Part shown: positions 1 to 60,632 of the stretch, in pieces
Layout of the letters: every line of letters starts with the position of its first letter
Numbering within the stretch: the stretch's first letter is position 1
Assembly (NCBI GenBank): GCA_030054735.1
Contig: JASGVX010000111.1
Span: 1-60,632 of the forward strand
Length of the DNA: 60,632 nucleotides
Direction of reading: 5' to 3'
Source of the DNA: Methanobacteriota archaeon
GTDB taxonomy: Archaea > Halobacteriota > Methanosarcinia > Methanosarcinales > Methanosarcinaceae
Position numbers and translations under genes: made by a program
The notes under the pieces: generated by a model
Database searches by the model: none
Told to the model about the DNA's origin: nothing
What the model saw: the letters and a program-made list of their open reading frames with translations, nothing else

Positions 1-76
1 AAATCTCGTATCAATAGCATTTCCTCCACTGTCAACATTATTTCCAAACCTCAAACTTTTCTCAAGGATTGGAAAT

Positions 77-118
77 TGGGGAATTTTAATCCGGCCAAAG
101 TGGGGAATTATACACCGG
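77..118. repeat. Possible insertion-sequence end with two subterminal repeats
   Basis: Two similar blocks, each TGGGGAATT followed by 5 or so bases and CCGG, lie 24 bp apart (77-95 and 101-118). Spaced repeats of this kind recall the ends of IS21-family elements. No transposase is visible inside the window, so any element would extend to the left. The assignment is tentative. Confidence 0.25.
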
Positions 119-236
119 CATTGACAAGAATTAAATAAAACTCTCAAATTCAACATATTCCTGACAAAAAATGAGAGTTAAAGTTAATAGTTATCACCAT
201 AATTATTACCACTGTTATCATTATCTATTATTACTA

Positions 237-1259
237 TTACTCTTTACTCACTATCCCAAATACTGAGGTTCGGAGCTTTACACTCATATTGATTGCAACT
301 TCTGCGATATCACCGCTATATTCGGCTACTCTCCGGAGGCTCTCCAGAACCATACTAAGTTCAATACTATTTTTATCTCCTACTTTGCGCGACTCCAGGG
401 AAATTCCGAATTGAGAAATATCTTTGGCTTCTACTACAATTTTATTGATTGCCTGCAAATCTTCCTGTGCTATCGAGTCTATTGCCTGTTTAAAAACATT
501 TATAGAGAGTTCGGCCATCTTGAAAATCGGGTTATCAGAGTTAACTGCAGAATCTGCTTTTTGGACGTTTACAGCTATTTTGACTGCGTGATCTCCTATG
601 CGTTCAATGATTTTAGTAATTAGCCTGTACTCCATGCATTCTTGTGGATTCTCAACTCCTATCCTTTCAGAAAGTTCGATATCTTCTATTGCAGCTTTGA
701 GCTGTCGAACGGCAAGAAGGTAAAAGCGATCCACATCATCATCTCTCAGGATTACGTCTTCAGCAAGTTCCACATTATGGCCCCTGAGAGCAGCCATGGA
801 ATCTTCAAGCATGGAAAGCACAAGCCCATACATATTTTTAATTACCCGACTAAGAGGAAGGTCATTGTAGTTCAGAAGGCACTGAAATACCAGTTCATTC
901 CTGGACTCTTCCACCAGTTCAAGACCTATTAGTATCTGACGCACCGAATCCTTGATGAATTTACGATCATAGAGGCTGAAGCCTTTTTTGGTAGTAAGCC
1001 TGATAACATCATAGCCCGTAAGATAGTGAGAAATGAGAATCCTGAGATTATTTTCAGCACTTTCTGAGTGAATAAAGTCAACCGTTGCCTTAAGGGAGGC
1101 ATATTCCTTTGAGATATCACTGGAAGAAACAAGTATGCTTCTATTGGGCATGGTTATAAGATTAAGCGTATCTCCAGCTTCAAGCCCAACTTCACGTACC
1201 CATTTCATAGGGAGAGACACTGTATAAGTAGAATTTCCTGTAAACTGAACTTTCCTCAC
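237..1259 (-). CDS. phoU: PhoU-type phosphate regulator with AbrB-like N-terminal domain
   Basis: The protein begins with a SpoVT/AbrB-like swapped-hairpin segment (motif RKVQFTGNSTYTVSLPMKWV) and continues as about 250 residues of helical PhoU repeats. Proteins of this architecture regulate the Pst phosphate importer, and the AbrB part suggests DNA binding. It is the last gene of the pst block on the minus strand. The frame is open to a TTG at 1334, but that extension contains a TATA-like stretch (TATAAAAATA, near 1306-1316). This suggests an internal promoter and a later start. GTG at 1259 matches where homologues begin. A strong AGGGGGG lies nearer to an ATT codon at 1271, so the true start is unsettled. 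Confidence 0.85.
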   Translation of the reverse strand: MRKVQFTGNSTYTVSLPMKWVREVGLEAGDTLNLITMPNRSILVSSSDISKEYASLKATVDFIHSESAENNLRILISHYLTGYDVIRLTTKKGFSLYDRKFIKDSVRQILIGLELVEESRNELVFQCLLNYNDLPLSRVIKNMYGLVLSMLEDSMAALRGHNVELAEDVILRDDDVDRFYLLAVRQLKAAIEDIELSERIGVENPQECMEYRLITKIIERIGDHAVKIAVNVQKADSAVNSDNPIFKMAELSINVFKQAIDSIAQEDLQAINKIVVEAKDISQFGISLESRKVGDKNSIELSMVLESLRRVAEYSGDIAEVAINMSVKLRTSVFGIVSKE

Positions 1260-1371
1260 ATCTTTAGTAATAAAAGCCCCCCTGAAGAGGTTCTTTCGCT
1301 TTGTAAATATTTTTATACACACCTGATCAAACAACTCAAAATGATATCTCTGAATCTAGAATTTGAGACAA

Positions 1372-1518
1372 CTAAACGATCTTCTTATCAGGAAACACTT
1401 CTGAAAGTCCTGTTGATATAGTAATTGTTTTTTTGAAAATCAGTTCCGACATTTCTCCGAGAGAACTTACGTATCCCTTTAGAAGTTCCAGATGCTGAAG
1501 GTGTCGTTCTCCAAGCAT
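1372..1518 (-). pseudogene. 48-residue PhoU-like N-terminal stub
   Basis: An ATG 5 bp after the pstB stop opens a 48-codon frame ending in TAG. The product begins MLGERHLQHLELLKGYVSSL and keeps a heptad-like pattern that resembles the first helix of a classical PhoU, then stops. In many genomes a full phoU follows pstB directly, so this may be the remnant of a second phoU. A genuine short protein cannot be excluded. The TAG is followed by 11 sense codons and a TGA with no PhoU similarity, so read-through as pyrrolysine is unlikely to restore a domain. Confidence 0.4.
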
Positions 1519-1523
1519 TTTTA

Positions 1524-2300
1524 TCACCCGAATCTGCCAGTAATATAATCCTCAGTACTCTTTTCCCTGGGATTTTGGAAAACCTGTTTTGTCTTCCCGA
1601 ACTCAATCAGTCTTCCCATTAAGAAAAAAGCTGTATAGTCAGAAATCCTTGCTGCCTGCTGCATATTATGAGTTACAATAACTATTGTATACTTATTTTT
1701 AAGGTTTACAATTAGCTCTTCAATCTTTGAAGTGGAAATAGGATCAAGAGCACTGCAGGGCTCATCGAAAAGAATTATTTCGGGTTTTACTGCCAGAGTC
1801 CTGGCAATGCAAAGTCTCTGCTGCTGCCCACCACTAAGGGCAAGGGCAGAAGATTCGAGACGATCTGAGATTTCATTCCAGATCGCGGCAGAACGAAGAG
1901 CACTCTCAACAACCCCGTCCATATCCTTTTTACTTACACCATGTAGACGCGGTCCGTAAGCAATATTGTCATAAATGGACATAGGAAAAGGATTTGCTTT
2001 CTGGAAGACCATTCCCACATGTTTTCGAAGGTCAACGACATCCACGCCTTTTCCGTATAGATTATTACCTTCAATTGAAACTTTTCCTTCGATCCTGCAG
2101 TTTTTAACAAGATCATTCATTCTGTTTAAACAGCGGATGAAAGTGGATTTGCCGCAGCCTGAAGGGCCTATAAGGGCAGTTACGCTGTTTTTAGGGATAC
2201 GCATTGAGATATTATCAAGGGCCTGTTTTTCCCCATACCACAGATTCAGGTTTTCGACTTCTATCTGGGGATGGGATACGTTTTGAATAGCTTCAGTCAT
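1524..2300 (-). CDS. pstB: Phosphate ABC transporter ATPase PstB
   Basis: This is the cytoplasmic ATPase that powers PstCA-mediated phosphate import. It has Walker [10 protein letters not shown] (residues 45-53), a Q-loop glutamine near residue 100, signature LSGGQQQR (155-162), Walker B IILFDE (175-180) and a switch histidine in VTHNMQ (211). The length of 258 residues is normal for PstB. It follows pstA after 52 bp on the minus strand and precedes the PhoU genes, the usual pst order. The motifs are complete, so it should be active. Confidence 0.96.
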
Positions 2301-2352
2301 TTATGGACCTCAATTTATCATATAAGCCTTGAAAAATTATTGAAAAAATCAA

Positions 2353-3276
2353 TCAAATTTTCAATTTTTGCCTGTAATGCCTGCGAATAAGAACCGCTAT
2401 AAGGTTTAATCCCAGCACAATCATCAAAAGAACAAGGGCCGTTCCATACTGAAGAGGCCTGGTTTGAGTGATGTTAGTCCCGGAAGTTGCAAGCACGAAT
2501 AGATGGTAAGGGAGAGCCATAAATCCAGAGTAGATCGAGTCAGGCAGCCTTGGCAGGAAATAAGCAGCGCCGGTTAGAAGGATAGGGGCAGTTTCTCCTG
2601 CAACTCTTCCGATACTCAGGATAGTCCCTGTAACAATTCCTGGAATAGCAGCAGGAAGTACCACGTGCCTTATAGTCTGCCATTTGCTGATTCCAAGTGC
2701 AAGTGAAGACTCCCTATATTCATTAGGAACTGCTATCAGGGCTTCCTGAGTAGACCGAATGATTACCGGAATAATCAGAAGAGAAAGAGTGAGGCAGGAA
2801 GCAAGCAAAGAAGAACCAAAACCGAAATACTTAACAAATAGTGCCAGCCCGAAAAGCCCGAACACCACAGAAGGAGTTCCAGCAAGGTTGCTGATTGCCA
2901 TTTCTATAAGCCATGTGGTTCGGTTTTCTCCTGCATATTCGTTCAGATAGACCGCAGCCATAATCCCTGTTGGAAGGGCTGCAGCCATCGACCCTATGAT
3001 AAGATAAACAGTACCTACGATTGCAGGATAGATACCACCCTGAGTCATCCTCATGCGGGGCATTTCAGTAAGGAACTCAATACTTATCGCACTGTACCCG
3101 TTATAAATAATATAAGCAAGGATGATCACCACAAATCCGGCTGTTGTCATCGCTGAAAGTGTGAGCAGTGCAAAGGCGAGTTTTTCACTTGTCCTTGCAT
3201 TCAGTCCTATATTCAATCCACCCCGCGCCCGAATAGATTTGAAATTGTTTTCATTTACATTTGAGCCTAATTCCAC
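2353..3276 (-). CDS. pstA: Phosphate ABC transporter permease PstA
   Basis: This 307-residue membrane protein has about six hydrophobic segments and the binding-protein-dependent permease loop (EYRESSLALGISKWQTIRHV) that docks on PstB. It has a longer, polar N-terminal arm before the first segment at about residue 35. It pairs with PstC to form the phosphate channel. The start lies 2 bp after the pstC stop, which indicates co-transcription and probable translational coupling. The C-terminal RRHYRQKLKI is basic and cytoplasmic. Confidence 0.95.
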   Translation of the reverse strand: MELGSNVNENNFKSIRARGGLNIGLNARTSEKLAFALLTLSAMTTAGFVVIILAYIIYNGYSAISIEFLTEMPRMRMTQGGIYPAIVGTVYLIIGSMAAALPTGIMAAVYLNEYAGENRTTWLIEMAISNLAGTPSVVFGLFGLALFVKYFGFGSSLLASCLTLSLLIIPVIIRSTQEALIAVPNEYRESSLALGISKWQTIRHVVLPAAIPGIVTGTILSIGRVAGETAPILLTGAAYFLPRLPDSIYSGFMALPYHLFVLATSGTNITQTRPLQYGTALVLLMIVLGLNLIAVLIRRHYRQKLKI

Positions 3277-3278
3277 TT

Positions 3279-4169
3279 TCAGTCCACCTTAAACCTGTAT
3301 CTTTTTTTGATTAAATCAGCAATCAGGTTAATCAGAAAAGTTATGATGAAGAGCACGGTTCCGACTGCAAAAAGAGCATGAAAGTGAGCGCTTCCCTGGG
3401 GGACTTCTCCCATCTCAAGTGCAATTGTGGCAGTCATCGTCCTTACAGGATCCAGAATGCCTTCCGGAAAAGAGGGGATTACTGCGGTGTTTCCTGTTAC
3501 CATCATTAGAGTCATTGTCTCTCCTATAGCCCTCCCAATGCCGAGCATTACCGCGGCTGAAATTCCGGAAAGGGCTGCAGGGACTATGACCTTATATATA
3601 GTCTGCCATCTCGTAGCCCCGAGAGCAAGAGAGCCATGCTTGATAGTACTCGGAACCGAACTTATAGCGTCCTCAGAAATAGTGATTATCGTAGGAAGAG
3701 ACATGATTCCAAGCATAATGGAACCTGTAAGAGCAGTTTGTCCGGTAGGCAGATTAAACAGGTCTTTTACGATCGGAACAAGGATGACAAGCCCGAAGAA
3801 CCCAAATACGACAGAAGGAATCCCTGCGAGGATCTCTATAAAAGGTTTCAGAGCTTCTGCGACCTTTGGAGGGGCGATTTCTGAAATGTAAATAGCAGAT
3901 GCAATTCCCAGAGGCACTGCAAAAATGATTGCTCCGGCAGTAACGATAAGAGAACCTAATAAGAGGGGCAGTAACCCGAACTGCCTGTTAACTGATGTCG
4001 GATACCAGAACTTCCCAGTGAGAAAATCCAGAAGGGACGTTTCTTTAAAAAGAAGCAGACTGTCCCTGAACAAAAAAAGACATATAAGGAAAAGGATAAC
4101 AACAGTAAGGACGCTTACTGAAAAAAGCACCGATTCTATTGTCTTTTCCTTATAATTCCTGTTAAACAT
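3279..4169 (-). CDS. pstC: Phosphate ABC transporter permease PstC
   Basis: This is the partner permease of PstA, with about six membrane segments and the coupling loop (IKHGSLALGATRWQTIYKV). The reading frame is open upstream to a GTG at 4196. I chose the ATG at 4169 because an AGGGG ribosome-binding site sits 6 bp before it, and the product then starts MFNRNYKEK. The gene lies 43 bp downstream of pstS and directly upstream of pstA. It is about 296 residues long, normal for the family. Confidence 0.94.
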   Translation of the reverse strand: MFNRNYKEKTIESVLFSVSVLTVVILFLICLFLFRDSLLLFKETSLLDFLTGKFWYPTSVNRQFGLLPLLLGSLIVTAGAIIFAVPLGIASAIYISEIAPPKVAEALKPFIEILAGIPSVVFGFFGLVILVPIVKDLFNLPTGQTALTGSIMLGIMSLPTIITISEDAISSVPSTIKHGSLALGATRWQTIYKVIVPAALSGISAAVMLGIGRAIGETMTLMMVTGNTAVIPSFPEGILDPVRTMTATIALEMGEVPQGSAHFHALFAVGTVLFIITFLINLIADLIKKRYRFKVD

Positions 4170-4212
4170 ATTTTTCCCCTGAAGTAACTTTATCACTGCT
4201 GATTTATTGTTA

Positions 4213-5133
4213 TTACTTCTTCAGAGGGAAGTACCCTACTTCAGTAACCAGGCTCTGTCCTGTTTCACTCAGCACAAAGTCGATGAATTCTTTTGTGAGG
4301 CCAGAGGGTTCCCCGTTAGTATAGAAGTAAAGACCTCTTGAAAGTGGGTATGCACCACTGAGGATGTTCTCAGAACTTGGAGCTTGAGCACCTTTTCCGG
4401 CATCAAGGCTTAAGGCTTTCACAGTATCATCGAGGTATGCAACACCGATGTATCCGATTGCATTTGCGTTTTGAGAAACTTCTCCTACAATTCCGCCTGT
4501 TGCAGGCTGGGTCAAAGCATCAGGTCTATATTCATCTCCCTTTAAAACGTCTTCCTTGAAATACTCGTAGGTACCAGAACTGCTGTCCCTGGTAATCACT
4601 ACAATCTTTTTATCTTCGCCGCCAACATCCTTCCAGTTGCTGATATTTCCATTATAGATGCCGCGAAGCTGGTCAAAGCTAAGTTCAGAAACAGGGTTCT
4701 TAGGGTTTACAACAACTGAAATACCGTCATAGGCAATGGTAGTCTCAACAGGGTTGACACCGTTTGCTTTAGCAGACTTCATTTCTGCATCTTTCATTTC
4801 CCTGGATGCTGCAGCAATGTCTACCTCACCGTCAATAAGGGCTGCAATCCCAACTCCTGATCCGCCACCGGTGACAGTTACACTTTTATCAGAGTTTTCA
4901 GCCATAAATTCTTCAGCTTCAGCCTGAGCAAGGGGGAGAACTGTATCTGAACCTTTCAGAGTAATACTCCGTGACTCTACTGCAGAGGTTTCAGTCGCAG
5001 GAGCTGCATTGGAAGTTGTCTCCTTAACCTGGGAAGAACCTTCACTATTCTTTTCAGCACATCCAATTCCAAGAAATACAAGTCCTAGTACCAGTAACGT
5101 GAGAGCCGTATATATTTTAAATTTTTTTACCAT
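4213..5133 (-). CDS. pstS: Phosphate-binding lipoprotein PstS
   Basis: This is the extracytoplasmic phosphate receptor of the Pst importer. The N-terminus is a lipoprotein signal: basic MVKKFK, a hydrophobic stretch, and lipobox LGIGC. A Ser/Thr-rich linker follows, then the PstS fold with the phosphate-contact motifs KGSDTV, GGGSGVG and DSSSGTYEYF. An upstream in-frame ATG at 5142 is only 1 bp from GGAG. The ATG at 5133 has GGAG 10 bp upstream and gives the better signal peptide. It is the first gene of the operon, as expected for a receptor needed in excess. Confidence 0.95.
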   Translation of the reverse strand: MVKKFKIYTALTLLVLGLVFLGIGCAEKNSEGSSQVKETTSNAAPATETSAVESRSITLKGSDTVLPLAQAEAEEFMAENSDKSVTVTGGGSGVGIAALIDGEVDIAAASREMKDAEMKSAKANGVNPVETTIAYDGISVVVNPKNPVSELSFDQLRGIYNGNISNWKDVGGEDKKIVVITRDSSSGTYEYFKEDVLKGDEYRPDALTQPATGGIVGEVSQNANAIGYIGVAYLDDTVKALSLDAGKGAQAPSSENILSGAYPLSRGLYFYTNGEPSGLTKEFIDFVLSETGQSLVTEVGYFPLKK

Positions 5134-5204
5134 GTTACACATACTCCATTAAATAAAGAAATATTCACAGTCTATTTTCTATTTAATACGTAAAATACAA
5201 AATG

Positions 5205-5256
5205 ATAAATGTATATAAAGATTCTCGATATAATCTATCTAGGACCATATATATGG
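5205..5256 (-). promoter_or_regulatory. pst operon promoter with upstream palindrome
   Basis: Read on the minus strand, CTTTATATAC (5211-5220) is a good TATA box. It would start RNA near 5187 and give a leader of roughly 55 nt before pstS. About 25 bp upstream of the TATA box is the perfect 12-bp palindrome CCATATATATGG (5245-5256), a plausible site for a phosphate-responsive activator or the AbrB-domain PhoU. The role is inferred from position. Confidence 0.5.
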
Positions 5257-5421
5257 ACATACATATATAGATAAACAATATAATACATACCAACTGTGTG
5301 AAAAAATCCTAAACTGAACTTATCTCAGAAAAAGTTAGTATTCTTTAATATGAGGTATTCCAAAACCCATTTTTAACCTCATATTCACAAGGATTTCATA
5401 AATGTTTTTTTGATTAGTAGC

Positions 5422-5445
5422 TTGATTGATTATTTTTAATCAAGA
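5422..5445. terminator. AT-rich hairpin CTTGATT/AATCAAG
   Basis: A 7-bp inverted repeat surrounds a GATTATTTTT loop in the gene-free stretch between pstS and the TnpB element. It may be a terminator or simply an AT-rich palindrome. The rest of 5257-5466 shows no gene. Confidence 0.25.
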
Positions 5446-5466
5446 TCTATAGAATCCTTTATGGAT

Positions 5467-5993
5467 TTTGGATCAACTTATGCCTAAGTTCTAAGATCAG
5501 CTTCAATATAACTTTATGATCAGGTCTTACACTTCTTTAACCCCTGGTTCAAATATATATAATATTTAACTATACCTGATACTATTATGAAAATATATAG
5601 ATATTTGGACAAAATCTATATACAAGAATTATCAATCCATTTATGCAAGAAGAATTTAGCCCATCAACGCCCGTTGCCACATCATAAACCCTATAGAACC
5701 TCTTCTCTGGAATCTCTTCTCTAAAATAGTACCCTTTTTTCTAAGTAACGGGCTAAAACCGGGCTTTTTTCTTTTTCGAAGTAATTAGCTACTTATTGTT
5801 GAAGTTTTGTCATCTTAAAAAATGTGGATGTGAATCTCCACGGAAAGAAAATGCAATTATGAGCCTCCAGTTAATACGCTTTACTTATCTAACTTGAAGT
5901 TTTACAGGCTTACAGGGTTTTCATGCTTCAACTAACAGGAGGTAAAATTTTAAGTTAAAAACTGACATACTTCCCACGCAAACTGTGGAGAAA
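5467..5993. repeat. 527-bp tandem duplication, copy 1 (distal, orphan IS right end)
   Basis: This stretch matches 5994-6519 almost base for base with a constant offset of 527 bp and a few substitutions. It contains no convincing gene. Its right edge carries a second copy of the TnpB element's terminal hairpin (5970-5993) and the last codons of tnpB, but no transposase body. The unit therefore consists of an IS right-end hairpin plus about 490 bp of flank. Confidence 0.85.
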
Positions 5994-6519
5994 TTTGGAT
6001 CAACTTATGCCTAAGTTCTAAGATCAGCTTCAATATAACTTTATGATCAGGTCTTACACTTCTTTAACCCCTGGTTCAAATACATATAATATTTAACTAT
6101 ACTTAGCACTATTATGAAAATATATAGATATTTGGATAATCTCTATATACAAGAATGATCTATTACTTTATGCAAGAAGAATTTAGCCCATTAGCGCCCG
6201 TTGCCACATCATAAACCCTATAGAACCTCTTCTCTGGAATCTCTTCTCTAAAATAATACCCTTTTTTCTAAGTAACGGGCGAAAACCGGGCTTTTTTCTT
6301 TTTCGAAGTAATTAGCTACTTATTGTTGAAGTTTTGTCATCTTAAAAAATGTGGATGTGAATCTCCACGGAAAGAAAAAGCAATTGTGAGCCTCCAGTTA
6401 ATACGCTTTACTTATCTAGCTTGAAATTTTACAGGCTTACAGGGTTTTCATGCTTCAATTAACAGGAGGTAAAATTTTAAGTTAAAAACTGACATACTTC
6501 CCACGCAAACTGTGGAGAA
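5994..6519. repeat. 527-bp tandem duplication, copy 2 (joined to tnpB)
   Basis: This is the second copy of the unit, continuous with the 3' end of tnpB. The tnpB stop at 6477 and the right-end hairpin at 6497-6520 lie at its edge. Similarity between the copies stops at the hairpin base, which places the duplication breakpoint at or next to the element's right end. Confidence 0.85.
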
Positions 6520-7811
6520 GTTTTTTCTCTGGTTCTACGTTTACTGAAAATAGTACGAGCCAGGACCTTTTGAGGGGTATCAGTGCACCCTTTCCCTGCA
6601 TCTCTTTCTGCAGAGAATTGACCACTTCCTTTTTGTGTCAATGCTATGTTAAAGGCAGCATTGACATCGGCATGGTCAACGTGCCCACAGTTTGGGCACT
6701 CAAATCGCTTACTGTGTCGGTTGCCTCTATGTCCGCAGCGGCTACACTTCTTGCTTGTCGCATACGGATCGATATAGACTACCTCTACTCCCCGCAACCT
6801 GGCCTTATATTCGACAAATTGCTGGAGCTGGTTAAAAGACCAGTTGTTCAGAGAGTATTGATTTGAACACATAAGCTTTTCGGCTTTCTTTTTGTCTGGA
6901 TTAGATTTTCCTTCATCCTCGGGCTTGCCTTTGAGTTTTCGAATTCCTTTCAAATTTTCGAGTTTAATTCCGCATCCATTATACAGAGCGATATCCACGA
7001 TCTTTCGGCTTATTTTATGGTTCAAGTTCTTTACAATGTTATGTTCTCTTTGTTTGACAGCTTTCAGTTGTTTGTTTTTGCCTCTTTTCTTGAGCCGGTT
7101 TTTTATATTCTCGTATTTTTTATGTGTGTGGTAGCGCATTTTTCCTAACTTCCAGACTTTTCCGGAATTCGGATCCGCTACAACTGCGATATGTCCCCTG
7201 GTGTTTCGATCAACTCCTATATAGTTTCCGAAGCATTCTGGTTCTCCATCTGGATAAACAACTGCTATATAAGCATAGATATTGTCGATTTCTATCTGGG
7301 AGACTTTTTTAAAATTGTTAGAAAACCGATAGTTCAACAGGAGTTTCAGGCAGGGAATAGAAAGGGTTCTTTCATTCCTGTTGACAATTATTGCCCTCGA
7401 AGGTATGATTAATTTCACATTTTTTATGGATCTGAGGTTCTGATTTTGGGAATATTTCCTCAGGACCTGGCCGGAAATTATTGATTTCAAACCTATATGT
7501 TTGACATCTTCAGGAGAAAGAGATACAGAAGCTTGAGAAGAATCCATTATGGGAAAAGAATTGATAATAGGAGGAGCTGAACAAACAGTTGGGAATTCAT
7601 GAAAAGACTCAAAAAAGGCAGAAAACGAGGGTGATAGAGAAGAAGAAGGAGAAGAAATGGTGGGGGGAGTGGGAAGATTTTTTTGTGCAGGAGGCAGATT
7701 AGAACCGGGTTTTTGAGTTTGGTGTTTAATACAAAACTCAGCAATCTTTTGTGCCTTCCCCAATTCATCTGAAAAATCTCTATTATGTTTGACTTTATAG
7801 GTCAGTATCAT
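6477..7811 (-). CDS. tnpB: TnpB (IS200/IS605-type RNA-guided nuclease), no TnpA partner
   Basis: The RuvC-like nuclease core is complete: Asp201 in NYIGVDRNTRG, Glu285 in GIKLENLKGI and Asp382 in HADVNAAFNIA. A four-cysteine zinc finger (C356, C359, C372, C375) lies between the last two. TnpB proteins cut DNA guided by an RNA made from the element's right end. There is no tnpA, so this is a solo element. Residues about 31-101 are a Pro/Ser-rich, low-complexity stretch inside the N-terminal region, where relatives I know pass almost directly from the first helix to a VKHIGLKS motif. The coding frame runs through the terminal hairpin before stopping, as is common for these elements. Confidence 0.92.
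   Translation of the reverse strand: MILTYKVKHNRDFSDELGKAQKIAEFCIKHQTQKPGSNLPPAQKNLPTPPTISSPSSSLSPSFSAFFESFHEFPTVCSAPPIINSFPIMDSSQASVSLSPEDVKHIGLKSIISGQVLRKYSQNQNLRSIKNVKLIIPSRAIIVNRNERTLSIPCLKLLLNYRFSNNFKKVSQIEIDNIYAYIAVVYPDGEPECFGNYIGVDRNTRGHIAVVADPNSGKVWKLGKMRYHTHKKYENIKNRLKKRGKNKQLKAVKQREHNIVKNLNHKISRKIVDIALYNGCGIKLENLKGIRKLKGKPEDEGKSNPDKKKAEKLMCSNQYSLNNWSFNQLQQFVEYKARLRGVEVVYIDPYATSKKCSRCGHRGNRHSKRFECPNCGHVDHADVNAAFNIALTQKGSGQFSAERDAGKGCTDTPQKVLARTIFSKRRTREKTSPQFAWEVCQFLT
6490..6650 (-). ncRNA. Candidate omega-RNA (guide RNA scaffold) at the tnpB 3' end
   Basis: TnpB guide RNAs overlap the 3' end of the gene and finish at the element's right end. Here a hairpin (6497-6520; CTTCCCAC pairs with GTGG-A-GAAG) is followed on the minus strand by TATGTCAG, like the hairpin plus GGATGTCA end of related archaeal elements. 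The guide would start just beyond, near 6490. The 5' boundary is a guess. Confidence 0.35.
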
Positions 7812-7905
7812 CTAAGTTACTGCTCCGTGGTCAATAATTTGTTAGTTATCTTTCAAGCGTACAAGTTCATGGCATTAAAGTTTTAAACATCACCATGAAG
7901 TAATA

Positions 7906-8559
7906 TTATGCATATCTCCAGGCATCCCGGATATGCATTGCATTCATCCCAAGGCTTTGAGGGGCATATATGTCGTTTTCAGGAGTGTCTCCGATTGAGA
8001 GAACTTCCCAGGGTTCGAGTCCAAGGCCGTCAAGAGCCATTTTGAAAAGCCTTGTGTCAGGTTTTTTGATCCTGTGGTCCGAGGACATGATCACAAAATT
8101 GAAGCGGTCATATAAACCGAAAAAGCGCAGTTCCTGTTCGGTAAAGACTCTCTGGGCGTTTGAAACAATGCATTTAGGGACATTTCTGTATTTTTCAAGC
8201 AGCCTGATGCTCTGCGGGTAAGCTTCAAGTTTTCTTAATGAAGCAGTCCTGAAGACCTTTGCGGTTTCAATACCAAGCCAGAAGGGGTCGATTTCTCTAA
8301 AAGCGTTTTCCTTACAGATCTCGGCAAAAATTTCTTCTATGCGGATATCAGGGTACTGCTGTCCTGAATTGCCTAGCCTGCTCACAACTTTTTGCCTGTA
8401 GACTTCCCTGAGCCTGTCAGGTCCGATCTTTACTCCCTGGTAAAGCAACCAGTCGCTTACTATCTTGTTGGTCTCCTGGCTTTTTTCATCTGTTTTGATA
8501 TCAATAAGGGTTTTGTAGCAGTCAAAGACCATGCCTTTGATTTTACCATTCTGGAGCAT
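7906..8559 (-). CDS. HAD-superfamily hydrolase, paralogue A
   Basis: This 217-residue HAD hydrolase has the nucleophile motif VFDCYKTLID (Asp13), VSNAQR (motif II), KKPDTRLF (motif III lysine) and SIGDTPENDI (motif IV). The residue two after the nucleophile is Tyr, not the Asp of typical phosphatases. DxYxT is the pattern of L-2-haloacid dehalogenase-like members, so a plain phosphatase role is uncertain. A close paralogue lies at 18368-19129, and the two bracket the ABC transporter and methyltransferase block. The start has a GAGG site upstream and a TATA box (CAAAATATATAAG, about 8584-8596). The substrate is unknown. Confidence 0.85.
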   Translation of the reverse strand: MLQNGKIKGMVFDCYKTLIDIKTDEKSQETNKIVSDWLLYQGVKIGPDRLREVYRQKVVSRLGNSGQQYPDIRIEEIFAEICKENAFREIDPFWLGIETAKVFRTASLRKLEAYPQSIRLLEKYRNVPKCIVSNAQRVFTEQELRFFGLYDRFNFVIMSSDHRIKKPDTRLFKMALDGLGLEPWEVLSIGDTPENDIYAPQSLGMNAMHIRDAWRYA

Positions 8560-8581
8560 AAAGCATCCTCGTTTATTTTTA

Positions 8582-8600
8582 TTTCTTATATATTTTGTAT
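8582..8600 (-). promoter_or_regulatory. TATA box for HAD hydrolase A
   Basis: On the minus strand CAAAATATATAAG lies about 25-35 bp before the start codon of the HAD gene, so the transcript would have a short leader that contains the GAGG ribosome-binding site. The remaining sequence up to 8884 shows no gene. Confidence 0.4.
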
Positions 8601-8884
8601 TTTCTATCTCTATCTTTTATCAATCTAGTTATTTATTTTTAAATATATGAATATTTCGCATATACTCAGATTTACTGCAATTTTAAATATATTATTCTCA
8701 AAACTATATACCTAACTCATGAGATTATTAAAAGTAGATACTGAAAAAAAATCTGTTTAACCTGACTGAAAGTATTCCGGTATTTTCCAGGTAAAAATTA
8801 ATAGAAAAGTTCACTCATAAAGCGTATGCTACCCTAAATTTTTTGGAAATTTCATTCTCCTGAGCAGCATTGGAGACCCAGGGA

Positions 8885-8908
8885 GGCAGGAGCCCTGCTA
8901 CTCCTGCC
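8885..8908 (-). terminator. Terminator-like hairpin after the ABC permease
   Basis: GGCAGGAG and CTCCTGCC form a perfect 8-bp stem with an 8-nt loop, starting 2 bp after the permease stop codon. It probably ends the transporter operon, although no long T-run follows. Confidence 0.5.
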
Positions 8909-8910
8909 AG

Positions 8911-9777
8911 TTAAAGCTCTATAGAATCAGACCTGGGATCCATGATGGACCTCAATTCGGAACCAATAAGGTTTGTGGCAAGGACAAAAATCATAATCAT
9001 GCCGCCTGCGGATAAAGCCATCATAGGGGCAGTCTGAAGGTATAGAAGCCCATCCTTCAGGATCGTACCCAGTTCAGGTGTCGGAGGCTGAATGCCTAGT
9101 CCGAGGAACCCAAGCCCTGAGATTGCAACGATCCTGGACCCAAGCCCGAGAGTTGCGATCTCAATAATAGGCCCGTAGCTGTTAGGGAGAATATGGCGGA
9201 AGAGAATGTATCTGTCAGATGCCCCGAGAGCCTTTGCTGCCTCAACAAATCCGCTGTTTTTTAGCGAGAGGGTAGAGCCCCTTATCATACGTGCATACTT
9301 TGCCCAGCCTGAAATGGAAAAGGAAAGAATAATGCCTGCAGGACTCGGGCCTACAACGCCAACAATAGCAATTGCAAGGACGATATTGGGAAAAGCAAGC
9401 AGGATATCAGTCATTCTCATAAGGAATGCATCGTACTTGCTGAAATAACCTGCATACATGCCTATAATGAACCCTGCAGTTACCACTATGAGAGTTGAAA
9501 TGATTGCAATTGAGAGCGAGGTCTGAGCACCATGCACTATGCGGCTGAATATACACCTTCCGAACTGGTCGGTTCCCAGGGGAAAGGATGCTGAGGGGGG
9601 AGATAACTTCTCTTTGAAATTCATTTCTGCAGGGTCGTGAGGGGAAATTGTTGGAGCCATTATAGCCAGCATGGAGATAAGGACAAACAGTAGAACACCG
9701 ATTGTGAGCGTCGTGTTTCCCTTAAAAAGCTCCCATGCCCTGTTCATGCCGGACACAGCCATGTGTGAATATTCCAT
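8911..9777 (-). CDS. Nickel/peptide-type ABC transporter permease (NikC/DppC-like)
   Basis: This 288-residue inner permease has five to six membrane segments. It carries the DppC-family N-terminal stretch (PTISPHDPAEMNFKEKLSPP, then PLGTDQFGRCIFSR) and the coupling loop EAAKALGASDRYILFRHILP. It starts 1 bp after the stop of the other permease gene, so the two are probably translated together. With the NikB-like permease it would form the channel of an Opp/Nik-class importer. The sequence alone does not say whether the substrate is a peptide, a metal or a metal chelate. Confidence 0.9.
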   Translation of the reverse strand: MEYSHMAVSGMNRAWELFKGNTTLTIGVLLFVLISMLAIMAPTISPHDPAEMNFKEKLSPPSASFPLGTDQFGRCIFSRIVHGAQTSLSIAIISTLIVVTAGFIIGMYAGYFSKYDAFLMRMTDILLAFPNIVLAIAIVGVVGPSPAGIILSFSISGWAKYARMIRGSTLSLKNSGFVEAAKALGASDRYILFRHILPNSYGPIIEIATLGLGSRIVAISGLGFLGLGIQPPTPELGTILKDGLLYLQTAPMMALSAGGMIMIFVLATNLIGSELRSIMDPRSDSIEL

Positions 9778-9778
9778 A

Positions 9779-10723
9779 TTACTCTCCCTGCCCCCTTACC
9801 GCCGGGTCAAGATAAAGGTGGATGATGTCGACACCGAGATTTATCAGGACAATAATGACTGCAAAAGTGAGCATGCAGCCCTGGACTACCATAATGTCCA
9901 TTGAGGAGACCGAATTCACAAGAAGCCTCCCAATCCCGGGAAGTGCAAACATGCTTTCTATAACTACCACACCTCCAAAAAGCCACCCAAACTGGGTTCC
10001 CATGTATATTATCACAGGGACCAGAGCGTTCTTAAGGGCATGCCTCTGAATAACGTCCCTTCGGCTGAGCCCTTTAGCACGTGCTGTCCTGATATAATCC
10101 TGCTCAAGCGTTTCGACCATGCTCGTTCGCATGATGCGCATTGTTATTGCTGTAAGGCCGACCGAGAGTGTAAGAGAGGGAAGAATGAAATATTTTATCC
10201 CTCCAGCTCCTGCAATCGGAAAAATGCCCAGATAAACGCCTCCCACCAGCATGAAGATTATCGCAACGAAAAAATCAGGGCTCGAGAGGCTGATGACTGA
10301 AGCAAACCTGCATATATGGTCCACAGGCCCATTCTGCCTCAATGCAGAAATTATTCCGAGAGGGATGGCTGTGGAAGCCGATACAAGCATTGTAAGGACA
10401 GAAAGAGTGAAGGTTACGGGTAGAGCGTTTCTTATTTCTTCCATTGTGCTCCTTTTTGTCTGGTAGGAATACCCCAGGTCTCCATGCACAACCCTTGACG
10501 CCCATTTCAGATAACTGATATGCCAGGGATCATCAAGCCCCATCTCCTCATGAAGCTTGGCTACTGCTTCTTTAGGGGGACTTTCCGTGCCAAGGGTGGC
10601 TCGAAGTGTAATCTCAGCCGGGTCTCCAGGCGAGAGGGAGATTACAGCAAAAGTGATGAGGGAGATCCCAAACATCACATATGCCAGTTGAAACAGGCGG
10701 TTCAGTACGATTCTCTGTGTCAT
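9779..10723 (-). CDS. Nickel/peptide-type ABC transporter permease (NikB/DppB-like)
   Basis: This 314-residue permease has the family's N-terminal membrane anchor (RLFQLAYVMFGISLITFAVI), the SPGDPAE motif, and the conserved C-terminal loop EQDYIRTARAKGLSRRDVIQ followed by FGGVVVIESMFALPGIGRLL. It sits 50 bp downstream of the binding-protein gene and abuts the second permease. It is the outer-facing half of the channel in a Nik/Opp-class importer. The length is normal and no lesions are seen. Confidence 0.9.
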   Translation of the reverse strand: MTQRIVLNRLFQLAYVMFGISLITFAVISLSPGDPAEITLRATLGTESPPKEAVAKLHEEMGLDDPWHISYLKWASRVVHGDLGYSYQTKRSTMEEIRNALPVTFTLSVLTMLVSASTAIPLGIISALRQNGPVDHICRFASVISLSSPDFFVAIIFMLVGGVYLGIFPIAGAGGIKYFILPSLTLSVGLTAITMRIMRTSMVETLEQDYIRTARAKGLSRRDVIQRHALKNALVPVIIYMGTQFGWLFGGVVVIESMFALPGIGRLLVNSVSSMDIMVVQGCMLTFAVIIVLINLGVDIIHLYLDPAVRGQGE

Positions 10724-10773
10724 TCTTGCTCAAACCTGTCATTTATGGCAGGATGCGGGAGGATTTTCCCGCA

Positions 10774-12321
10774 TCAGGTGATTGAGACACTCTCAAGATT
10801 GAGGGAGTACTCTGTAGGGTGGAGGCGGTATCCCTGTATATTTGAGCTGGTGACGTCAATGTTTACATAGTAGTTAAGATATGCAACAGGCGCTTCCTCA
10901 ACAACAATTGCCTGAACCTCATCATAGAGTTTTTTTCTGACAGCGATATCTGAAGTTTCTCTGGCCTGTTCTATCAGCTCGTCCACACGGTCATTATGCC
11001 AGCGATAAGCTCCCCAGCCATCTATTGACGTACCGCTTGAGTGATAATCAGTCATCATTATCTCGTGGGGGTCCGGTGTGAAGAGCAACCCTCTCCCTAG
11101 AAGGAAAATATCGAATTCTCCTTTATTCCTCAGAGAGTTTGCAGCGTCGGTATTGAGGACCTTAAGTTCTGTCTCAATCCCTACTTCCTTGAACTGCTGC
11201 TGGAGCACTTCAGCTATTGGTGGAAGTTCTGCACGCTCAGGGTAAGTGACAAGAGTAATTTTCAGGGGTTTTCCTTCTCTATCAAGGACTCCGTCTCCGT
11301 CAGTATCGATCCACCCTGCATCTCCAAGGAGAGCCTTTGCTTTTTCTATGTCATGTGCGTAAGGGGCAATCTCCTTATTAGCCCAGTAAAAGTCTTGCGG
11401 GAAAAGCCCTGCTGCCGTGGTCCCGTATCCGTGAAGGACGTATGTCAGTATTTCTTCACGGTCAATAGCATAATTTACAGCCTGACGCACTCGCATATCG
11501 TCAAAAGGCGCTTTTTCTGTGTTGAACCCCATCATCCTTACACGGGCAATAGGCTGCTGCAGGACGGTGTAGCCATCCTTTTTCAATCCTTCAGCAATCT
11601 CAGGGGGGAGGATCATAGCTATCTGAATCTCCTTGCTGTCAAGGAGCATCTTTCTCGTAACCGCTTCAGGGATTATCCGGTATATCACTTTATCAACCAG
11701 AGCAGTCTGTCCCCAGTAATCCTGGTTTTTGACTATAACAATCTCTTCTTCAGGTTTCCAGGATTCAAAGACGAAAGGCCCTGTGCCGATAGGCTTTACC
11801 ACATTGCCTTTTTCATCATAAGACCCGGGGGAAAGGGCAGCACTTTCTGCTTTGGAGAGATAGGCAGGCAGTGCAGGGAAAGTTGAATTCAGGCTGATTT
11901 TCAGGGTCAGGTCATCCGGAGCCTCAATGGATGATACCGGGATTTTCCCGAATATTGGCTCTGACTTGGCAAAGGACCTTTCGAGAGAGGCTTTCATGGT
12001 GCCGGCTGTGAAAGGGGTCCCGTCATGGAACCGGACATTTTCTCTCAAAGAGAAAGTCCAGTCTTTTCCATCGCTTGAGACTTCCCATGATTTTGCAAGG
12101 TTAGGGATGATCTTCCCCTCATAATTGACTCCTACAAGGGTTTCCACGTACCCGAGCCTCTGAGAAATGTAACCTGACAGGTGAGTGTCAATGGTATTGG
12201 GGCTCCATTGTCCCGAGATGGTAAGCGTCTGAAGTTCTTTCTGCTCTTCCTTTTCTGTACAGCCTGCTCCCATGACAACGAGAGCCAGAAGTATCAAGAA
12301 AATTCCCTCTTTTCGTTTCAT
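10774..12321 (-). CDS. Nickel/peptide-class substrate-binding lipoprotein (NikA/DppA-like)
   Basis: This family-5 extracellular solute-binding protein has a lipoprotein signal (hydrophobic stretch ending VVMGAGC) and the family signature ending in NLAKSWEVSSDGKDWTFSLR and FHDGTPFTAG. It would capture the ligand outside the cell and hand it to the permeases. The frame opens at a GTG at 12333, but ATG 12321 gives a compact signal peptide MKRKEGIFLIL. It lies between the ATPase and permease genes, 160 bp after the second ATPase. NikA-like and DppA-like receptors are hard to tell apart, and I cannot assign metal-binding residues. Confidence 0.88.
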   Translation of the reverse strand: MKRKEGIFLILLALVVMGAGCTEKEEQKELQTLTISGQWSPNTIDTHLSGYISQRLGYVETLVGVNYEGKIIPNLAKSWEVSSDGKDWTFSLRENVRFHDGTPFTAGTMKASLERSFAKSEPIFGKIPVSSIEAPDDLTLKISLNSTFPALPAYLSKAESAALSPGSYDEKGNVVKPIGTGPFVFESWKPEEEIVIVKNQDYWGQTALVDKVIYRIIPEAVTRKMLLDSKEIQIAMILPPEIAEGLKKDGYTVLQQPIARVRMMGFNTEKAPFDDMRVRQAVNYAIDREEILTYVLHGYGTTAAGLFPQDFYWANKEIAPYAHDIEKAKALLGDAGWIDTDGDGVLDREGKPLKITLVTYPERAELPPIAEVLQQQFKEVGIETELKVLNTDAANSLRNKGEFDIFLLGRGLLFTPDPHEIMMTDYHSSGTSIDGWGAYRWHNDRVDELIEQARETSDIAVRKKLYDEVQAIVVEEAPVAYLNYYVNIDVTSSNIQGYRLHPTEYSLNLESVSIT

Positions 12322-12365
12322 TTTACTAATCACACCTAATTTTTATGTCAAAACTACTGCTGCAA

Positions 12366-12392
12366 AAATTCACATACGGAGAACGTGAATTT
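12366..12392. promoter_or_regulatory. Inverted repeat before the binding-protein gene
   Basis: AAATTCAC and GTGAATTT form a perfect 8-bp inverted repeat with an 11-nt centre in the 160-bp gap between the ATPase genes and the receptor gene. It could be an operator for an internal promoter, or an RNA hairpin that lets the receptor be made in excess. The function is inferred from position. Confidence 0.35.
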
Positions 12393-12493
12393 ATGTATGC
12401 AGCAAGTCTATGGAATAATCTGAAGTCATTGGAGTAATTCTGTTTTTTTTGCCGCCGTTTTATGTCTCCGGTTCTTGCAGCCTGATGCGGCCC

Positions 12494-13405
12494 TCAGGCG
12501 TGTGGAATCTTATGGCAACGCATCCTCCTGTCTTTGTATTCCCGCATCTCGGGGTTGTGGAGGCATTTTTCTGTCTTTTTCGGGCAGAACTGGTAATATA
12601 CACATGATCCTGGAGGCCGGACTCCCTGAGGCTCAGTGAGTGGTAATGTACATGAGTCGGAAATTGATGTGATTCTGCGGGTGAACGGGTGAAGCGGCCT
12701 GTCAAGGACCCCTTTTCCTTCCTCTACGACCTGCCCGCCAAACATTATGGCAGTCCTGTCTCCTATCATATGAGCGAGTCCCTGGTCGTGGGTGATGAAG
12801 AGGAGAGCACATCCGAGCTTTTGCTGGAGGCTCTGCAGGAGGCGGACAATAGCCGCCTGGGTTGAAACGTCCAGCATTGAAGTAGGTTCATCACATATGA
12901 TCAGGGCCGGTTCGAGCGCGATAGCCCGGGCAATAACGGCCCTCTGCAATTCCCCACCGCTGAGCTGGTGTGGGTATCGGGATGCCTGTTCCGGCTCAAG
13001 CCCTACAAGCCCCAGGAGCTTCTCCAGTTCTTCTCCAACTTGCCTTCCATGAGGCAATGCATCCGGATGGATGCGGAAGGGCTCGCATATGGAGTCAGCT
13101 ACTTTCCATCTCGGGTTCAGTGCGCTTTCCGGTTGCTGGTGCACGATCTGGATTTTCCGCCGGATAAGGCGGAGTTTTTTTTCATTCAGCCCTGTCAGGT
13201 TTTGTCCTTCAAAGAATACTTCTCCGCTGGTCGGAGGGATGAGCAGGAGAAGCAGTCTCGATAGAGTGGATTTGCCGCACCCACTTTCTCCCACAAGGGC
13301 AAGGGTTTCTCCGGTATTTATCTGGATATCCACCCCATCAACAGCAATAATCCGGTTCTTCCCCGGGGGGTTGAATATCTTCGTTAGCCCTCTTCCTTCA
13401 ATCAT
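12494..13405 (-). CDS. Nickel/oligopeptide ABC transporter ATPase (DppF/NikE-like)
   Basis: This ATPase has Walker A GESGCGKST, signature LSGGELQRA, Walker B LIICDEP and a switch histidine in FITHD. The C-terminal oligopeptide-transporter extension has the usual cysteines (GSCVYYQFCPKKTEKC). Its start overlaps the end of the upstream ATPase by 8 bp, so the two are translationally coupled and probably act as the NikD/NikE heterodimer that drives the permease pair. The length of 303 residues is typical. Confidence 0.92.
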   Translation of the reverse strand: MIEGRGLTKIFNPPGKNRIIAVDGVDIQINTGETLALVGESGCGKSTLSRLLLLLIPPTSGEVFFEGQNLTGLNEKKLRLIRRKIQIVHQQPESALNPRWKVADSICEPFRIHPDALPHGRQVGEELEKLLGLVGLEPEQASRYPHQLSGGELQRAVIARAIALEPALIICDEPTSMLDVSTQAAIVRLLQSLQQKLGCALLFITHDQGLAHMIGDRTAIMFGGQVVEEGKGVLDRPLHPFTRRITSISDSCTLPLTEPQGVRPPGSCVYYQFCPKKTEKCLHNPEMREYKDRRMRCHKIPHA

Positions 13406-14336
13406 ACAACCAGCACCTTACTGCTGACCCCTCTTGAAGAGTAATTAATGGCGGTTCAACTCTGCACCTTTCTATTGCGTAAGTGCAGCGAGATCTAAAC
13501 CTGCAGCCTCCGTCATATTTGTCTGATTCTCTTGTCCTGCCAGATATGGGGTGAAGGCCGTTTTCCGGGAGCGAGAGTAGCATCCCTCTGGCATACGGGT
13601 GAAGGGGGCCGTTAAAAAAGCTCTCTTTTTCCCTGATCTCCATGATTCTTCCGGAATACATGACTGCGATCCTGTCAGCGAGACTTCGGGCAAATGACAG
13701 GTCATGTGTGATTACAAGCAGAGTTATTCCTTTCTCACGCAGAGCCCGGAGAAGAGCAGAGACAGACTGCCTGTTCATTATATCTATACCTTTTGTCGGC
13801 TCATCAGCTATGAGCACTTCCGGAAGACCTGCAATCCCCATAGCAACAAGCGACCTCTGAAGCATTCCGCCGCTGAATGAATAGGGGTAGGAGTCAATTC
13901 TTTCTTCTGGAGGAGTTATCCGGACGAATTGAAGAAGTTCAAGAACCTTTTTTCGAACTATAGATCTGTTCTTTTCTACATGGAGATATATAGGCTCCCC
14001 TATCTGGGCTCCGACCGTCATCGAAGGGTTCATTGCTCCAGCGGGATTCTGGGGAACCCAGGCAAGTTTGCTACCGCGTATCGTTTCAAGTTCTCTTTCA
14101 GAAAGTGTCAGAAGGTCAGTGCCACGATATCTTACAATTCCGGCAACTGTACAGTTTGCAGGTAGAAGTCCAAGAAGCGCGAGGCCCAATACTGATTTTC
14201 CGCTTCCGCTCTCCCCTATGACTGCAAGTGTCTCGGATTCTCTGATACTGATATCAACGCCGTCAACGGCACGGGTGACATTGCCTGACGCGAAAAAGTG
14301 CACATGCAGCTTCTGGGCCTCAAGAATCGTGTCCAT
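13398..14336 (-). CDS. Nickel/oligopeptide ABC transporter ATPase (DppD/NikD-like)
   Basis: This is the first gene of the importer operon. It has Walker A GESGSGKS, the family motif WVPQNPAGAMNP around the Q-loop, the signature FSGGMLQRS, Walker B VLIADEP, and a Cys-rich C-terminal extension (GGCRFRSRCTYAIERC). In the usual heterodimer this subunit pairs with the downstream ATPase. The ATG at 14336 has a weak ribosome-binding site and lies just downstream of a tandem 27-bp repeat and a TATA box. Confidence 0.92.
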   Translation of the reverse strand: MDTILEAQKLHVHFFASGNVTRAVDGVDISIRESETLAVIGESGSGKSVLGLALLGLLPANCTVAGIVRYRGTDLLTLSERELETIRGSKLAWVPQNPAGAMNPSMTVGAQIGEPIYLHVEKNRSIVRKKVLELLQFVRITPPEERIDSYPYSFSGGMLQRSLVAMGIAGLPEVLIADEPTKGIDIMNRQSVSALLRALREKGITLLVITHDLSFARSLADRIAVMYSGRIMEIREKESFFNGPLHPYARGMLLSLPENGLHPISGRTRESDKYDGGCRFRSRCTYAIERCRVEPPLITLQEGSAVRCWLYD

Positions 14337-14364
14337 AATCTCTTTTTTCCATTTTTTACTTAAA

Positions 14365-14437
14365 TTTTGTTATGAAAATTATAGGGTGTATTTTTGTTAT
14401 GAAAATTATAGGGTGTATGATATTACTATTTATATTC
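14365..14437 (-). promoter_or_regulatory. Importer promoter with perfect 27-bp tandem repeat
   Basis: A 27-bp unit (TTTTGTTATGAAAATTATAG followed by GGTGTAT) occurs twice head to tail without mismatch at 14365-14391 and 14392-14418. Just upstream on the minus strand is the TATA box CGAATATAAATAG (14427-14438). RNA would begin near 14403, so the repeats cover the start site and early leader. That is a typical place for a repressor to block transcription, for example one sensing the imported ligand. Confidence 0.5.
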
Positions 14438-14439
14438 GT

Positions 14440-15119
14440 TTCTATATATTTTATGACAATTGAAAAATAAATTGCTAGATATTTAGACCCCTTGAAAGAA
14501 GATCAGTTTTTTAAAGACTATTAAACCTTATTTACTCAATTAAATATAGTGTCATTTCTTCTCCAATTAAAATACATGATCTAAGTGATCTATTTCAAAT
14601 TTAAAGATTTTATATACTTCAATTAGCGTATTAAATTTTTTTTCTTTACTTTCATCAATTAATTTCGTAAGGAAGAAAGTGATAGTAGATGCTTTATTCA
14701 GAAATTAATAATAACTGTGAAGAAATAAAGATTCTATTTCATTTATTTATCCGTTTTAAAGATAATTATAGGCTATTTATTCAAAAAATCAGTTTTTAGA
14801 GTGTATTTTATTGAGGAATTTCGAAATACATGTCTATAGACCAAAATAAGCATTCTATATACTTATTTAGCGTTGGTTTGGAAGGACCCTAATTAAATTA
14901 TTTATTTGGTTTTTTGGTTGTACATATTTAGGCTTTTTTATTAAATTGTTACATTTATAGTAATGAAAGGCAGGTATTTGTTTACAAGCGTCAACCCTCC
15001 GGTTGTAATGTATCTGGGCTTGTAACGCAAGGATGTCCCTCAGAAATTGTTTCACTCCCTATTTTATTAGATCTTGCTCCTGTTAATAGATTGATCCCGA
15101 AAAACTGCAAGGAGTATAA
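14440..15119. other. AT-rich gap without a recognisable gene
   Basis: I see no supported gene here. A 62-codon minus-strand frame at 14867-15055 has a somewhat protein-like stretch (residues ILALQAQIHYNRRVDACKQI) and may be a transposase scrap. It has no ribosome-binding site and I do not recognise it. Confidence 0.3.
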
Positions 15120-15296
15120 ATGGCAAACTACTCCTGTAAAACTGCAGATTTAGGGAGGTTTAAAATGGCAAACTACTTTTTAATGATTGTGAGAATATCC
15201 AGAAACCAATCTATTCCGGTATCCATAAAGGTTTCAGAACTACATTTCCTGAAAAGAATCTCGATTGATATTTCAAATCGAGGTTCAAAGAAGTAA
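15120..15296 (+). CDS. Small ORF (58 or 43 codons) with duplicated ribosome-binding site and start
   Basis: ATG at 15120 is preceded by AAGGAG with 5-bp spacing. An in-frame ATG at 15165 is preceded by GGGAGGT. Both starts begin ATGGCAAACTACT, so the start region looks duplicated with a 45-bp period. The longer product starts MANYSCKTADLGRFKMANYF; both forms end ISIDISNRGSKK. A hairpin (CTCGATT/AATCGAG) lies near the 3' end of the ORF. I do not recognise the protein. The ribosome-binding sites argue for translation, but it may be the remnant start of a lost gene. Confidence 0.35.
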   Translation: MANYSCKTADLGRFKMANYFLMIVRISRNQSIPVSIKVSELHFLKRISIDISNRGSKK

Positions 15297-15487
15297 TTTT
15301 GGATTTTTGGAATCAGCTCTGTACATTTCAGAGGAAAATTCCGTTTTACAAGTAAATCAAGTAAACTTGATTTTACTTACTACTAGAAACATATCAATAT
15401 ATATAAACATTCGCATATTAGAGAATACATAATTTAAAAAGAAGATAAATAAAACAAGTAAAAATGAAAAACTGATAATATTATAAA

Positions 15488-15694
15488 ATGAAAAAAAACT
15501 CCGAAAATAAATTAATGACTTTGTTTGTTGCAAGATTAAGGCTGCAACAGCAAATATTTTCAATCCTTGATTTAATGGATCATGCTCCTGGATCTGAAAT
15601 TATTTACCATGATGGCACAACATTTCTTCTTTTAACACAACGGCATGTCAGAAATAATGACTTAGAAAAAAGGGAATTTTTTACTATTTATTGA
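15488..15694 (+). CDS. Unrecognised 68-residue ORF
   Basis: The frame is open from ATG 15488 to a stop at 15694 in very AT-rich DNA. The sequence is polar with a central LRLQQQIFSILDLMDH amphipathic stretch and no known motif. No clear ribosome-binding site precedes it, and it is surrounded by transposon debris. It may be a small regulatory protein or a chance frame. I list it because it is coding-like rather than because a function is visible. Confidence 0.25.
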   Translation: MKKNSENKLMTLFVARLRLQQQIFSILDLMDHAPGSEIIYHDGTTFLLLTQRHVRNNDLEKREFFTIY

Positions 15695-15738
15695 TCTATA
15701 TACCCTGAGTTCCCAAAGTTTAAGCGCATAAATCTAAT

Positions 15739-15864
15739 TTAGGAATAGTTGAAATATGACTTCAAGTTTTCACTTTGCTAATGACTTTATAATTGCACTT
15801 CCCAATATCATTAATAACAATATGGGTTATAAGTGTTTGAAATTATATTTACACCATTCCTTAG
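15739..15864. mobile_element. MITE family 1, copy A
   Basis: This is a 126-bp element with imperfect terminal inverted repeats (TTAGGAATAGT ... ACCATTCCTTAG). The interior is shared with copies B (39661), C (42901), D (46463) and E (53062), including the block TTGCACTTCCCAATATCATT. It has no coding capacity. It lies against a degraded transposase gene on its right. Confidence 0.8.
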
Positions 15865-16323
15865 CATCTCTTTGCTAATTTTCCTCTAGTTCAGATCAAG
15901 ATTAATGTCTATGCTATCGATTATGATCTGGCTTATACCTCTTTTACAACGAGGACAAACATTGTTAAGAACTCAAATAACGAAGTTAATAAACAACTGA
16001 TCTGGATCAAAGCTACTCATGACGCTGTAAACTTCATCTTCAGAAGGTACTGACTTGATTCTCATAAATTTTCGTAATTTTTTCTTATCGTCCAATTCTC
16101 TAACTACATAGGAAATTTCAAGGCAAAAATACATGCTTAAAATAACGATTTTCAGGGAAGGAATTGATTTTTCAAGAGGCAGTATTTCGTATTGTGCAAG
16201 AATTTGCCTGGAAGATCGCAAATCAAAAATGTTTAATATCTCGGAAGGCAGTTTCCATTTGTAATCTTCGTGTGTTGGTATAAGCGGAGGTTTCATAAAA
16301 ATCACCATCGGAGGAGAGTACAA
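15865..16323 (-). pseudogene. Truncated DDE transposase, N-terminal part
   Basis: The intact part is a 116-residue frame beginning MYSPPMVIFMKPPLIPTHED with the stretch LRKFMRIKSVPSEDEVYSVM, which I associate with N-termini of Methanosarcina DDE transposases. After an in-frame stop the same frame continues through CPRCKRGI to DSIDINLDLN, the place where the first catalytic aspartate is expected, meets another stop, and is then cut off by MITE copy A. The gene is therefore a remnant. Confidence 0.6.
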
Positions 16324-16429
16324 ACTCTGAAATAAATTTTACGATTTTATACGACAGAAAATAGAATTTTAGACAAAAATAGAATGTATTTTTTAAGGAA
16401 AACGAAATTTAATATCCTTTTTGGATAAT

Positions 16430-16526
16430 AAAATATTTATATTACTTATTATTCTATAGGATTTTTTAGGTCCCTCAAGTATATTAACACCTTTTTTTAT
16501 AAATATATTAATAGTAAGGAGGCAGC
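16430..16526 (+). promoter_or_regulatory. Promoter and strong ribosome-binding site of the methyltransferase pair
   Basis: A TATA-like AAATATTTATATTA lies at about 16430-16443, and a second, TTTATAAATATATTAA, at about 16495-16510. The second is too close to the ATG to leave room for a leader containing the site. AAGGAGG sits 4 bp before ATG 16527, one of the best ribosome-binding sites in the window. Confidence 0.45.
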
Positions 16527-17333
16527 ATGACTCTACAGATTGATTGGGAGACAGCATGGGCTGAAGGCATAAGTGAAATGAACCGGCTTTCCAGCACAGG
16601 GTACTGGAACCGGAGGGCAGACGATTATTCTGATATGGTGCTGGCAAGCGACTGCAACCATGGACGTAATATCCTCCGTCTGTTTGAACGGGAAGGGCTT
16701 CTGGAAAAAGAGTGGCATGTTCTCGATATTGCGTCAGGGCCGGGAGCAATAACTGTCCCTTTTGCAGAGAGAGTGGAAAGGGTGACTGCAGTCGAGCCTG
16801 CTGAGAGGATGGCAGCGGCTCTGATGTCGTATGCAGAGGGCAGAAATCTTGACAACATCGACTTAATACCTCAGACCTGGCAGGATGTAGATACAGCAGC
16901 ATACGCGAAAAACTATGACCTGGTCATTTGCTGCCATGCACTCTGGCAGTTTCCGGATGTCCTCCATCAGGTACGGCGTATGGAGGAAGTTTCCAGGGGC
17001 TACTGCTGTCTTGCCCACGGTTTCGAAGCACCGGCTGAGACGGGCAAATTGATGGAAACTCTGGGGATTAATGAAGGTGACTTTGACCAGTTCATCACAA
17101 TATTCAACCTTCTCAATGATGCCGGAGTTCACCCAAATGTTGATGTGATCGATTATACCCTCAACAGGTCTGTTGCCTCAGCAGTTGCTTCTACCAGCAA
17201 GCTTGTGGAAAAGTACAGGCCACTGAGTGACAGTGACCGTATATTTATTCAGGAGTATATGCAGAAACGTTCTAAGAATGGCATTTATATGGTTAACGGC
17301 AGGATGGGGGTGCTCTGGTGGGAAGTAGCATGA
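16527..17333 (+). CDS. Class I SAM-dependent methyltransferase, first of a tandem pair
   Basis: This is a Rossmann-fold methyltransferase of 268 residues. SAM-binding motif I is VLDIASGPGAIT (residues 65-76) and the acidic end of strand 2 is in TAVEPAERM. An N-terminal IDWETAW and WNRRADDYS segment precedes the fold. The next gene encodes a clear paralogue and overlaps it by 4 bp (ATGA), so the two products may work in sequence or as a complex. The pair sits between the Nik/Opp-type importer and HAD hydrolase B. The methyl acceptor is unknown. The nearby importer would allow a role in modifying a transported small molecule, but that is inference. Confidence 0.88.
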   Translation: MTLQIDWETAWAEGISEMNRLSSTGYWNRRADDYSDMVLASDCNHGRNILRLFEREGLLEKEWHVLDIASGPGAITVPFAERVERVTAVEPAERMAAALMSYAEGRNLDNIDLIPQTWQDVDTAAYAKNYDLVICCHALWQFPDVLHQVRRMEEVSRGYCCLAHGFEAPAETGKLMETLGINEGDFDQFITIFNLLNDAGVHPNVDVIDYTLNRSVASAVASTSKLVEKYRPLSDSDRIFIQEYMQKRSKNGIYMVNGRMGVLWWEVA

Positions 17334-18202
17334 CGGACAACTCTCTTATATCTGACATTGACTGGATCAGATTATGGGAAGACAGCTATGATGCTCGTTC
17401 CGGAATAATGCGCAGGGACTACGTGCTCGATGACTGGAGTGAACGGGCAGAAGATTACTCGGAATCCAGGAAGACAAACCAGTACGAGTTCGGCGAGTCG
17501 GTATACGAAACACTCAAACGCCATGGAGTCGTTTCTCCTCATGCTCGGGTCCTTGAAGTCGGCTCAGGTCCAGGGACCTTTGTCATACCCTTTGCCCGGC
17601 GAGTTGACTATGTGACCGCGGTTGAACCTGCAGAGGGCATGATCCGCATGATCCATCAGAACGCTGCAGAAGCTGGAGTGAAAAACTATGATATAATTCC
17701 GAAGCTCTGGCAGGATGTAAACATCACAGAGTTACGGGGACAGTACGACCTCACCATCACTTCAACGGTTATCTGGATGTTTCGCGATATCATGGCACAG
17801 GTCCGCAGGATGGAAGAAGTAACAGGTGGTTACTGCTGCGTTGTCGGAGGTTTAGGCACCGGGCAGACCTTTGAAGCCGAACTCTGGAAGGAGATTATGG
17901 GAGATACCCCTCGCCCGCAGTATCCAGAATACCCCCTGATATATAACCTGCTCTACATGCAGGGCAGGGTGCCTCAGGTGAGAATCATCGATTATACAAG
18001 CATGAGAACCCCTGAAAATATGCTCAGGATGTACAGGGTTTTCTACTCGATATATACTGAAATCACTCCTGAAGTTGAAGAAACGATCCGAGAAGCTCTG
18101 TACAGAGATTCCGGCGAAGGGCCTTGCGTCAGAAAATACCGGTCTGCTGTGGTCTGGTGGGATCCTGCTGTCCGAAGGAAAGAGCTGAAAGGAATCGTCT
18201 GA
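17330..18202 (+). CDS. Class I SAM-dependent methyltransferase, second of a tandem pair
   Basis: This paralogue has motif I VLEVGSGPGTF (about residues 74-84) and TAVEPAEGM at the end of strand 2. It shares with the upstream protein the N-terminal IDW..W pattern, a W..RAEDYS block and the LWQDV motif. A GTG at 17318 is an alternative start, but ATG 17330 gives a 4-bp stop/start overlap typical of coupled genes. It has 290 residues. The two paralogues have clearly diverged, which suggests different acceptors or a heterodimer rather than a recent duplication. Confidence 0.88.
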   Translation: MTDNSLISDIDWIRLWEDSYDARSGIMRRDYVLDDWSERAEDYSESRKTNQYEFGESVYETLKRHGVVSPHARVLEVGSGPGTFVIPFARRVDYVTAVEPAEGMIRMIHQNAAEAGVKNYDIIPKLWQDVNITELRGQYDLTITSTVIWMFRDIMAQVRRMEEVTGGYCCVVGGLGTGQTFEAELWKEIMGDTPRPQYPEYPLIYNLLYMQGRVPQVRIIDYTSMRTPENMLRMYRVFYSIYTEITPEVEETIREALYRDSGEGPCVRKYRSAVVWWDPAVRRKELKGIV

Positions 18203-18367
18203 AAAATTGCCAGAATCCCTGTGTAAGAAACGGAAGCTGGCGTATTAATTGCAGGACAAAATTTGATTTAAGGATAATTCCAGGAGAAGATGATCTGAAG
18301 ATGTTTTCTCCTGAACATTTCTTCTCGTACGGCATAGCTAAAAAACGGGCTCATTTTTATTTCAAAA

Positions 18368-19129
18368 TCAATCCGTTATTCCGTAATGTTCCCAGGCTTC
18401 CTTTATATTCATGGAACGCATCCCCAGTTTTTTTGCAGGGAGGATCTCATTTTCATATGAGTCTCCGATAGACATCACGCACTCTGGCTCCAGTTCAAGG
18501 CCCATCCTTTTAAGGGCTGTCATAAAAAGCCTGAGGTCAGGTTTCTTATATCCCACATCAGACGAGAAAATAACAAAATCAAAGTAGTCATAAAGCCCCA
18601 GGAACCTGAGTTCCAGTTCGGAGAAGACCCTCTGCCCGTTGGAGACTATGCACTTGGGGATGTTTATGCAGTGCTCTATTAGCTTTATGCTCTGAGGGAA
18701 GGGGCGAAGTTTCCGGATAGAAGCCGCCCGAAAGACTCTTGATGTTTCAATTCCGAGGATTTTCTCGTCGATTTTCCATATTGCATTTTCCATGCAGATC
18801 TCGGCAAAGATTTCCTCAACCCTTACTTCGGGGTATATCTCTTTTGAGTCCTCCATCCTTTCTTTTACCTTAAACATGTATGTATCCCACAGTTTTTCAG
18901 GCTTTATTTTTACCCCATGGTAGGCAAGCCATGCGCTTACAGTATCATAAGTCTCTATCGTGTGTTCGTCAGTGTGGATATCGATGAGCGTCTGGTAGCA
19001 GTCAAAAATAAGACCCTTTATGTGGAAGTTCTCAAATGTATCTTCTCTTGCCATCATGGGATCCGTGGGGACGATTGTGCACTCGTCTGTTTCCAATTCA
19101 TTCTTCCTTGAAATATTCTTACCTCCCAT
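18368..19129 (-). CDS. HAD-superfamily hydrolase, paralogue B
   Basis: This 253-residue paralogue of the protein at 7906-8559 appears roughly half identical by eye. It has IFDCYQTLID (nucleophile Asp43, with Tyr instead of Asp two residues on), VSNGQR, KKPDLRLF and SIGDSYENEI. It carries an extra polar N-terminus of about 35 residues absent from paralogue A, so a later start is possible. It faces the methyltransferase pair tail to tail and lies 70 bp downstream of the kinase-like gene, suggesting a kinase/HAD operon. The substrate is not known. Confidence 0.85.
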   Translation of the reverse strand: MGGKNISRKNELETDECTIVPTDPMMAREDTFENFHIKGLIFDCYQTLIDIHTDEHTIETYDTVSAWLAYHGVKIKPEKLWDTYMFKVKERMEDSKEIYPEVRVEEIFAEICMENAIWKIDEKILGIETSRVFRAASIRKLRPFPQSIKLIEHCINIPKCIVSNGQRVFSELELRFLGLYDYFDFVIFSSDVGYKKPDLRLFMTALKRMGLELEPECVMSIGDSYENEILPAKKLGMRSMNIKEAWEHYGITD

Positions 19130-19199
19130 ATCCCCTTAATTATTTCTTCAATCCCCTTAATTTTACCCCCATTGCCTGCCTTGGTTCTCCATATTTTTC

Positions 19200-20150
19200 T
19201 TAATTTCCTCTATTTATTGCATTTAAGCATTCGCATGCTTCTTTTATCAGATAATTCCTGTAATCTCCCTGGTGAAGCCTTGCCGAACGGAGCAGCCCTA
19301 TACTCATGAAAAATGGCAAAATTCTGGTAATGTTGTAAAAGTCCTTTTCACCGCGGCTGTACTCCCAGAGGAAGTTCCCTATATACGGTTCTGCTTTCCA
19401 TCCTCCTCCTTTGCGTAATTCAAACTCATTTTTAAGTTCTGCGCTAAGGACTCCGAGGTCTCTTACCGGGTGTGCCTCAAACCATGAACTCTCAAAATCA
19501 ATGGCATAGGGCTTCCCTTTGCAAAAGATATAATTTGAAGGAGTTACATCCCTGTGGACCATACAGCCATACTCACGGTCGAGCCAGGAGCTGTACCACC
19601 ATTCCCCAAGGAGCTTATTGAAGGTCTCCCTCGTGCTATGGTCAAGTTTAAGGTGATCCAGTACTCCATGATAGTTTCTGAACTCGTTTTCTTTATTGTA
19701 GGAAGACTGCGTATTATCATGCAGCTTCCTGAGCATGTGAGCCACTGCAGCAAGTTTCTCATACAGGTCCTCTTCGTTTTTAAGGTACCAGCCAAGAGAT
19801 TTCCCAGGTATATAATCGGTTACAAGGACACAGTTAAAGTCTTTTCTAACTGCAAGGGGCTTTGAGACGTCTATTATAGAAGCTGCCTTTTTCAAGTTCC
19901 AGTATTCGTTCATCATTCCTTTGTAGGGGTTGTAAGCTTTCAGCTTCCCTGTTGGTTCGGCAAAAAACTTTGCAATTACGCTGAAGTGTTCTCCTTTGAA
20001 TTTATACCTGCAGACTGTGTGAGAGGAATTGTACTTTAAAACATCCACACGGCACTTTTTATCGCGAATACGGTGCCCTACAACTTCTTCAACAAGCCAG
20101 TCCCTGAATGGGTCTCCAGGATATAAGGTATTAACATGGAGCTTTGCCAC
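19200..20150 (-). CDS. APH/choline-kinase-fold phosphotransferase
   Basis: This 316-residue protein has the kinase-like catalytic motif HRDVTPSNYIF (Brenner box, HxDxxxxN), followed by the metal-binding AIDFESS. An earlier region (VLVTDYIPGKSLGWYL) matches the hinge of aminoglycoside- and choline-kinase-fold enzymes. Such enzymes transfer phosphate from ATP to small hydroxylated or amino substrates. It is followed by HAD hydrolase B in the same direction. A kinase paired with a HAD enzyme could phosphorylate and dephosphorylate the same metabolite, but the HAD motif is dehalogenase-like, so this is only a suggestion. No antibiotic role should be assumed. Confidence 0.82.
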   Translation of the reverse strand: MAKLHVNTLYPGDPFRDWLVEEVVGHRIRDKKCRVDVLKYNSSHTVCRYKFKGEHFSVIAKFFAEPTGKLKAYNPYKGMMNEYWNLKKAASIIDVSKPLAVRKDFNCVLVTDYIPGKSLGWYLKNEEDLYEKLAAVAHMLRKLHDNTQSSYNKENEFRNYHGVLDHLKLDHSTRETFNKLLGEWWYSSWLDREYGCMVHRDVTPSNYIFCKGKPYAIDFESSWFEAHPVRDLGVLSAELKNEFELRKGGGWKAEPYIGNFLWEYSRGEKDFYNITRILPFFMSIGLLRSARLHQGDYRNYLIKEACECLNAINRGN

Positions 20151-20242
20151 TTCAAATTACCCCCATTTTTCCAGAATAACCTCAACAATGCTTTGCCTTA
20201 CAATTATATTCTTTACTTAGACGTCTATTCCTCTTAGATATT

Positions 20243-20312
20243 TTTAGCATGAAAGTGCTTCCAGGTACTTTCATTTTTTGTGCCTGTTATTCGAAGAATT
20301 TCATATGCGTTT
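20243..20312. repeat. 70-bp palindrome-containing repeat, copy 1
   Basis: The repeat reads TTTAGCATGAAAGTGCTTCC at one end and CATATGCGTTT at the other. It contains the stem ATGAAAGT/ACTTTCAT and is nearly identical to copies at 43376, 44462, 53780 and 53852. This copy is bracketed by 22-bp direct repeats with two mismatches (20212-20233 and 20311-20332), as if it had inserted with a target duplication. Confidence 0.75.
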
Positions 20313-20581
20313 TACTTAGATATCTATTCCTCCAACTTAATTAAACTGCTAACCCCTCTGATTTAACAGTATTGCAGTGAAATATATGTCATGATACTCA
20401 GGCAGGTAATGGAATCAGACTTTTACATCAGACATTTCATGAAATTTAGAAATACATGAAACCCGACTATCACAAAAGCTAGTGTTGTAGCAATTTAATT
20501 ACTGAGCATTAATATTTAGACAATACTTTATTCATATTCTCTTTTTTAATTCTGAAGACTCAAAACTAAATTTTCTAGACC

Positions 20582-20962
20582 CTAGTGTCTTGACCACTTA
20601 ATTATTTCATATAATACTTTGACATTTTCTCATCTGCCTTCTTCCTCGTAAACTTCCACTCAATTTTCCTTTTATGTTCATCTCTTCTCTTTGTCCATGA
20701 ATCCACTTCATGTTTAAGTGTCTCCATGTCCCCAATCCTTCTTCCCCTACATTCTATATCCATCACATTAATCTCTATATTTTGCTGGTTTGACAGAAGG
20801 AGGATATACGCTCGGGTTAACTTCTTGCACTTTTATTACATTTTCTCACAAAGTCAAGAAGGAAATTTACCTCAGCATCTTCAAGTTTAATCCGTAGCAT
20901 GAAGATATAAAGAGATTCAAAGTTTATAAATATATACAAAAATTAAATGGTTAAGACACTAG
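20582..20962. mobile_element. IS630-type element remnant with terminal inverted repeats
   Basis: The ends CTAGTGTCTTGACCACTTAA and its imperfect complement (AATTAAATGGTTAAGACACTAG, split here as AATTAAATGG and TTAAGACACTAG) are about 22 bp long and flanked by TA. On the minus strand the interior encodes a C-terminal transposase scrap with GRRIGDMETLKHEVDSWTKR and RKIEWKFTRKKADEKMSKYY, typical of IS630-family transposases, with no intact upstream part. The element is a deletion derivative. The rest of 20313-21203 has no gene I can support. Confidence 0.65.
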
Positions 20963-21203
20963 TTTTACGCTTGTTTGAAGTTTTACGCAGAAAGATTTAT
21001 GACTTACACACTTGATATGTAAAATCAGACACATGCGGGCTCGTCAACATTATTTGAGTTTATACAGTTAAGTCACTTCCGCTTGTGGTTTTCAATTCAA
21101 CTGCGTAAGTCCTAAAATAGAAAGAATTTACCTTTCACGTATCTTATAAGTCTCAGGCTGCACTTTACTGCCCTCTCCAGGACTTTTGAGTTTTTTTGGT
21201 AAA

Positions 21204-21833
21204 TTAACGTCTGATCCTGGATACGAGATATAATCCGAACAATCCGTATATTAAACTAAAACCCGGAATATTGTTTGTCTTTTCTTCGTTTGTTTGCTGG
21301 TTTGTTCCAGTTTGTTGATTTCTATTATTTTCAATTTCTGATGTATTGGCTTCAGGTATCAAATCCTCACGGGGAACTTCCCCTTTCTCAAATACCAGAG
21401 GCACTTCTTTGATATTTTTTGTTTGTGCTTGTTGATCAAACATCCAATAAATGTAATCCATCAATGGTTTGTCGACTTCTCTCTCAACAGTCACTACCAG
21501 GCATCCATTGATATTGGCGCCATACGATACAACCGGACCATTTGGATATATATAATCTGAGATGTTATACTGAGGGTTATCCCTCACTTCAATGCCTATA
21601 TCAACCAAAATATCAAACCATTCTCTTCTTTGGTCTGTATTTTCAAAGGAAGGCATTTTTCCATAGGCAGCAAGAATATCAGGAGAATTTTTTAATTCTT
21701 CAAAGGTTCCCGGACCGAAATTAAGCTCCTGCTCAATCACTTCTTCCTGTGCGCTCACCGGCACAAATGCCATACTCATCAGCATAATTGTGGCAAGCAG
21801 TACACTTAATACAAATTTCTGCCTTGTTATCAT
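21204..21833 (-). CDS. Secreted protein with PGF-CTERM-like anchor
   Basis: This 209-residue protein has a cleavable signal peptide (MITRQKFVLSVLLATIMLMS, ending VPVSAQ), an unrecognised globular part of about 120 residues and an Asn/Gln/Thr-rich linker. The C-terminus is IPGFSLIYGLFGLYLVSRIRR without its last residue counted: a PGF motif, a hydrophobic segment and a basic tail. That tripartite end is the pattern of archaeosortase substrates, which are cut and lipid-anchored at the cell surface. The function of the globular part is not evident. Confidence 0.75.
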   Translation of the reverse strand: MITRQKFVLSVLLATIMLMSMAFVPVSAQEEVIEQELNFGPGTFEELKNSPDILAAYGKMPSFENTDQRREWFDILVDIGIEVRDNPQYNISDYIYPNGPVVSYGANINGCLVVTVEREVDKPLMDYIYWMFDQQAQTKNIKEVPLVFEKGEVPREDLIPEANTSEIENNRNQQTGTNQQTNEEKTNNIPGFSLIYGLFGLYLVSRIRR

Positions 21834-21919
21834 ATTTCTACCTCGTGATTTATTCTCTAGGCAGGATCAAGCAAGCTTTAAATATTAGCAGAGCTATCAT
21901 TTCCTCGCCTCAGGGCACA

Positions 21920-21959
21920 TGAAGTTCAAATATGCTCTAGAAGGTTCGTTTGAACTTCA
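21920..21959. promoter_or_regulatory. 11-bp perfect inverted repeat
   Basis: TGAAGTTCAAA and TTTGAACTTCA pair perfectly around an 18-nt loop, about 90 bp upstream of the secreted-protein gene. It could be an operator or a hairpin. The rest of the 21834-22249 gap is AT-rich and shows no gene. Confidence 0.35.
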
Positions 21960-22249
21960 CATTCAAAAATCTCTCTTAATCTTCTCCTATACATTTATTA
22001 CGGTGATGAATCATTCATCAGTCTGATTAACATTCATTAAACCAATACTCTTTTTCATCAAAAATAACGACATTTCAGAGCTCTAACTGATGTCTGGAAT
22101 TCGACCCATTTTTAACAATCAATCTGGAGACTCTTTTCTTCACTAATCCATAAAATTAATAAAAAGATAGCAACATACGTGCCCCAACAAAGGAAAAAAA
22201 TATATTACGTAAAACAATTTAATAAGAACATAAGGAAAAAAATATGTAG

Positions 22250-23080
22250 ATGCGGCGGCATGAAATGAACAGCTTCGAAATTTATAAAAAAAGGAGAGAT
22301 GACGTTCAGACAATATATAGATCAAGACTTCTAACAGAGATACTTCTATCATTAAACGAGGATAGCAGGAAGCTTTCTCAGCTGCGTGAAATTACTGGTA
22401 GTACATCTCAGGCACTAATTCCAAAGCTCAGGAAACTCGAAGCGGATCATCTGATAGAAACAAAAGGACATGAGTATTTCCTGACATCAGCAGGTAAAAT
22501 TGTGGCTTCAGGAATAGCTGGCTCTTTTGTTACATTTTGGACGATTAATAAGTTTAAACATTTCTGGATAAGACATTACATCGAAGGAATTCCAAGTCCT
22601 TTGTTAAAAGAAATAGGATGCCTTTACGATTCTGAAGTCCTCGAGGATCGAGGCATGGAGATCCTTAACGTCTACAACAATAAGTTAAAAATGATTAAAG
22701 AAGCAGATCATATATACGGGATATCGTCCGTAGTAACCGAAGAATATGCCGATTCTATTTCTGAAAGGGTGAAAGAAGGAGTCCCTGTTGAGCTTATAGT
22801 TCCTCTTCATATTGCAGAAAAATTGAAGCAATCACTTTATCTGAAAAAAATAGAAGCACTGAAAAATTATGAAAACTTCAAGTTAATGGCCATGAATGAA
22901 GATATTAAAGTTGGGTTCATTGTTACGGATAAACGCCTGGCTTTAAGCCTGTACAAAAAAGAGGGCATTGAGTACGACATAAGCACAGGCCTGTTTAGTT
23001 CTGACTCGAAGGCCATCGAATGGGGAGAGAGACTTTTCTGGTATTGTAAAGGGAAAACAGCCCTCACAAAATTTCAGTGA
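22250..23080 (+). CDS. Winged-helix transcriptional regulator with FilR1-type domain
   Basis: The N-terminal 90 residues form a winged-helix fold (LLTEILLSLN, KLSQLREITGSTSQALIPKL as recognition region, and a wing near HEYFLTSAGKIVAS). The remaining 170 residues match the FilR1 (formerly DUF1724) domain common in methanogen regulators. Methanosarcina has many such proteins, including regulators of methyltransferase genes. The start may be ATG 22250 or ATG 22265; neither has a strong ribosome-binding site. No obvious target lies alongside, apart from the divergent secreted-protein gene at 21204-21833. Confidence 0.82.
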   Translation: MRRHEMNSFEIYKKRRDDVQTIYRSRLLTEILLSLNEDSRKLSQLREITGSTSQALIPKLRKLEADHLIETKGHEYFLTSAGKIVASGIAGSFVTFWTINKFKHFWIRHYIEGIPSPLLKEIGCLYDSEVLEDRGMEILNVYNNKLKMIKEADHIYGISSVVTEEYADSISERVKEGVPVELIVPLHIAEKLKQSLYLKKIEALKNYENFKLMAMNEDIKVGFIVTDKRLALSLYKKEGIEYDISTGLFSSDSKAIEWGERLFWYCKGKTALTKFQ

Positions 23081-23198
23081 TTCGGAAATTTGTTAGAAAA
23101 ACTCTGGGAAAGTTCCTTCAAACTGTTTCTGCCATTATCATTATTGGATCCTCATTGTCCCAATCTATTACTATAATAGCTGTGCTCCAGCGATACAA

Positions 23199-23473
23199 CC
23201 TACATTCGGCAGGTCGACATTTAATTTTTCATAATTTTTGTTGATGCCGATTTTGAAATAATACATAGTATTTGTAGATAACATTTAGGTTTACATATGA
23301 TCAATTAATAATATCTCATACTAAATTTATGAAAAAATGATCCAGTATTTATACATGTGGTGATAGTTGAGCCACATGTTAACCAACTTTCAATCTCATT
23401 TCTAGCCAGTGGTAGCATAAAACGACATCAGGAAAAATGTTCTGATTTTTAATGTCGACCTGCCGAATGTAGG
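23199..23473. mobile_element. MITE family 3 (275 bp, 23-bp perfect inverted repeats)
   Basis: CCTACATTCGGCAGGTCGAC plus ATT at the left end is matched exactly in reverse complement at 23451-23473. The interior is AT-rich with no open frame. A related end (CCTATATTCGGCAGGTTAAC) occurs at 60506, near the end of the window. Confidence 0.75.
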
Positions 23474-23568
23474 GTAATCGCAACAGTACGCCGTCCGTTT
23501 CACTCGCTTCGCTTGCTCAAGAGGACTAATTTATGGACTTTAAGAGTGAACCGAATTTAACAGGACTA

Positions 23569-23701
23569 AGAGCCTATCCAAAAAGTTAGTAATGAATGTT
23601 GAAAAGTCACAATGGATCCATAATTTCAGAGTATCCGTTGCGGTTTTGCATGTCGAATATTGCAAAAGTTATAGCAGGCAACCACTTTTCGGATAGGCTC
23701 T
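23569..23701. mobile_element. MITE family 2, copy 1, next to the pentapeptide gene
   Basis: This 133-bp element has ends AGAGCCTATCCAAAAAGT and ACTTTTCGGATAGGCTCT, flanked by TA. Ends of the GAGCCTATCC type are found in IS5-family elements. It has no coding capacity and lies 11 bp from the stop of the pentapeptide-repeat gene. Confidence 0.75.
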
Positions 23702-23712
23702 AAGTGAGGGAG

Positions 23713-25431
23713 TTATCTTGAGATCTGATATGTAACGACAAAAATAATCAGAGATACCATCATCAGACCAAAAACAGTTTCTCCCATTACTAACGGTTGC
23801 ATTAACGGTATTGATATGTCAGGCTGTATGTTTGGAAAACTGTATCCTGTAAAGGTAGTGAGACTAAAGTAAAGATAGTCAATCAGTTTAACTTCTCTCC
23901 CTTGAACAATTATACCATTTATCTTCCAGAAACAAAAAGCAAATAGAATAATACCAATCATAGAAGTAAAAATAGGATTCCAAATTTGGTCTCCATGCCC
24001 TGCTAAAACTTTTAGGATAAACCCGTCAAAAACTCTTGCCCTAATAATATTCTTAAAGCCACCCTTTGTAAGTAAAAGTTTTCGATAAGACTCATTTGCC
24101 CTATAATGAGCATGTTTTGCTTGAAGACTGTCACCGTTGGATGAATAAAAGTTATATAATTTTGTATATATTTCAAAGGAAGACTCATAAAGAAGTTCTT
24201 TTCTATGTGAAGATAGGAAAGTTTCAAATTCAAAAAAAGATTCTTTCTTATCGTCAAATAAGAAATCTTCATATGCAATAGCTATCATATAGTTTTTTAG
24301 TAATGGTATTTTGTCCCAAAGATGAATATTTTCTTTAGGCTTTTTATAAAATACCAAATCATCAAATTTTTCCTTAATTTCATAAGAAATTTCCCCTTTT
24401 TGATGTGCATCAACTAAATCTTTGTAAAAAATAACTTTGAAAATATTAAGTGCTTTACCATAACCGATATGCCTTATAATTTCTGCTTCATTTAAAGCAT
24501 TCAATATAAAAGTGAAATCGCTTTCTAAGTACTCAATTTTACTGACGTCAAACATAATTTGTTTACTTAATATATATGGAAATGGTCTTTTAGTAGAGAG
24601 AGTATCTGCAACGAACTCGTTAATCTCTTTTTCATCAATTTCAGTAGAGTTAAAGAAAGTGGCATTTCTGAACGTCTTTGTTTCATCAACATATGAGCTA
24701 GATATATTTGAACCTATGAGCCGAGTCCCTTCTAAAATGGATTTAGAATCAAAAATAGTGCCTACTAAAGATGCCTGTCTTATATCAGCATAACTAAGAT
24801 CTGCCCCACTAAGATCCGAACCAGCTAAATCAGATTTTGAAAGATTAGCATAAAATAAATTCGCTTCAATTAATTTACATCCTCTTAAGTTTGCATTTTC
24901 GAGAGTAGCATATTTCAAACTTGCTTTACTAAGATTCGTATCACTCAAGTCTGAATTTGTTAAATTAGCATACTCTAAATCAGCATTCTGAAAATTTACT
25001 GTAGTGAGACTATAATTTTCCAATCTTGCGAATATCAAGCATGCTCCCTTTAAATTAGTTCTGAAAAATTCTGCTCCCTGCAAATCAGCTCTTGGTAGAT
25101 ATGCATTTTCTAAATTTGCTTCTTTTAAATCTGAATCTTGTAAATTTGCGGAATTTAAGTTAGCTTTTTTTAAATTTGCTTTATAAAAAGATGAGCCCTT
25201 TAAATTAGCTAAAATTAAATTAATGCCACGTAAATCAGCAAAGTTAAAATTGACTTTAGAAAGGAAGACACCTATAATTTCATTCTCTTTTAAAAGATTT
25301 AGCTGCTCTTTAGAAGGTCTTTTTTCTTCGATTTCCTGATGCCAGAAGCAGTATTCACTTCCCTCTTCAACTTCAAAAGGACACATAAAGTTATAGTAAG
25401 CACCTTGAAACTTGTATTTGCATCTGGCCAT
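23713..25431 (-). CDS. Pentapeptide-repeat protein fused to a two-TM ion channel
   Basis: Residues 1-35 hold a possible zinc site (C4, C17, C28, H31). Residues about 60-250 are A(N/D)Lxx-type pentapeptide repeats forming a right-handed beta-helix. A helical linker runs to about 465. The C-terminus is a two-pass pore module: a segment IIGIILFAFCFWKINGII, a pore loop YFSLTTFTGYSFPNI and a final segment MMVSLIIFVVTYQ. The TFTGYS filter resembles the TxGYG of potassium channels but lacks the last glycine. The beta-helix is probably a cytoplasmic sensor or oligomerisation domain. The gene is much more AT-rich than the neighbouring core genes and is bracketed by two MITEs, which suggests it was acquired. 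Confidence 0.85.
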   Translation of the reverse strand: MARCKYKFQGAYYNFMCPFEVEEGSEYCFWHQEIEEKRPSKEQLNLLKENEIIGVFLSKVNFNFADLRGINLILANLKGSSFYKANLKKANLNSANLQDSDLKEANLENAYLPRADLQGAEFFRTNLKGACLIFARLENYSLTTVNFQNADLEYANLTNSDLSDTNLSKASLKYATLENANLRGCKLIEANLFYANLSKSDLAGSDLSGADLSYADIRQASLVGTIFDSKSILEGTRLIGSNISSSYVDETKTFRNATFFNSTEIDEKEINEFVADTLSTKRPFPYILSKQIMFDVSKIEYLESDFTFILNALNEAEIIRHIGYGKALNIFKVIFYKDLVDAHQKGEISYEIKEKFDDLVFYKKPKENIHLWDKIPLLKNYMIAIAYEDFLFDDKKESFFEFETFLSSHRKELLYESSFEIYTKLYNFYSSNGDSLQAKHAHYRANESYRKLLLTKGGFKNIIRARVFDGFILKVLAGHGDQIWNPIFTSMIGIILFAFCFWKINGIIVQGREVKLIDYLYFSLTTFTGYSFPNIQPDISIPLMQPLVMGETVFGLMMVSLIIFVVTYQISR

Positions 25432-25496
25432 TAAAATGTCTCCTATTTCTAAAATAATTGTAAAATCTATTTAAATTAATCTAAATAGGTACACTT

Positions 25497-25588
25497 AGAA
25501 TCTATCCAAAAAGTTCTGTTGCTATGAGTGTTATCCACTACTCAACATTACCCTAAAATGTAGTTATTCTACTTTTCGGATAGGCTCT
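25497..25588. mobile_element. MITE family 2, copy 2
   Basis: This 92-bp element has ends AGAATCTATCCAAAAAGT and ACTTTTCGGATAGGCTCT flanked by TA, in the same orientation as the copy at 23569. The two copies enclose only the pentapeptide/channel gene, leaving 11 bp on one side and 65 bp on the other. Confidence 0.75.
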
Positions 25589-25682
25589 AAATAGATTATT
25601 TCCCCTATGTTCTGTTATATATGGGACACCCTGAGACGAATCCTAAAAAAGTCAGAAAAAAGATAAAGGCGATAAAAAAACT

Positions 25683-25713
25683 AAAAAAGTAAGCCTGAAT
25701 TGTTTTCAGGCTT
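25683..25713 (-). terminator. Terminator of the cobA-hemD-ahbC operon
   Basis: On the minus strand the last codons of ahbC and the bases after them form the hairpin AAGCCTGAA/TTCAGGCTT (9 bp, 5-nt loop), followed by ACTTTTTTAG and a longer T-run. Confidence 0.7.
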
Positions 25714-26905
25714 CATCATATCCTATTTCTTCTTTTGTAAGGTAACAGGCAGGGTCGTCTGCCCAGACATCTCCGTAAACGGCTTCGGCTCTTACTCTGA
25801 AGTTTCCGTTGCAGACATCGAACCATTTGCACTTTGCACAGCGGTCTCCGTGGGCCTGGATAAGGGGCTTTCTGTACTTGAGCCCTGCCATAAGTTCGTC
25901 ACTCAGGTCAGTCCAGATCTCACTGAAAGGCCTTTCCCGCACATTTCCAAAGGAATGGTGTCTCCAGAACTGGTCGGCATGGACTGCCCCGTCCCAGGAT
26001 ATGCATCCGATACCTATTCCTGAGGAATTGCCCTGGTTCATGGAAAGAAGTTCATAAATCTCGGCCGCTCTATCCGGGTTTTCTTTCAGCATTTTAAGGT
26101 AAATATAGGGGCCGTCACAGTGGTTGTCCACTGTAAGGACTTCTGCAGGGAAGCCTTTTTCGTGCAGTTTTCTTGTCCTTTCCATAATCAGGTCCACAGC
26201 CTGCCTGGACTCTTCAAGGGAGAGGTCTTCGTCTACCATTTTCGAGCCCCTGCCTGCATAGACAAGGTGATAGAAGCAGATCCTCGGGATTTTTTCTATC
26301 TCAAGCAGGTCAAAGATTGCAGGGATATCCCTTACATTTTGCTTGTTGATCGTGAAGCGTAGCCCTACTTTTATACCTTCATCCTGGCAGTTGTGCAGTC
26401 CCCTGAGGGCTGCATCAAAAGCCCCGGACATGCCCCTGAATTTGTCATTTGTCTCCCTCATGCCGTCAAGAGAGATACCTACGTAAGAAAGCCCCACCTC
26501 CTTTAGCTTTTTCGCAAGAGGTCTGTCTATAAGGGTCCCGTTTGTTGAGATTACGGCTCTCATCCCTTTTTCCCGCGCGTAAGCTGCAAGTTCGGGGAGG
26601 TCTTTTCGCATAGTGGGCTCTCCCCCGGAGAATAGCATAACCGGAGAGCCAAAAGCTGCAAGGTCATCGATAAGGGCTTTTCCTTCTTCTGTTGAAAGCT
26701 CGTCTTTAAATTCAATGTCTTTTGCCTGGGCATAGCAGTGGACACATTTCAGGTTGCATCGGCGGGTCATATTCCATACTACAACCGGTTTTTTATCTTT
26801 TGAAAACTGCAACAGGTGAGAGGGCAGCCTCTTTGAGTCCCTTCCATAACGAAGAGCGTCAGAAGGCTCAACAGTTCCACAGTAAAGTTTTGAAATGCCT
26901 ATCAT
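25706..26905 (-). CDS. ahbC: AhbC-like radical SAM haem biosynthesis enzyme
   Basis: This is a radical SAM protein of 399 residues. The cluster motif CNLKCVHC (C50, C54, C57) binds the SAM-cleaving 4Fe-4S centre. GGEPTMRKDLPEL follows, and a C-terminal SPASM-like set of cysteines (RCAKCKWFDVCNGNFR, then DDPACYL) binds an auxiliary cluster. The sequence matches AhbC, which removes two acetate side chains from didecarboxysirohaem to make Fe-coproporphyrin III in the alternative haem pathway. It follows hemD and cobA in the same direction, which supports this over the paralogous decarboxylase-type or AhbD enzymes. Confidence 0.87.
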   Translation of the reverse strand: MIGISKLYCGTVEPSDALRYGRDSKRLPSHLLQFSKDKKPVVVWNMTRRCNLKCVHCYAQAKDIEFKDELSTEEGKALIDDLAAFGSPVMLFSGGEPTMRKDLPELAAYAREKGMRAVISTNGTLIDRPLAKKLKEVGLSYVGISLDGMRETNDKFRGMSGAFDAALRGLHNCQDEGIKVGLRFTINKQNVRDIPAIFDLLEIEKIPRICFYHLVYAGRGSKMVDEDLSLEESRQAVDLIMERTRKLHEKGFPAEVLTVDNHCDGPYIYLKMLKENPDRAAEIYELLSMNQGNSSGIGIGCISWDGAVHADQFWRHHSFGNVRERPFSEIWTDLSDELMAGLKYRKPLIQAHGDRCAKCKWFDVCNGNFRVRAEAVYGDVWADDPACYLTKEEIGYDEA

Positions 26906-26953
26906 ATTGATCGTTAAAAATGAGATTGTTTTCTAAAATTTTAAGTTTTTTTT

Positions 26954-27748
26954 TCATAACAGCTCTTTCTTCATAGCCTTTATCAGGGCTTTAAAGGTGA
27001 ACTCATCAGGGATTACGTTTACATTGACCCCGTGTTTTTTCAGGGTATTTCCAGTAGGGGTCCCAATTGCACCTACGAGAGTCCTGCTGAGGGTTTTTTT
27101 AACAGCCTCTACTGCTCCCAGCTTCTCTGCATGCCTCATAAAACCTTTAACCATCATAGAACTTGTAAAGGCAAAGGCGTCAACCTCTCCTGCAAGAGTA
27201 CGTTCTATGAGTTTTTTCTGGGCTGCACCTTCAGGGATGGTGAGGGTATATACATGAGTCTCATAAACCGCTGCTCCGCACTTTTCAAGACCTTCGATTA
27301 AAACTTTTGCCCCAAAAGCGCTTCTTGCAAGATCCACTATTTTTCCTTTTACTTCGGGGCAGAGAGCTTCTACAATTCCTTCAGAGCTGTAGTCTGCGGG
27401 CATGAAGGAATTTTCAACCCCTATTTTTATAAGCTCTTTTTCCGTGTTGGGACCTATTGCCAGTACTTTGCTTTTTTTCAGGGCTGCGATGAAGTCCTCT
27501 TTTTCGGCATCAGAGAGTTTATCCACTGTGAAAGTTATCCCGTTTGCACTCGTGAAAACAACATAATCCGAAGTCCCGTCAATAACCCTCTGCACAAAAG
27601 GCTCGAATCCTTCGTCTTTCATGCCTTCAAGCTTTATCATTGGAGCATATATGGGCTCAAAGCCGTAATCTCTGGCAATTGCCTCGGACTTTTCGCGGTA
27701 ACTTTCCGGCCTCATGATCGCAAGCACGGGAATTTTTTCTTCTGCCAC
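26954..27748 (-). CDS. hemD: Uroporphyrinogen-III synthase HemD
   Basis: HemD closes hydroxymethylbilane into uroporphyrinogen III with inversion of ring D. The protein has the two-lobed HemD pattern: FTSANGITFTVDKL in one lobe and AFTSSMMVKGFMRH plus GAIGTPTGNTLKKHG in the other, the latter the most conserved motif of this variable family. The frame opens at ATG 27766, but AAAGGAGGAG within those first codons is an excellent ribosome-binding site for GTG 27748. It lies 27 bp after cobA and 48 bp before ahbC. Confidence 0.9.
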   Translation of the reverse strand: MAEEKIPVLAIMRPESYREKSEAIARDYGFEPIYAPMIKLEGMKDEGFEPFVQRVIDGTSDYVVFTSANGITFTVDKLSDAEKEDFIAALKKSKVLAIGPNTEKELIKIGVENSFMPADYSSEGIVEALCPEVKGKIVDLARSAFGAKVLIEGLEKCGAAVYETHVYTLTIPEGAAQKKLIERTLAGEVDAFAFTSSMMVKGFMRHAEKLGAVEAVKKTLSRTLVGAIGTPTGNTLKKHGVNVNVIPDEFTFKALIKAMKKELL

Positions 27749-27775
27749 CTTATCTCCTCCTTTCATTTCAATGGG

Positions 27776-28543
27776 TTAAAACTCCTCTCCAGTCAGCTGT
27801 TCTCCGAGAATATCGTGCAGGTTAACGACATCTCCTACAACCGTGATGGCAGGAGCTTTTACTTTTCTCTCTTCTGCCAGGTCAGCGATGTTTTCAAGGG
27901 TTCCAACTGTTACCCTCTGGTCAGGCCTTGTCCCTCTTTCTACAACTGCAACAGGGGTTTTAGGGTCCTTGCCGTACTTTATGAGCTCTTCAGTGTTCCA
28001 CCTGAGCATTTTTACGCCCATAAAGATTATAATCGTTCCGTTAAATTTTGCCAGGGTCTTCCAGTCGAGTCCGCTCTCTTCCTTTGTGGGGTCTTCGTGG
28101 CCGGTTATGAAGGTCACCATCGAAGTGCTTTCCCTGTGGGTTACTGGAATTCCGGCATATGCGGGCACTGCGATTGCAGAGGTGATCCCTGGGACGACTT
28201 CGAACTCTATACCCTCAGCTACAAGCACCTCAGCTTCTTCTCCTCCCCTTCCAAAGATGTATGGGTCTCCTCCTTTCAGACGGACTACCATTTTGCCTTC
28301 TTTTGCTTTCTGCACAAGCACTTTGTTGATCTCGGACTGGGTCATGGTGTGCTTACCCGCATATTTTCCCACATCAATTTTTTCTGCAGTTTCCGGTATT
28401 GAGCCCAGAATTGCTTTTCCCGGAAGCTGGTCATAGATAATGACTTCAGCACTGTCAATAAGCCGGCGGGCTTTCAGGGTAAGGAGCTCAGGGTCACCTG
28501 GACCAGAACCCACAAGGTAAACTTTTCCGTAATTTCCTGACAT
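27776..28543 (-). CDS. cobA: Uroporphyrinogen-III C-methyltransferase CobA
   Basis: CobA/SUMT transfers two methyl groups from SAM to uroporphyrinogen III, giving precorrin-2, the precursor of sirohaem, B12, F430 and Ahb haem. The family markers are all present: VGSGPGDPELLTLKA at the N-terminus, RLKGGDPYIFGRGGEE in the middle and VPGITSAIAVPAYAGIPVTH after it. The frame is open to an ATG at 28609, but ATG 28543 (MSGNYGKVYL) places the first motif where homologues have it. It is the first gene of the cobA-hemD-ahbC operon. Confidence 0.94.
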   Translation of the reverse strand: MSGNYGKVYLVGSGPGDPELLTLKARRLIDSAEVIIYDQLPGKAILGSIPETAEKIDVGKYAGKHTMTQSEINKVLVQKAKEGKMVVRLKGGDPYIFGRGGEEAEVLVAEGIEFEVVPGITSAIAVPAYAGIPVTHRESTSMVTFITGHEDPTKEESGLDWKTLAKFNGTIIIFMGVKMLRWNTEELIKYGKDPKTPVAVVERGTRPDQRVTVGTLENIADLAEERKVKAPAITVVGDVVNLHDILGEQLTGEEF

Positions 28544-28910
28544 ATGACGACAGTTCCTTTTCTTTATAATTGCTGATAGGCTCTCTTCATTTATCCAGAG
28601 GGATGACAAACACCTGAATAGAGAAATTCCATAACAGGATAGTTTCTTCTGGGGGGAGCCATCTTCTTAGATGAGAGGTTTGACAGAAATGTAAATCTAT
28701 AGGATTTAAAGAGCTTTTATAATAAATAGTATCCCATCTTTATTCAGTTTTATTATGTAATTTCTATATATTTGAGCCTATACTGCAATGCTCAAATTTT
28801 CTAAAATATGCCTGCTTGCAGTCCGGTTCTTTAAAATGAATTGCTAGAGTGAGTGGGAATCAATAAATACTCCTGATGTAATTAATGAATCCTTCATAAT
28901 CAGCCAGCCC

Positions 28911-28953
28911 ATCATAAACGAGTAGTCATCATAAACGAGTAGTCATCATAAAC
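28911..28953. repeat. 17-bp tandem repeat upstream of rnz
   Basis: ATCATAAACGAGTAGTC occurs twice and then partially a third time (ATCATAAAC), just before an AT-rich promoter-like stretch leading into the RNase Z gene at 29003. It could be regulatory or simple slippage. The gap 28610-28910 shows no gene. Confidence 0.6.
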
Positions 28954-29002
28954 AGTATTTATTATAAATTCAATATTCATTATAAAAATCAGTGAGTTCA
29001 TC

Positions 29003-29920
29003 ATGCTTCGTATTATTTTTCTTGGCACTGGTGGGTCTCTTCCGACCCGCAACAGAAATCCATCTGCGGTGATTGTTAACCTCAAAGGGGAACTCCTTCT
29101 TTTTGACTGCGGAGAGGGCACCCAGCAGCAGATGATGCGGGCAAAAACAGGAATGATGAACCTGTCTTCTATTTTTATCAGCCATTTTCATGCTGACCAT
29201 TTCCTTGGGATCCCTGGCCTTATTCAAACCATGTCCTTCCTGGGAAGAAAAGAGCCTCTAACGATCTATGGGCCTGAAGGGATACGAGAGTTTAGCGAAT
29301 TTTTTAAGGTCCTCGGATATTGCAATCTTAAATACGAGGTAAGAGGTGTGGAACTGAGCCCCGGAGACACTGTGGAAGGGAAAGATTATGTAGTCCGGGC
29401 CCTGAAGACCGAGCACAGTACTCCCAGCCTGGGATATGCTCTTATTGAAAACCCCAGGCCTGGGCGTTTCAACAGGGAAAGGGCAGTAGAGCTTGGAATC
29501 CCTCCTGGTCCCCTTTTTTCCAAACTGCAGCAGGGTAATCCGGTGGAAGTGAACGGAAAGCTCATAAAGCCCGAAGAAGTTGTGGGAGCTCCGAGGCCTG
29601 GGAGGACAATCATATACTCCGGAGATACAAGGCCCTGTGAAGCAGTGCTTGAAGCCAGCAGGGAAGCCGACCTCTTAATTCATGACGGTAGTTTTGCCGA
29701 TGAGATGGCAAACTGGGCGGAAGAGTCCATGCATTCGACAGCAGGCGAAGTTGCCGCTCTCGCAAAAGAAGCCGGAGTCAGGAAACTTGTCCTTACTCAT
29801 ATCAGCTCACGTTATTCTGATGATGTGGGGCCTATTCTGAATGATTCGAAAAAAGTATTTGAAGATGTTATTGTAGCTGAAGACCTGATGGAACTTGAGG
29901 TGCCTTATCGACCTGAATGA
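29003..29920 (+). CDS. rnz: Ribonuclease Z (tRNA 3' endonuclease)
   Basis: This metallo-beta-lactamase-fold endonuclease removes 3' trailers from pre-tRNA. The zinc motif HFHADH covers residues 61-66, the N-terminal LGTGGSLPT and DCGEGTQQQM are typical, and YSGDTRPC and LTHISSRY supply further ligands. The exosite region PGRFNRERAVELGIPPGPLF marks RNase Z proper rather than a generic hydrolase. The length of 305 residues is normal. It is transcribed alone. Confidence 0.96.
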   Translation: MLRIIFLGTGGSLPTRNRNPSAVIVNLKGELLLFDCGEGTQQQMMRAKTGMMNLSSIFISHFHADHFLGIPGLIQTMSFLGRKEPLTIYGPEGIREFSEFFKVLGYCNLKYEVRGVELSPGDTVEGKDYVVRALKTEHSTPSLGYALIENPRPGRFNRERAVELGIPPGPLFSKLQQGNPVEVNGKLIKPEEVVGAPRPGRTIIYSGDTRPCEAVLEASREADLLIHDGSFADEMANWAEESMHSTAGEVAALAKEAGVRKLVLTHISSRYSDDVGPILNDSKKVFEDVIVAEDLMELEVPYRPE

Positions 29921-30036
29921 ACTTTCTAAATATTGTAGGAAATATACATTATTTATTTTTTAAAAATGAAAAATTAATAAGTAGATTAAGCTTTTCTTCA
30001 GGAAATAAACATGCAGAAAGAACTTTTATCCAAACC

Positions 30037-30130
30037 AGGTATCAATGTAACCAGAATCAGGTATCAATGTAACCAGAAAGGTTTCAATGTAACCAGAAAG
30101 GTTTCAATGTAACCAGAATCAGGTATCAGG
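30037..30130. repeat. 20-22-bp tandem repeat array at the 3' side of a small gene
   Basis: Four and a half units of AGGTWTCAATGTAACCAGAA, with TC added in some, run head to tail up to 5 bp from the stop codon of the 86-residue gene. There are no spacers, so it is not a CRISPR array. It may form part of the 3' untranslated region on the minus strand. Confidence 0.75.
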
Positions 30131-30134
30131 CTGT

Positions 30135-30395
30135 TCAAAGAATTGTCCAGTCCAGTTGTTCATCTTCGGCATTGTAGAGTGTAACTCTCATAGTCTTATC
30201 TTCGATTTCATAAATCGGTTTGATTCCAAGGTAAAATGTGTCTCCAGGGTTGATTTCAGTTTCCCCGTTAACCCTTCCGAAGTACACCCTTCCTTTTGTA
30301 TCGTTTTCTTCAACTGTCACACCTTTCCAGGCCAGGTTCTTGATTACACTTATGACCCTGCATTCAAAGCGATCAGTTTCACGTATTTCATACAT
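30135..30395 (-). CDS. Small beta-rich protein of unknown function
   Basis: This 86-residue protein begins MYEIRETDRFECRVISVIKN. It alternates hydrophobic and polar residues in a pattern that suggests a small beta-barrel, with an acidic C-terminal part (YNAEDEQLDWTIL). An AGGG ribosome-binding site lies 6 bp before the ATG, and codon use resembles the surrounding core genes, so I think it is real. It stands alone on the minus strand between RNase Z and the AAA ATPase. I do not recognise the family. Confidence 0.6.
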   Translation of the reverse strand: MYEIRETDRFECRVISVIKNLAWKGVTVEENDTKGRVYFGRVNGETEINPGDTFYLGIKPIYEIEDKTMRVTLYNAEDEQLDWTIL

Positions 30396-30771
30396 GGGAA
30401 TCCCTTTTAAATTTTGTTTCGGGTATGATTGAGACTTTACTTAAATCTGGTTTCTGATAGAGAATAAGGATTTCTCTACATAAAACTATCCCAGAGTCTT
30501 CAACAGGAAAAAGTTTCTTTAATTTTTTAAAACCCTGTTTATAAACTACAATCCTGAAATAAAAAACTCCCAGACAGAATAAATTTGCCTGCGATATTAG
30601 ACTGCACGAGAACAATTGTAAAATCTATCAAAAATAAAATAACGCTAAGAAAATGAACACTAACAAAATAATGTATAAGAGGGGTGCCTGAAATATTTAA
30701 TATAAACCTGGAACGGTTAATAAAAAAGTGATGAGGCACTATCTCTTTTAGTCCACATACGTACAGATAGT
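30396..30771. other. Gap without a recognisable gene
   Basis: Short minus-strand frames exist (for example 30388-30615), but none has a ribosome-binding site or a protein-like composition. The stretch probably contains the promoter of the 86-residue gene and the end of the AAA ATPase transcript. Confidence 0.4.
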
Positions 30772-31890
30772 TTATATATACAGGTGAGTCGGGTCCGGAG
30801 TAAAGTCCTGCCTGCTCAATTTAGCAAGGGCTTTTTCAAAGTCTTTACATGTAACAATTTCCCTGTCTTCAATAATCGCCTGATGGAGGGCGGTTTTAAG
30901 GATTTTCTCGACAATGTCCCTTCCAGAAAGCCCTTTAGCCTTCTTTGCAAGTGCCTGAAAATCACATTCTTCTACGTTCATAGGGAAGGTTTTCACATTT
31001 GACTCCAGTATTTGAACGATTTCTTCTTCCCCAGGAAGGACAAACTCGATCTCTTCTTCAAACCTGCTTCTTACTGCAGAGTCCAGGGAATTGACACGGT
31101 TTGTTGAACAGATAGTACAGACCCCTTCACGTTCAAAAATTCCGTCCATTTCTGTCAGAAGAGCATTTACGATTTCGCTTACGTCTCCTCTGAGTTCCTG
31201 GAACCTTCTGTCGAGGGCTATGGCATCAAGTTCGTCAATGAATATTATGCAGGGGGTCATCTCTTCTGCGCGGTCATAGAGCTGATGGATCTGGCGTGCC
31301 CCATCTCCTACATATTCTCCTATAAGCTGGGTGGACTTTACAGGAATTATCTGCACATCGGTCTTATTTGCCAGGGCTTTGGCAAGCATGGTTTTTCCTG
31401 TGCCTGAGGGCCCGAAGAACAGGATGTTTCTTGGTGCCCATTTCCCAAACCTTTCAGGCTCTTCAAGGAAACGTTCGATCAGCTTGCACTTCTGCTTTGC
31501 GAGTTTCTGCCCTATCACATCTTCGAATCTGACGTCGCATTTTATTTCTGAAGAGGCAGAAATTCCGCTCTCTTCTTCGGTTACAATAATCGATGTGGAT
31601 TTTCCGATTATGGACTCTGCAGGTTCCACATCTATGATGCGGTATGCAAAGTCAGGGAACATCCTCTTATCAAAGAGATAGTCTCCTTTGCGGGCAACGT
31701 ATCCGTCCCACTGTTCTCTTGCATAGAACTCAAAGACATCCCTGTTTTCAATAACCGGATACTCTTCCATCATGCCGCTCAGGGGGTATCCTTCAGGCTT
31801 CAGGATAAGAAGTTCAGATGTGGATTTTCCAAACTCATTTTTGTTCTCGCGAATCTTTTTCGCATTCACTCTTTGTGAGACTGGTCGCAC
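30772..31890 (-). CDS. AAA ATPase, AMA-like, with C-terminal HbYX motif
   Basis: This is a single-ring AAA protein of 372 residues. Residues 1-115 form an N-domain, followed by Walker A GPSGTGKT (160-167), Walker B IIFIDELD (215-222), sensor 1 in CSTNR and arginine fingers near SAVRSRFEEE, then a C-terminal helical lid. The length and layout match AMA, the AAA protein described from Archaeoglobus and methanogens. The chain ends LYI, which fits the hydrophobic-Tyr-any rule used by PAN and Cdc48 to open the 20S proteasome. A proteasome-associated unfoldase is therefore likely. The start is a GTG at 31890 with no good ribosome-binding site; a nearby internal GTG is possible. Confidence 0.85.
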   Translation of the reverse strand: MRPVSQRVNAKKIRENKNEFGKSTSELLILKPEGYPLSGMMEEYPVIENRDVFEFYAREQWDGYVARKGDYLFDKRMFPDFAYRIIDVEPAESIIGKSTSIIVTEEESGISASSEIKCDVRFEDVIGQKLAKQKCKLIERFLEEPERFGKWAPRNILFFGPSGTGKTMLAKALANKTDVQIIPVKSTQLIGEYVGDGARQIHQLYDRAEEMTPCIIFIDELDAIALDRRFQELRGDVSEIVNALLTEMDGIFEREGVCTICSTNRVNSLDSAVRSRFEEEIEFVLPGEEEIVQILESNVKTFPMNVEECDFQALAKKAKGLSGRDIVEKILKTALHQAIIEDREIVTCKDFEKALAKLSRQDFTPDPTHLYI

Positions 31891-31904
31891 TTTGTAATCA
31901 ACTC

Positions 31905-31942
31905 GAATACTTTTCTATACCTAGAATACTTTTCTATACCTA
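31905..31942. repeat. 19-bp perfect tandem repeat upstream of the AAA ATPase
   Basis: GAATACTTTTCTATACCTA occurs twice without mismatch, 15 bp from the start codon of the AAA gene. On the minus strand it contributes TATAG-rich promoter sequence. It may be a duplicated promoter or operator element. Confidence 0.55.
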
Positions 31943-32530
31943 TAGTGACCTGTGGGGCTAATAAAATTAACCCATGATCCAAGCCCTTAATTCGATTGCG
32001 AAAGCCTTCTCCTGAATATGTAGCAAAGAGCTATGTTTAGTGAAAATTATTTTTTTCTGGATATTATTTATCCTTCTTTTTATATTTAATTCATTATTGA
32101 AGTTCAGGTAAGCATTATATATTCAGATGCTTAATTTACAGATGTACATCACAATGGATAATATGTAATGTAAAATATTTATAGGAGTATGGATAAAGAG
32201 CTTGCAGCTTAAAATTTGTTTGAACAAACGATGTACAGGCCTTGATGAGTTATCTATTATGAGTAATAGGGCTTTCATAACGAGTACTTTTTATGTCCTC
32301 GGGCCCATTCTATTAAACGTACGAATAAATTGATCAAAGTGAAAACTAATACATCAGGTCACTAATATAAATATTTTAATTATCAAATTAAAACTATTTT
32401 CTATAATAGTTTAAACTGGTAATTAATTATCGGTGTACTACCTGCTTAACATATTTCTATTGCAGTATATTGAGTAAGAATTTGAACAACATAAAAAGAA
32501 CTTAAACATTAAGTAAGTTAGTTCCAGAGT
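31943..32530. other. AT-rich gap without a recognisable gene
   Basis: I see no open frame of interest, hairpin or RNA gene in this stretch. It presumably holds the promoters of the divergent AAA ATPase and of the 65-residue gene. Confidence 0.4.
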
Positions 32531-32728
32531 ATGATTTGTATGTTTACAATGGAGAATACGGAAGGTTTTGACCAGAAAACTCTTGATAAAATGAACGCTG
32601 AAGTCAAAAAGACTATGAGCAAGCACGACCCAAAGTCAAAAGATTATAAGAAAATATGCGAACAGGTCGAAGACCAGGTCTTCGACAAGTACTGTTCTGA
32701 AGTATTCAGACCATCTCTTAAACTTTAA
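32531..32728 (+). CDS. Small charged protein of unknown function
   Basis: This is a 65-residue frame, or 59 if translation starts at the third in-frame ATG (MENTEGFDQKTLDKMNAEVK). It is rich in Lys, Asp and Glu, predicted helical, and has two cysteines (KKICEQVEDQVFDKYCSEVF). The composition and codon use look like a real protein, unlike the surrounding DNA. I do not recognise a family or a functional motif. It is transcribed alone. Confidence 0.55.
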   Translation: MICMFTMENTEGFDQKTLDKMNAEVKKTMSKHDPKSKDYKKICEQVEDQVFDKYCSEVFRPSLKL

Positions 32729-32999
32729 ATCTTGCCGCTGGATAAAACTTATCCCGGTAACTTTTTATTTTTTGTTCTGTTTTTTATTTCCTTTCAACCC
32801 ATGTACTCAACTAATTATTTTTACTACTTCCAGGTCTGATATGCAACTATATCTTTACATTTTCCCAATACAGGAATATAAAAGAGGTTGTATAACAAGG
32901 CATTCAGTATTGAAATGCTCATTTTTCCATATATCCTAATTTTTGAGAACTTTCTTTCTATTGAGAACTTTTTTATATCGTGGATTCTTATCTTTAATT

Positions 33000-33530
33000 A
33001 TGGCTTCTTGCAGTAAATATCGAATTCTGAATTTATTCTTAGTTGTGCTTTTGCTTGCTCCTGTAACAGGTGTAGCTTCCAGTGCGGGTAACATAACAGC
33101 AGCTAAATTCTTTAATACGTCTGTTAATTCCAGCACTGAAAACGATCTTTATACCGAATTAAGTTCGCAGATGAAACTCTATAATGAGAACTTTGACAAA
33201 GTGCCCTCACTTCTTCGAAGGCTGGTTGGAAGTGAGGAAATTGCTGGGAAAATTGAACTTAACAATGGTGAGATGCTCTACGTAACTTTACTTATGAGGA
33301 GTGGGAAAGTAGGAGATTTTTACAGGTATGACACTCCCAATAATCCTAATTCAAAGTTCGGTCCTTCAATAACCGTTGAGTCTGATGAAAAGACAATAAG
33401 AGAGATACTCGATTCAGATGATCGTTTGAGGAAAGCCGTAGAAAAAATGAATGAAGGGTCTTTCAACGTGAAAATAGATGGACTTTTCCGAAAAACAGTG
33501 CTCTGGAGCATAAAGCAGCTATATTCATAA
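33000..33530 (+). CDS. Secreted protein of unknown function
   Basis: The likely start is ATG 33000, giving a signal peptide MASCSKYRILNLFLVVLLLA that ends near VASSAG. The frame opens further upstream at TTG 32943, but that adds only an unconvincing hydrophobic lead. The mature part of about 150 residues is mixed alpha/beta and Asn/Ser-rich near its start. It has no known domain, no C-terminal anchor and no cysteines after the signal. A free extracellular or pseudoperiplasmic protein is the most that can be said. Confidence 0.6.
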   Translation: MASCSKYRILNLFLVVLLLAPVTGVASSAGNITAAKFFNTSVNSSTENDLYTELSSQMKLYNENFDKVPSLLRRLVGSEEIAGKIELNNGEMLYVTLLMRSGKVGDFYRYDTPNNPNSKFGPSITVESDEKTIREILDSDDRLRKAVEKMNEGSFNVKIDGLFRKTVLWSIKQLYS

Positions 33531-33698
33531 GTCTGTAATGAGACCTTATGGACTTAATTCATGTAAAATAATAATCCGAAAAATAAATTCAATTAAACAA
33601 AATAAATTTGACTACTAAAAATTCTGGAGATCCCTCCCCTATTCTATAAAGAAAAAGGATGGGTTTCTTCCTTATTTTTCAGATTTTAGTCATGGGAG

Positions 33699-34892
33699 TC
33701 AGTGCTTTACCACTTCTCCGGGAACTGTGAATCTTCCTTTTCCCATTAGCACACCTATATTTATGCTTGTATTGATGCCTGTATGCACATCGTCTCCCAT
33801 GATCACGCCGAGTTTTCTTCTGCCTGAGTCGATGATCCTGCCTTTCAGCATTACTTTTATGTTCTTCCCGTCATGGCGGAGATTTGCAACTTTCGTACCG
33901 GCTCCAAAATTACAGCGGCGTCCTATTACACTGTCTCCTGCGTAACTCAGGTGCCCTACATGAGTACCTTCCATGATAATTGTATTTTTTATCTCCACTG
34001 CATTTCCGATTCTGACCCTGTTGCCTATTGCTGTTGACGGGCGGATAAAACAGTTAGGTCCTATATCGCAGTTTTCTCCTATCACCACAGGCCCTTCGAT
34101 ATAAGCCCCGCTACGTATAAGAGAGCCCTTTCCGATTGCGACTTCTCCTTTAATAGTGACGTTTGGCTCAACAGTACCCTGGTAGCTGCCTTTCAGGATT
34201 TTTAACAGGTGCTCATTTGCTTTCAGGAGGTCCCAGGGGTAGCCTATATCAATCCAGATGTCTTTCAGGGGGCTGTAACCTACAGGCGCTCCGCTGTCTA
34301 TTAGCATCTGGATGGAGTCTGTTATCTCAAGTTCGTTTCTCACGGAGGGTCTGGTTTTGTCAATGAAGCCGAAAATGGACTCCCTGAAAAGGTAAATGCC
34401 GGCATTTGCAAGGTTTGTTGGAGGGTTTTTTGGCTTTTCAATTATCCTGATTACTTTATTGTTCTCGGTTTCAAGCACTCCGAAATCCGAGGGGTTTTCC
34501 ACTTCTTTTACGCAGATGACAGCTTCTTCTTTCCTTGAAAGCAAATCTTTTATGTCCTGCTGCCCGATGAGCATGTCTCCATTAAGTACCAGGAATGCTC
34601 CTTTAACGTGACCTCTGGCATAACCTATAGCATTTGCAGTCCCTAACTGCTCTTTCTGCTGCACGTACTCAATGCCCACACCCCATTTGCTTCCGTCACC
34701 GAAATGAGCTTTTATCTGCTCTTCGAGGTATCCAGTAATGAAAACAAAGCCCTCTATACCTGCTTCTACGGCTGAATTAAGGATATGCTCAAGTATCGGT
34801 TTATTTGCTACCGGAAGCATTACCTTAGGACAATCGGAGGTGAGCGGTTCCATCCTTGTGCCTTTGCCGGCAACAAGGACAACTGCTTTCAT
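33699..34892 (-). CDS. glmU: GlmU-like sugar-1-phosphate nucleotidylyltransferase/acetyltransferase, copy 2
   Basis: The N-terminal half is a nucleotidyltransferase ([20 protein letters not shown], nucleotide loop; LVLNGDML metal-binding Asp). From about residue 240 a left-handed beta-helix of hexapeptide repeats ([20 protein letters not shown]) follows. Archaeal bifunctional enzymes of this type acetylate glucosamine-1-phosphate and attach UMP to give UDP-GlcNAc; related ones act on glucose-1-phosphate. Its ATG overlaps the glmM stop by 4 bp, so the two are coupled. A paralogue lies at the other end of the operon, and one of the two may use a different sugar. Confidence 0.88.
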
Positions 34893-36193
34893 TTAAGCGC
34901 CTCCTTAACTATTTTTTCTGCCATCCCATAGATCCCATCCACATTTTCTCGGGCTTCAGCAGTAATCCGGACTTTTGCTTCCGTGCCCGAGGGGCGTACA
35001 AGCACCCAGCCGTCTTCAAGTTCCACGCGGATGCCGTCAATATCAAGGACTTTTCCAAGGGGCTCCAGCTTTGCTTTTGCCTTTTTCATAAATTCGGCTT
35101 TCTTTTCGTTTGCACAGGGTAGAGCGCCCCTCTTTGTGGCGTATACAGGAAGTTCTGCCCTTAGCTCGCTTAACTTCTTTTCCCCTACAATCTCAACAAG
35201 CTTTGCAGCTGCATATATCCCGTCCGGGCAGTAAGAGATCTTAGGGAAAATCCAGCTTCCTGAAGGCTCTCCACCGTAGACTGCCCCAAAACGCTTTATG
35301 CCCTCTGCAACATAAACGTCCCCGACTCTTGTCCTTATGATTTCCGAGCCTTCAAGATAATCGTCTACCATCATGGAGGTATCCACAGGCACGACAACGG
35401 ACCCATTTTCGTCCCCGCATTCAAAACGCCCGAATATTGCAAGCAGTTCATCTCCGGAAACGAAATTGCCTTTTTCGTCTACTGCCATCATCCTGTCTGC
35501 ATCCCCGTCATGAGCTATTCCAAGATCGGCACCGAATGCCACAACTGCCTTTTTAAGCAGTGAGAGGTTCTGCTCGTTAGGTTCAGGGTTTCTTGCCGGG
35601 AAATGTCCGTCAGGCTGGGAATTCAGGGTTATTATCTGACAGCCAAGTTCCCGCAGGAGATAAGGAGTGATTGTACTACCAGCTCCGCATCCACAGTCAA
35701 GAACCACACGCAGCTTTGAACTCCCTATAAGTCCTTCAATCATATCCATGTGGTCCCGGATGGCGTTTTTGTCTTCAGTGATTTTCCCTATAAAGTCCCA
35801 GCTAACTCGCGAAAAGTTTTCTTTTTCTATAGCTTCTTCAATTTCTTCCTGCTGGGCTGAGTCAAAAGCCATGCCGTCAGGGTTCCACAGTTTTATTCCC
35901 ACATACTCTGAAGGGTTATGTGAAGCTGTAACCATTACTCCGCATTCGTATTTTCTGGCTACATATGCAAGGGTAGGAGTGCTTACCATTCCCACTTTAG
36001 TAACATCGCAGCCTGCTGCGGTTAGCCCGGCAACAAGAGCGTGCTCTATCATAGGTGCAGAAACTCTGGGATCTCTCCCGATAACCGCTGTTTTTTTCCG
36101 GCTTCCCAGCACAAGCCCTACCTGCAGTGCAAGTTCGGGCGTAACGTCCTTGTTGACTATACCTCTTATTCCTGAAGATCCGAAGAGTTTCAT
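34889..36193 (-). CDS. glmM: Phosphoglucosamine mutase GlmM
   Basis: This is a phosphohexomutase with the N-terminal FGSSGIRG, the phosphoserine loop TASHNP (catalytic Ser), the metal loop DGDADR, the sugar loop GGEPSGS and the phosphate loop RPSGTEAK. It converts glucosamine-6-phosphate to glucosamine-1-phosphate. Two starts are possible: GTG 36202, or ATG 36193, which gives the family-typical [11 protein letters not shown]. It lies between glmS and the second glmU-like gene, which favours glucosamine over mannose as substrate. Confidence 0.92.
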
Positions 36194-36291
36194 AAGTCCC
36201 ACTCAATATTTCATGAAGTTAAGTTCTGTTCTGAAAGTTTATTTCTGCTTAATTAACTGGTTTAAAGTCCAAAATTGAAGTCTTTACTATA

Positions 36292-38148
36292 TTATTCGAC
36301 AGTGACACTCTTTGCAAGGTTACGGGGCCTGTCAATAGAACATTTTCTGGCAAGAGCAGTGTAGTAAGCAAGCAGTTGAAGCACGACAACACTCAAAAGA
36401 GGAGCCAGCAGTTCATCACTCTCTGGAACTCTAAGGACAATATCCGCATATTTTGCTATTTCCGTATCCTTGACACCGGCAACTGCTATTACAACAGCAT
36501 CCCTAGCTTTTACTTCTTTTATATTGCTGAGCATCTTATCATAAGTCTGCCCTCTCGTGACAATCGTAACTACAGGAGTTCCATCATCAATCAGGGCGAT
36601 AGGACCGTGTTTCAGTTCTCCGGCAGCAAAGCCTTCAGCATGCACGTATGAGATCTCTTTGAGTTTCAGTGCTCCCTCGAGTGCAATTGGATAACTCAGG
36701 TGCCTTCCAAGGAAGAAGTAGTTTTTTGCATGGGCAAAGTTCTCAGCACACTCTTTTATTATTTCTTTCTGGTTGAGAATCTGCTGGATCCCTCCGGGGA
36801 CTTTCCTGAGTTCTGTAATGAAGCTTTTCACATAATCAGGACTTAGCTTGCCTCTTACAAGAGCGAACTTTACAGCGAGGAGATAAAGAAGGACAAGCTG
36901 GGTACTGAAAGTCTTCGTGGCAGCAACTCCTATCTCAGGCCCTGCCCGAGTATAGAGCACACTGTTTGCTTCTCTTGTTATCGTACTTCCCACAACATTT
37001 GTGATTGCAAGGGTGGGGCAATTGTAAGACATAATCTCCCGTACGGCTGCAAGTGTATCTGCGGTCTCTCCCGATTGAGTAATTGCAATGGCAAGGGTCC
37101 CCTCATGCATAACAGGGTTTCTATACCTGTACTCAGAACATATGTCAATGTCGCAGTGAATTCCTGCCAGCTGTTCAAACAGGTATTTCCCAAGCAAACC
37201 TGCGTGCCAGGAAGTCCCGCAGGCGAGAATCTGAACTCTTGAAAGTTTCTTTATCTTATCATCACTGAGGTTCAGTTCTTTTAAGTATATAGCCCCTTCA
37301 AGTTCTGAGACTTTGCCTGCCAGGGTGTTATGAATTGCACTGACCTGTTCATGAATCTCTTTTAGCATGAAATGTTCATAACCTGCTTTTTCTGCAGCCT
37401 CAAAGTCCCATTCTATTTTTTCTATCTTCTTTTCTTTGAGATTTCCTTTCTTATCAAATATCTGTATACTGTCAGGGGTCAGGACTGCTGTCTCAGAGTC
37501 ACCCACAAAGATAACATCTCTGGTATAATTTAGAAAAGCAGTTACATCAGATGCAGCGAAATTTTCTCCTTTTCCAAGCCCTATAACCAGAGGGCTACCC
37601 TTACGGGCAAGCACAAGTTTTCCCTCTTCATCAGCAGAGATTATTGCAAGAGCATAGGACCCTTTAATTTCTTTTAAAGCCTCTCTAAGTCCTGTAAGGA
37701 GATCACATCGAGCTTTTTTTCCATCCGGGCTTCCATAGATGTGTTTGTGCAGAAGGTGTGCAATTACTTCGGTATCGGTTTCGGATTTGAATTTGTAACC
37801 TTCTCCAATGAGCCACTCTTTTAGTGTCATGTAATTTTCAATAATCCCATTATGCACCAGTGAGATTTTTTCGGGATTTCCTCCTGAGTTATGGGGGTGG
37901 GCATTTTCCTTGCTTGGACGACCGTGGGTTGCCCAGCGTGTGTGTCCTATCCCGATAGTCCCTCCGAGCTTCTTCGGAATTTCGGATTCGAGATTTACGA
38001 TTTTTCCCACTGCTTTATATGTTTCAATACCGTTGTCAAGGACAGTAATCCCTGCTGAGTCATATCCTCTGTATTCGAGTTTTTTAAGAGATTCTATTAT
38101 AACCGGAGCAGCAGCATTTCGCCCTGCATATCCTACTATTCCACACAT
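36292..38148 (-). CDS. glmS: Glutamine:fructose-6-phosphate amidotransferase GlmS
   Basis: The start MCGIVGYAG puts the nucleophile at Cys2 after Met removal. The glutaminase domain runs to about residue 240 and has HTRWATHG and GSYALAI. Two SIS isomerase domains follow (CGTSWHAGLLG, ITQSGETADT, then LGRHLSYPIALEGALKLKE), ending in the usual AKSVTVE tail. It makes glucosamine-6-phosphate, the first step of UDP-GlcNAc synthesis. At 618 residues it is full length and lies 22 bp after the first glmU-like gene. Confidence 0.97.
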   Translation of the reverse strand: MCGIVGYAGRNAAAPVIIESLKKLEYRGYDSAGITVLDNGIETYKAVGKIVNLESEIPKKLGGTIGIGHTRWATHGRPSKENAHPHNSGGNPEKISLVHNGIIENYMTLKEWLIGEGYKFKSETDTEVIAHLLHKHIYGSPDGKKARCDLLTGLREALKEIKGSYALAIISADEEGKLVLARKGSPLVIGLGKGENFAASDVTAFLNYTRDVIFVGDSETAVLTPDSIQIFDKKGNLKEKKIEKIEWDFEAAEKAGYEHFMLKEIHEQVSAIHNTLAGKVSELEGAIYLKELNLSDDKIKKLSRVQILACGTSWHAGLLGKYLFEQLAGIHCDIDICSEYRYRNPVMHEGTLAIAITQSGETADTLAAVREIMSYNCPTLAITNVVGSTITREANSVLYTRAGPEIGVAATKTFSTQLVLLYLLAVKFALVRGKLSPDYVKSFITELRKVPGGIQQILNQKEIIKECAENFAHAKNYFFLGRHLSYPIALEGALKLKEISYVHAEGFAAGELKHGPIALIDDGTPVVTIVTRGQTYDKMLSNIKEVKARDAVVIAVAGVKDTEIAKYADIVLRVPESDELLAPLLSVVVLQLLAYYTALARKCSIDRPRNLAKSVTVE

Positions 38149-38170
38149 TTTTTATCTCCTTTTAAAGAGC

Positions 38171-39388
38171 TTAGAGGACCACCGAGTCGCGGGACAGGTC
38201 TCTGTAAATGGTGTTTCCAGATTCTACCTGACAGTTGACAGAAATCATTACTCCGGCTTTCACGAGCACTCTGCCACCTATGCGGTTGTCGTCCCCAAGT
38301 ATAGTGCCGAGCTTTGGGGCTTTGTGGATCCTGCTGTTAATGTTTATCTCTAGATTTTCCTTTTCCTCTGCAGTAAAACCGGGGCCAATGGTATTATTGC
38401 TTCCAATTATGGAGTTTGAAATCTGTCCATGGGAAGAAATCCTGCAGTCATTCATTATTATACTGTTCTGTATTTCGGTAAAGGACCTTATGGATACGTT
38501 GTCTCCTATCGTAGTGGAGGGCAAAATTACTACGTTAGGTCCTATATCACAGTTTTCCCCTATTACTACAGGACCTACAATATAAGTTCCTGAACGGATT
38601 CTTGTATTTTTTCCGATTGCAACCTTTCCGCTAATTATCACTCCTTCTTCAAGTTCTCCTTCTTTCTTCAGGTTTTTGGAGGAATTTAATACGATTGCAT
38701 TTGCTTTCAGGAGGTCCCAGGCGTGAACTGCATCCAGCCACTTGGATTCAGTTGTGATTGAAGTAACCATTTTTCCCTCATCAATCATTAGCTGGAGAGT
38801 GTCAGTTATCGCATATTCTCCGTTTTCGGCTATGGAGGTTTTTTCAATGGTTTCAAAGACCTGTGGTGTAAATATATAAATTCCGGTGTTTACAAGACGG
38901 CTTAAGCCACCGGGTCTTTTTTCAAGAATTTGGGTGACTCTCTTCTTTTCTTTCAGTACCACTCCATAACCTGCAGTATCCTCCATTCTTACGGTTAGAA
39001 GGCTTGCATCACCTTCATAGTTGTTAAGGAGGTCGGCTATGGTTTTTGCTTCTACGAGGTTGTCCCCATTCAAAACGATGAATTCGGAGTCTTCGGGACT
39101 TATGAGTTTTTTTGCCTGTTCAATAGCGTGTGCTGTCCCGAGCTGGGCTTTTTGTTCTACATATGATATATTGACCCCAAAGCTCAGCCCATCTTCAAAA
39201 TAGTTCATTATGCGCTCTTTTTCATATCCGATAACAAGGATGATATCTTTGATTCCATTTTTCTCAAGCGAAGATATGACATGTTCCAGAATAGGCCTGT
39301 TGGCTACAGGGAGCATCACTTTAGAACGAGTAAGTGTAAGAGGCCTGCAGCGCAGTCCTTCACCTGCTGCGAGGATAATAGCTTTCAT
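38171..39388 (-). CDS. GlmU-like sugar-1-phosphate nucleotidylyltransferase/acetyltransferase, copy 1
   Basis: It has the same architecture as the protein at 33699-34892: nucleotide loop ILAAGEGLRCRPLTLTRSKV, metal-binding LNGDNL, then a hexapeptide beta-helix from about residue 245. The two proteins are clear but distant paralogues. ATG 39388 (MKAIILAAGEG) is preferred over 39403 because it matches the family start. It is the first gene of the operon glmU-glmS-glmM-glmU. The two copies may split the acetyl- and uridylyl-transfer roles or serve different sugars. Confidence 0.87.
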   Translation of the reverse strand: MKAIILAAGEGLRCRPLTLTRSKVMLPVANRPILEHVISSLEKNGIKDIILVIGYEKERIMNYFEDGLSFGVNISYVEQKAQLGTAHAIEQAKKLISPEDSEFIVLNGDNLVEAKTIADLLNNYEGDASLLTVRMEDTAGYGVVLKEKKRVTQILEKRPGGLSRLVNTGIYIFTPQVFETIEKTSIAENGEYAITDTLQLMIDEGKMVTSITTESKWLDAVHAWDLLKANAIVLNSSKNLKKEGELEEGVIISGKVAIGKNTRIRSGTYIVGPVVIGENCDIGPNVVILPSTTIGDNVSIRSFTEIQNSIIMNDCRISSHGQISNSIIGSNNTIGPGFTAEEKENLEININSRIHKAPKLGTILGDDNRIGGRVLVKAGVMISVNCQVESGNTIYRDLSRDSVVL

Positions 39389-39660
39389 AGAGTTAAAAAA
39401 CATTTTTTTAGAATTTATACATTCCCTTCAAAGTCTGTTAAATAAATATATAAATTCAGGGTTATAACTAAAAAATATTCAAAAGAATTCTGTAGTATTA
39501 ATACCCGCGAGTTTCTGGATCCATAAAAGAGAAAAATATATATAATAAGTGTAATTCTCCTATTTAAAAAATAAAATGAGTTTTAGTTTCTGTTTTAAAT
39601 TGAAGAGCATTTTTATCTATGAATTTAAATGAGGTTCCTGAACTCAAGAAAAGTATTCTT

Positions 39661-39787
39661 CTAAGGAATGGTTGAAATATTATTTCAAGTTTTCACTTTA
39701 CTAATGGCTCTATAATTGCACTTCCCAATATCATTAATGGCAATGTAGGATATAAGTCATTGAAATTAAATTTGCGCCATTCCTAAG
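39661..39787. mobile_element. MITE family 1, copy B
   Basis: This copy has ends CTAAGGAATGG and CCATTCCTAAG, the most symmetrical in the window, and shares the interior block with copies A, C, D and E. It lies 8 bp before the next open frame. The 39404-39660 stretch before it is AT-rich and has no gene. Confidence 0.8.
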
Positions 39788-39794
39788 AGGGAAG

Positions 39795-40337
39795 ATGGTT
39801 CTTTATTTAGTTTATCCTGATAACAGTATGAATTTCTCTGATACTTTTTTTGCGTTGCAGACAAGACAGGTTCAACCCGCAAAGAATAGAATCGAAAATC
39901 AAAAGGTCCCAGCCGGATGTCCAAATAATATCAACCTGGTAATATCGCCAATTAATATGGGACAACCAAAAAATATCAACCTGGTAATATCGCCAATTAA
40001 TATGGGACAACCACACTTCAAGGAAAAGTATAATATCCTAAAACGGCTTAATTTTAAAAGTTCAAAAACTGGATATGATAAAAATATTTTTTATATTTTT
40101 CAGTTGCTGAAGGCTTATAACATCCCAAAATATATCAATATTAAAAAACAATCTATTGAAAAGTTTCTCAAAAAATTTTGCGAAGTAACTGTTGTTACGG
40201 GGAGTGTGATCAATACCTGCAAAAAACTTTTTATTACAAAGTGCCTTGTGGACTCGATTACTCAAAGAACTTCTCTTGACAGAGAGTTACTTGATCAAAT
40301 ACTTACCGAACCTCTTGATCAACCGGAGGTGAAATAA
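39795..40337 (+). pseudogene. Degenerate ORF with a 15-residue internal repeat, possible RPA remnant
   Basis: The 180-codon frame begins right beside MITE B and includes a 45-bp tandem repeat (39927-39971 and 39972-40013) that encodes NINLVISPINMGQP twice. The C-terminal 55 residues (ending TSLDRELLDQILTEPLDQPE) look more protein-like. The stop codon lies within the ribosome-binding region of the following RPA-associated fragment. Archaeal RPA genes commonly precede that partner, so this may be the tail of an RPA subunit joined to unrelated DNA. I cannot confirm it. Confidence 0.3.
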
Positions 40338-40594
40338 ATGCTTTTCTTTAGAGAAGCAGCCCGCAGAGTTTTTGCGCGGGAACTGAAAGACTCGAACCTT
40401 ACGTCAAAGGATGAAAGCGACCAGTATGCTCCACAGTATCTCCTTACGCCGACAGGGGTGAAAGTAAACCGCATTTTCATTGTGGGAACACTTATCGAAA
40501 TATTAAAACGGAGTTCCGGGAAGAAACTTTTCGGGAGCTTGCAACATTAGGGATCCGGATCTTTATAGAAAATCGTATGATCAAAGATGCATAA
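40338..40594 (+). pseudogene. Truncated RPA-associated protein (COG3390-like), frameshifted
   Basis: The first 50 codons match the N-terminus of the OB-fold protein encoded beside archaeal RPA: FFREAARRVFARELKDSN, DDQYAP-like YAPQYLLTPTGVKVNR, then IFIVGTL. The frame then ends after 70 codons. A different frame immediately downstream (40499 to the stop at 40594) reads EFREETFRELATLGIRIFIE and looks like a real C-terminus. The gene therefore seems to have lost its middle and shifted frame. An AGGTGAAATAA site precedes the ATG. Confidence 0.6.
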
Positions 40595-40721
40595 TAATCA
40601 GATATTTTATGTTTTTTTGGTGATATTCTTTGATATCCTTCCGTTTAATTTATCCCTGATGTTTTCCTAATCTAATAGTGAGTAATATATCAGTGAGTAA
40701 TACATCTTTGCAGGGAGTCTC

Positions 40722-42560
40722 ATGCTTGATCCTATAATCTTACTTGGGCTTGTAGTTGCTGTGCTCGTTATGTCTCTTGTCGCAAGGGCACTCAGTTACT
40801 ATTTTCGTCTCCCTTTTATCATTTTTCTGCTGATCGAAGGAATTATTGCCGGGCCCGAAGTCCTCAACCTGCTTGACCCTGCACTCTATATCGATGGGCT
40901 GAGCGCTATTGTGGCAATCTCAATATCCGTGATTGTTTTTGATGGTGGGCTCCATATTGACCTGAAACATATAAGGACGGTTCAGGAAAGTGTCCTCAAG
41001 CTGACAACAATAGGAGTCCTTGTGACCTTTCTGGGGACCACAGCCCTGACCATTATTTTGATAGATATCCCTCTTGAAATCGCAGCCCTATTCGGAGCAC
41101 TCGTCGCTGCAACAGGACCCACTGTGATAACTCCTATTGTCAGAAATGTCCAGATTAGCCATAGGCTCGGTAAAATCCTTGAACTTGAGGGGGTGCTGAA
41201 TGATGCTGCAAGTGTAATCCTTGCGGCTATGGTTTTCGAATGGGTTGCATCAGAACTTTCCGGGATTGATGCTCTAATCTTTATTTTTTACAGGGTAGGG
41301 ATAGGAATTGCGCTGGGGTCTTTGAGCGGGTTTACCCTCAGGTGGTTATTCACCAGGAAGATAGCGTTCAGTAAACAGACTGTAAGGCTGGTTTCCCTGA
41401 CTGCGGTATTTGCCTGTTTCGTCATTTCGGAATACCTGGGTAATGAGTCAGGAATCCTGGCGGTAGCTATCTTCGGGATCATACTCGGGACTTCGGAGTT
41501 CGCTTATAAGGAGACTATCAAGGAGTTCAAAGGCGATATCGTCACTATGCTGCTCTCTTTTATTTTTATCCTGCTTGCGGCAATGCTTGAATTTGAAGAT
41601 ATCCAGAGAATAGGGGTAAACGGGATAGTCCTTGTATTGCTTCTCGTATTTGTTATCCGTCCGCTGGCGGTTTTCATCTCCATGAGGAACTCGCAGGTCC
41701 GCACGAACGAGAAACTTTTTCTGTCCTTTATCGGGCCCAGGGGTGTTGTCCCGACTTCGGTTGCGACTTATTTTGCAATCAAACTCGAATCTATGGGAAT
41801 TCAGGGTGGGCAGAGTCTTGTAGGGCTTGTTTTTCTTACGGTTATTATCACGGTCTTTTTGAGTGGAAGCCTATCAAAAAAAGTGGCAGAAATGCTGGAG
41901 GTAATCCCTATGGAAATTCTTATTATTGGTGGAGGAACGGTAGGTAGAATCCTTGCCGAACGTTTTGACAGAAGAGGAGAAAATGTAATTGTCGTGGATA
42001 TTTCAGAGAGCAACTGCAAGAAATGTATGGAACTCGGGATCCGGACAATCCAGGGCGATGCAGTAGATGTAAATATCATGAAAAAGGCAGGAATCGAGCA
42101 TGCCAAATATGTGGTTACAACAATCAATAAGGATGATACCAACCTTCTCGTCTGCCAGATTGCTAAAACCTGTTTCGGATTCAGGGGTGATCAGCTGGTA
42201 GCCAGGGTAAATGAGATAGAAAACCTTCAGGCTTTCTGGAATCTGGGAATACGCGCTATTAGCCCATCAATGACCACTGCAGTGATGCTTGATAATATGA
42301 TCGGAAGGCCTCATCTGTTTTCTATGTGCGAAGTAGGAGGCGAAGGGGAAATAATGGAAGTCAAGGTCACGAATCCCAGGGCGGTTGGAAGAGCCATCAA
42401 GGATATCCAGTTCCCTGAAAAAAGTCTCCTTGTTATGGTTCAGCGGGGAAGTGATTCTATCATCGCTAACGGAAGTCTTGTGCTTGAATATGAAGATATA
42501 GTAACCATCATTGGGGAAGGAGATGCAGCCAAGCAGACTGCCAGCATACTTTATAAGTAA
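40722..42560 (+). CDS. CPA-type Na+/H+ antiporter with TrkA N and C domains
   Basis: Residues 1-385 form about 12 membrane segments of a cation/proton antiporter, including GALVAATGPTVITPIV and GPRGVVPTSVATYFA, the NhaP-like motifs. A cytoplasmic RCK/TrkA-N domain follows (MEILIIGGGTVGRILAERFD, a nucleotide-binding GxGxxG), then a TrkA-C domain in the last 80 residues. Such proteins exchange sodium or potassium for protons under nucleotide or ligand control. ATG 40722 has GGGAG 4 bp upstream. At 612 residues it is full length and stands alone. Confidence 0.92.
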   Translation: MLDPIILLGLVVAVLVMSLVARALSYYFRLPFIIFLLIEGIIAGPEVLNLLDPALYIDGLSAIVAISISVIVFDGGLHIDLKHIRTVQESVLKLTTIGVLVTFLGTTALTIILIDIPLEIAALFGALVAATGPTVITPIVRNVQISHRLGKILELEGVLNDAASVILAAMVFEWVASELSGIDALIFIFYRVGIGIALGSLSGFTLRWLFTRKIAFSKQTVRLVSLTAVFACFVISEYLGNESGILAVAIFGIILGTSEFAYKETIKEFKGDIVTMLLSFIFILLAAMLEFEDIQRIGVNGIVLVLLLVFVIRPLAVFISMRNSQVRTNEKLFLSFIGPRGVVPTSVATYFAIKLESMGIQGGQSLVGLVFLTVIITVFLSGSLSKKVAEMLEVIPMEILIIGGGTVGRILAERFDRRGENVIVVDISESNCKKCMELGIRTIQGDAVDVNIMKKAGIEHAKYVVTTINKDDTNLLVCQIAKTCFGFRGDQLVARVNEIENLQAFWNLGIRAISPSMTTAVMLDNMIGRPHLFSMCEVGGEGEIMEVKVTNPRAVGRAIKDIQFPEKSLLVMVQRGSDSIIANGSLVLEYEDIVTIIGEGDAAKQTASILYK

Positions 42561-42717
42561 TTTCGATTAATATGTGAGATCTCCTCTGCCGGGCAAGTAA
42601 ATCCGGCATAAACCTGTAAAATAAAACTAAATCTGTAAATCCAGTAGTTCACTAATTTTTTACTTTTCCTTAAACGATGTTTTCCGATACCTATATATAC
42701 TATGAAAACGCCGCCGT

Positions 42718-43378
42718 ATGTCTCTTTTCACATCTAAATCTAGATATGGTTCAAAAATCGAATTAAGGTCAAAAGAATGTATTGATGCTGTGTTACAACC
42801 CCTCAAAGATCATGTAACTATCAAGATCAATGGTTCCCTCACATGTGAAAACATCCTTCGTACTGTTCTGAATTTGGCAGTCAACAAACATTCTGTCCAC
42901 TTAGGAATAGTTGAAATATGACTTCAAGTTTTCACTTTGCTAATGACTCTATTATTGCACTTCCCAATATCATTAATGACAACATGGGGTATAAGTGTTT
43001 GAAATTAAATTTTCACCATTCCTTAGTCTCTAGACAGTATAAAAATGTTTCTTGCGAAACATCTCTACGCTACCATCTTAACAAACTAAAAATGGAAGAA
43101 CTGATAATATCCAATGAAAAGATTCTCCTTCAAAATCCTCTAAAAACCCTAAAAACCGGTAAGAGTTATGAATTCGCTATTGATCTCACCGACGATCCTT
43201 ATTATGGAAAAATAGATCCATCTAATAAGAAATATGTAATAAGAGGGCAAGCTAAAAAGTCAACAAACTCTTTTTACTCATATATCTCACTCTACATTAC
43301 GGACAAGAATGAAAGGTTTACTATATCTGTTCTTCCTGTAGAGAAGGACAAATCACTTGTTGAATACCTAACTTATTT
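42718..43378 (+). pseudogene. ISH3-like transposase interrupted by MITE C and cut at its 3' end
   Basis: The first part (42718-42903) encodes SKECIDAVLQPLKDHVTIKI. The second (after 43025) encodes SRQYKNVSCETSLRYHLNKL and the catalytic-type segment AIDLTDDPYYGKIDPSNKKY followed by GQAKKSTNSFYSYISLYI. These match ISH3-family DDE transposases. A MITE separates them. The protein is also missing its C-terminal third: it stops where the 70-bp palindromic repeat starts at 43376. A single intact ancestor is the simplest reading. Confidence 0.7.
42904..43025. mobile_element. MITE family 1, copy C, inside a transposase gene
   Basis: The element lies between two TTA copies (42901-42903 and 43023-43025). 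Deleting these 122 bp, the element plus one TTA or TA, joins CAC TTA to GTC TCT AGA and restores one continuous transposase frame. This fixes the element ends and shows a TA or TTA target duplication. Confidence 0.8.
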
Positions 43379-43445
43379 AGCATGAAAGTGCTTCCAGGTA
43401 CTTTCATTTTTTGTGCCTGTTATTCGAAGAATTTCATATGCGTTT
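43376..43445. repeat. 70-bp palindrome-containing repeat, copy 2
   Basis: It is nearly identical to copy 1 at 20243 and forms the 3' boundary of the ISH3-like transposase remnant, providing its stop codon. Confidence 0.8.
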
Positions 43446-43894
43446 TTCACTTAATTCGATCAAAATGGATAATTGTATATAGTTCTAAAACGATTATTTG
43501 AATAGGGAAATTTAAACCAGAGCTGATAAGCGGTTTGAAGCATATTTTTTGGAAATTGTTTTATAGGGCCGTTCTTGCCTGAGCACGTTAAGCATTTCTT
43601 TGAAAACATTATAATAAATGTTACTATGTTTCTTTCCGTTTTGTTTTTGCTCAGTCTCGGACAAAGCTTCTCTGCAAAAATCCGGAAATCTAACACAATT
43701 CAGAAGTGTAAAGATTTGGATTAAGGTGTGAAATTACTGAGTCGGGGCAAAAATCTGGGAAAATAAATTGCTCGATATAATATAAACAGGCTAAAAATGA
43801 GGAATTGAATGAGTGCAAACGCGGAGAGCTTGAAACTTTTTGTAGACTCAGCACATGGTTTTGTGAAGTTCCTCTTGAAAAGGAAGGCGGCACG
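43446..43894. other. Gap without a recognisable gene
   Basis: A 78-codon minus-strand frame (43460-43696) is open but AT-biased and unrecognised. The right part includes the upstream extension of the zinc-ribbon reading frame and its probable promoter. Confidence 0.35.
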
Positions 43895-44224
43895 ATGAAA
43901 GAATACTGTAATATCTGTGGTCGGGAACTGCTTGAAGATGTGCTAGTCGTAGATACCAGTCTCGATATGAAACCGATCCCGTTTAAGGACGTTCAAGGTG
44001 ATAAATCTGATCTGATATGCGTTGAGTGTGCAATTGATTCTGTTGAAAACCCGCCTTTTGTGTGTACAAGGTGCGGACAAACAATTGAGTTTAATGAAAA
44101 ATTATATATTTTCAGGGAAGCAACCACAAAACCCGGTGGTCCAAAAGAAAATTCCAAGGTAACATATCTCGGAGACATATATATCTGTGGCACATGTTTC
44201 GATGAGACCATGAAGCCTGAATAA
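43895..44224 (+). CDS. Small zinc-ribbon protein
   Basis: This protein of about 109 residues has four CxxC knuckles: CNICG, CVEC, CTRCG and CGTC. These could make two zinc ribbons. The frame is open from 43805, but ATG 43895 has the ribosome-binding site GGAAGGCGG close upstream and gives a start directly before the first knuckle (MKEYCNICGRELLED). The rest is acidic and lacks a catalytic motif. A role in nucleic-acid or protein binding is plausible but not shown. It is followed by a thioredoxin-like pseudogene in the same direction. Confidence 0.65.
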   Translation: MKEYCNICGRELLEDVLVVDTSLDMKPIPFKDVQGDKSDLICVECAIDSVENPPFVCTRCGQTIEFNEKLYIFREATTKPGGPKENSKVTYLGDIYICGTCFDETMKPE

Positions 44225-44225
44225 G

Positions 44226-44426
44226 AAATGGAAGAACTTTGAAGAATACGGGGTTCAAGGCACTCCCACCTTCAAGTTTTTCTGTCACGGAAGAGCTGTT
44301 TGAGAACAGATAAGTCGGATCTATCCTGCTATACTGAAGAATGCTGTCCGGGATATGATAGAGCACGGAGAAGAATGCATAAGAAAAAGCACTCCGGTAG
44401 GACAGGATATCAAAGGATACGTATAA
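44226..44426 (+). pseudogene. Thioredoxin-like C-terminal fragment with in-frame TGA
   Basis: Read in one frame, the DNA gives KNFEEYGVQGTPTFKFFCHG, then a TGA after RAV, then EQISRIYPAILKNAVRDMIE and HGEECIRKSTPVGQ. The GTPTFKFF motif with its cis-proline and the following helix are those of a thioredoxin fold. The active-site half is absent. The TGA is one base from TGG, so Trp was probably there. Confidence 0.65.
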
Positions 44427-44461
44427 TATGCAGGTAATGTCCGATATGACCTGTTCTTTCA

Positions 44462-44532
44462 TTTAGCATGAAAGTGCTTTCCAGCACTTTCATTTCTTTG
44501 TGCCTGTTATTCGAAGAATTTCATATGCGTTT
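44462..44532. repeat. 70-bp palindrome-containing repeat, copy 3
   Basis: This copy differs at a few bases, with compensating changes in the stem loop (GTGCTTTCCAGCAC). Its right end overlaps the last codons and stop of the permease gene at 44521. Confidence 0.75.
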
Positions 44533-45342
44533 TTTATTTTCTTTTTTCTTTCCTTTTTCTCTGTATATTTCTTTTTTTACCAGTCCGTACTCGTCAAAAG
44601 TGGTATGGATAGTGCTGAGGATGCTGAAGACAGTACTCATGGTTGTGGATACGTAAATAGCAATCATGATTGAGATCTGGTACTTGATTGCGAGCATTGG
44701 ACTTGCACCTTCGAGGATTTGCCCTGTCATCATTCCTGGAAGGAATACAATTCCTGTAGTTGCAATATTGGCGAGGGTAGGCCTGAGTGCGGAGCGAAGA
44801 CATTTTCGAATATAAGGCATAAGGGCTTCATACATGCTTGCCCCGAGAGAAAGGTTGTAAATGTATCTGTTTTCGTTTCTGCGGATATCTTCGTAAAATA
44901 CCCCCATTCCGACAATGTTACCTTTGAGTGAATTCCCGAGAATCATACCGCCTATAGGGATCAGGTAGCGGGCTTCCAGCAGGTTTCCAAGGTCAAGCAC
45001 GAATTTGTTGAAGTACATAAGTACGCTTAAGTTTGCTGCTATGAAGGAAAGTATAACTGGCAGTAGCAGTTTTTCCATTTTAAGCTCTATGTTGCGTATG
45101 GTTGAGTAACTGGCAATTATAACCATTCCCAGAACCCATGCCATGTTCAGAGCTCCATTGTTCAAATCAAAGACATAGGTTAAAAACACGCCTACCAGAA
45201 CGAGCTGTACCGTCATGCGAGCAACTGCATCTATGGTTGTCCAGGAAATATGGAGTTTAATCCTGTAGCTGATTGCCAGAGGAATCACAAGCAGAAAAAA
45301 GCAGAGCATCAAGGAAGGTATTGATATATCAGGGCTTGTCAT
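44521..45342 (-). CDS. UPF0014 (FetB/YbbM-type) ABC transporter permease
   Basis: This 273-residue membrane protein has about seven hydrophobic segments and the UPF0014 hallmarks PIGGMILGNSLKGNIVGMGV, ALMPYIRKCLRSALRPTLAN and GIVFLPGMMTGQILEGASPM. In E. coli FetB works with the ATPase FetA in iron efflux; plant relatives act in aluminium tolerance. The matching ATPase gene lies 138 bp upstream in the same direction. The C-terminal EKGKKKENKKRI tail runs into a repeat element, so the original end may have been different. GGGGTG precedes the ATG. Confidence 0.88.
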   Translation of the reverse strand: MTSPDISIPSLMLCFFLLVIPLAISYRIKLHISWTTIDAVARMTVQLVLVGVFLTYVFDLNNGALNMAWVLGMVIIASYSTIRNIELKMEKLLLPVILSFIAANLSVLMYFNKFVLDLGNLLEARYLIPIGGMILGNSLKGNIVGMGVFYEDIRRNENRYIYNLSLGASMYEALMPYIRKCLRSALRPTLANIATTGIVFLPGMMTGQILEGASPMLAIKYQISIMIAIYVSTTMSTVFSILSTIHTTFDEYGLVKKEIYREKGKKKENKKRI

Positions 45343-45480
45343 CTTATAACACCCCTTTTTATTTTTGTGCCTTTATTCTTATTATTCTTCCTGTTTAGCC
45401 ATCTACATCCTTTTTAAGGACCAAATAGTTTAAATTCTTAGGGAAAGATCTTACATTTTGGAATTGACTCCGTTTTTTCC

Positions 45481-46128
45481 TTATTCTTCAATCGGATCCG
45501 TTTTTCCTATTTCTATAATTTCCACTTCTTCCCTTTCCCATTCGCGGTCATGAGATATTATGACAAGTGTCCAGTCTCCATGTTTAAGAAAGTTGTCAGC
45601 AACCTTTTTCTTAAGACCAGAATCGAGAGATGAGGTTGCTTCATCGAGAAGGAAAACATCTCTTCCAAGCAGCAGTGCTATCAAAATTCCTATTCTCTGC
45701 TTTTCTCCCCCTGATAGATTTTCAAAGTTTTTTTCGAGTATATCTTCTTCCAGTTCGAGCTCGCCCATAAACATATGCAGCTTTTCAGGGTCCATTTTTT
45801 TTCTATTTGGTCTGTAAGCGTGAACTTCCTCCAGAAGGGCCTTTACTGGTCCTTCTCCCAGATCCGTATTCTGGGAGACGTAGGCTACCTCTTTTCTGAC
45901 CTGCCAGGATAGCTGAGGGTTTAAGAGCTTACCCCTGTAATAAAGCGAGCCTTCTGAAATCTTTTCAAACCCAAGAAGTGTTTTGAACAGGGTTGACTTG
46001 CCGACTCCTGATTTTCCTTTCATCAGGATCTTTTTTCCTTTCGGGATATTAAGAGAAAAATTAGAAAGCACTTTTTTGCTCCCAAAGCTTACGCCGACAT
46101 TTTCATATCTTATAATCTCATCCTGCAT
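45481..46128 (-). CDS. ABC transporter ATPase (FetA/YbbL-type)
   Basis: This compact 215-residue ATPase has Walker A GKSGVGKST, a Q-loop in VAYVSQNTDLGEG, signature NLSGGEKQR, Walker B VFLLDEATSSLD and a switch His in VIISHDRE. The length and the LDEATSSLD form are typical of the FetA class. It precedes the UPF0014 permease and would power it. The pair probably exports a metal or other small solute; iron is suggested only by the E. coli homologue. AGGG lies 7 bp before the ATG. Confidence 0.87.
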   Translation of the reverse strand: MQDEIIRYENVGVSFGSKKVLSNFSLNIPKGKKILMKGKSGVGKSTLFKTLLGFEKISEGSLYYRGKLLNPQLSWQVRKEVAYVSQNTDLGEGPVKALLEEVHAYRPNRKKMDPEKLHMFMGELELEEDILEKNFENLSGGEKQRIGILIALLLGRDVFLLDEATSSLDSGLKKKVADNFLKHGDWTLVIISHDREWEREEVEIIEIGKTDPIEE

Positions 46129-46257
46129 TATTTTTCCCTGACTCTATTACACTGACTCTATTGATCTTTATTAATACATATCTAATTTAATGCATCCCTA
46201 ATATGTTTTCCTGCAGGTTTTTGTTTGCTTTTCTCGCATCCTTGAAGAGAAAGATAT

Positions 46258-46345
46258 CTAGTGTAGTGTCAGCATTAAAATGTCGTATATAATCGATTAT
46301 AATGATTCAAAATCGTATAATCATTGATGCCTGACACGACACTAG
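46258..46345. mobile_element. 88-bp element with IS630-like ends
   Basis: CTAGTGTAGTGTCAG at the left is matched by CTGACACGACACTAG at the right with one mismatch, and the ends contain TA. The interior has a second inverted repeat (AATCGATT-type). It shares the CTAGTGT end with the remnant at 20582 but is otherwise unrelated in sequence. Confidence 0.6.
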
Positions 46346-46462
46346 AATCTGCAAAAACAGAAACTAAAACTAAAAAAGGAATTAAAAGAGGCATAATCAC
46401 ATTATTTTCAGAAATTTTGAAATCACTCCAATGAGAAAATCATTTAAATTTGCTTTTTTTAT

Positions 46463-46589
46463 TTAGGATTGGTAAAAATTTAATTTCAAACACTTATAAA
46501 CCATATTGTCATTAATGATATTGGGAAGTGCAATTATAGAGCCATTAGCAAAGTGAAAAACTTGAAGTCATATTTCAACTATTCCTTAG
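46463..46589. mobile_element. MITE family 1, copy D (inverted)
   Basis: This copy is in the reverse orientation relative to copies A-C: TTAGGATTGGT at the left, ACTATTCCTTAG at the right, with the shared AATGATATTGGGAAGTGCAA inside. Its right end runs directly into the palindrome at 46585. Confidence 0.8.
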
Positions 46590-46622
46590 CATGAAAGTGC
46601 TTTCAGGTACTTTCATGCTAAA
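46585..46622. repeat. Palindrome of the 70-bp repeat family, hairpin only
   Basis: TTAGCATGAAAGT and ACTTTCATGCTAA form a perfect 13-bp stem. This is the arm of the 70-bp repeat without its right part. It supplies a false upstream ATG to the HARP reading frame. Confidence 0.7.
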
Positions 46623-46695
46623 TAAAACAAAGAATTTTATTGCCCCTCGATCAATACATAATAAGGGTAAAAAGCTCAGAAAAGGACTCGAAAAA

Positions 46696-47391
46696 ATGTT
46701 TAAGCAGAGATTTGTGCTGGACACCACAGCACTTACGGATCTGCAGACCAGGGAGGTTATGGATTATACTTCCCTCTGTGAAGGGATGAAGGCAATACTT
46801 GACCTTATAGCCGATGCCCGCCTGCAGTTCGGGATCAGCTGTTACATTCCCTATCCATCGGTGTACAGGGAGATGTACGAATTTGCAAGCCGTAATGGCT
46901 GTGATAGGGAAGTAGTGGCAAAGATAGATACCTGGCTTGTAAAAAAATCTCCTGACCGCTATAAAGTGGATGTAACCTCACAGATCTTCCACGAATACAT
47001 ATCTTACATGAGAGAGAGGATTAACCGTGGAATGGGGGTTGCAGAAGATGCAATTTGGGAGGCTGCAACCGAATGCCTCTTTATGGAAAATCCACAAAAC
47101 AGGGAAAAAGAGTACAGAGAAGAGGTTGAAAGAGAGGTTATTGGGGGAATAATCGGTAAATTCAGGAACAAGTACAGGGCAGCTCTAAGATATGGGATTC
47201 TTGACAGTGCACCAGATATTGACGTCCTGATCCTTGCCAAAGAACTTGATGCAGCTGTTATTGCAAGTGACTACGGAATTGAAAAATGGGCAGAGCAGCT
47301 TGGGGTCCGCTTTGTGCCTGCAAATACCTTCCCTATGATGATTAAAGAGTATCTCAGGCGTGGCCCTGAAGGTAGAAAAGAACAGGAGTAA
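46696..47391 (+). CDS. HARP (PIN-domain RNase P homologue, 'RNA ligase partner')
   Basis: This 231-residue PIN-domain nuclease begins [15 protein letters not shown], with the first catalytic Asp in FVLDTTA. The acidic residues in [12 protein letters not shown] and [13 protein letters not shown] complete the site, and a helical insertion lies between. It belongs to the family once called RNA ligase partner/UPF0278 and now HARP, homologues of the Aquifex protein-only RNase P that trims tRNA 5' ends. In archaea it is reported not to be the main RNase P. The frame extends to 46591, but those codons come from a repeat element; ATG 46696 has AAAGGA upstream and matches the family start. Confidence 0.9.
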
Positions 47392-47705
47392 GAGGATAAA
47401 AAGAGAAAAGGTCATTCAGAAAGTAGACTCCATTTAACAGGCTACAACAGGACCATTAAGGCGCTGATAGGTTCAGGTCTGACTGTTCGACTCAGGTGTT
47501 AATTAGCCTGAGGGACTTTTCTGACCATATCTTGACCTCGTTAACCACTCTCGTCATTAATATAGAGAAAGGCATGCTTTTTGCAGAGGGGTAGAAAGAA
47601 AATTCAAAGGAGGAAGGGTTCTAAGCCCTATGCAACTAATGTATCAGACAGGATAGAGGCAATAATCAGACAGGCTTAGGATAGAGTTTTTTAAACTTAT
47701 ACAGT
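47392..47705. other. Gap without a recognisable gene
   Basis: The sequence is less AT-rich than other gaps and may include degraded coding DNA. I cannot identify a frame, hairpin or repeat with confidence. Confidence 0.35.
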
Positions 47706-48575
47706 TCATACCCCGGCAATGAAAGCTATCAGGGCAAAGAACATGGCTATTTTAAACATTTTAGAGGATTTCGTCGGGTTATTCTGCACGAAAAGCTGTA
47801 TAATAGCTGCAAGAAACCCGAGATCTGCCAGAAAGACAAGGTAAAGGTAGCGAAATCCCAGAATTGACATGAAATAAGGGAGAGGACTTAAAAGTACAGC
47901 AAGAAAACCTATTAGCACTGCGAGATACCCTGCCTTTTTTGCACCTACCCTCAGTGGAAGAGTCTCTGCTCCTTCTAAACTGTCCCCTCCCATATCCTCA
48001 ATATCCTTTACAATTTCCCGGGCTGTAATGGCAAGAGCTGCAAGCAGGAAAAGCACGGAGAGAGCCTCGATTCCTTCAGGCCCGAAAACCGAAGCTCCAA
48101 ACAAAAAGACAGAACCAGTAAGATAGCCTATGCTCAGGTTTCCTAAAAGGGGTGTACCTTTAAGGGTTTTTGCATAGAGGACCAGGAGCAGTGAATTAAA
48201 AAGGGCAATTAACCCGCATACTATATTTATATAAAAAGCCAGCAAAGTGCCAATGGAAAACAGAGAGTAAGAAAAATAAAGTGCCTCTTTTGCCTTTACC
48301 CGTCCAGATGGAATAGGTCTTTCGGGCCGGTTGATAGAATCGATTTTGATGTCAAAGTAATCATTGATAGCATTTCCTGCACCTGAAATGAGAAACACTA
48401 CCAGAAACACGAGACCTGCATTAAGAAAAGGAAAAGACCCCAAAAAATCTGAACTTAAAGACCGGGAAATAAGAATATTAAAGGCTATCAAGGTTCCGAT
48501 TACAGCTGCAAAACCTGCCATCAAGCAGTTTCCGTATCTCATAAGCTCCAGATATCTTCGTATTCCGGCAGACAT
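47706..48575 (-). CDS. UbiA-family prenyltransferase, probable digeranylgeranylglyceryl phosphate synthase
   Basis: This is an integral membrane enzyme with about eight segments. The first prenyl-diphosphate motif is [20 protein letters not shown] (NDxxDxxxD), and the second Asp-rich motif is [18 protein letters not shown]. The N-terminal [19 protein letters not shown] is typical of the archaeal enzyme that adds the second geranylgeranyl chain to make ether lipid. The frame opens at ATG 48590; ATG 48575 ([12 protein letters not shown]) fits the family better. It stands alone on the minus strand, and no respiratory-quinone genes are nearby, which favours the lipid role. Confidence 0.85.
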
Positions 48576-48822
48576 CAGAAGAAACAGCATTATAAAGTAT
48601 TAAAATCTTGCCAAAAATCTATCTAACGATTGTAAATGACATCTATTAGATTTAACCATTATCCGGTTATTTTTACGCAAATAACAGGAAAGAAATGTAC
48701 GGTATCATGCTCTGTATATTTCAATGGCGTAGACGAGAAGAAGATACCAATAATAGTTTGAGTTTTGAGACAGCCTGTCCAGAAGTTCTTTTTTTATACT
48801 GCCTTTCAGATAATAGTAGCTT

Positions 48823-50745
48823 ATGCCATCAGAAAATGAAAACACCGACCTTTTCCGTGACCTCAAATGGAGCGACATCGAAGAATGGACTGGCTCAAAG
48901 ACCGTTTCAAAGGGAAAGGAGTACCAGCGCGAAGGAAGGGTAAAGGAACTAAAACGTACCTCTGAAGGAGGGCTACTTGCAATGGTACAGGGAAGAAGGG
49001 AATATTTCACAGAGCTTACCCTGAAAAAAGGGAAACTGAGTTCCGTATGCTCCTGCCCGCTTGGAGGGGACTGCAAACATGGAGTTGCAACTGTTCTGGA
49101 GTATCTTAACCTCCTGAAACAGGGAAAGGAAGTCCCTGTTCTTTCCGAAGGGGACCCCTTTCTCATAAGAGCCAGGAGCAGGCACTGGGAAACTGAATCT
49201 TTTGAAAGCCTTAAAACTCCTGAAAGCTCCCGTCCACCATTGAGGGAATGGCTCGAAGAACTGAATAAAGAGGAATTGATAGACATCCTGCTGGAATTTT
49301 CAGAAAAAAGTCTCGTTCTCGGCTGCTACCTGAGAGACAGGCAGGACCTTGAAACGGAAAATATCGAGGGAATTGTCGGGGGCATCTATTCCGAACTGGA
49401 AATGCTCTGGGAAGAAGCGCAGGACTACAACCCCTGGAGTTATGGAAGTGAAACGCCAGATTTTTCAAATGTGCAAACCCGGATGGAAAACCTGCTTGAT
49501 TCTGGACATTGTGATGAGCTGGTAGAAATCGGAAAAGAAATCATGAACCGGTATGAAGAAATTACGGAGTATGACCAGAAAGGGGAAATCGCAATGGAAA
49601 TTTACGGCTGCATGAGCATTGTATTTAAAGCCCTTTCCGGGTCCACCCGCCCAGCCCATGAAAGGATGTTCAATGCATTCGAGCTTGAATTAAAGGATAA
49701 TTATGACATCATTGGTAAACACACATTCTGGGAAGAGGATTTTTCCCCGGATGAATGGAAAAGCTTTGCGGAAATCCTGAAAATCCGCCTGCATGAAATT
49801 GATGAAGGGTATTTCCCAGACTACTCAAAATGGGACAGGGACTTTGTGCTAAGACATCTTGCCTGGGCCCTAAAAAACTCAGGGCATTTTGAAGAAGCTG
49901 TCCTTCTCTGTGAACGTGAAGCCGAAGAGACGGGCAAATACGTCCGGCTAGTGGAAATGCTGCTCGAATCAGGACAAAAAGAAAAGGCAGAAGAATGGAT
50001 CTACCGGGGAATAAAGGAAACTCAGGAAGAAAAACCCGGAATTGCCAAAGAACTCCGCCAAAATCTCCTGGAAATTAAAGAAAAAGATGGAGACCTCTTA
50101 TTTGCAGCAGCTCTTCTGGCAGAAGAGTTCTTCATGGCTCCAGAAATTTCTTCATATTTTAATATGAGGGTAGCAGCCGAAAAAACCGGGGTGTGGCAAA
50201 AAATCAGGGAAAAGGCTCTCAAATACCTTGAAAAAGGAGAAATGCCCGCAGCTCAGGCCAAAAATGTAGACGAAAATTCAATCCTCCCCGGTCTTCTCCC
50301 GGTAACAGGGCTGCTGAAGCCCGATTACTTCAGAGAGGTTAAACCTCCTGTTCTTAGCCTGCTAATCAAAATAGCTATTGAAGAGAAAGATCCGGATGAG
50401 GTCATCAGGTGGTATGAAGAATTGAAAAAAGGTGGAGAGGCAGCAAAACACTACGCATATTACATCGACGAAAACAAAATAGCAAATACCGTTCATGAGA
50501 AATATCCTGATATTGCGCTCGAAATATGGAAAAAGATCGCAGATGAGCTCATTTCCAGAACAAAAGTGCCTGCTTACAGGGAAGCTGCCGGACATCTCCG
50601 GAAGATCAAAGAGACTATGGAAGCCAGAGGACAAAAAAGGGAATGGGAAATATATCTCCGTGGAATCAGAGAGGTAAATAAACGCAAAATAAGGTTTATT
50701 GAAATTCTTAATACACTGGAGAAGGATAAGATTATTGAGAGTTAA
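48823..50745 (+). CDS. SWIM zinc-finger protein with helical repeat region
   Basis: The SWIM motif CSCPLGGDCKHG (C76, C78, C84, H86) follows an N-terminal KGKEYQREGRVKEL segment, the usual layout of this family. The remaining 540 residues are helical and TPR-like, with repeats such as SGHFEEAVLLCEREAEETGK and ESGQKEKAEEWIYRGIKETQ. SWIM domains bind DNA or protein; no enzyme domain is present. A second, similar gene follows after 38 bp in the same direction. It has 640 residues. The function is unknown. Confidence 0.8.
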   Translation: MPSENENTDLFRDLKWSDIEEWTGSKTVSKGKEYQREGRVKELKRTSEGGLLAMVQGRREYFTELTLKKGKLSSVCSCPLGGDCKHGVATVLEYLNLLKQGKEVPVLSEGDPFLIRARSRHWETESFESLKTPESSRPPLREWLEELNKEELIDILLEFSEKSLVLGCYLRDRQDLETENIEGIVGGIYSELEMLWEEAQDYNPWSYGSETPDFSNVQTRMENLLDSGHCDELVEIGKEIMNRYEEITEYDQKGEIAMEIYGCMSIVFKALSGSTRPAHERMFNAFELELKDNYDIIGKHTFWEEDFSPDEWKSFAEILKIRLHEIDEGYFPDYSKWDRDFVLRHLAWALKNSGHFEEAVLLCEREAEETGKYVRLVEMLLESGQKEKAEEWIYRGIKETQEEKPGIAKELRQNLLEIKEKDGDLLFAAALLAEEFFMAPEISSYFNMRVAAEKTGVWQKIREKALKYLEKGEMPAAQAKNVDENSILPGLLPVTGLLKPDYFREVKPPVLSLLIKIAIEEKDPDEVIRWYEELKKGGEAAKHYAYYIDENKIANTVHEKYPDIALEIWKKIADELISRTKVPAYREAAGHLRKIKETMEARGQKREWEIYLRGIREVNKRKIRFIEILNTLEKDKIIES

Positions 50746-50783
50746 ACCACTGTTTTTTATATAATTCATAGAAATACTATCCT

Positions 50784-52703
50784 ATGGAATCCAGCATCAA
50801 AACCCATGACCTCTTCAAAGAACTCAGGTGGCGTGACCTGCAGGACTGGGCAGGAGGAAAAGCGACTGCAAAGGGGATAAAGTACCAAGAAGATGAGCGG
50901 GTAAAAGAGATTAAGCAGACCCCTGAAGGAAGCCTCGTAGCCCGTGTACGGGGGTCAATGGAATATTTCACAGAAGTTACCCTGGAAAACGGGAAATTAA
51001 GCTCAATCTGTACCTGCCCCGTAGGATATAACTGTAAACACGGAGTTGCAGCCGTACTTGAATATCTTGAGTTAGCAGAGAAGGGAGAAGACGTTCCCGT
51101 TATTTCCGAAAGAGACCCGCTCATTCTGAGAGCAAGACAGGGACCTGCCCTGAAAATCGGGGAGACCAGGGATTCATATCAGTTTTTCCGTACAGAGCTG
51201 AGAAAGTACCTGGAACAAATGAAAAAAGAGGAACTTATTGACCTTTTGATGAATTTATCAGATAGGGACTCCCTGCTTTCTAGAAACCTGTTGGATATGC
51301 TGAACCTTGCATCCGGAAAAACGGAAGAGACGATAGAAAGCATATACTTAGAACTGGAAAAACTCCGGGAAGAAGCCAGAAGCTATGAGTACGAAGGTTA
51401 CAGTTCTCAACTCCCTGATTTTTCGAAAATAAAGAACCGTATGGAAAACCTCCTGGAAGCCGGGAATGCAGATCAAGTTGCAGATATGGGAACAAAAATA
51501 ATGGAAGAATATGCAGAAATAGCCCCTTATGATGAAGAAGGGGATATCGGCATGGAGGTTGGCAAATGTATAGAAGTGGTGATAAAAGCCCTCATACAGT
51601 CCGGAGTCCCAGCCCATGAAAAGATGCTTAGAGTTCTGGACCTTGAATTAAAAGACGAATACGATATTTTTGACGAAGAACTCTTCTGGAATTCGGATTT
51701 CCCTGTTGAAGAATGGAAACACTTTTCCGAAATCCTTAAAGACCATATTGATGCGAACGACCGCGAAGAAAAACCCTCATATTCCAGCTGGGATATGGAA
51801 AATCTTGTTGAACGGCTTGTCTTTGTACTGGAAAAAGCCGGAAATTACGAAGAAGCCATCTCTATTTGTAAAGAATTAGTAGAGGCAGGAAATGAACAGA
51901 GCTATGTCCGGTTAATCAAAGTGCTGCTTGCCGCAGGGCAAAAAGAAAAAGCAGAAGAGTGGATCTACAGGGGAATAAAAGAAATACGGGAATCTTCCCA
52001 TCGAACTGTCAATGACCTCCTCCAGATCCTCCTCAAAATAAAGGAAAAAGAGGAGAACTGGCTTTTTGCAACATCCCTGAGAGCCGAAGAGTTTTTCAGA
52101 TATCCTTCACTGCAATATTATACAGACCTCTGAGAATCAGCAAAAAAAGCCGGAATATGGGAAGAAGTCAGGAAAGCCGTCCATGAGTACCTGGAAAATG
52201 GAAAACTCCCGGCAGACAAAGCAAGCCCTGATGAAGAACCCTCAATCCTGTCCGGGGTCCTTCCAAAAACAGGACTGATGAACAGGGATTTGTTCAGAAA
52301 AATTGATGCACCTGCCTTAGAACTTTTGATCGATATAGCCGTTGAAGAAAACAATCCAGATGAGGTAGCCAGGTGGTATGGAAAGCTAAAAAATAAGGAA
52401 AAAGAAGACAAGTATTTTTACCGGAGAGATAAAATCGCAAGCACTGTAGAGGATAAATATTCGGAAATTGCTATCGAAATATGGAAAATGATTGCAGAAG
52501 AATTTATTTCAAGGACAAAGACAGAAGCATATGAATCTGCGTCCATATATCTCCTGATGGTCAGAAACGCTCTTGAATCCAGAGGACAAAAGGCCGAGTG
52601 GGAATCGTATCTCAGGGAGATAAGGGAAAAGAACAGACTCAAAAGAAAGCTGCTTGAAATCCTTGATACTCTGGAAAAACGCAGGGCTGTGAACTACCAC
52701 TAA
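50784..52703 (+). pseudogene. SWIM zinc-finger paralogue broken by an in-frame TGA
   Basis: This is a full-length paralogue of the preceding gene. It has a SWIM motif CTCPVGYNCKHG and the same helical repeats (AAGQKEKAEEWIYRGIKEIR). A TGA at 52131-52133 follows YYTDL. The same frame then continues to 52703 with matching sequence (KKAGIWEEVRKAVHEYLENG, and later EIAIEIWKMIAEEFISRT). In the intact neighbour the aligned residue is Arg, so a CGA-to-TGA or AGA-to-TGA change would explain it. No frameshift is needed. It may produce a 449-residue protein lacking the last 190 residues. Confidence 0.8.
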
Positions 52704-53061
52704 GCTAAAGACTCAGGGGTTTTCCGCTTCTAAAAATAAATAACATGAAAGGAAGGAGCTTAAATCTAAAGCCACAAACTTCCCCTCGTTTACATTGGCA
52801 GCAATCCTGGAGGGATATACTGGAATCCCCCTGTACAACTGCCGATAGACATGTTGCTTATACCAATACCGGATCCGACAGTTGCGATCCATACGATTTC
52901 ACCGTCCAATTCGGACTTTTCAATACTGCGGATATCTTTTCTGGAGATATTGTAATACCTGGGCTCACCAGCTGTGTCATAGTATACGAGTTAGTGCCAG
53001 TATACGAGTTGGTACCCTACCAGCGTATTTTCTATCTCTAACTTTTAAGAGTAGGAAGATA
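52704..53061. other. Gap with a possible surface-protein scrap
   Basis: On the plus strand between about 52850 and 52975 one frame reads AYTNTGSDSCDPYDFTVQFG followed by IFSGDIVIPGL. This resembles a CARDB-like extracellular beta-domain, but it has no start and is not continued. The same DNA is also open in other frames, so the call is weak. A direct repeat GTATACGAGTT(A/G)GT lies at 52982-53012. Confidence 0.25.
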
Positions 53062-53187
53062 CTTATGAATGGTGAAAATTTAATTTCAAACACATATATC
53101 CCATATTATCATTAATGGTATTGGGAAGTGCAATTATAGAGCCATTACCGAAGTGAAAACTTGAAGTAATATTTCAACCATTCCTTA
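53062..53187. mobile_element. MITE family 1, copy E (inverted)
   Basis: The left end TTATGAATGGT and right end ACCATTCCTTA surround the shared interior in reverse orientation. Its right end overlaps the stop codon of the DNA glycosylase gene, which may therefore have been supplied by the insertion. Confidence 0.8.
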
Positions 53188-53661
53188 ATGCTTAAAAATG
53201 GATTCCCATTCCATTATCCTCTTTTCTGAAAATCTCCGGTTTGCTCCGCTTGAGGAAGGAAGGACTTTTGTTTCATACCCCATTTTCCGTATCAGGGATT
53301 CGTATTCCCCCGCCTTTTTGCCGTTGAAACAGACCAGCCTGAGCTCCGGAGCGAGTATCTTCAGTTCTGAGAAGTCGTTCAGTTCTTCACTTTCGATCCC
53401 AGCATCGAGGCTTCCTTCCCTGATCCCAGCTTTAAATACGTCCCAGAGCCCAATACTCTTGTGCCTCAGAACTTCAAGCCTTCTATCGTAGTCCATGCCC
53501 TGCAGGTCTTCTCCAAGAACCTGACCGAGAAGCCTCCAGAAGTCATTTCCGGGGTTTCCGTAGTACTGTTGTTTTCGGATGGACTCATCACTGGGAAGGG
53601 AACCCAGAATAAGGATTTTGGTATTTTTATCAAGAACCGGAGGAAAGCATCTTTTTATCAT
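53185..53661 (-). CDS. Hypoxanthine-DNA glycosylase (UDG superfamily family 6 type)
   Basis: This 158-residue protein has the N-terminal active-site segment ILGSLPSDESIRKQQYYGNP followed by NDFWRLL, and the C-terminal motif LPSSSGANRRFS. These are the two conserved regions of the uracil-DNA-glycosylase superfamily in the form of the deoxyinosine/hypoxanthine glycosylases first described from Methanosarcina. It removes hypoxanthine formed by adenine deamination and starts base-excision repair. The stop codon TAA lies in a MITE end, but the length is normal for the family. Confidence 0.85.
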   Translation of the reverse strand: MIKRCFPPVLDKNTKILILGSLPSDESIRKQQYYGNPGNDFWRLLGQVLGEDLQGMDYDRRLEVLRHKSIGLWDVFKAGIREGSLDAGIESEELNDFSELKILAPELRLVCFNGKKAGEYESLIRKMGYETKVLPSSSGANRRFSEKRIMEWESIFKH

Positions 53662-53779
53662 GGTAAAGAAAACTGGGTTTTAGAGCTACTTTAATCTTTA
53701 TTTCATGTTTCCTTTTTTCTTCTTTTTACTTCTATTTGTTCCTTCAGTAAAAATCATATTTTTTCGGGCTTAAATCATA

Positions 53780-53921
53780 TTTAGCATGAAAGTGCTTCCA
53801 GGTACTTTCATTTTTTGTGCCTGTTATTCGAAGAATTTCATATGCGTTTTATTTAGCATGAAGGTGCTTCCAGGTACTTTCATTTTTTGTGCCTGTTATT
53901 CGAAGAATTTCATATGCGTTT
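53780..53921. repeat. 70-bp palindrome-containing repeat, copies 4 and 5 in tandem
   Basis: Two copies (53780-53850 and 53852-53921) lie head to tail with 72-bp period and differ at only one or two positions (AAAGTGC against AAGGTGC). They lie downstream of neither flanking gene in an obvious terminator position. The rest of 53922-54211 is AT-rich promoter-like DNA. Confidence 0.8.
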
Positions 53922-54211
53922 CTTCTAGTTTTCTTTATTGAACAATTATTCCTAGCTAAAAAATTATTTTGTTGTTTTTATTTTAAATATATTATTTTTG
54001 TAGATCTATAGTGAAATCTCCACGATTTGGCATGATTTCACACTATGTTACTTAAATTCACACTTTTACCCATAATCTTTCATGATTTATCATGTATATA
54101 ATATAGAAAAATTTATTAATTAGAAGGAGGAATAATATTTCCTCGGGTAATTCTTTTATTCGATTCAGGATAATATTTAATTGATCTTGTAAAATTGTAG
54201 GTCTGTTCGCT

Positions 54212-54490
54212 ATGCACAAAGAAGAATTAATACAACTGCACACATATATGGCTCAAATGAAGAGGTACTTTGAGAGGCACGGAGCAACGCACGAATTCGA
54301 CGACTATAAGGCTTTATCGATAAGCCCAGTCCACATCCACAGGAGCAAGGCAGATCACAAACGCGCAATTTTTGTTTTAGGAGGCGAGCTTGCTACTATT
54401 ATGTCACAGGATGATCCTGCTTTTGAGGAAGCGTCTGCCCATATGAGGGAATCTATGAATTCCGTCATTAAGCTCATCGGTAATAACTGA
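54212..54490 (+). CDS. UPF0058 family protein
   Basis: This 92-residue helical protein begins MHKEELIQLHTYMAQMKRYF and contains YKALSISPVHIHRSKADHKR. These are hallmarks of the archaeal UPF0058 family, whose conserved His residues suggest metal binding. AGGT lies 10 bp before the ATG. It converges on the acetyltransferase gene, overlapping it by 17 bp at the 3' ends. The function is unknown. Confidence 0.85.
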   Translation: MHKEELIQLHTYMAQMKRYFERHGATHEFDDYKALSISPVHIHRSKADHKRAIFVLGGELATIMSQDDPAFEEASAHMRESMNSVIKLIGNN

Positions 54491-55004
54491 TAGGGCCCCT
54501 TATAGTAGTGAAGAATTCGTTGTCCGAGAATACGGGTTCGAGATATTTTTGTTTTGAGACCAGTAGGCGGTATGGGTGCAGATGCATTTTCATAACCATA
54601 CCGTCTTCTCCATCCGAATAATACTTTTTTTCAGTCCAGCAGGGCACGAATCCTATCGATCTGTATAAATTTTGTGCACTAGTATTACTGCTTCTTACTT
54701 CCAGTCTTGCATATCTTAGCCCATTTGCAACAAAAATATCGCATATGGCATGAATCAGCTCTGTTCCTATTCCTCTTCTCTGGTATTCTTTTTTAACACC
54801 GACAGAGAATATATGTCCTTCGTTTTCTGCTGAACGGTAACCTACCATGTACCCTACGACTTTTCCATCCTGTTCTGCAACCAGGAAGCCGTCCCCAACC
54901 ATTTCGTAAAAATTCATATACACCAGGGAGTTATGCTCCGAAAAAGCCTCTTCTTCAATTTCGACTATTTCCTGGAAATCCTCAGGTGCAAACCGCCTTA
55001 TCAT
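54474..55004 (-). CDS. GNAT acetyltransferase, RimI-like
   Basis: This is a GNAT-fold protein of 176 residues. The acetyl-CoA loop is VKKEYQRRGIGTELIHAI, preceded by strand IFSVGV, and the late motif NTSAQNLYRSIGF matches N-terminal alanine acetyltransferases (RimI/ArdA type), which modify protein N-termini. The N-terminal RRFAPEDFQEIVEIEEEAF is typical. The C-terminus is slightly longer than usual. It overlaps UPF0058 tail to tail. Confidence 0.85.
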   Translation of the reverse strand: MIRRFAPEDFQEIVEIEEEAFSEHNSLVYMNFYEMVGDGFLVAEQDGKVVGYMVGYRSAENEGHIFSVGVKKEYQRRGIGTELIHAICDIFVANGLRYARLEVRSSNTSAQNLYRSIGFVPCWTEKKYYSDGEDGMVMKMHLHPYRLLVSKQKYLEPVFSDNEFFTTIRGPISYYR

Positions 55005-55146
55005 AATATCATCATATTATTTGTATATCATCATATTATTTGTACCTATATTTCTACCATTTTATCTCATATGGGAGGTAGTTCATTACTTCTTCGAAGA
55101 AAAAAACTGCACTCTCAGAAAAATCAGTCTCTCCCGGAGATCCGTA

Positions 55147-57024
55147 TTAAAGTTTTTTAACATGCCTGACATCTACTGCAACACCTCTGCCTGATTCTGT
55201 CATTTCTCTCCCGCTCATCACAGCTCTTCCTACGCAGAGCGCTTTTTTCCCGAGAACTATTACCTCATCATTAGGCCTTATTCCGGTATCTGCCTCAAGA
55301 ACGCCTGGAGCAAGAATGGAACCGCGCGGGACAAACTCATCAATCTTTACCACATATCTCCCACTTTTTAGTACCAGTTCAGCTCCTTCAGGAGAAAGGG
55401 CAAGCATCCCATACTGCGGGATTAAAGTTGCAAGCTGTTTTTTTCCGGCAAAGAGCTGGTACTTAGGAAAACGCCCTTTAACCACAGGTTTTCCGGCTTC
55501 TTCAGAAAAGAGATGCTCTGCACACTCTCCGAACTGATAACCTGCAACCGCCTTTACGAAATTTTTCTTCTCTTCTTCCACATTCTGGCTTTTTCTGCTG
55601 AAATCCCCGGATGTACAGATAGATTCAACGATATTTTTCAGGTTCGAAAGAGATTCATAGGACGTGAGGCTTTCCCTTGCAGTATAGACTATTTCAATTC
55701 CCAATTTTTCGGCTACCCTTTCGCAGATTTCCCTGTAAGCCCCATCAACGTGTGCAACTATTACCTTATAACTGTGTTTTGAGAGATAGTCTTCAAGACA
55801 TCCTGAAACCCAGGTTTTTTCCTCTTCGTCCCAGTGCCCGGTGACTGCAGTATCGTAATGGGCTGCCGGATATGTCAGTTCCAGTTCCCTGGGTACGATT
55901 CCCAGGGGTGAGGTTATGATTACCTCATGGACAAACTTCCTGTATTTGCCAAGGGTAAGGATAAACTTCTGGTGGGACTGGGATCTTGAATAAGGTTTTC
56001 TTGCTGCACAGGGAAGGAGCAGGAGGATGTCAAGGTCCGGAGGTGTATATCTTTCCTCTATGCGGCGTGCAAATCTTACCACCTCGATCCTTGAAAGAGA
56101 TTCTGAAGTATCTGCAAGGAGCTGGTTTTGCCGGAAAGCAGGAACCCTTTCTTCGAGGTAAGAGTATTCAAAGTCCCCAAGGCGCAACAGAGCTGTAAGC
56201 CAGGGCTTTACCCTGCACTGCCCTTCAACATACTCTCTCAGTGTCCCTGCCCTGATCTTTTCCCTTACAAGGACGAGTTCAGCATCGAGAGCGTCCCTGT
56301 TGTGGGCTGCAAGAAGTTTTGCCCTTTCGGCTTTTGGGAGAGCCCTGAGCTCTGCGGGAGTGGTGGAGGCACAGACCCCGCATCTGCAGGGAAACTCCTT
56401 AAGAGAATCAAGATAGAAACTGCCAGCAGACGTGAGATAGATATCAGAATAGGCTGCAATTTCTGCCTTTGTATCGTCCATCACATCGATTCCCATGTAA
56501 GCGAGCATTGCTGCATTTTCTGGGAGTGCCAGGTTTGGAGTGTACAGGGCAGTGTCTGGAGGGATGCGGCTTTTGAGGTCTATTAAGGTTTCCAGAAACC
56601 TGCGAGCATTATTTTCCAGGGTTCCTGCACCCTCCATTACATAAAGGTCGCTCTTCCGAACCTCTCCTCCTGCTCTTAGAAGAGAACCTGTGGGACCCTC
56701 GTTTTCGTTACTTTCATCACCTGGAGAAGTAAAGATCTCCACTTTTCCGAGCGATTCGGATGGAATTGCAGGCGGGTAAGCCTGATGGGGAAGGATTATG
56801 AGACTTCCTTTTCCTGTTTTTTCGCGGATTTTTTTTATGCGCGCTTGAAGCTCTTCCCGGTTAACAGTCCAGAGGCTCCCCGCATCAACAACGGGTCCTG
56901 GTTTTTCCAGGTTTCCGAGTACTGCCGTATGCAGGGCACAGGGAGTGCGGAGTTCGGGAGAGAGCAGGAGTTTTCCTATACGTGCTGCTCCATCTCTATT
57001 TTCTATTTCAAAGTACTGTGCCAT
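55147..57024 (-). CDS. arcS: Archaeosine synthase ArcS (TgtA2), with PUA domain
   Basis: It has the tRNA-guanine transglycosylase-like fold and the ArcS-specific motif PCAARKPYSRSQSHQKF (the PCx3KPYx2Sx2H signature). A C-terminal PUA RNA-binding domain follows (about the last 75 residues, ending VDVRHVKKL). ArcS adds lysine to preQ0 in tRNA position 15 as part of making archaeosine. The frame opens at 57069, but AGAGG lies 6 bp before ATG 57024, giving MAQYFEIENRD. It is about 625 residues and full length. It is divergent from the dehydrogenase genes. Confidence 0.92.
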   Translation of the reverse strand: MAQYFEIENRDGAARIGKLLLSPELRTPCALHTAVLGNLEKPGPVVDAGSLWTVNREELQARIKKIREKTGKGSLIILPHQAYPPAIPSESLGKVEIFTSPGDESNENEGPTGSLLRAGGEVRKSDLYVMEGAGTLENNARRFLETLIDLKSRIPPDTALYTPNLALPENAAMLAYMGIDVMDDTKAEIAAYSDIYLTSAGSFYLDSLKEFPCRCGVCASTTPAELRALPKAERAKLLAAHNRDALDAELVLVREKIRAGTLREYVEGQCRVKPWLTALLRLGDFEYSYLEERVPAFRQNQLLADTSESLSRIEVVRFARRIEERYTPPDLDILLLLPCAARKPYSRSQSHQKFILTLGKYRKFVHEVIITSPLGIVPRELELTYPAAHYDTAVTGHWDEEEKTWVSGCLEDYLSKHSYKVIVAHVDGAYREICERVAEKLGIEIVYTARESLTSYESLSNLKNIVESICTSGDFSRKSQNVEEEKKNFVKAVAGYQFGECAEHLFSEEAGKPVVKGRFPKYQLFAGKKQLATLIPQYGMLALSPEGAELVLKSGRYVVKIDEFVPRGSILAPGVLEADTGIRPNDEVIVLGKKALCVGRAVMSGREMTESGRGVAVDVRHVKKL

Positions 57025-57243
57025 GTTTGTCCTCTTATGTCTATCAGAATCTAAAAGTTTGCCCTGCATTTTTTTCTGAAAAAGTTCTTTTTTCTTGCTT
57101 TTTCTTTCTTTTCTTTTACTTTTTCTTCACCTGACCTTAAAAGCTGTAAGCTCTTTCTATATTTCAAACAGGTCTCAGAAGGAACGAGGATGGTATATTC
57201 TTATATATTATTAATATTGATTATCTGCTGCAAATTATCTCTT

Positions 57244-57269
57244 ATTTCTGTCCCAAGCGCGACAGAAAT
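57244..57269. promoter_or_regulatory. Hairpin in the leader of the dehydrogenase pair
   Basis: ATTTCTGTC and GACAGAAAT form a perfect 9-bp stem with loop CCAAGCGC, between a TATA-like TTATATATTATTAA (about 57199) and the ATG. Its place in the leader suggests an operator or an RNA element that regulates the dehydrogenase operon. Confidence 0.45.
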
Positions 57270-57309
57270 TTCTATTTTTCACATCTGAATTCCACATTTG
57301 AGGTCTATA

Positions 57310-58695
57310 ATGGATATAACTAAAATGGATATAACTGAAGAACTTCGAAAAATTGTTGGTGAGCGGCTTTCGGTCTCGCCTTCTGAACTTTATTGTTATT
57401 CTTCTGATGCGTCCCAGGTTAAAGGGATGCCTGATTTCGTGATACGCCCGAAAAGTACCGATGAGGTCAGTCGTATTGTCAGACTTGCCTATGAAAACGA
57501 AATCCCTGTGACTGCAAGGGGAGCAGGGACCGGACTTGCCGGGGGAGCTGTTCCTGTCAGTGGGGGTATTGTGCTGGACATGTCAGGAATGAACCGCATT
57601 CTTGAAATCGATATTGACAATATTCTGGTAGTCGTGGAGCCCGGAGTAATCCAGGACGCCCTCAATGACACCTTAAAATCATACGGCTTTTTCTTCCCTC
57701 CTAACCCGGGAAGTTCTGCGATGTGTACTCTCGGGGGCATGATAGCTTATAACGCAAGTGGGATGCGCTGCGTCAAGTACGGCACAACCAGAAACTACGT
57801 CCGCGGCCTTGAAGTGGTGCTTGCTGACGGGACTGTTATCCACACAGGCTCAAAAATGTTGAAATCTACTGCAGGCTATGACCTGACACAGCTTATAGTA
57901 GGTTCTGAAGGCACTCTTGGAATTGTCACAAAAGCCATCCTGAAGATCGTTCCTCTTCCGAAGACCCGAAAACTTGTAATCACTTCTTTTAGAAGTGCTG
58001 AGATTGCAGGGGAGGCGGTTGTAAAGACTTTTTCAAGCGGGGTCACCCCATCAGCCTGCGAGATCCTTGATCGGGTATCTCTGCAGGTGCTTAAGCGCTA
58101 CGACCCTGAACTCGTGCTTCCTTCTGAGGGCGATGTTATCCTTTTTGAGGTTGACGGCACTGAAAACTCAGCGCGTGAGGCTGCGGAGCAGATAATAGAG
58201 GTCTGTTCTCCACTTGCCATCTCTATAAAGCTTGCTGAAAGTGTAAAGGAAATGGAAGACATCTGGGCAGCCAGAAAGCTTGTCGGAGCTGCCGTTTCCC
58301 GCCTTGACCCCACGAAAAGCAGGATTTATCTTGGAGAAGACGTCGGGGTCCCCATGAAGAAAGTCCCGGAGCTGCTAAGAAAAGCACAGGAGATCTCTGA
58401 GAAATTCAACCTGCCTGCTATGAAGTATGGTCATATAGGAGACGGAAACCTTCATCTTGCCTTTTTCATTGACGTCCTGAATAAAGACGAATGGGACCGC
58501 CTTTACCGTGCCGCAGACCTTATCCACAGGACTGCAATAGAGCTTGGGGGTACGGTCAGTTCCGAACACGGTGTTGGTGCAGCAAGGGCTGAATATATGG
58601 AAGCTCAGTGGGGCCCTGCTATTGAAGTAATGCGTGCAATCAAAAAAGCCCTTGACCCGAAAGGAATCCTGAACCCGGGCAAGCTGGGACTGTGA
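57310..58695 (+). CDS. FAD-dependent 2-hydroxyacid (D-lactate/glycolate) dehydrogenase, GlcD type
   Basis: The FAD-binding PCMH domain has PVTARGAGTGLAGGAVPVSG and SAMCTLGGMIAYNASGMRCV, followed by GSEGTLGIVTKAILK. The C-terminal FAD-oxidase domain has KYGHIGDGNLHLAF and SSEHGVGAARAEYM, which hold the catalytic histidines. The enzyme oxidises a D-2-hydroxyacid such as D-lactate or glycolate. A GAGGT ribosome-binding site fits ATG 57310; an earlier TTG at 57298 is less likely. The downstream Fe-S gene starts 3 bp after the stop, so the two form a complex. Confidence 0.9.
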   Translation: MDITKMDITEELRKIVGERLSVSPSELYCYSSDASQVKGMPDFVIRPKSTDEVSRIVRLAYENEIPVTARGAGTGLAGGAVPVSGGIVLDMSGMNRILEIDIDNILVVVEPGVIQDALNDTLKSYGFFFPPNPGSSAMCTLGGMIAYNASGMRCVKYGTTRNYVRGLEVVLADGTVIHTGSKMLKSTAGYDLTQLIVGSEGTLGIVTKAILKIVPLPKTRKLVITSFRSAEIAGEAVVKTFSSGVTPSACEILDRVSLQVLKRYDPELVLPSEGDVILFEVDGTENSAREAAEQIIEVCSPLAISIKLAESVKEMEDIWAARKLVGAAVSRLDPTKSRIYLGEDVGVPMKKVPELLRKAQEISEKFNLPAMKYGHIGDGNLHLAFFIDVLNKDEWDRLYRAADLIHRTAIELGGTVSSEHGVGAARAEYMEAQWGPAIEVMRAIKKALDPKGILNPGKLGL

Positions 58696-58698
58696 GAT

Positions 58699-59862
58699 AT
58701 GAAAAACGAAGTAAAAAAAGATGAAGTAAATATAGAAAGCAGGAGGGCAGAGGAATTGAAAGGAAATGAAAACTGCGAGAAAATAGGCAAACTGCCCTTT
58801 GAAGTTGACCGCCGTTCAGTTTATAAATGCGTGCAGTGTGGGACCTGCCGTCCTGTCTGCCCTGTCTTTGACGTGGTCGGCTGGGAATCCGCCAATACGC
58901 GCGGAAGAATGCTTATCATTAAAAGCCTTCTCGAAGGAAGAACGCCATCTGCAGATGTCCTCTCAAGTCTGGCTTCCTGCACGACATGCGGGATCTGTGC
59001 TTCCAGATGCCCTGCCGGAGTAAACCCTCCTGAAGTAGTGGAAGCTGCCCGTGCCCAGCTTGTAAAGTGCGGTGTAACAACCGAAGCCCAGGAAAAATTG
59101 AAAACAGCAATTATAACCAGTGGCAATTCTTTTGGGGAAACAAAGAGTCGTCTTCACTGGCTCTCCGAGAAGGAACGTTCAGAACTCCCTGAAAAGGCCG
59201 ATTACGTTTACTTTGCAGGTTGTTTTGACTCTTACCGCTATCCGGAATTTGCAAAAAAAACTTTTGGGATTTTGCAGCGTTTTGGAGTCACCCTCCTGCC
59301 GGACGAGCAGTGCTGTGCTTCTCCCCTGCTCCGTACGGGTTTCAGGGAAGATGCGGCAAAGATCATGGAACACAACCTTGAGCAGATACGGAAAGTGGGA
59401 GCCCATAGCATTATCACGGGTTGTGCCGGCTGTTACACGACTCTAAAAAACAACTATCCTGAAGAACTAAAAGTTATCAGCCTCCCAGAATTCCTTGCCG
59501 AGCACCTTGAAGAGCTGGACCTGAAGTGTCTTGACCTGACAGTCACCTACCACGACCCCTGCCACCTGGGAAGACACAACAAGGTCTATGAAGCTCCCAG
59601 AAAAGTCATCCAGGCTATATCTACCCTTAAGGAAATGAAAAACATCAAAGAAAACTCGCGCTGCTGTGGCGGTGGCGGTGGAGTAAGGATAGGATATCCG
59701 GACATTTCTCTCGAACTTGCCAGAAACAGGCTCGAAGATCTGCCCGAAGGCGTGGACTATATTGTCACTTCATGTCCTCTCTGTGTGAGAAACCTGAGAG
59801 ACGCGGGTGGAGATGTCGAGGTCATCGATATTGTAGAACTTGTGGCAATGGCAATGGAATAA
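58699..59862 (+). CDS. Fe-S electron-transfer subunit, GlcF/HdrD-like
   Basis: Two 4Fe-4S motifs, CVQCGTCRPVCP (C44, C47, C50, C54) and CTTCGICASRCP (C94, C97, C100, C104), are followed by two CCG domains (DEQCCASP and SRCCGGGGG with HDPCHLGRH between). The CCG domains are those of heterodisulfide reductase HdrD, where they hold the unusual active-site cluster. Coupled to the FAD subunit, the protein would take electrons from hydroxyacid oxidation to a membrane carrier or another acceptor; the CCG pairs also allow a disulphide-linked acceptor. An acidic/basic stretch of 30 residues precedes the first cluster. Confidence 0.88.
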   Translation: MKNEVKKDEVNIESRRAEELKGNENCEKIGKLPFEVDRRSVYKCVQCGTCRPVCPVFDVVGWESANTRGRMLIIKSLLEGRTPSADVLSSLASCTTCGICASRCPAGVNPPEVVEAARAQLVKCGVTTEAQEKLKTAIITSGNSFGETKSRLHWLSEKERSELPEKADYVYFAGCFDSYRYPEFAKKTFGILQRFGVTLLPDEQCCASPLLRTGFREDAAKIMEHNLEQIRKVGAHSIITGCAGCYTTLKNNYPEELKVISLPEFLAEHLEELDLKCLDLTVTYHDPCHLGRHNKVYEAPRKVIQAISTLKEMKNIKENSRCCGGGGGVRIGYPDISLELARNRLEDLPEGVDYIVTSCPLCVRNLRDAGGDVEVIDIVELVAMAME

Positions 59863-59978
59863 ATTCAGGTAGTTCTGAGTTTAGATCTTTGTTTTTTTAC
59901 TTGACATTTGAAACGACTCCTATCTACTGAATCCTACAATCGACATAATCTTTGGAAATATGTCGGGAGAATCAGAAA

Positions 59979-60105
59979 ATGAGCTGCAAAGCGATAAAGT
60001 TTCGTAATATTCCGCCTGGTACATTTACATGATGAAGAAAAAGCTTCAGGGAACAGGAATTCATCTCCCTTCGGGAAACAAAGGAAATCTTGGGAGCCTG
60101 ATATA
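59979..60105 (+). pseudogene. Broken copy of the next gene
   Basis: ATG 59979 opens MSCKAIKFRNIPPGTFT, then a stop; one base over, the DNA continues MMKKKLQGTGIHLPSGNKGN. These two pieces align with GCQGIKFRNVTPEVFSCMKK and KKKLQAYGIETSPGNSGVLE of the intact gene at 60109. It is a tandem paralogue decayed by a frameshift and truncation. Confidence 0.65.
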
Positions 60106-60108
60106 ATT

Positions 60109-60390
60109 ATGGGCGAGAGAAAAATTGATACTGAAGGTTGCCAAGGCATAAAATTTAGAAATGTGACTCCAGAGGTTTTTTCCTGCATGAAGAAAAAACT
60201 CCAGGCCTACGGGATAGAAACTTCACCTGGAAACTCCGGGGTGCTTGAAGGTAAAGGCATAGTTGCCCACTTTAACTGGGACGGCGAGGCAAACATGCTA
60301 ATTGAGATTAAGGAGAGGTCTCAGGATACCTATTGCGGGCAGGTAAGTGGGAAACTCAGGGCTTTCTGGCGTGAATGTCAGGGATATTGA
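60109..60390 (+). CDS. Small conserved-looking protein of unknown function
   Basis: This 93-residue protein begins MGERKIDTEGCQGIKFRNVT. It has a central helix (SCMKKKLQAYGI) and beta-rich C-terminal half with a VAHFNWDGEANMLIEIKERS segment. Three cysteines are present but not in a CxxC pattern. The decayed tandem copy upstream shows the same conserved features, which supports its being a true protein. I do not recognise the family. The start is ATG 60109 with no strong ribosome-binding site. Confidence 0.6.
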   Translation: MGERKIDTEGCQGIKFRNVTPEVFSCMKKKLQAYGIETSPGNSGVLEGKGIVAHFNWDGEANMLIEIKERSQDTYCGQVSGKLRAFWRECQGY

Positions 60391-60505
60391 GTAGATAAAG
60401 AAGGGGTGTTTTCTGTCATTATCCAACTAAGGTCATGACAATTTAATTTTTATATGTTATTTTTGGTATTATCCCTTCAGAGAATAAGGATTCAGAGCTT
60501 AATAG

Positions 60506-60632
60506 CCTATATTCGGCAGGTTAACGTTATTAAAGATAGATATTTTCATATTTCTCCCTCATGAGACTCAATATCTTCCAATGAATATCCTCCATATTCA
60601 ATATTTCTGACTTAAATTTCCCTTTTTTTTGA
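60506..60632. mobile_element. Possible left end of a family-3 MITE running out of the window
   Basis: CCTATATTCGGCAGGTTAAC at 60506-60525 resembles the inverted repeat of the element at 23199. The matching right end is not in the window, so only a fragment can be seen. No gene is visible in 60391-60632. Confidence 0.3.

Follow-up and report, generated by a model that had tools for sequence, protein, structure and literature searches.

A single AT-rich gene lies between two short elements

Within the 60,632-nucleotide stretch of Methanosarcina DNA analysed here (hereafter, the window), a single gene stands between two short elements that end in the same sequence. We asked whether this arrangement marks a unit that moves as a whole. 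The gene is a single 572-amino-acid open reading frame on the minus strand, with its stop codon 12 bp from one element and its start codon 66 bp from the other. As the preliminary description had stated, the gene is enclosed alone, there being no other plausible gene between the two elements, and it is AT-rich, with a GC content of 30.9% versus 41.3% for the window. The locus has the following parts:

23570-23700, plus strand: MITE1, a 131-bp non-autonomous element with IS5-type 17-bp terminal inverted repeats (TIRs) and flanks TAA/TAA; its length and interior are those of 129-132 bp MITEs elsewhere in Methanosarcina.
23713-25431, minus strand: the 572-amino-acid gene, with an N-terminal Cys/His motif, pentapeptide repeats, a helical middle and a C-terminal two-helix (2TM) pore-loop domain (from Pfam Pentapeptide, from relatives through which the pore domain was recognised, and from dN/dS).
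25432-25497, minus strand: segment upstream of the gene, native to it and lying within the unit, which carries a TATA-like ATTTAAATAG and a putative ribosome-binding AGGAG (from conservation in relatives).
25498-25587, plus strand: MITE2, a 90-bp internal-deletion derivative of an 872-bp IS5-family element, with flanks TTA/TAA (from genus-wide comparison with the full IS).

The upstream segment is promoter-like: the TATA-like box is kept in three other genomes (G025, G029 and G023), and AGGAGA is kept in these three and in G030. The element ends are inverted copies, reading GAGCCTATCC(G/A)AAAAGT...ACTTTTCGGATAGGCTC, with TIRs of 17 bp. We observed four matches to the TIR in the window, with 0.22 expected. 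Because this genome (G000) holds only about four elements of the TIR type, two of them within 2 kb would be expected about 0.008 times by chance, according to our own estimate. As in a composite transposon, a passenger gene is carried between two elements with compatible ends; the transposase that a composite transposon would also have is lacking from both MITE1 and MITE2.

The flanking elements have only their ends in common

MITE1 is a common, genus-wide MITE of the IS family. It is short, has TIRs and no coding capacity and occurs in several copies, including one more partial copy within this genome, and its alignment with the 129-132 bp MITEs from other Methanosarcina genomes reached z scores of up to 18. 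MITE2 showed no match to those MITEs. It consists of the left ~40 bp and the right ~53 bp of the 872-bp IS, fused at a CCA microhomology. Among 31 genomes of the genus, the whole of MITE2 was found only in this genome and in G025, where it adjoins the same gene; with one copy in each, it is not multi-copy as a MITE would be. In the other genomes, MITE2 positions 1-40 and ~38-90 matched nothing but the two termini of the full-length IS. With the 18-bp ends held fixed, the interiors of MITE1 and MITE2 aligned no better than shuffled sequences in either orientation (z scores of -0.7 and 0.9). The two elements had been described at first as direct copies of one MITE family, which is true for the ends only, because the interior of MITE2, a fusion of IS ends, is unlike that of MITE1.

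The full-length parent IS measures 871-872 bp and encodes a DUF4096/DDE_Tnp_1 transposase of the IS4/IS5 type, which together with its TIRs and a short fixed duplication places it in the IS5 family. We found the end sequence, with two or fewer mismatches, in 31 out of 31 Methanosarcina genomes searched, and full-length copies with an open transposase frame in G014, G025, G028, G023, G004, G008 and G027. G025 contains six near-identical full-length copies. In the metagenome-assembled genome (MAG) studied here, we detected no such transposase. Copies of the IS family are mostly bordered by TAA/TAA or TTA/TTA. The flanks of MITE2 read TTA/TAA here and TTA/ATA in G025, and the outer flanks of the unit, left of MITE1 and right of MITE2, are both TAA, a normal duplication for the family. 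Overall, we lean somewhat towards the reading that the gene and its promoter-like segment, bounded by two dead IS5-family derivatives, form a cassette that moved via the shared ends.

Both elements are chimeric at the ahbD locus

Beyond the elements, the window returns to sequence known from the ahbD locus of other genomes:

23485-23569, no strand: left target flank, ahbD-locus sequence ending GGACTA just before MITE1, common to G003 and in part to G008.
25588-25705, no strand: right target flank, ahbD-locus sequence starting TAAATAG just after MITE2, common to G005 and G003.

The right-flank alignment beat 500 out of 500 shuffles for G005 and 469 out of 500 for G003. In G003, the left and right flank sequences both lie in the ahbD locus, 315 bp apart; these 315 bp, part of which is also present in G005, are absent here, so the event was not a simple insertion. 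On the inner sides, the native 3' flank of the gene runs uninterrupted in G030 through TAAGTGAGG, the point where MITE1 ends here, and in G029 and G023 the 5' flank is common with this genome up to ~14 bp short of MITE2. The outer element ends mark the switch to ahbD-locus DNA and the inner ends adjoin gene-native DNA. Each element thus joins gene-side DNA to target DNA, which would be expected had the gene arrived together with both. With regard to the empty sites that the preliminary description had proposed to look for, the ahbD locus of G003 has no element at either site but holds 315 bp between the two junctions.

Homologous recombination would account directly for the loss of the 315 bp and for both junctions being TAA element ends, if elements of the family had already occupied two positions in the ahbD locus, 315 bp from each other, and recombination with the like elements of an incoming gene had replaced the DNA between them; G005 has an IS-family element near ahbD. 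That element is located elsewhere, however, and neither site in G003 is occupied. In addition, because MITE2 occurs beside this gene alone, the explanation has to suppose that a counterpart was already resident at the right site, and 90 bp offer little homology. We regard such an exchange as possible, if rather unlikely.

The DNA to the left of the unit has also changed. Between ahbD and a gene at 19200-20150, the DNA of this genome (20500-23480) takes the place of other sequence that G003, G005, G008 and G011 have in common. A further inverted-repeat element of ~275 bp, with ends CCTACATTCGGCAGGTCGACATT, occupies 23199-23473, 96 bp left of MITE1.

The gene is far less diverged between species than ahbD

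Orthologues of the gene occur in G030, G029 and G023 (87%, 86% and 87% amino acid identity, respectively, the last frameshifted), and G025 retains a 5' fragment only. The distance from ahbD to the gene exceeds 1 Mb in G029 and G025, and the two are on separate contigs in G030 and G023. These two orthologues and that of G029 are at other loci, with none of these elements at the gene ends. In G025, the 5' gene piece has the same 90-bp element attached, with different DNA beyond the element. Because the other gene end is gone in G025, the two-ended unit was observed only once; in the empty-site comparison for G025, the right flank falls in repeated sequence.

Synonymous divergence (dS) of the gene between this genome and G030, G029 and G025 was 0.21, 0.21 and 0.05 (the last for the first 139 codons only), versus 0.79, 1.38 and 1.04, respectively, for the neighbouring ahbD. 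This suggests that the gene moves between species as a cassette. Joint movement is favoured because this genome and G025 both have the unique 90-bp element next to the gene, although ahbD has a dS of 1.04 and the gene one of 0.05. The comparisons support movement of the gene, and movement together with the element ends.

Ordinary island turnover might instead have brought the gene, with the elements coming to lie beside it separately and their arrangement having no mechanistic meaning. Orthologues without elements at their ends fit this explanation, as do the matching TAA/TAA flanks at MITE1 alone and the situation in G030, where the gene sits among other accessory genes with just one IS end nearby, ~200 bp downstream. 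Insertion beside a resident gene predicts flanks from one locus, however, whereas those of MITE1 come from two loci, as do those of MITE2, which is moreover gene-linked in G025; we judge this explanation quite unlikely. Short-read misassembly at repeats, which could have fused unrelated contigs in this 149-contig assembly with junctions within transposon-derived DNA, is very improbable, since neither MITE1 nor MITE2 has an exact match longer than 18 nt in the other element-bearing stretches examined in the genome, a length that would not mislead an assembler, and G025, a single-contig genome, shows the MITE2-gene link as well.

No second clear MITE-gene-MITE unit was present among the TIR positions of G003, G014, G025 and G029. 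We found no relatives of the gene in viral contigs; a plasmid search with the protein returned general pentapeptide matches only, none covering 80%, and PADLOC gave no defence match for the channel gene.

Several further observations concern the surroundings of TIR elements and gene copies. In G030, a 382-amino-acid membrane protein with no Pfam match (L037 7739-8887) is encoded in the same orientation as the channel gene and ends ~50 bp upstream of it; the two are possibly co-transcribed. TIR element ends in G005 (L112 8485-8687) and G030 (L037 10857-10873) lie at the same TAA by a 2'-5' RNA ligase/phosphoesterase region, which in G030 adjoins the pentapeptide-channel gene. Near the truncated copy in G025 lies a DUF3800 protein with a weak PADLOC PDC-M04A match (L040 8053-9084). 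G019 has a 2.8-kb stretch (L105 235-3044) with one TIR per end and TAA/TAA flanks, containing the right-hand 244 bp of the IS along with a gene for a thiamine-pyrophosphate enzyme; this cargo is also present in G008, G003 and others.

A transposase acting in trans may have moved the cassette

In the composite-cassette reading, the cassette would comprise the channel gene and the promoter-like segment that precedes it, bounded by two dissimilar dead derivatives of one IS5-family IS. The gene product presumably joins a cytoplasmic domain of pentapeptide repeats to a two-helix pore from the K+-channel superfamily. Since the 17-bp ends are preserved in both derivatives, a transposase supplied in trans by a full-length IS copy elsewhere could act on the two outer ends, moving everything between them. 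The cassette would have landed in the ahbD intergenic region of this lineage, with 315 bp of target DNA deleted at landing or later. We infer that an IS5-type transposase acting in trans moved the gene and both elements together, with an adjacent deletion, and consider this mechanism of movement probable.

Of the composite mobile unit in the preliminary description, movement with the element ends agrees with the presence of the gene at other loci, the chimeric junctions, the link in G025 and the low dS. A simple composite insertion is not borne out: 315 bp were lost, the MITE2 flanks are mismatched (TTA/TAA) and no transposase of the IS type was found in the genome, which weakens the composite-cassette reading and leaves it supported, not proven. 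Our results suggest that dead transposon relics with only 17-bp ends in common may suffice to carry ordinary genes between archaeal species.

The channel domain has a conserved non-canonical filter

The protein begins with a Cys/His motif (C4...C28, H31), continues with pentapeptide repeats at residues ~50-235 (Pfam Pentapeptide, E = 1e-42) and ends with its C-terminal 2TM pore-loop domain. For Pfam Ion_trans_2 it scored 11.9 bits, below the cut-off of 22.5, versus 29-43 bits for relatives, and the family profile matched K+ channel structures (TOK, NaK-type and KirBac3.1 chains; E = 3e-5 to 4e-4). One further feature lies in the pore domain:

23821-23859, minus strand: non-canonical filter segment TTFTGYSFPNIQP, residues 525-537, the same in all three intact orthologues.

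The TFTGYS motif that had been singled out as unlike a standard filter is indeed present, and the filter is non-standard. In an ungapped family alignment, the filter columns read GYSFP and not TxGYG or TxGFG, with GYS itself two residues toward the pore helix. Relatives have GLGFS or GLGFA (family), SLGYS (order) or TLGFG (WOR-3 bacterium) at these columns, the extended filters being GLGFSN or SLGYSN and, in the WOR-3 bacterium, TLGFGD. The segment is still readable in the broken G023 copy, and GYSFP is conserved across four Methanosarcina copies. Its placement could instead reflect two compensating 6-nt indels rather than point changes, as the codons fit either.

The dN/dS ratio was 0.30-0.34 for the whole protein and 0.10-0.15 for the channel part; the protein is under purifying selection, strongest in the channel region. 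We predict a role as a tetrameric pore that the pentapeptide part would regulate and whose ion selectivity would probably be altered; the sensor-channel function named in the preliminary description is likewise putative. AlphaFold models reached a pLDDT of 40 for the whole protein (single sequence) and 56 for the channel part (three sequences), and were thus too poor for a fold search. Among the papers searched, we found none on Methanosarcina MITE cassettes or on this type of pentapeptide-channel protein. A conserved non-canonical filter in a natural K+-channel relative is directly testable. The fuller claim, of an archaeal cassette mobilised by two non-identical transposase-free IS derivatives and encoding a pore whose conserved GYSFP filter would confer a new ion selectivity, is unlikely in our estimation.

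Comparison with known systems

MITE-flanked composite units are known from Acinetobacter, in which class 1 integrons lie between MITEs (PMC10969869). As in those units, passenger DNA here lies between two non-autonomous elements needing an outside transposase; the flanking MITEs are identical in Acinetobacter (PMC10969869), whereas only the ends are in common here. The present unit also differs in its archaeal host, its single gene, the target deletion and flanks that show no clean duplication. With the IS5-family IS and MITEs of Methanosarcina, it has in common the 17-bp ends, the 3-bp TAA/TTA duplication, the 871-872 bp parent and the 131-bp MITE; unlike them, it carries a gene and no transposase. 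The protein resembles pentapeptide and Ion_trans_2 relatives from Methanosarcinales and a WOR-3 MAG in its pentapeptide part, its HYR-containing helical linker, its two helices with a pore loop and its ending after the second helix, but has GYSFP in place of their GLGFS, SLGYS or TLGFG. Thus, this mobile-looking cassette belongs to a general type already known, in which MITE-like elements enclose passenger DNA, with two twists: non-identical flanking elements and a conserved odd filter.
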